NCBI GenBank assembly: GCA_005799525.1
Contig: SYGN01000200.1
Coordinates: forward strand, 1-35,875
Reading direction: 5' to 3'
DNA: 35,875 bases
Source of the DNA: Opitutaceae bacterium
Lineage (GTDB): Bacteria > Verrucomicrobiota > Verrucomicrobiia > Opitutales > Opitutaceae
Position numbers and translations under genes: made by a program. The number at the start of each line of letters is the position of its first letter. Positions within the stretch are counted from its first letter, which is position 1. The notes under the pieces were generated by a model, which did no database searches, was not told where the DNA came from, and worked only from the letters and a program-made list of their open reading frames with translations. Below, in pieces: positions 1 through 35,875 of this stretch.

Positions 1-360
1 ACGATCAAGGTCGCCTGCCAACAGGTGTGCCCAGTCGAAGCCATCGAATTTGGCAATATTGACGATCCGACCAGCAAGGTTTCCCGGGCGAAGGCCTTGG
101 AGCAGGACTATTCGCTGCTCGGTTATCTCAATATTCGCCCCCGCACCACGTATCTCGGCAAGCTCCGCAATCCGAATCCGAAGATGCCCGATTACCAAGC
201 GCTGCCGCTCAGTCGCGTCGAATATAACAATAAGAATCACCCTCCCTCCGATCACGGTCACGGTGGGCATGGCCACGACAGCCACGCGCCCGCGGCTCCG
301 AAGACGGAGAAAAAACTCAGCGTGATCGACGCCGGGAAAACGTTCGGAGGACTTAGCTAA
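1..360 (+). CDS. actB: ActB, C-terminal fragment: iron-sulfur subunit of alternative complex III
   Basis: The reading frame is open from the first base of the window, so only the last 119 residues are present. In alternative complex III (ACIII), ActB is the large periplasm-facing subunit that combines a molybdopterin-oxidoreductase-like domain without cofactor and a ferredoxin-like domain with Fe-S clusters. The fragment starts inside the last cluster-binding motif (CQQVCP, residues 6-11 of the fragment). It continues with the typical tail containing [15 protein letters not shown]. The last part is His-rich: eight His in about 26 residues (positions 231-288). The stop codon overlaps the actC start by one base (TAATG), which implies translational coupling. 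The assignment rests on the tail motif and the following actCDEF order. Confidence 0.9.
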
Positions 361-1790
361 TGGCCCCCGCCAACCACGCCGACACTGCGGCCCCCGCGAT
401 CTTGCAGGAGGTCAAACCTGCGTTGCTCCCCCGTGCGATCCTCATTTCCAATAACCGGAGCTTTTCTTGGATTACGGAAAAAATCTGCGGTATCATCGAA
501 GGTAAAACGCCCACGTGGTGGTGGGTCTGCTTCGCCCTCGCGTGCTTCGTCGCGTCCTTCACCGTCGCGGGAATCGCTTACCTGATCGCCACCGGTGTCG
601 GCGTTTGGGGCCACGCCAATCCCGTCAATTGGGCTTGGGATATCGTCAACTTCGTCTTCTGGATCGGTATCGGCCACGCGGGTACGTTAATTTCCGCCAT
701 CTTGTGCCTGCTGCGGCAGAAATGGCGCACCTCGATCAATCGCGCCGCCGAGGCCATGACGATCTTCGCCGTGGTTTGCGCCGCGATCTTCCCGGTCTTT
801 CACGTCGGCCGCGTTTGGTATGCGTGGTATCTGTTCCCCGTGCCGAATTCGAACGCCATCTGGCAGAACTTCCGCTCACCCCTTGAGTGGGATGTGTTCG
901 CTGTCTCGACCTACGGCACGGTCTCGGTGTTGTTCTGGTATGTCGGCCTGTTGCCCGACCTCGCCGTGCTTCGCGACCGGTTCTACTCCTCCGGCAACAA
1001 GGTCCGCTCGGCGCTTTACGGATTCTTCGCTCTCGGCTGGCGCGGTTCGAACCGCCACTGGAGCAACTACGAGATGGCTTATTTGATCCTCGCCGGCATC
1101 TCAACTCCTCTCGTTCTTTCGGTGCATACGATCGTCTCGTTCGACTTCGCGGTCTCGCTGCTCCCCGGCTGGCACACGACCATCTTCCCGCCGTATTTCG
1201 TCGCGGGCGCTATTTTCTCCGGTTTCGGGATGGTGCTCACGCTGATGCTTCCGCTGCGCGCCGTTTACAAGTTGGAGGATCTCATCACGCAGTATCACAT
1301 CGACTGCATGTGCAAGATCACCTTGGCGACCGGCACGATCGTTGGCTACGCCTACGCGATGGAGTTCTTTATCGCGTGGTACAGCGCGAATCCGTACGAG
1401 GGCTTCGCCTTTATCAACCGTGCCTTCGGCCACTACGCTTGGGCCTACTGGATCATGATTTCGTGCAATGTCATCACGCCGCAGTTCTTCTGGTTCAAGG
1501 CCGTGCGCCATAACACGTCCTTCGTCTGGATTCTCTCAATCTTCGTCAACGTCGGCATGTGGTTCGAGCGCTTCGTGATCATCGTGACCTCCCTTGCCCG
1601 TGACTTCCTGCCGTCGAGCTGGGGCTTCTATTCTCCGAGCATCGTGGAGATCTTCACCTTTTTCGGCACCTTCGGCGTCTTCTCGGTGCTGTTCCTCCTC
1701 TTTATTCGCTTCCTCCCCATCATGCCGATGGCAGAGCTCAAGGCGGTCACGCCGCAGGCCGATGTGCATGGCGGCGGCGCTCACCACTAA
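360..1790 (+). CDS. actC: ActC, NrfD/PsrC-like membrane subunit of alternative complex III
   Basis: This 476-residue integral membrane protein belongs to the NrfD/polysulfide reductase membrane-subunit family. In ACIII, ActC sits in the inner membrane below ActA/ActB and is thought to carry the quinol site and part of a putative proton path. The sequence has about ten hydrophobic segments. A charged cytoplasmic N-terminus precedes them, with the family-typical stretch of Asn, Arg and Trp residues near residues 30-50. The segment around residues 240-330 contains the family's HTIVSFDFA and [11 protein letters not shown] signatures. The C-terminus ends in a short His/Gly tail. The start overlaps the actB stop by one base, and actD follows after 11 bases. 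Gene order and family signature make this assignment secure. Confidence 0.93.
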
Positions 1791-1801
1791 GTTTCACGCC
1801 C

Positions 1802-2335
1802 ATGGCTGCACCTTCCTACGGCTTGATTGCCACTTTCGATACCACTCCTGATCTCCATCATGCGGCGGAAAAAGTGCGCGATGCCGGTTACCGCAACTGG
1901 GACTGCATTACGCCGTTCCCCGTACATGGACTCGACAAGGCGATGGGCCTCCAACGTTCCATCGTTCCGCGCATTTCGCTCGTGGGCGGTATCATCGGTT
2001 TTTGTACCGGTACGTCGATGATCTGGTGGACTGGTGCGGTGGACTATCAGCTCATCGTCGGCGGCAAACCTCTTTTCAGCCCCATGTTTGCTTTTCCCGT
2101 GAGCTATGAGCTCACAATTCTCTTCACCGCGTTTGCGACCATCGGCGGCATGTTGTTCCTCAACGGCCTGCCCATGCACTACCACGCGGTGCTGAAATAC
2201 GAGCATATCCGCCGCGGCATGGATGATCAGTTTTTTATCGTCATTGAGACGCGCGATCCGCGCTTCAATCTCGCCAACACCAAGGCCCTGCTTGAAAAAG
2301 CCGGCGGGAAAAACATCTCCGAACTCGAGGCCTGA
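1802..2335 (+). CDS. actD: ActD, DUF3341 membrane subunit of alternative complex III
   Basis: This 177-residue protein has an N-terminal soluble alpha/beta part (residues 1-55), with a YGLIATFDTTPDL start typical of DUF3341. Two transmembrane segments follow at roughly residues 58-78 and 98-122. The C-terminal soluble tail contains FFIVIETRDPRF. In ACIII, ActD is an accessory two-helix subunit on the cytoplasmic side with no known cofactor, and none is visible here. It lies between actC and actE with gaps of 11 and 3 bases. No Shine-Dalgarno sequence precedes its ATG, so translation probably depends on coupling. Confidence 0.92.
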   Translation: MAAPSYGLIATFDTTPDLHHAAEKVRDAGYRNWDCITPFPVHGLDKAMGLQRSIVPRISLVGGIIGFCTGTSMIWWTGAVDYQLIVGGKPLFSPMFAFPVSYELTILFTAFATIGGMLFLNGLPMHYHAVLKYEHIRRGMDDQFFIVIETRDPRFNLANTKALLEKAGGKNISELEA

Positions 2336-2338
2336 GCC

Positions 2339-2989
2339 ATGCGCAACGTCTACCTCGTCACCGCATTCTTCGGCGTGCTCACGGTGTCCATTTTTGGATT
2401 CCGGGGCACGAAGTTTACTTCGCCCCCGATCGAAGTATTTCCGGAATGGGCCTTTCCGGGTATGAAAATTCAGCCGAAACCTCGTGCGCAGGGTGCCTCG
2501 GACTTTTTCGCCGATGGACGAGCCGATCGTCCGCCAGTCGAGCACGCGGTCATGCGCGGGATGCTGCGGGAAGACGACCACCTCAATCGCGGTAAGGATG
2601 CAACCGGTGCCTTTGCCCGTGGATTTCCTGCCGCACTTTCAGCCCCTATTGATCTCACGTTCCTCCAACGAGGGAAGGATCGTTTCGAGATTTATTGTGC
2701 GCCCTGCCATAGCGCCGTCGGTGACGGTGCCGGCATTACGAAACAATATGGGATGGGTGCGACTCCCACCTTCCATGACGACCGGCTCCGCAAGATGCCC
2801 GAGGGTGAAATTTATAACACGATCACCGTTGGTTCGCCCAACAAGAACATGCAGTCCTACGCCGACAAACTGGCACCGGAGGATCGCTGGGCGGTCGTCG
2901 CCTACGTCCGCGCTCTGCAACGTGCGCAGCAGGGTGGCGTCGCCGACGTCACCGACGCCGCCGGTAAACAAACCCTCGGTCTCAAATGA
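2339..2989 (+). CDS. actE: ActE, monoheme cytochrome c subunit of alternative complex III
   Basis: This 216-residue cytochrome c has an N-terminal hydrophobic anchor or signal (residues 4-20) and a single heme c motif, CAPCH, at residues 120-124. A plausible Met ligand lies at residue 171 (NKNMQSY). In ACIII, ActE is the periplasmic monoheme cytochrome that passes electrons on to a downstream acceptor. There is no Cys in the signal region that would make a classical lipobox, so the N-terminal helix probably serves as the anchor. The ATG lies 3 bases after actD. The stop overlaps the actF start (ATGA). Confidence 0.92.
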   Translation: MRNVYLVTAFFGVLTVSIFGFRGTKFTSPPIEVFPEWAFPGMKIQPKPRAQGASDFFADGRADRPPVEHAVMRGMLREDDHLNRGKDATGAFARGFPAALSAPIDLTFLQRGKDRFEIYCAPCHSAVGDGAGITKQYGMGATPTFHDDRLRKMPEGEIYNTITVGSPNKNMQSYADKLAPEDRWAVVAYVRALQRAQQGGVADVTDAAGKQTLGLK

Positions 2990-4263
2990 GCAGCACGCAC
3001 GCAGCCACCGCCTCCTCGGCCCTCCCGTCTGACACCTCGACCGCCGCCGCAGCGACCAAGGCCCTCACGGTCGGTCTCGTCGGTCTTGCGGTCACCGCTC
3101 TCGGCGTGGCCGTCATGCCCGATCGGCACGGACCCGTGATGTCCTATTTGGTCGGCATCACTTTCTGTACTTCGATTCTGATCGGCATGCTCATGCTGAT
3201 TCTGATTCATCACATCGTCGACGCTTCGTGGTCGGTCGTGATTCGTCGGCAGTTTGAGCACGCCCTGACCTCGTTTAAGTGGCTCTTCGTGCTCTTTCTC
3301 CCACTATTGGTCCTCGCTTGGGTTAAACCCGGATTTGTCTGGCCGTGGATGGACCTCGCCCACGAGCTGCATGGTCATGGGACGGTGGGGACGGATATTC
3401 TCTATCAAAAGAAGTCCGGCTTTCTGAATTTGCACATGTTCACGGGCATGACGCTCGCCTTCTTTGCCAGCTGGGTCTGGCTCTCCGCGCGGCTCCGCCA
3501 GGCCTCGTTTACGCAAGACTCCGACGGTGACGTTAAGTGGACTTTCATGAATCGAAAGACGGCGGCTATTGGTCTGCCCATCGGTGCTCTGACCCTCAGT
3601 TTTGCGGCGATCTACTGGGTGAAGTCCCTCGAATACCACTGGTTCTCGACGATGTATGGCGTCTGGTTTTTCGCGAATTGCATCCGTGGTGCGTTGGCCG
3701 TCGGCGTGATCATCATGATCTGGCTCTGGGATCGTGGGGATTTTAAGGGCGTGCTGAATACGAATCATTCATACTCGATCGGTATGCTCGCTTTCGCCTT
3801 CACGGTGTTCTGGGCCTACATCACGTTCTCGCAATATTTCCTGATCTGGAATGCCAACGTCCCCGAGGAAACCTTTTGGTATAACCTCCGTGAAGTGAAC
3901 CACGATGGCTCCACGAACCAATGGTGGTATGTTGGACTCGTGCTGCTTTTCGGCCACTTTTTCGTCCCGTTCCTCTATCTGCTCTCTTACAAACACAAGG
4001 TCGTCCATTCGAAGATCAAACCCATCATGTGGTGGATATTGGCCGTCATCCTCGTCGACATGTGCTACAATATTTTACCGGCCCTGAAGGATGGGCACGG
4101 TGATTCATTGCCCTTCCTCTCGCTCAATCTTCTTTGGGTCCTGACGTCCGTCGTCGGTATCGGTGGTGTGTGCGTGTGGTCCTACTTGAAGAGTTTCCCG
4201 ACGACCAAGCTCATCCCCATCCGCGATCCGCGCATCACCGAGAGCCTCACGTACCATGAGTGA
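2986..4263 (+). CDS. actF: ActF, NrfD-like membrane subunit of alternative complex III
   Basis: This 425-residue polytopic membrane protein is the second, shorter NrfD-like subunit of ACIII and a distant paralogue of ActC. About ten hydrophobic helices are visible. An Ala/Ser/Thr-rich N-terminus leads into the first helix at about residue 25. Segments such as the FNHWFST-type YHWFSTMYGVWFF (near residue 215) and SQYFLIWNANVPEE (near residue 285) are characteristic of ActF. The start overlaps the actE stop in an ATGA junction. The C-terminus overlaps the next gene by 8 bases. Together with ActC it forms the membrane core that is proposed to couple quinol oxidation to proton movement. Confidence 0.92.
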   Translation: MSSTHAATASSALPSDTSTAAAATKALTVGLVGLAVTALGVAVMPDRHGPVMSYLVGITFCTSILIGMLMLILIHHIVDASWSVVIRRQFEHALTSFKWLFVLFLPLLVLAWVKPGFVWPWMDLAHELHGHGTVGTDILYQKKSGFLNLHMFTGMTLAFFASWVWLSARLRQASFTQDSDGDVKWTFMNRKTAAIGLPIGALTLSFAAIYWVKSLEYHWFSTMYGVWFFANCIRGALAVGVIIMIWLWDRGDFKGVLNTNHSYSIGMLAFAFTVFWAYITFSQYFLIWNANVPEETFWYNLREVNHDGSTNQWWYVGLVLLFGHFFVPFLYLLSYKHKVVHSKIKPIMWWILAVILVDMCYNILPALKDGHGDSLPFLSLNLLWVLTSVVGIGGVCVWSYLKSFPTTKLIPIRDPRITESLTYHE

Positions 4264-4588
4264 TTCATCCGCCCATTCTCCGCGGCCCGTGGCACTGATC
4301 ACCACGCTGTTTATCTTCGCCGTTGTGGCCATTGGCTGGGTTGTCGTCTCCCGCCTCTATGAACCGACCTCCACGTCGCCACAAAACGCTGTCGCCGAAA
4401 ATCTCCCCAAGGAATTGGCTTGGAAGGCAACTCCGGCGACGCGCAAGCAAGCCCTCGGCGAGCTTCGCGAGAAGCACGCCCAGCAGTCGACGTCTTATGC
4501 GTGGATCGACAAGAACGCGGGCGTCGTGCAACTCCCGATTGAACGCGCGATGCAACTGACGGCCGCCCACTACGGGTCTAAGAAGTAA
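4256..4588 (+). CDS. Small single-pass membrane protein of the ACIII operon, function unknown
   Basis: This 110-residue protein has one transmembrane helix (about residues 13-33) and a C-terminal domain of about 75 residues expected in the periplasm. It has no Cys, so no heme or disulfide. The C-terminal part contains a distinctive stretch, YAWIDKNAGVVQLPIERAM (residues 80-98), that looks like a conserved core. The ATG lies inside the last codons of actF (8-base overlap), so the gene is almost certainly co-translated with the ACIII genes. The CcoN-like gene follows 13 bases later. It could be an assembly factor or a linking subunit between ACIII and the following module. I do not recognise a characterised family. 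Confidence 0.85.
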   Translation: MSDSSAHSPRPVALITTLFIFAVVAIGWVVVSRLYEPTSTSPQNAVAENLPKELAWKATPATRKQALGELREKHAQQSTSYAWIDKNAGVVQLPIERAMQLTAAHYGSKK

Positions 4589-4601
4589 TTTTATTTTCTC
4601 G

Positions 4602-6023
4602 ATGTCTTCGACCTCCACCCACGCTGAAGTCACCGCCGTCGATACGGCCGGGCGCTGGCCAGTGCTCTTCTTGCTCGCCTCCGGGCTCGGGTGGCTCGTG
4701 ATCAGCGGCATCTGCGCTCTCATTGCATCCATCCAGCTGCATAGCCCGACTTTTATGTCGGCCTGTGAGTGGTTCACTCACGGCCGTGTCAGTGCCCTCG
4801 CCGAGACGTCTTTTGTCTATGGTTGGGCCGCCAATGCCGGACTCGGGATTGCACTCTGGGTCCTTGGGCGCCTCGGCGGCTCGACGCTGCGCGCTCAAAA
4901 CTGGTCGATGATCGGCACGCTTTTCTGGAATCTGGGTATTACGCTCGGTCTCGGCGGTATCGCCACGGGCGACGCCACGTCGTTCGCCCTCTTGGAATTG
5001 CCCCGTTACGTGCAGCCTCTGCTCGTCGTTGCGTATATCGCCATCGGAATTTCCGGCATCCTCGCTTGGTCGGGCCGCCGCACCGAAGGCACCTATGCTT
5101 CGCATTGGTATGCCGTCGCCGCGTTGTTTCTCTTCCCTTGGCTGCTGATCGCTGCCCAGACGATGCTGCTGTGGAGTCCGGTCGGTGGTGTGCTCCAGCC
5201 GATTATCGATGGTTGGTATGTGCAATCGGTGTTTTCCCTGTGGCTCGCCCCGCTGGCCTTGGCCGGCGCCTATTATGTGGTACCCAAGATTACCGGACAG
5301 GCGCTTCCGAGCTACGAATTTGCGCCGCTCGCCTTTTGGACGCTCCTGTTTGTCGGAACGATGACCGGAGGCCGGCATTTGATCGGCGGTCCTGTCCCGG
5401 CTTGGATTCCCACGCTGGCCAACGCCGCGTGCTGGATGGTTCTTTTCCATTATATCGTGGTGACGCTTAATCTGCGGGGCGCTCTGACCGGCGGTGGCAC
5501 TTCCCTCGCGTTTATTTCCTTCGGCCTGCTCGCTTACCTCGCCGGTGCTGTGCTTGATGCAGTGACGTCTTTCCGTGGCGTGGCCTTGGTCACGCAGTTC
5601 ACGTATTTCACGACGGCTCAACAGCAACTCGCGCTCTATGGCGGAATCTCGATGCTGCTCTTCGGCTCGATTTATTTCGCGCTGCCCCGTTTGACCGGTC
5701 GTCCTTGGAATTCGGGCGCGTTCGTCCGCAGCCATAAGGTGCTCGCGATGGTCGGCATTTTCCTCCTCGTGGGTTCCCTCGCGGTCGCCGGCTTGATCCA
5801 GGGCACTGAGTTGAGCAACGCCAAGACCACGTTGGGTGAAATCGCTGGTCGCACTCGTCCTTGGTTGCTGGCGGTTTCAGTCGCTCAGGTGCTTTTGTTG
5901 ATCGGCAATATCCTTATGCTGGTGAATTTCCTGCGCAGCGTTTGCGTTCTGTGTTGCTCCGGCGCGGCTTCCGAGGCGGGGTCCTTCCGGCAGCCAACGA
6001 CGATGGAGGTTCATGCGTCATGA
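4602..6023 (+). CDS. CcoN-like membrane protein lacking nearly all heme and copper ligands
   Basis: This 473-residue protein has about twelve helices and aligns along its length with CcoN, the catalytic subunit of cbb3 oxidase. Examples are HGRVSALAETSF for FGRLRPLHTNAV, GWYVQSVFSLW...YYVVPK for WWYGHNAVGF...YYFVPK, and GSIYFALPRLTGR for GALYHMIPKVFGR. Five of the six recognised ligand histidines are gone. The first heme b His is Ala68, the helix VI CuB His is Gln208, and the CuB His-His pair is Arg258-His259. The HVH pair for heme b3 and heme b lies in Gln340-342. The helix VII Tyr and the conserved Glu of CcoN are also absent. The frame is intact, and both the fold and the helix-end motifs are kept, so this is not simple decay. 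It probably anchors the two cytochromes encoded next to it. It cannot reduce oxygen as CcoN does. The alignment is from memory of CcoN sequences. Confidence 0.85.
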   Translation: MSSTSTHAEVTAVDTAGRWPVLFLLASGLGWLVISGICALIASIQLHSPTFMSACEWFTHGRVSALAETSFVYGWAANAGLGIALWVLGRLGGSTLRAQNWSMIGTLFWNLGITLGLGGIATGDATSFALLELPRYVQPLLVVAYIAIGISGILAWSGRRTEGTYASHWYAVAALFLFPWLLIAAQTMLLWSPVGGVLQPIIDGWYVQSVFSLWLAPLALAGAYYVVPKITGQALPSYEFAPLAFWTLLFVGTMTGGRHLIGGPVPAWIPTLANAACWMVLFHYIVVTLNLRGALTGGGTSLAFISFGLLAYLAGAVLDAVTSFRGVALVTQFTYFTTAQQQLALYGGISMLLFGSIYFALPRLTGRPWNSGAFVRSHKVLAMVGIFLLVGSLAVAGLIQGTELSNAKTTLGEIAGRTRPWLLAVSVAQVLLLIGNILMLVNFLRSVCVLCCSGAASEAGSFRQPTTMEVHAS

Positions 6024-6676
6024 TGAAAAACGGCTTTTTCTTCTTCATCGGCCTCCTCGCCGCGTTTCTCTTGGGCTGGAGCAGTATTCCCCTTTTAGCC
6101 CACAAGCAATTGGGTGCGCTCACCCCATTCTACGATGACGGCGAAAGTTCATCCTTCCCGACGCGCCCTCCCGGCGTCGCGGCCCGAGGCCAACTCGTCT
6201 ATGCGGATTTGGGCTGTGTGGCCTGCCACACCCAGCAAGTCCGGCGGCCCGATTTCGGTTCCGACAAGGCTCGTGGTTGGGGTGATCGCCAGAGCGTTGC
6301 CCGCGACTATATATTTCAAGGTCGCCCTCAGCTCGGTGAATCGCGCATTGGGCCCGATCTTGCGAACTGGGGTGTACGTCAAACCCCGCTCGATGCGGCG
6401 GCCATTGCCCAGTTTCTTTACAGCGGCGTGGTGACCGGTGCCAAGGCCGTGAGCCATCCGCCGTTTCCTTTTCTGTTCGACGATCGTCCGATTGACGGAG
6501 AGGTCGCGGCCGACGCACTCGTCGGCCTAGCCGAGAAAACGCCCCGCCGGCAGGTTGTGCCGACGGAGCGTGCGCGGACACTGATTGCCTATCTGCAGAG
6601 TTTGAACAACGCCTACGAATATCCCGAAGCACGTCATGTGGAACCCGCAGCTGCCAAGGAGGGCGCACCCAAATGA
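6020..6676 (+). CDS. CcoO-like membrane-anchored monoheme cytochrome c without axial Met
   Basis: This 218-residue protein has one N-terminal transmembrane helix (residues 5-25) and a CcoO-like periplasmic domain. The heme c motif is CVACH at residues 66-70, followed by TQQVRRP, matching CcoO's CHSQMIRP. RIGPDLANWG matches RTGPDLARVG. The CcoO axial Met lies in a motif like KMPSYPWL. Here the same place reads SHPPFPFL, with His146 at the Met position, and the protein has no Met after residue 2. The heme is therefore probably bis-His or otherwise ligated. The true start is 6020, where ATG overlaps the CcoN-like stop (ATGA). The open frame upstream of it (5861-6019) overlaps the preceding gene and is not used. 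The 3' end overlaps the next gene by 4 bases. Confidence 0.88.
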   Translation: MMKNGFFFFIGLLAAFLLGWSSIPLLAHKQLGALTPFYDDGESSSFPTRPPGVAARGQLVYADLGCVACHTQQVRRPDFGSDKARGWGDRQSVARDYIFQGRPQLGESRIGPDLANWGVRQTPLDAAAIAQFLYSGVVTGAKAVSHPPFPFLFDDRPIDGEVAADALVGLAEKTPRRQVVPTERARTLIAYLQSLNNAYEYPEARHVEPAAAKEGAPK

Positions 6677-7338
6677 GCACGCCGTTGCATCAAGATCCAC
6701 GCCTCGATCAAGCCGCCTCCACCGACGAGAGCTTGCTTGCGGCTCACGATAAGCTCCTCGGCAAGCAGCCGGATGAGAAGGGACGATACAAACTTCCTCC
6801 GCTCCATCTCCTCTTTCTCTTCAGTGGTTTGATCTTCTTTGCGGGCACCTATCTGAATCGTTACTCTGGCATGTTTGATCCCCGCGTTTATAACGAAAAC
6901 ACGCTCCCACCGAGCGGTGAAACGGTTGTCGCAAAACTTGATCCGCTCGTGCTGGGGAAGAAGCAATACAATGCGATTTGCATCACGTGCCACCAAGCTA
7001 ATGGCCTGGGTTTGCCGGGCGCGTTCCCTCCGTTGGCGGCCTCAGAGTGGGTGACCGGTTCGGATGACCGTCTGATCCGCCTCGTGGTTTACGGCATGAC
7101 CGGCCCCATGACTGTCAAGGGTGTGCTCTACAGCGCCGCCCCGATGCCAACGATCGGCAAGGTTGCGAATTCGCAATACAACCTCAGTGACGACAAGGTG
7201 GCCGCTGTCTTGACCTATATCCGTCACGAATGGGGTAATACTGGTGCGCCTATCACGACCGACCAGGTCGCCGCCGTGCGCAGCAAAGAGGGTGATCGTA
7301 AGCCCTACGTCGAGGCGGAGCTGCTCAAGCTCAACTAA
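6673..7338 (+). CDS. Membrane-anchored monoheme cytochrome c (third subunit of the cco-like module)
   Basis: This 221-residue protein has a cytoplasmic N-terminus of about 42 residues, one transmembrane helix (residues 43-61) and a periplasmic class I cytochrome c domain. The heme motif is CITCH (residues 103-107), with the expected GLGLPGAFPPLA loop after it and a likely axial Met158 in APMPTIG. Unlike CcoP, which carries two hemes, it has only one. It takes the CcoP position in the operon and could pass electrons between the CcoO-like cytochrome and a soluble carrier or an oxidase encoded elsewhere. It starts in an ATGA overlap with the CcoO-like gene and is the last gene before a terminator. 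Confidence 0.88.
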   Translation: MSTPLHQDPRLDQAASTDESLLAAHDKLLGKQPDEKGRYKLPPLHLLFLFSGLIFFAGTYLNRYSGMFDPRVYNENTLPPSGETVVAKLDPLVLGKKQYNAICITCHQANGLGLPGAFPPLAASEWVTGSDDRLIRLVVYGMTGPMTVKGVLYSAAPMPTIGKVANSQYNLSDDKVAAVLTYIRHEWGNTGAPITTDQVAAVRSKEGDRKPYVEAELLKLN

Positions 7339-7362
7339 TTCTTGCTCGCACTCGTCTGCTGG

Positions 7363-7389
7363 AAGGCCGCGATGAATTCGCGGCCTTTT
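7363..7389 (+). terminator. Intrinsic terminator of the respiratory operon
   Basis: A perfect 9-bp stem (AAGGCCGCG, 7363-7371, with CGCGGCCTT, 7379-7387) encloses a 7-base loop and runs into four T (7386-7389). It lies 25 bases after the last cytochrome gene. It also lies upstream of the 3' end of the converging hldD gene, for which the T-run is weaker. Confidence 0.75.
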
Positions 7390-7437
7390 CGTGTCGGAGT
7401 CAGCGGCCGCGCTCACTCCCCATCGGGGCTGAGCAGG

Positions 7438-8436
7438 TCACTCCCCGAGTTTTTTTCCCGTCACGAGGTGGTTCTGCACGTAGTCGCGGACGCTGGCGAC
7501 CAGCGGCGTCATCGCCTTGGCGTATCCGGTCGCCCGCAGCTTTGTGGTGTCGGCCTGGGTGAAATACTGATACCTGCCGCGCAAAACCTCCGGCATATCG
7601 ACAAAGTCGATGGCGGGCTCGCGTCCCAGCGCCGAAAAAATCGCGCGCGTCAACGTGAGCCAGGTATTCGCCTCGCCGCTACCGAGATTGTAGAGCCCGG
7701 CGGCTGCCGTCGCCTGTTCGGCAAAGTGCAGGGTCATTTCGACCGCATCCTTCACATACAGGAAATCGCGCATTTGCTCGCCGTCTTTAAACTCCGGTTT
7801 GTGACTCTTGAAAAGTTGGACGCGGCCGGTCGCGAGGATTTGTTGATAGGCCTTGTTAACCAGCGAACGCATATCCGCTTTGTGATCTTCATTGGGCCCG
7901 AAGACGTTGAAATATCTTACCCCGACGATTCGTTTTAACCAACCCTCCCGTTGCGCGTGCAGGTCGAAGAGATGCTTTGAGTAGCCATACATATTCAACG
8001 GACGCAGCCGCGATAACTCGTCACTCCTATCATCCATGCCCTGCGCGCCGTCGCCAGAGGTGGCCGCCGACGACGCATAGATGAAGCGGGCACCATGCTC
8101 CAGCGACCAAGCCGCGAGCTCTTTGGTCACGTTGTAATTATTGTCGATGAGGTAGGCTGCGTTTTTCTCCGTCGTGGCTGAGCAGGCGCCGAGATGGAAT
8201 ACCGTGGAGAATTTTCCGAACGCCGCAGGAGAGTGCCGGAGCTGCTCGCGAAAGAAACTGGCCTCGACGTAGTCGGCGAATTTCAGCGGCACCAAATTCT
8301 TCCACTTTTCATCGCTGCCGAGGAGATCGGTGATAACGATGTTGGTGTGGCCGCGCTCGTTGAGCGCCCAGACGAGTGCGCTGCCGATGAAGCCGGCGCC
8401 ACCGGTTACGAGGATACGACCGTCGAGTGTGCTCAT
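7438..8436 (-). CDS. hldD: ADP-L-glycero-D-manno-heptose-6-epimerase
   Basis: This 332-residue short-chain dehydrogenase-type epimerase converts ADP-D-glycero-D-manno-heptose to the L form, the last step in making the heptose donor for the LPS inner core in the cytosol. Seen in the sequence: an NADP-binding GGAGFIGS motif at residues 12-19, the HLGACSATTE segment at 81-90, a catalytic Tyr150-x3-Lys154 in NMYGYSKHLFD, and RYFNVFGPNE in the substrate domain. The length matches the family (about 310-330). It is the last gene of a leftward run, 7 bases after proC. It implies that the organism makes heptose-containing LPS. Confidence 0.93.
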   Translation of the reverse strand: MSTLDGRILVTGGAGFIGSALVWALNERGHTNIVITDLLGSDEKWKNLVPLKFADYVEASFFREQLRHSPAAFGKFSTVFHLGACSATTEKNAAYLIDNNYNVTKELAAWSLEHGARFIYASSAATSGDGAQGMDDRSDELSRLRPLNMYGYSKHLFDLHAQREGWLKRIVGVRYFNVFGPNEDHKADMRSLVNKAYQQILATGRVQLFKSHKPEFKDGEQMRDFLYVKDAVEMTLHFAEQATAAAGLYNLGSGEANTWLTLTRAIFSALGREPAIDFVDMPEVLRGRYQYFTQADTTKLRATGYAKAMTPLVASVRDYVQNHLVTGKKLGE

Positions 8437-8443
8437 GGTGATT

Positions 8444-9250
8444 TCAACTGTCCTTGGACAATTCCTCCGAACGCGCCTTGGCGGCGAGCACCGTTTCCCG
8501 GATCACGCCGCGGAAGTCCCGCGCAGCCATCCGTTGCAGGCCCGCAAACGTGGTGCCGTTGGGCGAGGTCACTTGATTCCGCAGTGTCTCTGGCTCGATA
8601 TTTTTTCGTGCCAGCAGACGTGCGGCACCGAGTAGGGTCTCGACGGCGAGTGTTTGGGCGGTTTCCGGTGCGAGCCCGGCGGCCACACCAGCGTCGCGCA
8701 GCGCGGCGGCGAATTCAAAAACGTAGGCCGGCCCGCTGCCGCTCACCCCCGTGACGGCGTCCATTTGCGGTTCGGCGACTTCCACGGCCTTCCCGAGCGC
8801 ACCAAGGATGGTTTCGACGGTGGCGCGATCGGTGGCGCTGAGTGGGGCCGTGACGCACCAGCCGGTGATACCTGCGCCGATTTGGCCGGGCGTGTTGGGC
8901 ATCGTGCGTACGATGTTGCGCGCCCGTGGGAAAACGTGGCGCAGGCTAGAGATTTTCTTCCCGGCGAGAACCGAGAGCACGAGTTTCCCCTCTGTCAGAT
9001 TGGCGAGTGCCGGGTCAGCCGTCGCGAGGTGCTGGGGTTTGAACGCTACGACCAAGGTGTCGGCGCCGGCCAGGAGCTCGACCAAAGAGCGCGCTTGGAG
9101 AATGCCGGTCTTTTCTGCGAGGACGGCGGCGGATTTGCCACTGGCGCTGAAACACCTGAGGTCGGATTGAGGTGCCGCGTTTTTTGCCAGCAAACCTTCG
9201 GCAAAGGCGGTGGCCATGTTGCCGGAACCGAGGAAGGCGATCATACTCAT
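8444..9250 (-). CDS. proC: Pyrroline-5-carboxylate reductase
   Basis: This 268-residue enzyme reduces 1-pyrroline-5-carboxylate to proline with NAD(P)H, the last step of proline synthesis. The N-terminal Rossmann motif is FLGSGNMATAFAEGL. MPNTPGQIGAGITGW and the VSGSGPAYVFEF region of the dimerisation domain are family signatures, as is the C-terminal TLRNQVTSPNGTT. I chose the ATG at 9250 because the frame upstream of it (to 9331) has no family similarity. A start two codons later is also possible. It is in line with folD upstream and hldD downstream. Confidence 0.93.
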   Translation of the reverse strand: MSMIAFLGSGNMATAFAEGLLAKNAAPQSDLRCFSASGKSAAVLAEKTGILQARSLVELLAGADTLVVAFKPQHLATADPALANLTEGKLVLSVLAGKKISSLRHVFPRARNIVRTMPNTPGQIGAGITGWCVTAPLSATDRATVETILGALGKAVEVAEPQMDAVTGVSGSGPAYVFEFAAALRDAGVAAGLAPETAQTLAVETLLGAARLLARKNIEPETLRNQVTSPNGTTFAGLQRMAARDFRGVIRETVLAAKARSEELSKDS

Positions 9251-9272
9251 CGAAGTGTCTGCAGACCTTTTT

Positions 9273-9455
9273 TTAAACTGGATGAGTGTCTTCGACCGCC
9301 CCCTCGCTGAGACCCTCCCGTTTACTTTCATGGGTCGTGCGTGCCGTGCCGAAGATCACTGGAATGTGGCGGATGCCCTCGCGCTCCACTGTTCGTTTCA
9401 GGAACGCGACGTTGCTGGATTGGTCATCGACGACTCGAATCAAGGGGGCAGCCAT
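9273..9455 (-). CDS. Possible small protein of 60 residues, unknown function
   Basis: A short open frame fills the gap between folD and proC in the same direction, 37 bases after folD and 22 before proC. Its sequence starts MAAPLIRVVDDQSSNV and is rich in charged residues, with no Cys, no membrane segment and no motif I recognise. The frame continues upstream to a TTG at 9491, but the ATG at 9455 is the more natural start. Support is its position, the absence of any other explanation for the gap, and a protein-like composition. It may be spurious. Confidence 0.35.
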   Translation of the reverse strand: MAAPLIRVVDDQSSNVAFLKRTVEREGIRHIPVIFGTARTTHESKREGLSEGAVEDTHPV

Positions 9456-9492
9456 GGGGAGAAAATGAGAACTGGCGAGTGCCCAGCGCAAG

Positions 9493-10368
9493 CTAGTGCG
9501 TTGCGCGGAGGTGAAACGCCTTGATCGTATTCTTCATCAGCATCGCGACCGTCATCGGGCCGACGCCGCCGGGGACGGGCGTGCTCTTCGCGCAGAGCGG
9601 CGCGACGCTCGGGAAGTGCACGTCGCCCGTGAGCCGGTAGCCCGTTTTCTTGCTGGAGTCAGGCACCCGGTTAATGCCGACGTCGATGACGACGACTCCG
9701 GGCTTCACCATGTCGGCAGTGACGAACTCGGCCCGGCCGATGGCGGCGATGAGCACGTCGGCCTGGCGCGTGAGTGTCGGGAGGTTCGCGGTTCCGGAGT
9801 GGCAAATGGTGACGGTGCCGTTTGCCCCCGCACGTTTCCGGAGCGCGAGGAGCGCGATGGGCTTCCCGACGATGAGTGAGCGACCCAACACGACGACGTG
9901 TTTCCCCTTGAGGTCGGTGCCGCTGCGCGCGAGTAGTTCCATGATGCCGGCCGGCGTGCAGGAGACAAATCCAGTGTCATCCTCTTGAGCAATCTTGCCG
10001 AGGTTGATCGTGTTGAAGCCGTCCACATCCTTGTCGGGTGAGACGCGCCTGAAGACCGCGACCTCGTCGATGTGTTTCGGCAACGGAGACTGGACCAGAA
10101 TGCCGTCTACGGTGGCATCAACGTTGAGGCTGTCGATCAGGGCGAACAGTTCCTCCTGCGTGATGGTGACGGGCGGAAGAATGATCCGGCTGGTGACGCC
10201 AATGTCCGCAGCGGTCGTGTCCTTTTTTTTCACGTAGGAGACCGACGCGGGGTCCTCGCCCACGCGCACCAAGGCGAGACATGGTTTGCGGCCCGTGAAC
10301 GTGGCGACTTCGGCCTTGAGTTCGGCGATGAGGGTGGTGGCGGCTTGATTTCCGTCGATCAATTCCAT
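9493..10368 (-). CDS. folD: Bifunctional methylenetetrahydrofolate dehydrogenase/cyclohydrolase
   Basis: This 291-residue cytosolic enzyme interconverts 5,10-methylene-THF and 10-formyl-THF in one-carbon metabolism. Visible motifs are the Tyr45-x3-Lys49 pair that binds and activates folate (YVKKK), [20 protein letters not shown], the NADP-site [13 protein letters not shown], and the C-terminal [15 protein letters not shown]. Length is normal for FolD. It lies 58 bases downstream of a secreted-protein gene in the same leftward run. Confidence 0.95.
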
Positions 10369-10426
10369 GAGTAAAAGATTCCCGGAACCGACGGAAGGTG
10401 GCCTCCGCGGTTTCGGGCGAGCAGGA

Positions 10427-11260
10427 TTATTTCAACTGCAGGGTTTCAACCTGGATGACGATTTCCTTGGAGTCGGGAGCGTTTTTGGCCGCACCGAAAA
10501 CGACCACGGTATGGTTGGCGTAATTCTCGATTTGGTCGGTCTGGAGGAGCTTGGAGACGTCCAGGTAAGCGTAACGTTTGCCGGCATCGTCGGTGAGTGC
10601 CCAATCGTAAGGACGGCGCGGGGTGAACGGACGACGCGTGGAGACAAACTTGCCTGCGAATTGGCGCGGGAGTGTGCTCGCGCCGCCGTCGCCGAGATTG
10701 ACGGTGGGGGCGGCGTGTCCGGGCGTTGCCACGCCATAAACACCGGGCGAAACGGGCGGGGCTGACATCGGCGCACCGACCGGTGGAGTGGGCGCCGCCG
10801 AGGCGCTGGCCGGCGTGCTCGCGAACGAGGGGGTCGAGTCCGCTGGGCCGCCGATGTAGATATAGGCGGTGAGTTTTCGCTCGAGGCGGATCTGCGTCCA
10901 TTTCCCGTGCAGCCCTGTGAGTGTGCTTTGGTCGTCTTTCTGAGCAACAGTCAGCACCCCGCCATCGAGTTTGGGCGCCAAGTAGAGGTTGCACCCTACT
11001 TTCACGTCGAGGCCCTTCGTGAGGTCTTTGTTCTGCACATAGGCCTCGAAGGGGCCAGGCAGCTCGATGGCGAGCCAACCTGCGGGTGTCCCGGCGACCG
11101 CATCGGTCGTTGCGGCGGGCTCCGTGCCCGCCTTCAGGAACGTGAAGGCAGGGGAGGACTGGTCCGGCTGGGTGTGGACGGCCGTGGTCTTAGTCAGTGG
11201 CGTGGCGAACGCTGCGGCAGTCGCGATAGAGACGGCGAGCAGGAGGAGTTTAGTCTTCAT
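10427..11260 (-). CDS. Secreted protein with SH3-like N-terminal part, function unknown
   Basis: This 277-residue protein has a clear signal peptide (residues 1-19, [19 protein letters not shown]). Residues 25-75 read like a bacterial SH3 domain ([14 protein letters not shown], then [16 protein letters not shown]). Residues about 145-185 are a Pro/Ala/Ser-rich linker. The C-terminal 75 residues look like a compact beta domain ([21 protein letters not shown]...). It has a single Cys and no catalytic motif. The start overlaps the end of the pseudouridine synthase gene by 11 bases, so the two are co-transcribed. An envelope role is an inference from the signal peptide and the SH3-like domain. 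Confidence 0.82.
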
Positions 11261-12059
11261 GAATGAGAGGAGTATCGCTGGGTTCGATGGTCGTGGCTTC
11301 GAGGGTAGCCCGCGGTGTACGCGGATTTTGAAACAGTAGTTCGATTTCCTTCGCGGAAAGTTTTTTCATCGCGCGGGTGGGGATTCCTTTCAAGGGGAAC
11401 GCCCCAATCTGATAGCGGCGGAGGCGTTTTACATCGTAGCCGATCGTGGTGAAGAGGAGGCGGATTTCGCGTTTCTTGCCGTGATGCATGTGCACATCGA
11501 GATTGGTGGCCTCATTGCCCGCACCGGGGTGGATGAGCGCGGCTCGTTCGACTTTTAGCCGCTCGCCGTCAAACGTGATTCCTTTGATTAGCAGCGGGAG
11601 ACGTTTCGAGGGAAAGGGGTTCTTCAGAATAACGTGGTAGCGTTTCGTGACGAGGTTCGAGGGATGGGTCAGGCGTTGGGCGAGATCTCCGTCGGTGGTG
11701 AGAATGACGAGACCTTCGCTATCCTTGTCGAGGCGACCGGCGCAAAAAAAACGATACTTGGCGAATTCCCGCGGCAGCACGGTGAAAACCGTATCGGGAT
11801 TGTGTGGGTCGTCGTTGGTGCACGCGAGGCCTCGGGGCTTGTTCATCGCTAGCGTCAAACGCGGCTGCACGGTGGAGCGAACATTTTTTCCGCTCGCGGT
11901 GATCCGGTCGACGCCGGGCGTTACCTTCTGCCCGAGGGTGGCAACCACGCTGTTCACCCACACCTCGCCCTGCGCGATCAGGGCTTCGGCGGCTCGTCTC
12001 GAACAGAGGCCGGAGTCGGCGAGGTATTTTTGCAGGCGGATAGGCTCGGTGGGTGACAT
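11250..12059 (-). CDS. RsuA/RluB-family rRNA pseudouridine synthase
   Basis: This 269-residue protein has an N-terminal S4 RNA-binding domain (IRLQKYLADSGLCSRR, residues 7-22). A RsuA/RluB/RluE/RluF catalytic domain follows. The catalytic Asp111 lies in GRLDKDSEGL, and MNKPRGLACT and KKREIRLLF also match the family. These enzymes make single pseudouridines in rRNA. An S4 domain plus this length suggests RluB (23S rRNA), but RluF or RsuA cannot be excluded. I chose the ATG at 12059 because homology starts there. The frame is open to 12185 without similarity. It heads the leftward run and is divergent from the reductase gene. Confidence 0.88.
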   Translation of the reverse strand: MSPTEPIRLQKYLADSGLCSRRAAEALIAQGEVWVNSVVATLGQKVTPGVDRITASGKNVRSTVQPRLTLAMNKPRGLACTNDDPHNPDTVFTVLPREFAKYRFFCAGRLDKDSEGLVILTTDGDLAQRLTHPSNLVTKRYHVILKNPFPSKRLPLLIKGITFDGERLKVERAALIHPGAGNEATNLDVHMHHGKKREIRLLFTTIGYDVKRLRRYQIGAFPLKGIPTRAMKKLSAKEIELLFQNPRTPRATLEATTIEPSDTPLIHED

Positions 12060-12165
12060 GGACGAAGCGCAGTGGGCGGGAAATCGGTTCCGTCTGCAAG
12101 CCTGCGCACCGATCGAAAGTGGCTTGCGTGCCGGATCATCGCGGAGCTTCATCCGCGCTTCCTCT

Positions 12166-13335
12166 ATGTCCGCCCCTGCCGACACCTCTACTTACTCCAA
12201 GGATCAACCGTTCTCGGCGAAAATTACCGAGAACCGGCTTCTCAACAAGCCCGGCTCCGCCAAGGAAACGCGACATTTTGTCGTGAGTCTGACGGGCAGT
12301 GGCCTCCACTACAAAGCAGGCGACTCGCTCGGCGTCTTTCCGACTAACCGGCAGAGCGAGGTTACGGAGATCTTGCAACGTCTCGGTGCGACTGGCGAGG
12401 AGCTCGTCTCGCCCGCGATGCTCAAACTCCCGGCGCCCATTTCATTGCGCGAGGCGCTGTCGTCTCGCTTGGCCTTGGGTAATTTATCTCCTCGGATCAT
12501 GGGCACCTTGGCGGTGAAGGCGACCGACGCAGGCGAGCGCGCCAAGCTCGCGGGTCTGCTCGCGCCCGAGTCGAAGGAGGTGCTGGCTGCGTTTCTTCAT
12601 GGGCGTGAATACGTCGACCTGTTGGCGGAGTTTCCGAGTGCTCAGCTCACCCCGCAGGAGTTTGTGGACCATTTGCGGAAGTTGATGCCGAGGCTCTACT
12701 CAATCGCATCGTCGCCGAGAGTTCATCCGTCGGATGCCCACCTCACGGTTGCCGTGGTCCGCTACGAAACGAACCATCGTGAGCGGGTGGGCGTGTGTTC
12801 AACCTTCATGGCAGACCGTGTGCAAGTAGGGACAACGCCCACGCCGGTGTTTGTGTCGCATTCTCATTTTTCCCCGCCAGAGGATGGTGCGAGGGATTGC
12901 ATTATGGTGGGACCGGGCACCGGAATCGCACCGTTTCGGGCGTTTGTGCAGGACCGTGTGGCGAGCGGTGCGACCGGGCGGAACTGGGTTTTTTTCGGCG
13001 ACCAAAAGAGTGCGACCGACTACCTTTATGGAGAGGAATGGGACGCCTATGTAGCCCAAGGGCACGTGGCGCGTCTCGATTTGGCGTGGTCGCGCGACCA
13101 ACTGCTGAAGGTCTATGTGCAGGACAAGATCCGGGCCAACGCCGCCGAGCTGTGGACGTGGATTCAGGGTGGCGCACATTTCTACGTTTGTGGCGATGCG
13201 AAGCGCATGGCGAAGGATGTCGACGTGGCCTTACATGATACGATCGCGGAGCACGGAAGTATGACGCCCGCGCTCGCGGCGGACTACGTCAAGCAGTTGA
13301 AAAAGGAGAAGCGCTATCAACGGGACGTGTATTGA
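12166..13335 (+). CDS. CysJ-like NADPH-flavin reductase lacking the flavodoxin domain
   Basis: This 389-residue protein corresponds to the FAD/NADPH half of sulfite reductase flavoprotein (CysJ) and related diflavin reductases. Seen are the FAD-binding RLYSIASSP (176-184) and GVCSTFM (209-215), the NADPH site GPGTGIAPFR (249-258), FFGDQK, and YVCGDAKRMAKDV. It ends in the family's RYQRDVY terminus. The FMN-binding flavodoxin domain that normally precedes this part is absent, and the frame upstream (11647-12165) is antisense to the pseudouridine synthase and shows no such domain. It may reduce a separate flavodoxin or ferredoxin, or a sulfite reductase hemoprotein directly. The start at 12166 is chosen by homology. 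Confidence 0.88.
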   Translation: MSAPADTSTYSKDQPFSAKITENRLLNKPGSAKETRHFVVSLTGSGLHYKAGDSLGVFPTNRQSEVTEILQRLGATGEELVSPAMLKLPAPISLREALSSRLALGNLSPRIMGTLAVKATDAGERAKLAGLLAPESKEVLAAFLHGREYVDLLAEFPSAQLTPQEFVDHLRKLMPRLYSIASSPRVHPSDAHLTVAVVRYETNHRERVGVCSTFMADRVQVGTTPTPVFVSHSHFSPPEDGARDCIMVGPGTGIAPFRAFVQDRVASGATGRNWVFFGDQKSATDYLYGEEWDAYVAQGHVARLDLAWSRDQLLKVYVQDKIRANAAELWTWIQGGAHFYVCGDAKRMAKDVDVALHDTIAEHGSMTPALAADYVKQLKKEKRYQRDVY

Positions 13336-13404
13336 ACGAAGTTGACGATTGGCGGTTGCCGCTTGGATTTTCCTTCGTTCACATCACGCGCGAATTAGAA
13401 AAAT

Positions 13405-14154
13405 ATGCTCACGTTTACCCATCGCACTGCCCTGATTACGGGCGCCGGCCGAGGCATCGGCAAAGCCATCGCTGAAACGCTCGCCAAACAAGGCGTGACG
13501 GTTATCTGCGTCTCAAAGTCAGCCGAATCTTGCGGTGCGACCGCCGCCGCGATCATCGCCGCGGGTGGCAAGGCGAAGGCTCTGGCCGTTGATGTGGCCG
13601 ATGGCGCAGCCATCGCCAAGGCGTCGGAGGAGTTGCTGAAAGAGTTTCCCGCCATCGACATTCTCGTGAACAACGCCGGCATTACGCGTGATGGCTTGTT
13701 GTTTCGGATGAGTGAGTCCGATTGGAGCGATGTCATTGGGACGAATCTCACGAGCTGTTTCCATTGGACGAAATTGATCGGTCGCCCGATGACGCGGGCC
13801 CGCTGGGGGCGGATCGTTAATATCGCGTCCGTCAGTGGCATTATGGGCAACGCCGGCCAAGCCAACTATTCGGCCGCCAAAGCCGGGATGATTGGGTTGA
13901 CGAAGACCCTCGCTCGCGAATTCGCTGGCCGCAGTGTGACGGTCAATGCGGTCGCTCCCGGATTCATCAAGACCGACATGACCACGGAGTTTGTGAACAA
14001 CCCCGAAGTGTCGGCGAAAATCCTCGAAGCCGTGCCCCTCAAACGCTTCGGCGAAGTGGCGGACGTCGCGAATATCACGGCCTATCTTTGCTCCGAGGAA
14101 GCCGGCTACATTACCGGTCAGGTTTTTTCCATTGACGGCGGCATGGCAATGTGA
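13405..14154 (+). CDS. fabG: 3-oxoacyl-ACP reductase
   Basis: This 249-residue short-chain dehydrogenase uses NADPH to reduce 3-oxoacyl-ACP in type II fatty acid synthesis. Motifs: GAGRGIGK at residues 13-20, NNAG at 89-92, Asn114, and the catalytic Ser142 and Tyr155-x3-Lys159 (QANYSAAKAG). The C-terminus ends GQVFSIDGGMAM, as in FabG. It is followed by acpP (40 bases) and fabF, the common fab gene order, which supports FabG over other members of this large family. No Shine-Dalgarno sequence precedes the ATG. Confidence 0.93.
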   Translation: MLTFTHRTALITGAGRGIGKAIAETLAKQGVTVICVSKSAESCGATAAAIIAAGGKAKALAVDVADGAAIAKASEELLKEFPAIDILVNNAGITRDGLLFRMSESDWSDVIGTNLTSCFHWTKLIGRPMTRARWGRIVNIASVSGIMGNAGQANYSAAKAGMIGLTKTLAREFAGRSVTVNAVAPGFIKTDMTTEFVNNPEVSAKILEAVPLKRFGEVADVANITAYLCSEEAGYITGQVFSIDGGMAM

Positions 14155-14194
14155 ACCCTCTACCTAGCTGCTTTTCCCTCCAAAATTTCCGAAA

Positions 14195-14458
14195 ATGGCC
14201 GACCAAAAAACCATCGAACAACGCGTCAAAGAGATCATTGTTAACCAGCTCAACGTCAACGAAGAGCAGATCACTCCGACCGCATCTTTTCTCGACGATC
14301 TCGGCGCTGACTCACTCGACACCGTCGAATTGATCATGGCCTTCGAAGAGGAGTTTAAGGATGAAATTAAGGGAGAAATCCCTGAGGCCGATGCCGAGAA
14401 ACTGCAGAATGTCGGACAAGTCATCGATTATATCAAAGCCAAAGCTGGCGCTGCCTGA
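14195..14458 (+). CDS. acpP: Acyl carrier protein
   Basis: This 87-residue acidic protein carries growing acyl chains on a 4'-phosphopantetheine attached to Ser40 in the motif [10 protein letters not shown]. Four-helix ACP features are clear: an N-terminal [13 protein letters not shown] helix, the DSL motif, and the acidic helix II with FEEEFKDEI. It lies between fabG and fabF, and a strong hairpin follows it. That hairpin may let acpP transcripts outnumber those of fabF, as ACP is needed in large amounts. Confidence 0.97.
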
Positions 14459-14481
14459 GATTTAACGTCTTCATCATTTTT

Positions 14482-14530
14482 GGCGTTCTGCCCATTTCCG
14501 ATCCGGAAATACCTGGCAGGACGCCTTTTT
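14482..14530 (+). terminator. Terminator or attenuator hairpin between acpP and fabF
   Basis: An 11-bp stem (GGCGTTCTGCC at 14482-14492 with GGCAGGACGCC at 14515-14525, one G-T wobble) encloses a second perfect 7-bp hairpin (ATTTCCG/CGGAAAT, 14494-14510). Five T follow directly, at 14526-14530. It begins 23 bases after the acpP stop. Confidence 0.8.
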
Positions 14531-14562
14531 GTTTTCTGAACAACCGAATTTCCTCCCCGAGT

Positions 14563-15822
14563 ATGGAAATGCCTTCGTCTTCACGCCGCGTCGTTGTCAC
14601 GGGGCTCGGGGTAGTTGCCTCCATCGGCCACACCGCGGAAGCTTTTTGGGAAAGTTTGGTGGCAGGCCGAGGGGGTATTCACCGGATAACGTTGTTTGAT
14701 CCGAAGGACTTTGCCAGTCAGGTCGGGGCGGAAGTGCGCGATTGGGATCCAGCCGATCACATGGATGCTAAGGAGGCGCGGCGCAATGACCGGTACACGC
14801 ACTTCGGCTTCGTCGCCGCAAAACAGGCCGTGACCGACTCCGGTCTCGATATGACGAAAGAAGACGGTGACCGAGTGGGCGTGATTGTAGGGTCTGGTAT
14901 TGGCGGCATGTATACGTACGAGTCGCAGCTCAAAGTGCTCGCCGAACGTGGTCCCCGTAAAGTTTCACCGTTCACGATACCCTCGCTCATTGGCAACATG
15001 TGCTCGGGGTTGGTCGCCATCGAGTATGGTGCGCGCGGTCCAAACTTCGGCGTCGTCTCTGCGTGTGCGACCGGAACCCACGCCCTGGGAGAGGCGGCCC
15101 ACACGATTCGGCGCGGAGATGCCGATGTGATGATCGCCGGGGGGAGCGAGGCAGCCATCACGCCGTTCGCCTACGCGAGTTTTTGCTCGATGAAGGCGAT
15201 GAGCACGCGCAACGATACACCGGAGACGGCTTGCCGCCCGTTTGACCGCGGGCGCGACGGTTTCATCATGGGCGAGGGTGCCGGCGTGCTGGTGCTCGAG
15301 TCGCTGGAGCACGCGCAAGCTCGCGGGGCCCGGATCTACTGCGAACTCGCGGGCTACGCCGCGACCTGTGACGCTTTCCATATCACCCAGCCCGACCCGG
15401 AGGGCAAGGGCCTGTCGATGGCGATGAAGCGAGCGCTCGCCAGCGCTGCGGTCAGGCCTGACCAGATCGATTACATCAACGCCCATGGGACGAGCACGCC
15501 CTACAACGATAAATTTGAGACGCTCGCCATTAAGAAAGTATTCGGCGACCACGCGTGCAAGGTGCCCATCAGCTCGACCAAATCGATGACGGGGCACCTC
15601 CTCGGTGCCGCGGGTGGAATCGAGTCGGTCATTTGCGTGAAAACGATTCAGTCGCAACTCATCGCGCCGACGATCAATCTCGAGAATCCCGATCCTGACT
15701 GCGATCTCGATTACGTGCCGAATGTCGCCCGTGCCGCTAGAGTGCAAACGGTGTTGAGCAATAATCTCGGCTTCGGCGGCCAAAATGCCTCGGTGGTATT
15801 CCGAGCACTCGGGGTGGGCTAG
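14563..15822 (+). CDS. fabF: 3-oxoacyl-ACP synthase II
   Basis: This 419-residue condensing enzyme elongates acyl-ACP with malonyl-ACP. The Cys-His-His triad is visible: Cys168 in SACATG, His308 in NAHGTSTPYND and His345 in SMTGHLLGAAGG, with Lys340. The start VVVTGLGVVASIG and end NNLGFGGQNASVVF are typical of FabF. The Cys-His-His pattern separates it from FabH, and full length separates it from chain-length factors. It is downstream of acpP behind a hairpin, so it may be partly independent in expression. Confidence 0.95.
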   Translation: MEMPSSSRRVVVTGLGVVASIGHTAEAFWESLVAGRGGIHRITLFDPKDFASQVGAEVRDWDPADHMDAKEARRNDRYTHFGFVAAKQAVTDSGLDMTKEDGDRVGVIVGSGIGGMYTYESQLKVLAERGPRKVSPFTIPSLIGNMCSGLVAIEYGARGPNFGVVSACATGTHALGEAAHTIRRGDADVMIAGGSEAAITPFAYASFCSMKAMSTRNDTPETACRPFDRGRDGFIMGEGAGVLVLESLEHAQARGARIYCELAGYAATCDAFHITQPDPEGKGLSMAMKRALASAAVRPDQIDYINAHGTSTPYNDKFETLAIKKVFGDHACKVPISSTKSMTGHLLGAAGGIESVICVKTIQSQLIAPTINLENPDPDCDLDYVPNVARAARVQTVLSNNLGFGGQNASVVFRALGVG

Positions 15823-15855
15823 CAAGAGCCCCTTGCGCTCGGTCCAAGTCGTGCG

Positions 15856-15886
15856 AAAAAAAGCCCACGATCAGCTGATCGCGGGC
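15856..15886 (-). terminator. Intrinsic terminator of rpmB
   Basis: Read on the minus strand, a 12-bp palindromic stem (15863-15886, one mismatch, centred on GATCAGCTGATC) is followed by seven T (complement of 15856-15862). It starts 21 bases after the rpmB stop. It faces the end of fabF and could also slow transcription from that side. Confidence 0.75.
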
Positions 15887-15907
15887 AATAAAGGAGGCCT
15901 CTGAGGG

Positions 15908-16138
15908 CTAGGCTTTTTCGACGAGACCCGCTTTAATGGCCTTAACGGAGACCAAGACGCGCTTGGTGCCGCCGTTGGACGTCTTGATGCGAATGCGCTG
16001 AAGGTTGGGGCGGAACTTGCGCTTCGTGATGCTCGTCACGTGCGTGCCGATGCCGCCGCTCTTTTTAGACTGACCCTTGCGGTTGATGATCGAGCCCTTG
16101 ACGGGACGGCGACCGGTGATTGCACAGATTCTGGCCAT
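15908..16138 (-). CDS. rpmB: 50S ribosomal protein L28
   Basis: This 76-residue basic protein of the large ribosomal subunit starts MARICAITGRRPVKG. It contains the family motif around KRKFRPNLQ and ends in a VSVKAIKAGLVEKA-like tail. Only one Cys is present, so it is the zinc-free form. It is monocistronic, with its own terminator. Like most genes here it has no Shine-Dalgarno sequence before the ATG. Confidence 0.95.
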   Translation of the reverse strand: MARICAITGRRPVKGSIINRKGQSKKSGGIGTHVTSITKRKFRPNLQRIRIKTSNGGTKRVLVSVKAIKAGLVEKA

Positions 16139-16208
16139 GATGGGTTCTAGTTGGTTAAAGGTTCAGAGATAAAAGTCGGGCAGTTGGCGAAGCAAGGGGA
16201 ATTTTGGG

Positions 16209-17207
16209 TTATCGTAGGGCGTGGAGGACTTGGAATTTGTGGCCAAGGTGTGCCGGATGCAGCAGTTGCAGCAAGGCGAGCTTGCGCTGACTCAGCCGTG
16301 CGGCCTCGGCGGCAGTCGTGGCGGCGATAAAATCGGCGGCATGGCGAATGAGAAACGTCTCCTGCGAGTCCAGCGTGGTCACGGGGAAGCCGTTAGCCTC
16401 CAGCGCTGCCGTTAGCCAGTCCCAGCAAATGTGGCAGGTGAGATCTTGTTCGCCGGGGCGGCCCAGGAGGTCGTTTGACTGAGCGTGGCGGTAGTAGGCC
16501 CGCAGCGTCCCAGCCGGGAAATTCTCCAAAAGATCGCGTAAACTTTTGCCGTAGTCGAACGCCACGAAGAGCCCGGTCCAGGGCTGCTGGGCAATTTTCT
16601 CGGCTAGTGCGGTCGCGCCATGAGGTTGGTCGAATCGGTAGTGCTCGGTGCCAGCTGCGGGAGCGTTGGCATTAGCCCCGTGCGGGGGCGGCAGCTCAAC
16701 TTCGATGAAGTGGTCTCCTACGCGGGCGACACCGATTTCCCGCCACGCGCCATGGTGAAAGATGCTCCGTGTGCACGGTTGAGCGTCGAAGAGTTCATTG
16801 GAAAATACGATGCACTGCCCGGTCAGGATGAGCGGTTCGCCGACCCGGAGCGTGCGCACTGCGGCAAAGGGATGGGCTACGCCCGACAGAATGCTGTGAT
16901 TTGGTTCCGCCCCGATTTCGACGAAGGTGTGGGTGCCCGGGTCGCGGCGGTCGAGCAGGCGCACGCACGCGGCGGCGACAAGTTCACCGAAAATCTGGCC
17001 GCTCGTGCTCGCGGTAAAAAAATCTGTGCCGGCCGCATAGCCGACCCGCGCTTGGTCTCGGCGGTAATAGCCGACCGTCGGGTGGTAGAGGGCGAGCTCC
17101 ATGAAACGCGCGAAACTCATCGTGCCCGTCGTCCCTGCTTGGGCGCGAAAGCAGCTGATGAACTCGGGCGATGCGGACGACGATGGTGGTGTGACTGACG
17201 AACCCAT
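16209..17207 (-). CDS. MidA/NDUFAF7-like SAM-dependent methyltransferase (DUF185)
   Basis: This 332-residue protein matches the MidA/NDUFAF7 family of protein arginine methyltransferases, whose mitochondrial member methylates a complex I subunit. Seen are SFARFMELALYHPTVGYY (residues 31-48), DFFTASTSGQIFGELVA, the FSNELFDAQP motif, FVAFDYG, and the RAYYRH...GEQDLTCHI stretch. The SAM-binding motif I reads FVEIGAEPNHS (96-106), where the family normally has GPGxG-like glycines, so cofactor binding may differ. The start is taken at 17207 because the preceding residues (PEFISCFRAQAG) match the family's N-terminal helix. It is divergent from the protease gene with very little room between the starts. 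Confidence 0.8.
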   Translation of the reverse strand: MGSSVTPPSSSASPEFISCFRAQAGTTGTMSFARFMELALYHPTVGYYRRDQARVGYAAGTDFFTASTSGQIFGELVAAACVRLLDRRDPGTHTFVEIGAEPNHSILSGVAHPFAAVRTLRVGEPLILTGQCIVFSNELFDAQPCTRSIFHHGAWREIGVARVGDHFIEVELPPPHGANANAPAAGTEHYRFDQPHGATALAEKIAQQPWTGLFVAFDYGKSLRDLLENFPAGTLRAYYRHAQSNDLLGRPGEQDLTCHICWDWLTAALEANGFPVTTLDSQETFLIRHAADFIAATTAAEAARLSQRKLALLQLLHPAHLGHKFQVLHALR

Positions 17208-17241
17208 TTACAAACCGAACCCGATGCACATACTCGGAGTG

Positions 17242-18528
17242 ATGTTCAAACGGATTCTCACGCTGACCGCTGGCGCCGTGTTCGGGGTCGCGCTCACCGT
17301 CGCCGGTGCGCGCGTCGCGACCGCGTGGAATCTTTTCCCCAACCGCGACCTGAGTCGCTCGGCGAACTACGTGCGCGAAGTGATGCAGCTCGTGAGTGAA
17401 CACTACGTGGATGCGAAGGCGGCGGCCTTCGACCAACTCGCGAAGTCGGCCCTGCATGGGATGGTCGAGTCGCTCGACCCGCATTCAGAGTTTCTTGAGG
17501 TGAAGGAAAACCAAGAGTTCGAGGAGGACTTGGTGGGTGAGTTTGGTGGTATCGGGATTCAGGTGGAGACGCGTCAAGGTAAAGCCGTCGTCATTGCTCC
17601 GCTCGCGGGCACCCCGGGAGAGCGCGCGGGAATCCAACGTGGCGATGTTATTATCAGCATCGATGGAAAGGCGGTTGAGATGAACTCGACGATGGACGGG
17701 ATTGTGAGTCGGCTGCGCGGAAAACCGCAAACTCAGGTGTCAGTCGGTGTTTTCCGTCCCTCCACGAAGGCGACGATGGACCTCAAGCTCGTACGTGAGA
17801 TCATTAAGATCGAGAGTGTGCGTGATGTGCATGTGATCGGGGACGGGGTAGGCTACGTGCAATTGACGGAATTTTCCGAGCACACCGGTGAGCAGTTTTC
17901 CAAGGCGTTGGACCAATTGCTCAGAGCGGGCGCGACCAGTCTGGTGATTGACATGCGCAACAACCCCGGCGGCTTGCTGGACGCGGCGGTCGAAGTGGCC
18001 GAGCCGTTTTTCAAGAAGGGCGAGTTGATCGTCTCGACTCGGGGCCGAAAGGCGACCGACCGAGAGGACTACAAGGCCGAGCGGGAAGGCGACCCATTGT
18101 CCGTGCCACTTGCGTTGCTGGTCAACGCCGGGAGCGCCAGTGCGGCCGAGGTGGTGACCGGTGCGCTGAAGGATACCGGACGGGCGGTGGTGGTGGGCGA
18201 GCGCTCGTTTGGCAAAGGATCGGTGCAGTCTGTCTTCAAGCTCAAGCACGGCGACGGCCTGCGGCTCACCACCGCGCGATACTATACTCCCAGTGGAGTG
18301 AGCATTCACGAAAAAGGAATTGCGCCGCACGTGGAGGTCGTGATGACGCCGGAAGAGGATCGAAAGCTGCGCCGTCAACGCGCGCGGTCCGACATCACCG
18401 ACCCCCAGGAATTTAAGGAGCGCTTTGGATTCGAACGGATCGAAGACCGTCAGTTACAGGCTGCACTCGACGTGCTCAAGGGTGTGCGCTTAATCGATAT
18501 GCGTGCGACGAGGGCCCACGCGCTGTGA
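17242..18528 (+). CDS. ctpA: S41-family carboxy-terminal processing protease with PDZ domain
   Basis: This 428-residue periplasmic serine protease cleaves the C-terminal ends of envelope proteins. It has an N-terminal signal or anchor (residues 5-22), then a PDZ domain (about 95-180). The S41 catalytic domain has Ser300 in NAGSASAAE and Lys325 in FGKGSVQ, spaced 25 residues apart as in CtpA. NNPGGLLDAAV is also a signature. The start is uncertain: 17224 (six codons earlier) is an alternative, and the frame is open to 17101 over the divergent methyltransferase. A GGAG at 17236-17239 lies too close to 17242 to be a standard ribosome site. Confidence 0.92.
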   Translation: MFKRILTLTAGAVFGVALTVAGARVATAWNLFPNRDLSRSANYVREVMQLVSEHYVDAKAAAFDQLAKSALHGMVESLDPHSEFLEVKENQEFEEDLVGEFGGIGIQVETRQGKAVVIAPLAGTPGERAGIQRGDVIISIDGKAVEMNSTMDGIVSRLRGKPQTQVSVGVFRPSTKATMDLKLVREIIKIESVRDVHVIGDGVGYVQLTEFSEHTGEQFSKALDQLLRAGATSLVIDMRNNPGGLLDAAVEVAEPFFKKGELIVSTRGRKATDREDYKAEREGDPLSVPLALLVNAGSASAAEVVTGALKDTGRAVVVGERSFGKGSVQSVFKLKHGDGLRLTTARYYTPSGVSIHEKGIAPHVEVVMTPEEDRKLRRQRARSDITDPQEFKERFGFERIEDRQLQAALDVLKGVRLIDMRATRAHAL

Positions 18529-18590
18529 ACACTCACGCTCGTGGCGCTGCCGGGCGATTTCTCCATGCGTCCATTATTACCTGAAAAACG

Positions 18591-19655
18591 ATGCCGCCTG
18601 CCAAGGGGGCGCAGCGAGTGATTCTCGCGCTGGAAAGTTCGTGTGACGAAACCGCCGTTGCGATCTTCGATCCGGCCAGCGGTTTGCTTGGGGAGTGGGT
18701 GCATAGTCAGATTGCTCTGCACGAGAAACACGGTGGCGTCGTGCCCGATCTCGCCACTCGAGAACACCTGCGGCATTTTGGGCCGCTGCTCGAACACGCC
18801 CAACGTGACGTAGGATTTAGCGGCGTCGACCTGATCGCGGTGACGAATGGACCTGGACTGGCGGCCTGTTTGGCGATCGGTGTCGCGGCGGCCAAGTCAT
18901 TGGCACTGGCGAGGCGTGCTCCGGTCGTAGGGGTGAATCACCTACGCGGGCACGTGTGGTCACCTTTCATTGGGTTGCATGCGGAGGCACCGGCTGATTT
19001 TGAGGCCCGCTTGCAGGCATTGTTACCGCATCTCGGACTGATCGTTTCGGGTGGGAACACGATGCTCTTCACGCTCGACGCCAAAAGGGAGGTAAAGGTT
19101 CTTTCCTCTACGCGGGACGATGCGGCGGGCGAGGCCCTCGACAAAGGGGCCAAGTTGCTGGGACTCGGCTATCCGGGTGGGCCCCTGATCGAAAAAATCG
19201 CCGAAGGTGGAAAAATTGACGCGTTTGATTTTCCACGGGGGATTGGGCGGCGCGATGAGTTGGATTTTAGTTTTTCCGGGTTGAAGACCAGCCTGCGCTA
19301 TCTGCTCGAGAAAATGCCGCGGGCCGATGTGCTGGAACGTTTGCCCGACTTATGTGCGAGCTACCAACAGGCGGTGGTGGATGCACTCGTGCGTAAGACT
19401 CGTGCGGCCTTGCGGCTGGACGGAGGCAAGTTTCGGAGCCTCGGATTGTCGGGCGGCGTCGCCAACAACCGCACACTCCGAGCGGCGCTGACGGTAGAGG
19501 CCGCCCGGGTCGCGATTCCCTGCCTAGCGGCGCAACCGCAGCACACCGGAGATAACGCCGGAATGATCGCGTTCGCGGCGTGGGCGGACACCACGGGCAC
19601 CGATCGTCACTCGAAGCTTGCGCTGGGTATCGAGCCGAGCGCGGGATTGGCGTAA
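18591..19655 (+). CDS. tsaD: tRNA N6-threonylcarbamoyladenosine synthase subunit TsaD
   Basis: This 354-residue Kae1/TsaD/Gcp-family protein transfers the threonylcarbamoyl group to A37 of ANN-decoding tRNAs, working with TsaB and TsaE, which are not in this window. The ASKHA start ILALESSCDETAVAIF, metal-binding His117 and His121 in NHLRGH, SGGNTMLF, FSFSGLKT and HTGDNAGMIA are all present. It starts 62 bases after the protease gene and may be co-transcribed with it. Its stop lies 4 bases from the end of the converging rpoN, so no terminator fits between them. Confidence 0.95.
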   Translation: MPPAKGAQRVILALESSCDETAVAIFDPASGLLGEWVHSQIALHEKHGGVVPDLATREHLRHFGPLLEHAQRDVGFSGVDLIAVTNGPGLAACLAIGVAAAKSLALARRAPVVGVNHLRGHVWSPFIGLHAEAPADFEARLQALLPHLGLIVSGGNTMLFTLDAKREVKVLSSTRDDAAGEALDKGAKLLGLGYPGGPLIEKIAEGGKIDAFDFPRGIGRRDELDFSFSGLKTSLRYLLEKMPRADVLERLPDLCASYQQAVVDALVRKTRAALRLDGGKFRSLGLSGGVANNRTLRAALTVEAARVAIPCLAAQPQHTGDNAGMIAFAAWADTTGTDRHSKLALGIEPSAGLA

Positions 19656-19659
19656 GGCA

Positions 19660-21183
19660 CTACTTGTAATCCCGGCGCAAGTTGCTCGGGAGGAGACCGA
19701 GCTCTTCTCGGTATTTGGCTACCGTGCGGCGGGCGATCTTGATGCCTTTTTCGTGTAGTCTCGCCACGATTTCTTGATCGCTGAGCGGGCTTCCTTTGTC
19801 TTCAGCGGCGACGAGATCGGCAATCATTTCCTTCACGCTGGTATTCGAGACCGAGGCACCGCTGTCGGCTTGGTAGCCCGGGGTGAAGAAATATTTGAAA
19901 TCGAAAATCCCGTGCGGGGTCTTGATGTATTTATTGGCGAGGGCGCGGCTGACCGTGGTCTCGTGGACGCCGACGACATCGGCGATTTGAGTCATGGTGA
20001 GTGGCTTGAGGTGCGAAATCCCGGTCTCAAAGAATGGGGTCTGCGCCTTGATGATCTCGCGCGTGATGCGTTCGATGGTGCGCTGCCGCTGCTCGATCGA
20101 ATCGATGAGGAACTTTCCGGACCGCATTTTCTCGCGCAGATAGTCGCGCTCTTCTTTCGAGAGCGTGCCCTTGGCGATGAGATCGCGATAGGTGCTCGAG
20201 AGGCGCAAGCGGGGGATGTAGTCGTTGTTGAGATAAATCTTCCACTCGTCGCCGTCTTGCTCGACGGTCACATCGGCAATGACGACGCGGTTGTGGTCTT
20301 CGGCGAAGCGGCGGCCGGGGGCGGGGTCGAGTTTGCCGATTTCCTCGATCGCGGATTGTACCTCGTCGGTATCGGCAGAAAGCTTACGCGCGAGTTCCGG
20401 GATGCGCCGGCGGGTGAGCAGCTCGAAGTGATCCCGGATCATGCGCAGCGCCAGCGAATCGCGGCGGCCATTGGCGGCGAGTTGCAGGAGGAGGCACTCG
20501 GCGAGATTTTTGGCCCCAATGCCGGGCGGATCAAAGGTTTTGAGGACCTTCAGTGCCTCTTGGACGGCGTCGAGCCCAAGGCCCGTTTGCAGTGCGACGT
20601 CGGCGGGCGTTTGGGTCAGGAAACCGCGGTCGTCGAGACCGCCGACCAGCTGTCGCACCGCTGCCAGTGCCGGCGGCGAAAGATCCGTCATTTCCGCTTG
20701 CTGCATGAGATGCTCTTGCAGTGACGTCTCGCTAACGAGGGAGTCAAAAAAATGCTGTCGCTTCTCCGCATCTTCCGAGGTGTAGGGCTGCGCTCCGCCG
20801 GCGCTGGCCATATGGTCGCGCCAGTCTTCGTCGAGCTTTCCAAGGATCTCGAATTCTTTGTCCTTGGAGAAATCCATCTCATCACGCTTTACCTCCGGCG
20901 TGTCGGAGGGAGCGGTGGCGTCGGATGTGTTGGAGCCTACTTTCCCGGTCGAATCGGAATCGCGGTCGGTGGCGTGGTCCTCGGGGGCCGGGTGGTCGAG
21001 GCTGACTCCTTCCATCGGGAGTTCTTCGAGCGTCGGATTGCTTTGCAACTCTTCTTGGATGACCGAACGCAGATCAAGCGCGGCGACCTGAAGTATTTTC
21101 AGAGAGTGCCTAAGTTGCGGAGCGAGGACCAGCGATTGGGTCTGACGCTGGCGCAGTTCGTGGCTAAATCCTTGCCCGCTCAT
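19660..21183 (-). CDS. rpoN: RNA polymerase sigma-54 factor
   Basis: This 507-residue sigma factor recognises -24/-12 promoters and needs AAA+ activators. Region I is the Gln/Leu-rich N-terminus (RQTQSLVLAPQLRHSLKILQ). Region II is an acidic stretch (residues about 55-110). The C-terminus carries the helix-turn-helix (MTQIADVVGVHETTVSRAL) and the RpoN box (ARRTVAKYRE). It is 29 bases downstream of a Ser/Thr kinase gene in the same direction, so the two are probably co-transcribed. The 3' end converges on tsaD. Confidence 0.96.
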   Translation of the reverse strand: MSGQGFSHELRQRQTQSLVLAPQLRHSLKILQVAALDLRSVIQEELQSNPTLEELPMEGVSLDHPAPEDHATDRDSDSTGKVGSNTSDATAPSDTPEVKRDEMDFSKDKEFEILGKLDEDWRDHMASAGGAQPYTSEDAEKRQHFFDSLVSETSLQEHLMQQAEMTDLSPPALAAVRQLVGGLDDRGFLTQTPADVALQTGLGLDAVQEALKVLKTFDPPGIGAKNLAECLLLQLAANGRRDSLALRMIRDHFELLTRRRIPELARKLSADTDEVQSAIEEIGKLDPAPGRRFAEDHNRVVIADVTVEQDGDEWKIYLNNDYIPRLRLSSTYRDLIAKGTLSKEERDYLREKMRSGKFLIDSIEQRQRTIERITREIIKAQTPFFETGISHLKPLTMTQIADVVGVHETTVSRALANKYIKTPHGIFDFKYFFTPGYQADSGASVSNTSVKEMIADLVAAEDKGSPLSDQEIVARLHEKGIKIARRTVAKYREELGLLPSNLRRDYK

Positions 21184-21212
21184 ATCCTAGATGAATAATC
21201 GAGGGGTTCATC

Positions 21213-22184
21213 TCAGCTGGCGGGGCGGGAAAGCGGGGGGATGACGGGGTCTTTGATGCCAAAGAGCTCCTTGAGGTAGACGCTGAGCTTTTCGTTAGTG
21301 GGGCCGTAACCGTTGCTATACAAATAAAGTTCGAGGGCCGTCAGCATCTCGTATCCTGATTGGTAACGTTGTTCCCGGTCTCGTTCAAGGGACCGCTGAA
21401 TGATGGCCTCAAGTTTGGGATCGATATCGGCGCGCAGGGTCGAGAACTGCGGAATAGGCATCGCCAAAATATTGCGGCGAGTCTGCGTCCGGTCGCGGGA
21501 GCGAAAGATATTCTTACCGAGGAGGAGCTCCGTGAGGACGATGCCGAGAGGGAAGAGGTCGGCGCGTGCGTCGGTGATGGCGTAGTTGGCCTGCTCGGGG
21601 GAAAGATACTCGTCCTTGCCGGCAATAACTTTACCTTCTTCGTTATACATCAGGTCGAGCGCCTTCGCGATGCCGAAGTCCGTGAGCTTCACGTCGCCTT
21701 CCTGGGCGATGAGGACATTTTTGGGTCCGATGTCGCGGTGGACGATGTTCAGGTGACGGCCCTCGCGGTCACATTTGGTGTGCGCGTAGGTGAGCCCACG
21801 GGCGACCCGTGAGACGATAAACGCGGCCAGATCGATGGGGATGTGTTTACCCAGCTGGCGATGGCGCTCGATAAATCGCTCGAGGTTCACGCCTTTGACG
21901 AATTCCATCACCATGAAATATTGGCCGCCGACCTGGCCGAGGTGATAGGTCTGGACAATGTTGGTATGGATCAAGTCGGCAACGAGTCGTGCCTCACCAA
22001 TGAAGTTGCTCTGGAACTCTGCGATCGCCGAATATTCTCCCCGGATAATTTTTATCGCGACGACCTTCCGGAAATTGCCGGCTCCCAGCTGCACGGCCTC
22101 GTAGACGAGGCCCATGCCGCCCTCCGCGATCTTGCGGGTCATCTCGTAGTGGAGTTCGTTGAAGATGTGCTTAAGTTCAGCCAT
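21213..22184 (-). CDS. Soluble Hanks-type Ser/Thr protein kinase
   Basis: This 323-residue cytosolic kinase has the Gly-rich loop [13 protein letters not shown] (19-31) and Lys45 (VAIKII). The catalytic loop is HRDIGPKN (149-156, Asp151 and Asn156), and the metal-binding DFG is at 169-171. The Lys that usually follows HRDL/I is Gly here, as in some myxobacterial-type kinases with HRDVSPxN. The activation segment ends LSPEQ in place of APE. No transmembrane segment or sensor domain follows. The last 45 residues are a short helical tail. The ATG at 22184 is chosen because homology starts there and a longer start (22316) would overlap the divergent gene. It directly precedes rpoN. Confidence 0.9.
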
Positions 22185-22263
22185 GGAAATGGAGGAAGGG
22201 GGGCGTGACGACCACTGGCAAGAGCGCATATCGTATTCGGCGCGGAATTTGCTGTGAGTGGAT

Positions 22264-22291
22264 TTGACAGCGTGAGACGCGACCTTACTTT
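22264..22291 (+). promoter_or_regulatory. Candidate sigma-70 promoter for the A-type carrier gene
   Basis: A perfect -35 box TTGACA (22264-22269) and a weak -10 box TACTTT (22286-22291) are 16 bases apart. The expected start point falls at about 22298, which is the first base of the GTG start codon, so the transcript could be leaderless. Confidence 0.35.
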
Positions 22292-22297
22292 TCGGTT

Positions 22298-22615
22298 GTG
22301 ATTTCTCTGACTCCACGGGCCGCGAGCCAAGTTCGTGCCATGCACGCCGAACTCAATGCGCCGACGAAACGCCTTCGCGTGTTTGTCGAATCGGGCGGTT
22401 GTTCGGGCTTCCAATATGGAATGTCGTTCGATGAGAAAAAAGAAGCCGACACGGAATTGGAAAGCGAGGGTGTGCCCTTTTTGATGGATCCGGCGAGTCT
22501 GGCATATCTCGACGGATCTTCGGTCGATTTTGACGACGGCCTGCACGGGAAGGGGTTTGAAATCAAGAATCCCAATGCACAAAGCACGTGCGGCTGCGGG
22601 AAGTCGTTTAGCTGA
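22298..22615 (+). CDS. erpA: A-type iron-sulfur cluster carrier protein
   Basis: This 105-residue member of the IscA/ErpA/SufA family accepts Fe-S clusters and passes them to apo-enzymes. The three ligand cysteines are Cys35 (GGCSGFQYG), Cys98 and Cys100 (TCGCGKSF). The N-terminus [11 protein letters not shown] is conserved in the family, which supports the GTG at 22298 over a later ATG at 22340. No scaffold or desulfurase genes adjoin it, which fits a stand-alone ErpA-like role. ErpA, IscA and SufA cannot be separated by sequence alone here. Confidence 0.9.
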
Positions 22616-22666
22616 GAGCTTGAAGGAACGGGAGAGGGCGTGGTCTCAGTGCCACCGCGTGCGCGA

Positions 22667-23371
22667 TTATGGTTTGGCGCACTCGTGGATCGCGACCGTG
22701 CCGAAGGTCATCGTGATAGCCGAGACGGACGTAAAACCGGCCGCCCGGATTTCGTCGGCGAGAGCAGCCGCGTTGGGAAACTGTTCGATGGTTTCGTTCA
22801 GGTAAACATAGGCTGCGCGATCGCCGGTAACGGAGCCGGCGACGAGCGGAAGGATTTTCCTCAAATAGAAGAAATAAAACGGACGAAACCACGCTGATGG
22901 CTGCGAGAATTCCAACACCCAGAGTCGTCCACCCGGGCGCAGCACCCGGTGAATTTCTCGTAGGCCGCGGTCGCGGTCGGCGAGATTCCGGAGGCCAAAC
23001 GAAATCGTAACCGCGTCGCAGAACGCGTCCGGCAAGGGGAGTGCAAGGCCGTCACCTTGGCGGAAAGAGACGTTGGCGTAGGAGCCGACACCGTCGGCGC
23101 TTTTCTTGATTGCGGCCGCGTTGAGCATGGGTTGGCAGAAGTCCATACCGAGGATCGGCGTCGTCGACGGGAGGCGGCGGGAGAGGGCGAAGGCGACATC
23201 ACCACTTCCGGTGGCGAGGTCCAGCACCGCGGTAGGCGTCCCACGGCAGACCGCGGCGACGAGTTGGCGCCGCCACCACAGGTCAAGTCCGCCACTCAGG
23301 AGTCGGTTGGCGACGTCGTAGCGGGCTGCGATGCGCGCGAACATAGAATTCACCGCGACGGGATCGGGCAT
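22667..23371 (-). CDS. ubiE: UbiE/MenG quinone C-methyltransferase
   Basis: This 234-residue SAM methyltransferase adds the C-methyl group to demethylmenaquinone (or the ubiquinone precursor). Motif I is VLDLATGSGDVAFAL. The family signatures FARIAARYDVANRLLSGG, FGLRNLADRDRGLREIHRVLRPGG and the C-terminal FGTVAIHECAKP are all present. Because bacteria of this group use menaquinone, MenG is the likelier role. That fits the quinol-oxidising ACIII in the same window. The start at 23371 is chosen by homology, although the frame is open to 23443. Confidence 0.9.
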   Translation of the reverse strand: MPDPVAVNSMFARIAARYDVANRLLSGGLDLWWRRQLVAAVCRGTPTAVLDLATGSGDVAFALSRRLPSTTPILGMDFCQPMLNAAAIKKSADGVGSYANVSFRQGDGLALPLPDAFCDAVTISFGLRNLADRDRGLREIHRVLRPGGRLWVLEFSQPSAWFRPFYFFYLRKILPLVAGSVTGDRAAYVYLNETIEQFPNAAALADEIRAAGFTSVSAITMTFGTVAIHECAKP

Positions 23372-23429
23372 GGTCAGAGCAATCGGTAAAAGCGCCGGAA
23401 AATCATCAGCGGTCGGGGTTTCATAATCA

Positions 23430-23458
23430 TTGACCCAGTTCAATAATGTTAATAAATT
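23430..23458 (+). promoter_or_regulatory. Candidate sigma-70 promoter for the IHF/HU-family gene
   Basis: A -35-like TTGACC (23430-23435) and a -10-like TAAATT (23453-23458) are separated by 17 bases, inside an unusually AT-rich stretch between two divergent genes. The start point would be near 23465, giving a leader of about 40 bases with no Shine-Dalgarno sequence. Confidence 0.4.
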
Positions 23459-23502
23459 CGCTTTGTTTCATTTAACTAAGCATCAGTAAAACGATCCCCA
23501 CC

Positions 23503-23820
23503 ATGTCTAATTTGACCAAACGAGAAATTGTCCTTCAGATTTATCGCAAGACCGGATTTCCGCAGAAACAGATCATCGATACCGTGCAGCAGTCGCTTGA
23601 TATCGTGCAAAAGGCGCTCGCTAGCGGGCGTAACGTTGAATTGCGCAATTTTGGTGTTTTGGAAGTGCAGGTGCGCAAGCAGCGAATTGGTCGCAATCCG
23701 AACAAGCCGGAGGCTGAGGTCATTATTCCTCAGAGAGCTGTCGTGAAATTCAAATCCGGCAAGATTCTCAAGCAGCAATTGAAGAAGATCGACCTCGTGA
23801 AGTTGCAGGCGGGAGACTAA
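23503..23820 (+). CDS. IHF/HU-family DNA-binding protein
   Basis: This 105-residue basic protein has the HU/IHF fold: the helical start LTKREIVLQIYRKTG, the conserved NVELRNFGVLEV strand, and the beta arm QRIGRNPNKPEAEV with the DNA-intercalating Pro in RNPN. KFKSGKILKQQL ends the domain. The last 15 residues are a short extension beyond typical HU length. The FGVLEV and RIGRNP forms resemble IHF more than HU. It would bend DNA and act in nucleoid structure, and possibly help sigma-54 promoters, given rpoN nearby (inference). Confidence 0.92.
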   Translation: MSNLTKREIVLQIYRKTGFPQKQIIDTVQQSLDIVQKALASGRNVELRNFGVLEVQVRKQRIGRNPNKPEAEVIIPQRAVVKFKSGKILKQQLKKIDLVKLQAGD

Positions 23821-23953
23821 GCTGGGTTGAGGTTGTGCCGGTTGCGCGGTGCCGTGCGGTCCGGTCTGTCTTGGCTGCCGGGCGGAAGGTGACCCGCTTG
23901 GCGTCCACTTTTTATTCGCCCTAGGTCGAACCCGTTCGCAACGTGTCGGACCC

Positions 23954-25270
23954 ATGGCTACATTCCAGTCTCTGCCCGGATTCCGTGAGTTCTATCCCGA
24001 GGATTTTGCGCGTCGGAACCATATCTTTCGTCTGTGGCGGCAGACGGCGAGCACCTTTGGGTTCGCCGAATACGATGCGCCCGTGCTTGAACCCCTCGAG
24101 CTTTACAAGGCGAAGTCAGGCGAGGAAATCGAAGCGCAGTTATTCAGTTTCACGGACAAGGGCGGGCGGGAAGTGGCGTTGCGTCCGGAGATGACGCCGA
24201 CGGTGTGTCGACTCGTCGGGGCCAAGGCCAGCGCACTGAAACGCCCGATCAAGTGGTCTAGCATTGCGGAGTTTTATCGATACGAGCGGATGCAAAAAGG
24301 GCGCGGACGTTGTTTCTCCCAGTTTAACGCGGATATTTTTGGTGAACCCGGCCCAGAGGCAGAAACAGAACTGATTGCGATGCTGGTGCAGTGTCTCGCG
24401 GCGTTTGGCCTGACCGAACAGGATTTTTATGTGAAGTTGAGCGATCGGAATCTATGGTTCTACTATCTGGAAGCGCTCGGAATCGATGAGCCGCGTATCC
24501 GTGGAGTGCTGGGCGCAGTGGATCGATTTGAGAAATACGGAGAGGAAGCCTTCAAGGGTTACACGGAGCAGTTTGGTCCGCTCGACGACGGCGTGAAGAT
24601 CAAGGTGCTCGCCTTCCTGCAGATTAAATCACTCGCGGCGCTCGAGCATACCCTCGGCTCAATCGGCGGCGAGAAACTCACCGCGCGCCTTGCTGACTGG
24701 AAAAAACTCTTGGGCAACCTCGAGGCGATGGGGTTGGCGCGGTTTGTCGAAGTTGACCTCGGGGTTGTGCGCGGCCTCGCCTATTACACGGGTTTCGTCT
24801 TCGAGGCCTTCGATCGCAAGGGGGAGTTGCGCGCACTTGCGGGTGGCGGGCGTTACGACGAGATGGTGCAAAAACTCGGCGGGCCGGCGCTGCCGGCAGT
24901 GGGCTTCGCGGTCGGCGACATGACGTTTGCGCTGCTCCTCGAACAACGCGGCTTGATGCCGACGTTTGTGCAGGTGCCTGACGTGTATTGTGTGATCGGC
25001 GGTGCCGCCGAGCGGCACGCGGCGTTCGGAGATATTCATGCGCTGCGCGCGGCCGGCTATCGGGTCGACTATCCGCTGAAAGAGGTCGCGTTCGGAAAAC
25101 AGTTCAAGGTGGCGGCGGAGTCGGGGGCCAAGATCGCCCTCCTCTATGGCGGCGATGAAATTGCGAAGGGGGTCGTGAAACTCCGCGATCTCACCGACCG
25201 CAGTGAGCGTGAGGTGCCCCAGGCAGATGTCGTCGCCACGGTACGGGATTTTTTCACGGGGGGGCGATGA
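23954..25270 (+). CDS. hisS: Histidyl-tRNA synthetase
   Basis: This 438-residue class II synthetase charges tRNA-His. Motif 2 is visible as FYRYERMQKGRGRCFSQFNADIFG (residues 107-130). The histidine-specific motif is RGLAYYTGFVFEAF (273-286), followed by AGGGRYDEMV. A C-terminal anticodon-binding domain is present (about 340-430). The intact His motif and the anticodon domain argue against the paralogue HisZ. The ATG at 23954 is chosen by homology, since the 35 codons of open frame upstream show none. The alpha/beta hydrolase gene overlaps its end by 4 bases. Confidence 0.94.
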   Translation: MATFQSLPGFREFYPEDFARRNHIFRLWRQTASTFGFAEYDAPVLEPLELYKAKSGEEIEAQLFSFTDKGGREVALRPEMTPTVCRLVGAKASALKRPIKWSSIAEFYRYERMQKGRGRCFSQFNADIFGEPGPEAETELIAMLVQCLAAFGLTEQDFYVKLSDRNLWFYYLEALGIDEPRIRGVLGAVDRFEKYGEEAFKGYTEQFGPLDDGVKIKVLAFLQIKSLAALEHTLGSIGGEKLTARLADWKKLLGNLEAMGLARFVEVDLGVVRGLAYYTGFVFEAFDRKGELRALAGGGRYDEMVQKLGGPALPAVGFAVGDMTFALLLEQRGLMPTFVQVPDVYCVIGGAAERHAAFGDIHALRAAGYRVDYPLKEVAFGKQFKVAAESGAKIALLYGGDEIAKGVVKLRDLTDRSEREVPQADVVATVRDFFTGGR

Positions 25271-26076
25271 GATCCTGGCGGATTTTTTTGAGGCGGGGGG
25301 CGCAGTTGGCTGGGGTGCTTTATGCCGGCTTTGCGCTGCTCGTGGGCATGGGGGCGAACCGGCTGATCTTCCAGCCGCGACGGGCATCGTATGGCGAAGA
25401 CCTTTTCGGCTTACACCGGGTGTCCGCTGCGGACGGCACGCAACTCGCGGCGCTGCACCTGCCGAATCCGTCAGCCCGGCACACCCTGTTTTATTTGCAC
25501 GGCAATGCTGAGGATCTCGGCGACAGTCTGCCCCTGCTCCGGCAATTTCATGCCGCGGGATTTGCGGTACTGACGTTCGACTACCGAGGGTATGGGCTCA
25601 GCGCGGGGCGCGCTGCGGAGGAAAACGTCGATGCGGACACGCAGACGATGCTCGGGTTTGCGCAGAGGCAACTGGGCGTAAAGCCGGAGGCGATGATCGT
25701 GGTTGGTCGCTCGGTCGGGAGCGGACCCGCGGTGGAGTTGGCTGCGAGTTCACGAGTCGCGGGTTTGGTGCTCATCAGTCCGTTTACCAGTGCGTTTCGG
25801 GTCATGACGGGCGTGAAGCTCCTGCCGTTTGATCAGTTCGATAATCTGGCCAAGATCGGTCGCGTGCAATGCCCGGCGATGATTTTTCATGGTCTGGCCG
25901 ACGAGGTCATCCCGTTTGCCCATGGCCAGAAACTGTTTGCAGCCATGGGCGAACCCAAGCGCCACGTTTGGATTCCCGATGCCGGGCACAATGATCTCTT
26001 CGAAGTGGCGGGTGACCAAATCCGGCGCGAGCTGCTCGGTTTCGAAAAACGCCTGTCCGGCGAGCCAAGGCGCTAG
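25267..26076 (+). CDS. Membrane-anchored alpha/beta hydrolase (ABHD13/Bem46-like)
   Basis: This 269-residue protein has an N-terminal hydrophobic helix (residues 12-30) and an alpha/beta hydrolase domain. FYLHGNAEDLGD forms the oxyanion region and FDYRGYGLSAG follows. The nucleophile is Ser149 in VGRSVGSG, with Asp212 (HGLADEVIP) and His241 (AGHNDLF). The substrate is unknown. Related proteins are esterases or thioesterases. It starts in an ATGA overlap with hisS. Its stop shares a CTAG with the stop of the converging cdd gene. Confidence 0.88.
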   Translation: MRSWRIFLRRGAQLAGVLYAGFALLVGMGANRLIFQPRRASYGEDLFGLHRVSAADGTQLAALHLPNPSARHTLFYLHGNAEDLGDSLPLLRQFHAAGFAVLTFDYRGYGLSAGRAAEENVDADTQTMLGFAQRQLGVKPEAMIVVGRSVGSGPAVELAASSRVAGLVLISPFTSAFRVMTGVKLLPFDQFDNLAKIGRVQCPAMIFHGLADEVIPFAHGQKLFAAMGEPKRHVWIPDAGHNDLFEVAGDQIRRELLGFEKRLSGEPRR

Positions 26077-26477
26077 AGCAGACTCCGCGGTCCGAAGGCG
26101 CCGGGCAGGAGCGCGTCGAGGGTGGTGTCGAGGCGTGCGGGAGAATCGCATACGGAGATCACCCGGGCGTGGGGGCCGAATTCGTTCATGACTTGGCGAC
26201 ACGCGCCACAGGGTGCCGTCGGGGTCCTCGTTGGGGTGTAAACCACGACGGCCGTCAGTTTTCTTGCTCCCGCCGCCGCGGCGGAAAAAATCGCGGTTCG
26301 CTCGGCGCAGTTGCACAGGCCGTAGGCAGCGTTCTCCACATTGCAGCCGGTGAAAATTTTCCCGGAAGCCACGAGCACGGCTGCTCCCACGGGGAACTCG
26401 GAATAAGGGGAATACGCCGCGCGGGCGGCGCCGCGGGCGGCTTTTTCCAAACGGCGGATGGTGGCGTCAGAGATCAT
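26073..26477 (-). CDS. cdd: Cytidine deaminase
   Basis: This 134-residue enzyme deaminates cytidine and deoxycytidine for pyrimidine salvage. The zinc site is complete: Cys57-Ala-Glu59 in NCAERTAI, and Cys90/Cys93 in PCGACRQ. The N-terminal AAYSPYSEFPVGAAVL and CNVENAAYG are further signatures, and the length is that of the small tetrameric class. The open frame extends to 26795, but homology starts at the ATG at 26477. Confidence 0.94.
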   Translation of the reverse strand: MISDATIRRLEKAARGAARAAYSPYSEFPVGAAVLVASGKIFTGCNVENAAYGLCNCAERTAIFSAAAAGARKLTAVVVYTPTRTPTAPCGACRQVMNEFGPHARVISVCDSPARLDTTLDALLPGAFGPRSLL

Positions 26478-26521
26478 GGTAGGGTTATGAAGTGAGGGGA
26501 AATCGTCCGCAAGCAGGCTTC

Positions 26522-26755
26522 TCAAAGCGACCTTAGCTGGGCGCCGACGAGCGCGCGGAGTCGGGTATTCGTATCCACGCCACCGTGACCGGAGGAGCCG
26601 GCCAGCTTGCCGTTGGGGGCGACGCCACTGTGGCAAGGAAGCACGAGGGGCCCGGGTTTGCGCCGAGCGCGGTGCCGACGGCGCGGCTCGCACGGGGCGG
26701 CTGGTCGAGCGGAGTAGGGAAGGTCGCGTGCGGCAAATCCGAGGTTGCATCGTGG
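26522..26755 (-). pseudogene. Remnant of an O6-methylguanine-DNA methyltransferase gene (ogt-like)
   Basis: No intact gene lies between cdd and dgt, but the minus strand keeps two frames that together read like the C-terminal half of an O6-alkylguanine-DNA alkyltransferase. The first has PRASRAVGTALGANPGP (about 26664-26717). The second, one base out of frame, has LVLPCHSGVAPNGKLAG and ends TRLRALVGAQLRSL with a TGA at 26522-26524. The active-site PCHR has become PCHS, a one-base deletion near 26658 separates the two frames, and the N-terminal half is missing. The frameshift, active-site change and truncation mark a decayed gene. The 5' edge of the remnant is approximate. Confidence 0.65.
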
Positions 26756-26787
26756 TCAACGGGTCGTTCGTGTCGGAACGAAAGCCG

Positions 26788-28056
26788 ATGATCAACCGTT
26801 TCTACACTGCATTCGACAGCGAGTCGATGGGTGAGGACCGTAAGGGCGACTACCGTACGCCGTTTCAGGTGGACCGCGACCAAATTATTCATGCGCATGC
26901 ATTCCGCAAGCTGCAGTCCAAGACCCAAGTGTTTCTCTCCGGAGAGTATGATTTCTATCGCACGCGACTGACGCACTCCATGGAGGTCGCGCAGATCGGG
27001 CGCTCCATCTGTGTTTTCCTCCGCTCGCGGGGCGCGCCGTTGGGGGATGATTTTCACATCGACAGCGACCTTGTCGAAGCGGTGTGTCTGGCGCACGATC
27101 TGGGGCATCCTCCGTTCGGACATTCGGGTGAGCGCACCCTACAGGAACTGATGCTCAGATGGGGTGGTTTCGAGGGTAACGCGCAGACACTCCACTTGCT
27201 CACGGAGACGATGTATCAGAACGAGACCGGAGTGAGGGGCATGGTGCCCACGCGGGCGCTCCTCGACGGCGTGCTCAAATACAAGAAGCTCATCGGCGAG
27301 TTTCCGTCGCTACCGACCAAGCACTTTCTCTACGACCGGCAGGAGCGGCATCGTGACTTTGTTTTTGGCGACGCCAAGATTCCGGCGGCATTGCGTGGTG
27401 GCGAAAAACTCAACGCGTTCAAAAGTGTCGAGTGCCAGATTATGGATTGGGCGGACGATGCGGCATATTCGCTGAACGATATCGTCGACGGGGTAAAGGC
27501 GGGCTTTCTTACGATTGAGCGTATCGAGGCTTGGGCGGCGGGTGAGCCGATTGATGCGGAGCGGCAGCGCTGGCTCGACCAGTTGTGCGTAGCGATGCGG
27601 GGTGATCGATTGGAGAACGTATTTGCGCAAAAGGTCGGCGGATTTATTACCGCGTGTCGGCTACGCGAGCGGACGAATTTTATGTCGGCCAAGACGAACC
27701 GCTACCGGTTCGAACTCGTGATCTCCCCGGGCGCGGAGCGCGAGGCGGCATTTTACAAGAAAATGGCCAACGATGTCATCTTCGAGAGCCCGCAGCTTCA
27801 GCAGATGGAGCACAAGGCGCGGCGGGTGCTTTTTCAGTTGTGGGAATCGTGCTGGCGCAACTATGTCGAAAAGGGCGACCGCGTGATCACGATCTTGCCG
27901 CCGCGCGTGGGGCGGTTGCTCGACTTGGAGACGACGCCGGCCGGGAAGGCGCGGCAGATCTGTGACTGGCTGGCTGGGCTCACGGATGGGATGATCGTGC
28001 GCACCTACCAAAGGTTGTTCGATCCCCAGTTTGGGAGTATCCGAGATTTAAGCTGA
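26788..28056 (+). CDS. dgt: Deoxyguanosinetriphosphate triphosphohydrolase-like protein
   Basis: This 422-residue HD-domain hydrolase is of the dGTPase family, which cleaves dNTPs to nucleoside and triphosphate. The metal ligands are His63 (RLTHSMEVAQIGRSI) and His103-Asp104 (LAHDLGHPPFGHSGE), with a later Asp in MDWADDAAYSLND. It starts FYTAFDSESMG...DYRTPFQVDRDQI, as in stand-alone Dgt homologues. The ATG at 26788 is chosen by homology; an earlier in-frame ATG at 26728 would run into the methyltransferase remnant. The usual substrate range in this group is not known. Confidence 0.92.
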   Translation: MINRFYTAFDSESMGEDRKGDYRTPFQVDRDQIIHAHAFRKLQSKTQVFLSGEYDFYRTRLTHSMEVAQIGRSICVFLRSRGAPLGDDFHIDSDLVEAVCLAHDLGHPPFGHSGERTLQELMLRWGGFEGNAQTLHLLTETMYQNETGVRGMVPTRALLDGVLKYKKLIGEFPSLPTKHFLYDRQERHRDFVFGDAKIPAALRGGEKLNAFKSVECQIMDWADDAAYSLNDIVDGVKAGFLTIERIEAWAAGEPIDAERQRWLDQLCVAMRGDRLENVFAQKVGGFITACRLRERTNFMSAKTNRYRFELVISPGAEREAAFYKKMANDVIFESPQLQQMEHKARRVLFQLWESCWRNYVEKGDRVITILPPRVGRLLDLETTPAGKARQICDWLAGLTDGMIVRTYQRLFDPQFGSIRDLS

Positions 28057-28176
28057 GCGGACCCATCGAATAGGCCGAGCGGTGGAGGGTTGCTCTCTTG
28101 GCATTCGTTTCCAAATCGCTGAAATCTGATCTCGGTCGCGCAACGGTGCGTCGTCTCCAAGCGTCAGGCCGTCGCC

Positions 28177-30633
28177 ATGCCCTCCACCGAGTCCCGTCAT
28201 TTAGCGTCAAACCCATGGCGCATTTTTTGCGTCGGTGCGATGGCTTGGGTCGCCGGTGCGGTGGGGCCGATCGGGGCCGCTGCGGCTGAGCCCGACGTGG
28301 CCGTGAACTTTCAGGAAAAAATCAAACCACTCTTGGTGAAGTATTGCTACGATTGCCATGCCGACGGCGTGAACAAAGGGCAGGTGGCTTTTGACGGGTT
28401 GAAGACGGCGGGGGATATGCTTTCTCGGCATGATATGTGGTTTGCGGCGTTGAAGAGCGTGCGCGCCGGTATCATGCCGCCCCTGGAGGAGGGCGCGGGG
28501 CGTCCGTCGGCGGAGGAGATCGCGGCGCTCACGCAATGGATCAAGTTTGAGGCCTTGGATCTTAACGCTACTGCGTCCGATCCCGGGAAGGTCACCGTGC
28601 GCCGACTCAATCGCGCGGAATATCGAAATACCATCAATGACCTGATGGGGATTGAGTTTAACAGCGAGGTCGAGTTTCCGCCCGACGACGCGGGCGATGG
28701 ATTCGACAATATGGGCGAGGTGCTGACGATTTCACCGCTGTTATTGGAAAAATACTTACAGGCCGCGGAGGTGATCGTGGAGCGCGCGGTACCGAAGGTC
28801 TCACGCGTGATGCCGAACCAGACGGCCACGGGGCGCGAGTTTCGCGGATCAGAGGGTGGGGGCACGGGTGAACGCATGCTCGTGACCAAGCCGGCCAAGG
28901 TGGCGCACTCGTTTCGCGTAGCGCAAACTGAGACCTACGGATTGGAAGCGGAATTGGAGATTCGCGGTTCATTCGATTTTGATCCAGGACAGGGTACGCT
29001 GATCGCCTGGGTCGACGGGGAGGAGTGGTTTCGTGAGGACGTCGCTTGGCAGGAAAAAAAGATTTTGAGCCGAGTGCGTGAAGTGCAGTGGGACGCCGGG
29101 GCCCATGCCGTGCAATTTGAGATCATCCCGCGCGAACGTGAAGCGAGCGCGTCGGTGCCAGCGGCGCGCACCCAGTCGGTGCCGGGAGCGACCAGTGTGA
29201 TTGTGCGCGTCGCGTCGGTGCAGGTGAAAGGACCGCTCAAGCCGGAGCACTGGACCACTCCAGAGGGCTATGCGCGATTTTTCCCACGGGGGCCGGCGTC
29301 CACGGAGACGGCCGCGCGGGCCGCCTATGCCCGCGAGCTGCTCGGAGATTTCGCCGCGCGTGCTTATCGGCGGCCAGTGGATTCGGCCCATGTGGCGCGC
29401 CTCGTAGGCATCGCCAGCGACACCTATAGCCAGCCTGGGCATACCTTCGAAAAAGGCATCGGCCGGGCGATCATGGCGATCTTAGCCTCGCCGCGATTTT
29501 TGTTTCGAATTGAATCACCGGTCGAGGGGACTGCAGCCTATGCGCATGCGGACGAGTATGCGCTCGCGTCGCGGCTGTCGTATTTTTTGTGGTCTACGAT
29601 GCCGGATGCAGAGCTGACGGGCTTGGCGGCGAAGGGTCAGCTTCGGCGGGAGCTACCCGCCCAAGTGACGCGCATGATGGCCGATCGGAAAGTACAGGCG
29701 TTCGTGAAAAACTTTACGGGGCAGTGGTTGCAGGTGCGGGATGTCGAATCGGTGCCGATCAACGCGCGCGCCGTGCTGGGAGTAAGCGCGACGCGTAACC
29801 GTGACGGCAGCCGCGTCGAGTTTGATGGAGCGACCCGGCGGGCGATGCGGAGCGAAACGGAGATGACCTTTTCGCACGTCTTGTCCGAGGATCGCAGCGC
29901 CCTCGAGCTGATCGACGGCGATTATACTTTTCTGAACGAGCGCCTCGCGACCCACTATGGTGTGCCGGATGTCACGGGGGACCGACTACGGCTCGTGAAA
30001 TTGCCGGCGGGCAGCCCGCGTGGTGGCATTCTCACCCACGGGGCGGTGCTGACCGTTACGTCTAATCCGACGCGTACATCCCCGGTGAAGCGTGGACTGT
30101 TTGTGCTCGAAAACATCCTGGGCACGCCACCGCCGCCGGCGCCGCCGGATGTGCCAGCGCTGGAGGATGCCGCCAAGGGCTTCGGTGGCCGTGAACCGAA
30201 GCTGAGTGAGATGCTGGCGGTGCACCGTGAGAACAAGCTGTGCAATTCGTGCCATGAGCGTATGGATCCGCTGGGGCTCGCCTTCGAGAATTTCACGGCG
30301 CTGGGCACGTGGCGCGAGACCGAGGCAGGCCAAACAATCGAGGTGGCCGGCCGCCTCGTAACGGGCGAGCGATTTGCCAGTGTGAGCGAGCTCAAGCGCA
30401 TTCTCACCCACGAGCGGCGCTTCGACTACTACCGTTGTCTCACGGAAAAACTTCTGACCTACGCCCTAGGCCGAGGGCTGACGTATCGCGATACTGATAC
30501 GGTGGACCGGATCGTGGACGCGCTGGAGCGCGAAGGTGGGCGGATGTCCGTCCTCGTGAACGGAGTCATCAACTCGGTGCCGTTTCAGACGTTGCGGAGA
30601 GGGAATTCCGCGCTAACCTCACTTTCTTTCTAG
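28177..30633 (+). CDS. Secreted diheme DUF1592-family cytochrome protein
   Basis: This 818-residue exported protein is of a type common in Planctomycetes and Verrucomicrobia. It has a signal peptide (about residues 13-37), then an N-terminal cytochrome domain with CYDCH (57-61). Next come DUF1587-like (RRLNRAEYRNTINDLMGI), DUF1592, DUF1588 (RGGILTHGAVLTVTSNPTRTSPVKRG) and DUF1585 segments. A second heme motif, CNSCH (689-693), lies in ENKLCNSCHERMDPLGLAFE. It is followed 29 bases later by its usual partner, a DUF1552 protein. The role is unknown. A periplasmic redox system acting on carbohydrate or organic substrates has been guessed for such pairs, but nothing here proves it. Confidence 0.9.
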   Translation: MPSTESRHLASNPWRIFCVGAMAWVAGAVGPIGAAAAEPDVAVNFQEKIKPLLVKYCYDCHADGVNKGQVAFDGLKTAGDMLSRHDMWFAALKSVRAGIMPPLEEGAGRPSAEEIAALTQWIKFEALDLNATASDPGKVTVRRLNRAEYRNTINDLMGIEFNSEVEFPPDDAGDGFDNMGEVLTISPLLLEKYLQAAEVIVERAVPKVSRVMPNQTATGREFRGSEGGGTGERMLVTKPAKVAHSFRVAQTETYGLEAELEIRGSFDFDPGQGTLIAWVDGEEWFREDVAWQEKKILSRVREVQWDAGAHAVQFEIIPREREASASVPAARTQSVPGATSVIVRVASVQVKGPLKPEHWTTPEGYARFFPRGPASTETAARAAYARELLGDFAARAYRRPVDSAHVARLVGIASDTYSQPGHTFEKGIGRAIMAILASPRFLFRIESPVEGTAAYAHADEYALASRLSYFLWSTMPDAELTGLAAKGQLRRELPAQVTRMMADRKVQAFVKNFTGQWLQVRDVESVPINARAVLGVSATRNRDGSRVEFDGATRRAMRSETEMTFSHVLSEDRSALELIDGDYTFLNERLATHYGVPDVTGDRLRLVKLPAGSPRGGILTHGAVLTVTSNPTRTSPVKRGLFVLENILGTPPPPAPPDVPALEDAAKGFGGREPKLSEMLAVHRENKLCNSCHERMDPLGLAFENFTALGTWRETEAGQTIEVAGRLVTGERFASVSELKRILTHERRFDYYRCLTEKLLTYALGRGLTYRDTDTVDRIVDALEREGGRMSVLVNGVINSVPFQTLRRGNSALTSLSF

Positions 30634-30662
30634 TCGTCACCATTCCCCGCGAATCCCTCCCC

Positions 30663-32084
30663 ATGAAAAACCAGCCTGCTGTTGCCCCGTCCGATCTCGC
30701 GAACCAACGCCACTTCGCGCTGAGTCGCCGCCAGTTTCTCCGTGGAGTTGGCGTATCGATGGCGCTGCCGCTCTTTGAGTCGACGCTCCCGGGCCGCCTG
30801 CGAGCCGCCTCGGCCCCGCTCGCGAAAGGCGCGACGGGTTTGGCGACGACCGCGAGTGGTGCGCCGCTGCGCATGGCGTTTGTCTATATCCCCAACGGTG
30901 TTCATCAGGACAATTGGTGGCCGACGGACGAGGGCCGGGCCTTTCAGCTCGGCAAGACGATGGAGCCGCTCGCTCCGCTCAAGTCGTCGCTCCAAGTTCT
31001 GGGCGGCCTGAATCACCAAAACGCGAAGGCCGGCAACGACGGCGCCGGTGACCATGCCCGGGCGAATGCGACGTTTCTGACCGGCGCGCGGGCGCGCAAA
31101 ACGGACAGCGCCGACATTCAGGTAGGGATCTCTGTCGACCAAGTGGCCGCGCAACAGATCGGCCACCTGACGCGATTTTCGTCGTTGGAGTTGTCCTGTG
31201 ACAGCGTCCGCAAATCCGGTCGCTGCGATTCCGGTTATTCCTGCGCTTACCAATACAATCTTTCATGGCGCTCGCCTTCTGTGCCGATGACGCCGGAGCC
31301 CAACCCGCGGTTGGTTTTTGAGCGGTTGTTTGGCAGTGGTGCAGGCGCGGAGCGGCAGGCTAATTTCCGCCAGCGCCAAGCCACGCAAAAATCTCTGCTC
31401 GATTTCGTCATGCACGACGCGAAGTCATTGCAGACGCAGCTGGGTCAATCCGACCGTGCAAAGCTCGACGAGTATCTGACGGGAGTGCGTGAGATCGAGC
31501 AGCGCATTCAGCGGACGGAGAGCTTTGGCGCGTTGCCGGATCCACGCGTGGACGCGCCGGCGGGTATTCCTGGCGATTTCGGGGAGCACATGGATATCAT
31601 GTTCGATCTGCTCGCGATGGCCTTCGAAACTGATTCGACCCGCGTGGCGACCCTGCTGCTGGCTGGTGATGGTTCGAACCGATCGTATCCGCAGATCGGT
31701 ATTGCGGAGGGCCACCACTATTGTTCTCACCATCGCAATGACGCGGACCTGATGGGAAAGATCGCGCGGATCGACCGCTACTACATGGAGCATTTTGCGC
31801 GTTTCCTGAAGCGTCTGGAACAGACTAAGGATGTCGACGGTCGCTCGGTGCTGCACAATTCGATGATCGTTTACGGCTCCGGCAACGCCGACGGCAACCG
31901 TCACACGCACGACAATCTCCCCGTCATTCTCGCGGGCGGCGGGGGTGGCAGCCTGGAGTCAGGACGGCACGTTAACCTCGGCGGTCGGCCGATGAGCGAT
32001 CTTTTCCTGAGCATGACCGACCGCTTGGGGGTGCAGGGGATCGAGCGGATCGGTGACTCCAGCGGTCGGGTAACAACGGTGTGA
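30663..32084 (+). CDS. Tat-exported DUF1552 protein
   Basis: This 473-residue protein has a twin-arginine signal (SRRQFLRGVG, residues 21-30, then a moderately hydrophobic stretch). The mature part contains FVYIPNGVHQDNWWP, PLKSSLQVLGGLNHQNA and GDHARANATFLTGAR. NLPVILAGGGGGSLESGRHV near the end is typical of DUF1552, which is distantly related to sulfatase/alkaline phosphatase-like DUF1501 proteins. Tat export suggests that it folds or binds a cofactor in the cytosol. It is the constant partner of the DUF1592 cytochrome upstream and is probably in the same transcript. Confidence 0.9.
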   Translation: MKNQPAVAPSDLANQRHFALSRRQFLRGVGVSMALPLFESTLPGRLRAASAPLAKGATGLATTASGAPLRMAFVYIPNGVHQDNWWPTDEGRAFQLGKTMEPLAPLKSSLQVLGGLNHQNAKAGNDGAGDHARANATFLTGARARKTDSADIQVGISVDQVAAQQIGHLTRFSSLELSCDSVRKSGRCDSGYSCAYQYNLSWRSPSVPMTPEPNPRLVFERLFGSGAGAERQANFRQRQATQKSLLDFVMHDAKSLQTQLGQSDRAKLDEYLTGVREIEQRIQRTESFGALPDPRVDAPAGIPGDFGEHMDIMFDLLAMAFETDSTRVATLLLAGDGSNRSYPQIGIAEGHHYCSHHRNDADLMGKIARIDRYYMEHFARFLKRLEQTKDVDGRSVLHNSMIVYGSGNADGNRHTHDNLPVILAGGGGGSLESGRHVNLGGRPMSDLFLSMTDRLGVQGIERIGDSSGRVTTV

Positions 32085-32100
32085 GCGTGTCGGCAAAGGC

Positions 32101-32124
32101 GAGTCCGGCTGCACGGCCGGACTC
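32101..32124. terminator. Hairpin between convergent genes
   Basis: A perfect 9-bp stem (GAGTCCGGC/GCCGGACTC, loop TGCACG) lies in the 51-base gap between the DUF1552 gene and the converging synthase-like gene. No T-run follows on either strand, so it would be a weak or factor-assisted bidirectional terminator. Confidence 0.45.
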
Positions 32125-32135
32125 AAGCCGTACGC

Positions 32136-34586
32136 TTATGGAGTGACGGGAGGGACTGCCGGCGATTTCAGGGCGTTGCGGAGAGCGGCGCGACGAAAGG
32201 TGGTGCCAAGAAAAATCTCCTCGGGGAAGGCCACGTATCGGAGCATCTCGTTGAACGCGTCTGAGCCGCGGTGCGAGTTGAGTTGCAGCCCGGCGAGGTA
32301 TTGCAGGCGGAGGCTCCGGTCGCGATTGAGCTCGGCCCCGACGAGCCACGTTTTTAGGTCCGACGCCTGACCGGCGTAGGTGGACATGAGGTTGAGTGCG
32401 GAGCCGAGGCCGAGTGTGGCCAAGGCGTCGCGCGCGACGGCATGGTCCGGGCGATCGAGTCGCGTTTGCAGCGCGTCGAGATTGACGGTGAGCGGATCGA
32501 GCGTGCCGAGCATGACGGTGTCGTAGCCGTAGCCCTCGTCGTCGTTGCTCCAGATGGTGCCGTGGGGGAAGACGGAGAAGAAGGTGGCGATCTCGCTCTG
32601 CACGACTGCGCGATTGCTCTCGTAAAACGGCACCCACTGCGTGACGACGCCGCCCGGGTTGAGGTGGCGTCGGCAGATTTCAAAATACTCCTGCGAGTAG
32701 AGCACGGCAGCGCCTTTGACCCACGGGTGAATCGGATCGGAGGTGATGATGTCGAATTTTTCGGTCGTCGTGGCGAGATAGTGCCGGGCGTCGTCGTAGA
32801 TGACTTCGACGCGGCGGTCATGGAGCACGTCGTGGTTTTCCTTGGCGAAACGAGTGGCGACGGCGCGTGGGATCAGCGGCTCGATCTCGCAAATCACGAT
32901 GCGCTCGATCGTCGGGTGAGTGACGAACGTTCCGGCGGTCACGCCGGCGCCGCAACCCACGATGAGCACCGAGCGCGGCTGAGGATGGAGGAGGGCGGGA
33001 ATATGGCCGAGCATAAGTTGGAGCCGCATGTCCTTGAAAAGGCTGGACGCCTCGGTTTTTCCGCTGACGTGGAAGAAACGCCCGCCGGCACTCGATTCTG
33101 TGACCGCGACGGAAGCGTTGATACCCTCGCCAACAAAGAGGACATTGGCGTTGGTATCGTTGGAGTGGATTTGTCGGCCGTAAGCGATGAGTTGCCAGGG
33201 CGTGGCGGGCAGACCGGTCGCGAGCGCGAGCGCGACGACCGCGGCCGACCCAAGCGTGATCGAGCCGGAAAGATGGCGCGGCGCAAATGTGACCAGCGCT
33301 GCGATGAACGAGAGGATGAGGAGGACTTGCGCCGTGTGCTGAGTCCCGATCAAAGGAATTGAAAGCAGACTCACCGTAACGGCGCCGACAATCGCCCCGA
33401 CGGTATTCGCCGCATAAATCCGTCCCACGAGAAAGCCGGAGTCGCGGCTGGATTCGGTGGTAGCGGCCAAGGCGAGGGGAAAGCTCGCACCCCATAGACA
33501 GGCGGAGGGTAAAATGACCCACACGCAGCGAACGAGATCGAGTTGAAACTTGAGCCATGGACTGGTGGCGATCGCGGAATCGATCGGCCAAAACGGGAGG
33601 GAAGTCGCGAGAACGTGCGTGGCCCAAGCGATCCCGAGAACCTGAAGGATTTGGCAACAGCCCAAGATGAGTCGTGGGTGGGGACTGCTGCGCGCGATGA
33701 GCGCGCCCAGAGCGCTGCCGAGACCGAGACCGGAGAGAAACACCGTTAGAATAATTGAAAACGTGTAGACCGTGGCTCCGAGGAGCAACGAGAGCAGGCG
33801 AGTCCAGATCACCTCGGAGCCCAAAGCGCAGAGACCCGAGAGTGCAATCGCCGCGAGCACGCCGCGGTCGCCACCTCGCTCGACCGGGTGGAGGGCGGGG
33901 TCGGCGCGGTTGGCGTTGGATTCCGCGGAGGCGGAGCTGTGGGGAAGTTTGCGGGCGAGCACGAGGGCGAGGACGGCAATCGCGACGTTGATGCCGGCGG
34001 CACACCACGTGGCGATGGCCATGTCATGGACGCGCAAGAGATAAAAGCCGGCGACGAGGCAGCCGGCGACGGCGCCGGCGGTGTTGCCGCCGTAGAAGAA
34101 GCCAAGCCAGGAAATGCCGCGGGGAGTGGCTTCGACCCACCGCGCGATGGCGGGAAGCGTTGCCCCCATGAACAGAGTGGGGGGCAGCAGGCAGGCGGCG
34201 CACACGAGGCCGCGCAAGATGATCCCCCACAGGCCGGTGGCGGCATTTGCCAAGTATAACTGGGTGATTGCGGGCATGGCGTACAGGACGGCGAGGCCGG
34301 ACAGCGCGATGCCAAGTTCGAGCCACGCATACACGCGCAAGGGATGTAACGTGGACGAGACGAGACGTGGAAGCGCGAGGCTACCGAGGCACATGCCGCC
34401 CATGAACGTGCCCAATAACACCGCGAGCGAAACGGCGGAAGAGCCGACGACCAATTGAAGCAGTTGGAACCAGACGATTTCGTAGATGAGTGCGGCGCAG
34501 CCGCTGCCGATGAACAGCACGAGCATCAGCGGCATGAGGCGCGACGCCTCCGTCGTTGGAGTTGTTGAGTCCCCAGGTGAACTCAT
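32136..34586 (-). CDS. Polytopic membrane protein fused to a spermidine-synthase-like domain
   Basis: This 816-residue protein has a membrane part (about residues 15-480) of roughly twelve or more helices, arranged like two halves of an MFS-type transporter. A cytosolic methyltransferase-fold domain related to spermidine synthase follows (about 510-740). It shows the nucleotide-binding loop SVLIVGCGAGVTAG, then EIEPLIPRAV, the DDARHYL segment and TSDPIHPWVKGAAVLYSQEYFE. The catalytic DSxDP region of SpeE appears as TSDPIHP. The final 80 residues are helical. Members of this fused family are common in environmental bacteria and mostly uncharacterised, so true polyamine synthesis is not assured. 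No partner gene adjoins it. Confidence 0.85.
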   Translation of the reverse strand: MSSPGDSTTPTTEASRLMPLMLVLFIGSGCAALIYEIVWFQLLQLVVGSSAVSLAVLLGTFMGGMCLGSLALPRLVSSTLHPLRVYAWLELGIALSGLAVLYAMPAITQLYLANAATGLWGIILRGLVCAACLLPPTLFMGATLPAIARWVEATPRGISWLGFFYGGNTAGAVAGCLVAGFYLLRVHDMAIATWCAAGINVAIAVLALVLARKLPHSSASAESNANRADPALHPVERGGDRGVLAAIALSGLCALGSEVIWTRLLSLLLGATVYTFSIILTVFLSGLGLGSALGALIARSSPHPRLILGCCQILQVLGIAWATHVLATSLPFWPIDSAIATSPWLKFQLDLVRCVWVILPSACLWGASFPLALAATTESSRDSGFLVGRIYAANTVGAIVGAVTVSLLSIPLIGTQHTAQVLLILSFIAALVTFAPRHLSGSITLGSAAVVALALATGLPATPWQLIAYGRQIHSNDTNANVLFVGEGINASVAVTESSAGGRFFHVSGKTEASSLFKDMRLQLMLGHIPALLHPQPRSVLIVGCGAGVTAGTFVTHPTIERIVICEIEPLIPRAVATRFAKENHDVLHDRRVEVIYDDARHYLATTTEKFDIITSDPIHPWVKGAAVLYSQEYFEICRRHLNPGGVVTQWVPFYESNRAVVQSEIATFFSVFPHGTIWSNDDEGYGYDTVMLGTLDPLTVNLDALQTRLDRPDHAVARDALATLGLGSALNLMSTYAGQASDLKTWLVGAELNRDRSLRLQYLAGLQLNSHRGSDAFNEMLRYVAFPEEIFLGTTFRRAALRNALKSPAVPPVTP

Positions 34587-34861
34587 GGAGCAACGTGCAA
34601 GGCGGTGAGCGCGGATTCGTGGGGGTTGGGCATGCGAGGACGGACGCGCGGTGCGGAGCGATGTTGCGGGGTTTCCGCGACGCCACCCCAGGATATTGGT
34701 TGATCGGGATTAACCACGCAGCCGAGCAACGAGCGCAGCGGGTGATACACAGCGGGCAATTCAAGGGTGGAACCGTCACGTACCCGGACAGGCGTGCCGT
34801 CGTCGGGGAAACTCCGTTCACTCACAACGACTCCCGATAGTTTGAGATCGCGGGACCGCAT
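34583..34861 (-). CDS. Unassigned open frame of 92 residues, possibly a gene remnant
   Basis: Between the synthase-like gene and the truncated esterase lie about 436 bases without a clear gene. On the minus strand a frame runs from 34861 to 34583, overlaps the next gene by 4 bases, and is also open upstream of its ATG to about 34980. It contains a protein-like stretch (FPDDGTPVRVRDGSTLELPAVYHPL), but I recognise no family. It may be the 3' end of a gene whose 5' part is lost, or chance in a GC-rich sequence. Nothing else is visible in 34862-35022. Confidence 0.25.
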   Translation of the reverse strand: MRSRDLKLSGVVVSERSFPDDGTPVRVRDGSTLELPAVYHPLRSLLGCVVNPDQPISWGGVAETPQHRSAPRVRPRMPNPHESALTALHVAP

Positions 34862-35022
34862 CGCTCGGTCGTGCTTCTTCGTGGAGGTGTTGAAATCGAT
34901 GAGGGTGTCTACGCCGACTTTGCGTAGTGACGGGGCCGCGTCCCCGGAGGTCGGACAGAGTGAACGGTGCGCCGAGGTCGCGGGCCGGGGCTTGAACGCT
35001 GGCAGCGGCGAGTGGGCGGAGG

Positions 35023-35700
35023 CTACTGGGCTTCGTCACCGAGTGGACGTTGGTTGCTGAAGTTGGGACTGGCGGGAATGGCGAAGGTCAAAGGATCGTC
35101 GGGGTAAGCGGGGCCGAAGGAGGTGAATTCGTCGACGATGAATTTCGCGAGCGGGAGTTTTTGATCGCGGATGGCCTCAACGATGGCTTTCGAGAGTTCG
35201 TAGCTGCCATAGTTGTTGTGGTGGGTGTTATCTTGTCCGGCGAACGCTTGGCGGGAAAATTCGGGGCCGCGGGCTTCGAGGGCTGCGTAGAATAGTTTCG
35301 AGAGGGCTTTGAGATCGATGAAAGCGACCTTGAGTTGCTGTGCGGATTGGCGGGCAGCTTCAGCGTAGTCGGCGAGCGATGAGATTACTTTGCCGGCGGC
35401 GTCAAAACCGCGGCGCTCCATCGGCGAAAGAATGAGCGGGGTGCCGCCGTGGGCGCGGACCGCTTCAATGTGTTTCTTGATCTCGGCTTGATAGGTGGTG
35501 AAGGGGCCGCCGGTCTTGGCCGCGATTTGCTTTTGGTCGTTGTGGCCAAATTGCATGAGCAGCCAATCGCCGGGCTTCATCACGCTGAGGATTTTGTCGA
35601 GACGACGGCGGCCGGTGGAGTCGCGGTAGGTCTCGCCGAATTCGGCGTGGTTGGCGATCACGACCTCGGGCTTGAACCAACGCGGAAACATCTGGCCGGA
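35023..35700 (-). pseudogene. 5'-truncated SGNH/rhamnogalacturonan acetylesterase-like gene
   Basis: The frame encodes the C-terminal three quarters of a GDSL/SGNH carbohydrate esterase of the rhamnogalacturonan acetylesterase type. It reads GQMFPRWFKPEVVIANHA, then MKPGDWLLMQFGHNDQ, and ends with the catalytic Asp and His in AGQDNTHHNNYGSYELS. The N-terminal GDS motif with the Ser nucleophile and the signal peptide are missing. Esterase-like sequence starts abruptly at about 35697. The codons upstream in the same frame (to 35838) have no esterase similarity and lie antisense-free within another coding frame. It is best read as a gene cut by a rearrangement, so a working enzyme is unlikely. 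Confidence 0.7.
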
Positions 35701-35707
35701 ATGGCGC

Positions 35708-35875
35708 TTAGATAAGGCGCAAAACTTTCTTACCCAGAGGGCTGCGTCGTTCCGTATCAGGAAACTTGGCGCGCATGATTTGGCGGGAGAGGCGACGCAT
35801 ATTGGCGAGGAGTTTTTTGACGCGGCGATGCTCGGCAATGGCTTGCTCCAGCCAGTCGGCCTGATCGGCGGAGAG
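35708..35875 (-). CDS. C-terminal end of an unknown protein, possibly DUF6788-like and mobile-element-linked
   Basis: The frame is open from the window edge and ends in TAA at 35708. The 55 residues are strongly helical and basic (LSADQADWLEQAIAEHRRV, then LLANMRRLSRQIM). They resemble, from memory, the short DUF6788-type proteins often found beside transposases. It overlaps the spurious upstream part of the esterase frame and is the more convincing reading of this stretch. Its stop lies about 10 bases from where esterase homology begins, so it marks the joint that cut the esterase gene. Confidence 0.5.
   Translation of the reverse strand, partial: LSADQADWLEQAIAEHRRVKKLLANMRRLSRQIMRAKFPDTERRSPLGKKVLRLI

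Follow-up and report, generated by a model that had tools for sequence, protein, structure and literature searches.

Insertion of an IS4-family element into a GDSL/SGNH-type esterase gene at a contig end of an Opitutaceae genome

The window, meaning the whole stretch of DNA analysed here, is the entire contig C155 of 35875 bases, and its last 177 bases are the left end of an insertion sequence (IS). We find that the joint at this end, where an esterase gene fragment meets another reading frame, is an ordinary IS insertion, which is well documented because both ends of the element, the target duplication and the empty site were all found. In the reading we favor, to which we assign a probability of about 0.96, an IS4-family element of ~1.85 kb, probably of subgroup IS4 and with a transposase gene and, divergent from it, a DUF6788 gene, entered an intact esterase gene. 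Entry at codons 211–215 duplicated 11 bp of the target and left the esterase in two pieces, the 3′ part on C155 and the 5′ part, with the nucleophile block, on contig C279.

The 3′ part of the GDSL/SGNH-type esterase gene lies at 35023–35697 on the minus strand and comprises 224 codons and a stop, with the stop end at 35023. Its DNA similarity to relatives reaches 35697 and none is seen beyond; the alignment break is at 35697/35698, a correction to the first-pass annotation, which had let the esterase similarity start at about 35697. The IS starts at 35699. The match of this frame to Pfam Lipase_GDSL_2 (1.1e-10) starts only at position 26 of the 178-position profile, which means that the window lacks the start of the domain. 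The GHND and DxxH blocks are present, and a block alignment with homologues showed that the GDS nucleophile block is absent from the window piece. The second coding frame described earlier, said to stop at 35708, is a minus-strand frame that is open to the window end, with its stop codon at 35708–35710. It represents the last 55 codons and stop of an IS-borne DUF6788 gene (35708–35875, minus strand) and points towards the esterase fragment.

The esterase frame stays open from the window end to 35023 and offers a TTG at 35838, as would suit a naturally short esterase starting at the break beside a normal helical neighbor gene. We consider this reading hardly credible, given that the fragment lacks the nucleophile-serine block and that the neighbor is a mobile-element gene, which is not the neighbor in either of the two closest relatives, G003 and G008. 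Moreover, a scan of named genomes found 141 relatives of the esterase, of which 80 were kept, and each of these has a match to the query on the upstream side of the break (residue 214), beginning at residue 86 or earlier. The esterase therefore does not naturally begin there, and comparison with relatives yielded no kept homologue that does.

Both ends of the element could be located. The left 177 bases of the IS occupy 35699–35875; of the remainder, cut off by the contig end, only the right 206 bases were recovered, on C279. The left terminal inverted repeat, GAATGGCGCTTAGATAAG, at 35699–35716, recurs inverted at C279 189–206 with 18/18 bases identical, in line with the mobile-element joint proposed at first pass. 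It adjoins the left copy of an 11-bp target-site duplication, ACATCTGGCCG, at 35688–35698; the right copy, ACATCTGGCCC, lies at C279 207–217 and is identical in 10/11 bases. The mismatched base adjoins the left IS end and is G there, and C on C279, in G003 and in G008. A query with the right-hand portion of the G007 element gave a single match in the source genome, C279 1–185. A pattern made of the right IS end and the 11-bp flank from the window, with up to 3 mismatches allowed, also found one site, C279 197–217, with one mismatch; by itself this pattern proves little, because a reversed control pattern likewise gave one match at ≤3 mismatches.

On C279, the right IS end is followed by ACATCTGGCCC and then by a minus-strand coding sequence ending ...FLGNSTVCDQSKEPFKSWGQM, which resumes in the window as FPRWFKPEVV. 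The duplicated 11 bp lie within codons 211–215 of the esterase. The missing N-terminus is thus on C279, directly after the right IS end, and the 5′ end of the gene, described earlier as replaced, has instead been separated from the remainder by the element.

The closest relative, G003, carries an uninterrupted esterase and provides the empty site. Window 29536–35697 corresponds to G003 1–6162 at 98.2% identity, and C279 207–1454 to G003 6153–7396 at 90.4%, the lower identity lying mostly beyond the gene. The two matches are collinear and overlap by 10 bases, which are the exact part of the target duplication. G008 is also uninterrupted at the site, and joining the flanks without the IS gives one frame of 435 codons from ATG, equal to that in G003 and G008. 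Upstream of the esterase gene, a tRNA-Arg(tct) is found on C279, G003 and G008. The duplication, the gene and the synteny together indicate that C155 and C279 are adjacent in one chromosome, with the middle of the IS unassembled; both contigs end inside the IS because the assembler was unable to cross a multi-copy element.

These data also bear on two other ways in which the joint might have formed. The first, already raised as an alternative at first pass, is a deletion or a recombination between two IS copies, with the esterase 5′ end lost or moved elsewhere. The source genome holds at least two copies of the left end of the element (C155 and C200), so that recombination between copies would be possible, but the esterase 5′ part, which has the same target duplication, sits directly behind the right IS end. 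No deletion was seen at the joint, where G003 is collinear on both sides; on the duplication and this collinearity we reject a deletion, and we regard the reading as a whole as very unlikely. The second is an assembly or binning artefact, either a chimeric joint or a strain mixture in which the insertion is confined to part of the cells. The draft state of the genome (343 contigs, 83.75% complete, 2.17% contaminated) leaves some room for this, although a matching duplication beside both inverted IS ends is not expected from a false joint, and even a strain mixture would include cells with a true insertion. We judge an artefact improbable, if less so than a deletion, and retain a plain insertion with target duplication.

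Among eight other genomes of the same genus, six (G002, G003, G004, G006, G007 and G008) have a close esterase homologue with 70–96% identity and an open frame of 438–479 aa. The best esterase match in G001 reaches only 42%, and G005 has a 45% match plus a short 87% piece. This short piece corresponds to the C-terminus of the esterase, lies within a 277-aa frame (L057, G005:C118) and is perhaps another broken copy.

The element itself occurs elsewhere. Window 35699–35875 recurs on C200 of the source genome at 98% identity and in G007 at 97%, and in G006 shorter pieces extend past the starts of three contigs, as repeated elements that break assemblies usually do. Seven full-length copies of 1,799–1,855 bp were found, one in G007 and six in G015 (two in tandem). 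In all of them, the ends are matching inverted repeats with 11-bp duplications outside them; the duplications are exact in 6/6 G015 copies and identical in 10/11 bases in G007. The transposase was assessed on the relatives' copies, as the window piece carries no transposase sequence: in the two tested, one from G007 and one from G015, it matches Pfam DDE_Tnp_1 and NCBIfam transpos_IS4_1 (1.8e-64 and 1.5e-60; curated cut-off exceeded in both), and a DUF6788 gene lies at the left end, divergent from the transposase gene. The Y-(2)-R-(3)-E-(6)-K motif is present as YARRWQVELHFRQIK in the G007 copy and as YMQRWHIELHYRQIK in one G015 copy. Together with the inverted ends and the target duplication, the transposase in the full-length copies bears out the earlier attribution of the joint to a mobile element. 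By analogy with these copies, the interior of the window copy is presumably the same as theirs, and family membership suggests that the element would move by cut-and-paste transposition.

In G015 (L023–L027), the six full-length copies sit in a near-identical 11-bp target, GGGTCAAACCT and once GGGTCAAACTT, within dispersed AGCCAAAGGGGTCAAACCTCACCTTTCGCA-like sequence of which 4/5 loci also contain unoccupied examples; the two tandem copies have one duplication in common. On C200 of the source genome (L022), a 448-bp stretch occurs twice, at 6482–6928 and 10692–11139, with 92% identity, and one of its copies ends immediately to the left of the second IS copy.

We also considered an IS231-type insertion, for which G- and C-rich targets are a ground. 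This candidate was rejected, as the ends are without the CAT that the subgroup descriptions in PMC2266710 state for subgroup IS231. Both ends of the window copy begin GAATGGCGCTTAGATAAG, and a by-eye comparison with Table 1 of PMC2266710 found that they conform to the subgroup IS4 ends, -AATR--------WTW. The same descriptions give subgroup IS4 duplications of 10–13 bp and, for some of its members, less strict conservation of the first base of the ends as well as a pronounced insertion specificity; for the IS4 family as a whole, target duplications are about 10 bp, and that at the window insertion is 11 bp, 10/11 identical. The window element thus resembles subgroup IS4, as described there, in its ends (GAATGGCGCTTAGATA), the YREK motif and the 11-bp duplications, and differs from it in its greater length and in the divergent DUF6788 gene that separates the transposase gene from the left end. 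The seven full-length copies (1,799–1,855 bp) exceed the 1,400–1,650 bp that PMC2266710 gives as a typical, not a defining, size for the subgroup, because of the extra DUF6788 gene. Extra DNA at the position of the DUF6788 gene is described for subgroup IS231 in the same account, dated 2008, according to which it had not then been seen in other subgroups, though never systematically searched for. Judged by its ends, the YREK motif and the 11-bp duplications, the element probably belongs to subgroup IS4 of the IS4 family.

We then compared the conserved blocks of the split esterase across 24 of the 25 loci from the homologue search, the window's own being omitted. The first-pass annotation held that the GDS nucleophile had been lost; it is indeed absent from the window piece, but the block persists on C279, where it reads GNS, compared with GDS in 23/23 homologues covering the block (L057 is without block coverage). 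The GDS block that an active GDSL/SGNH hydrolase would carry in the same chain was thus not found. With the nucleophile block on the other contig, and as GNS, the esterase gene is split and its product probably inactive, as far as the split gene sequence indicates. The residue preceding the block II glycine is F in the source genome only, among the aligned loci; this change and GNS are only suggestive as marks of decay. The dN/dS of the whole esterase against G003 is 0.34 (5′ part 0.46, 3′ part 0.23) and falls between the values for two neighboring genes (0.41 and 0.11), which lends no support to a general decay of the esterase. The insertion may be recent. As a separate observation, the synonymous divergence of the esterase (window 35023–35697 plus C279 217–849) from G003 is ~2.5 times that of two neighboring genes (0.073 vs 0.027 and 0.030).

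The uninterrupted G003 relative matches in sequence the GDSL/SGNH esterases 2o14, YxiM of B. subtilis (2.1e-19), and 1deo, rhamnogalacturonan acetylesterase (3.8e-07), and keeps all of the GDS, GHND and DxxH blocks. Compared with 2o14 and 1deo, the gene of the source genome is interrupted by the IS and its block on C279 is GNS.

The insertion accounts for the contig end at 35875 and indicates C155 and C279 as neighboring contigs. The esterase fragment at 35023–35697 should accordingly not be annotated as a short esterase.

The frame facing the esterase fragment had been likened to small proteins linked to transposases, and it proved to be the DUF6788 gene of the IS4-family element. The C200 copy scores 40.6 bits against DUF6788 (PF20586), above the Pfam gathering cut-off of 27.2, while the 55-aa window piece alone scores 14.8 bits, below it; an NCBIfam scan of the DUF6788 protein returned nothing. 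In 2/6 G015 copies, a stop or frame shift interrupts the DUF6788 match, so not every copy there is intact. A DUF6788 match at E ≤0.001 occurs in 72 of the 387 genomes of the phylum, 67 of them above the Pfam cut-off, compared with 1/14 control genomes, where it falls below the cut-off.

At 30 DUF6788 loci from the best-scoring genomes (L067–L096), the longest ORF per locus was chosen mechanically. Sixteen of these 30 ORFs match an NCBIfam transposase (≤1e-5), namely ISKra4 (5), IS66 (4), IS4 (3), IS1634 (2) and IS1380 (2), several of the 16 being below curated cut-offs and the two IS1380 matches very weak; other proteins account for 4/30, and 10/30 had no match. Under looser scanning, 57 ORFs taken from these loci gave IS1634 four times and ISNCY once. 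That DUF6788 genes adjoin transposases from four or more IS families is, on these sequence matches, a lead only, and a full-text search on the word DUF6788 found no paper naming it in the collection searched. We tentatively suggest, as the less probable case, that DUF6788 could be an accessory protein common to unrelated IS families, giving them the same aid (for example, transposition regulation or target choice), and that the window element could be an IS4-subgroup member that acquired it. The only point of wider interest here is that DUF6788 genes occur next to transposases from several IS families.
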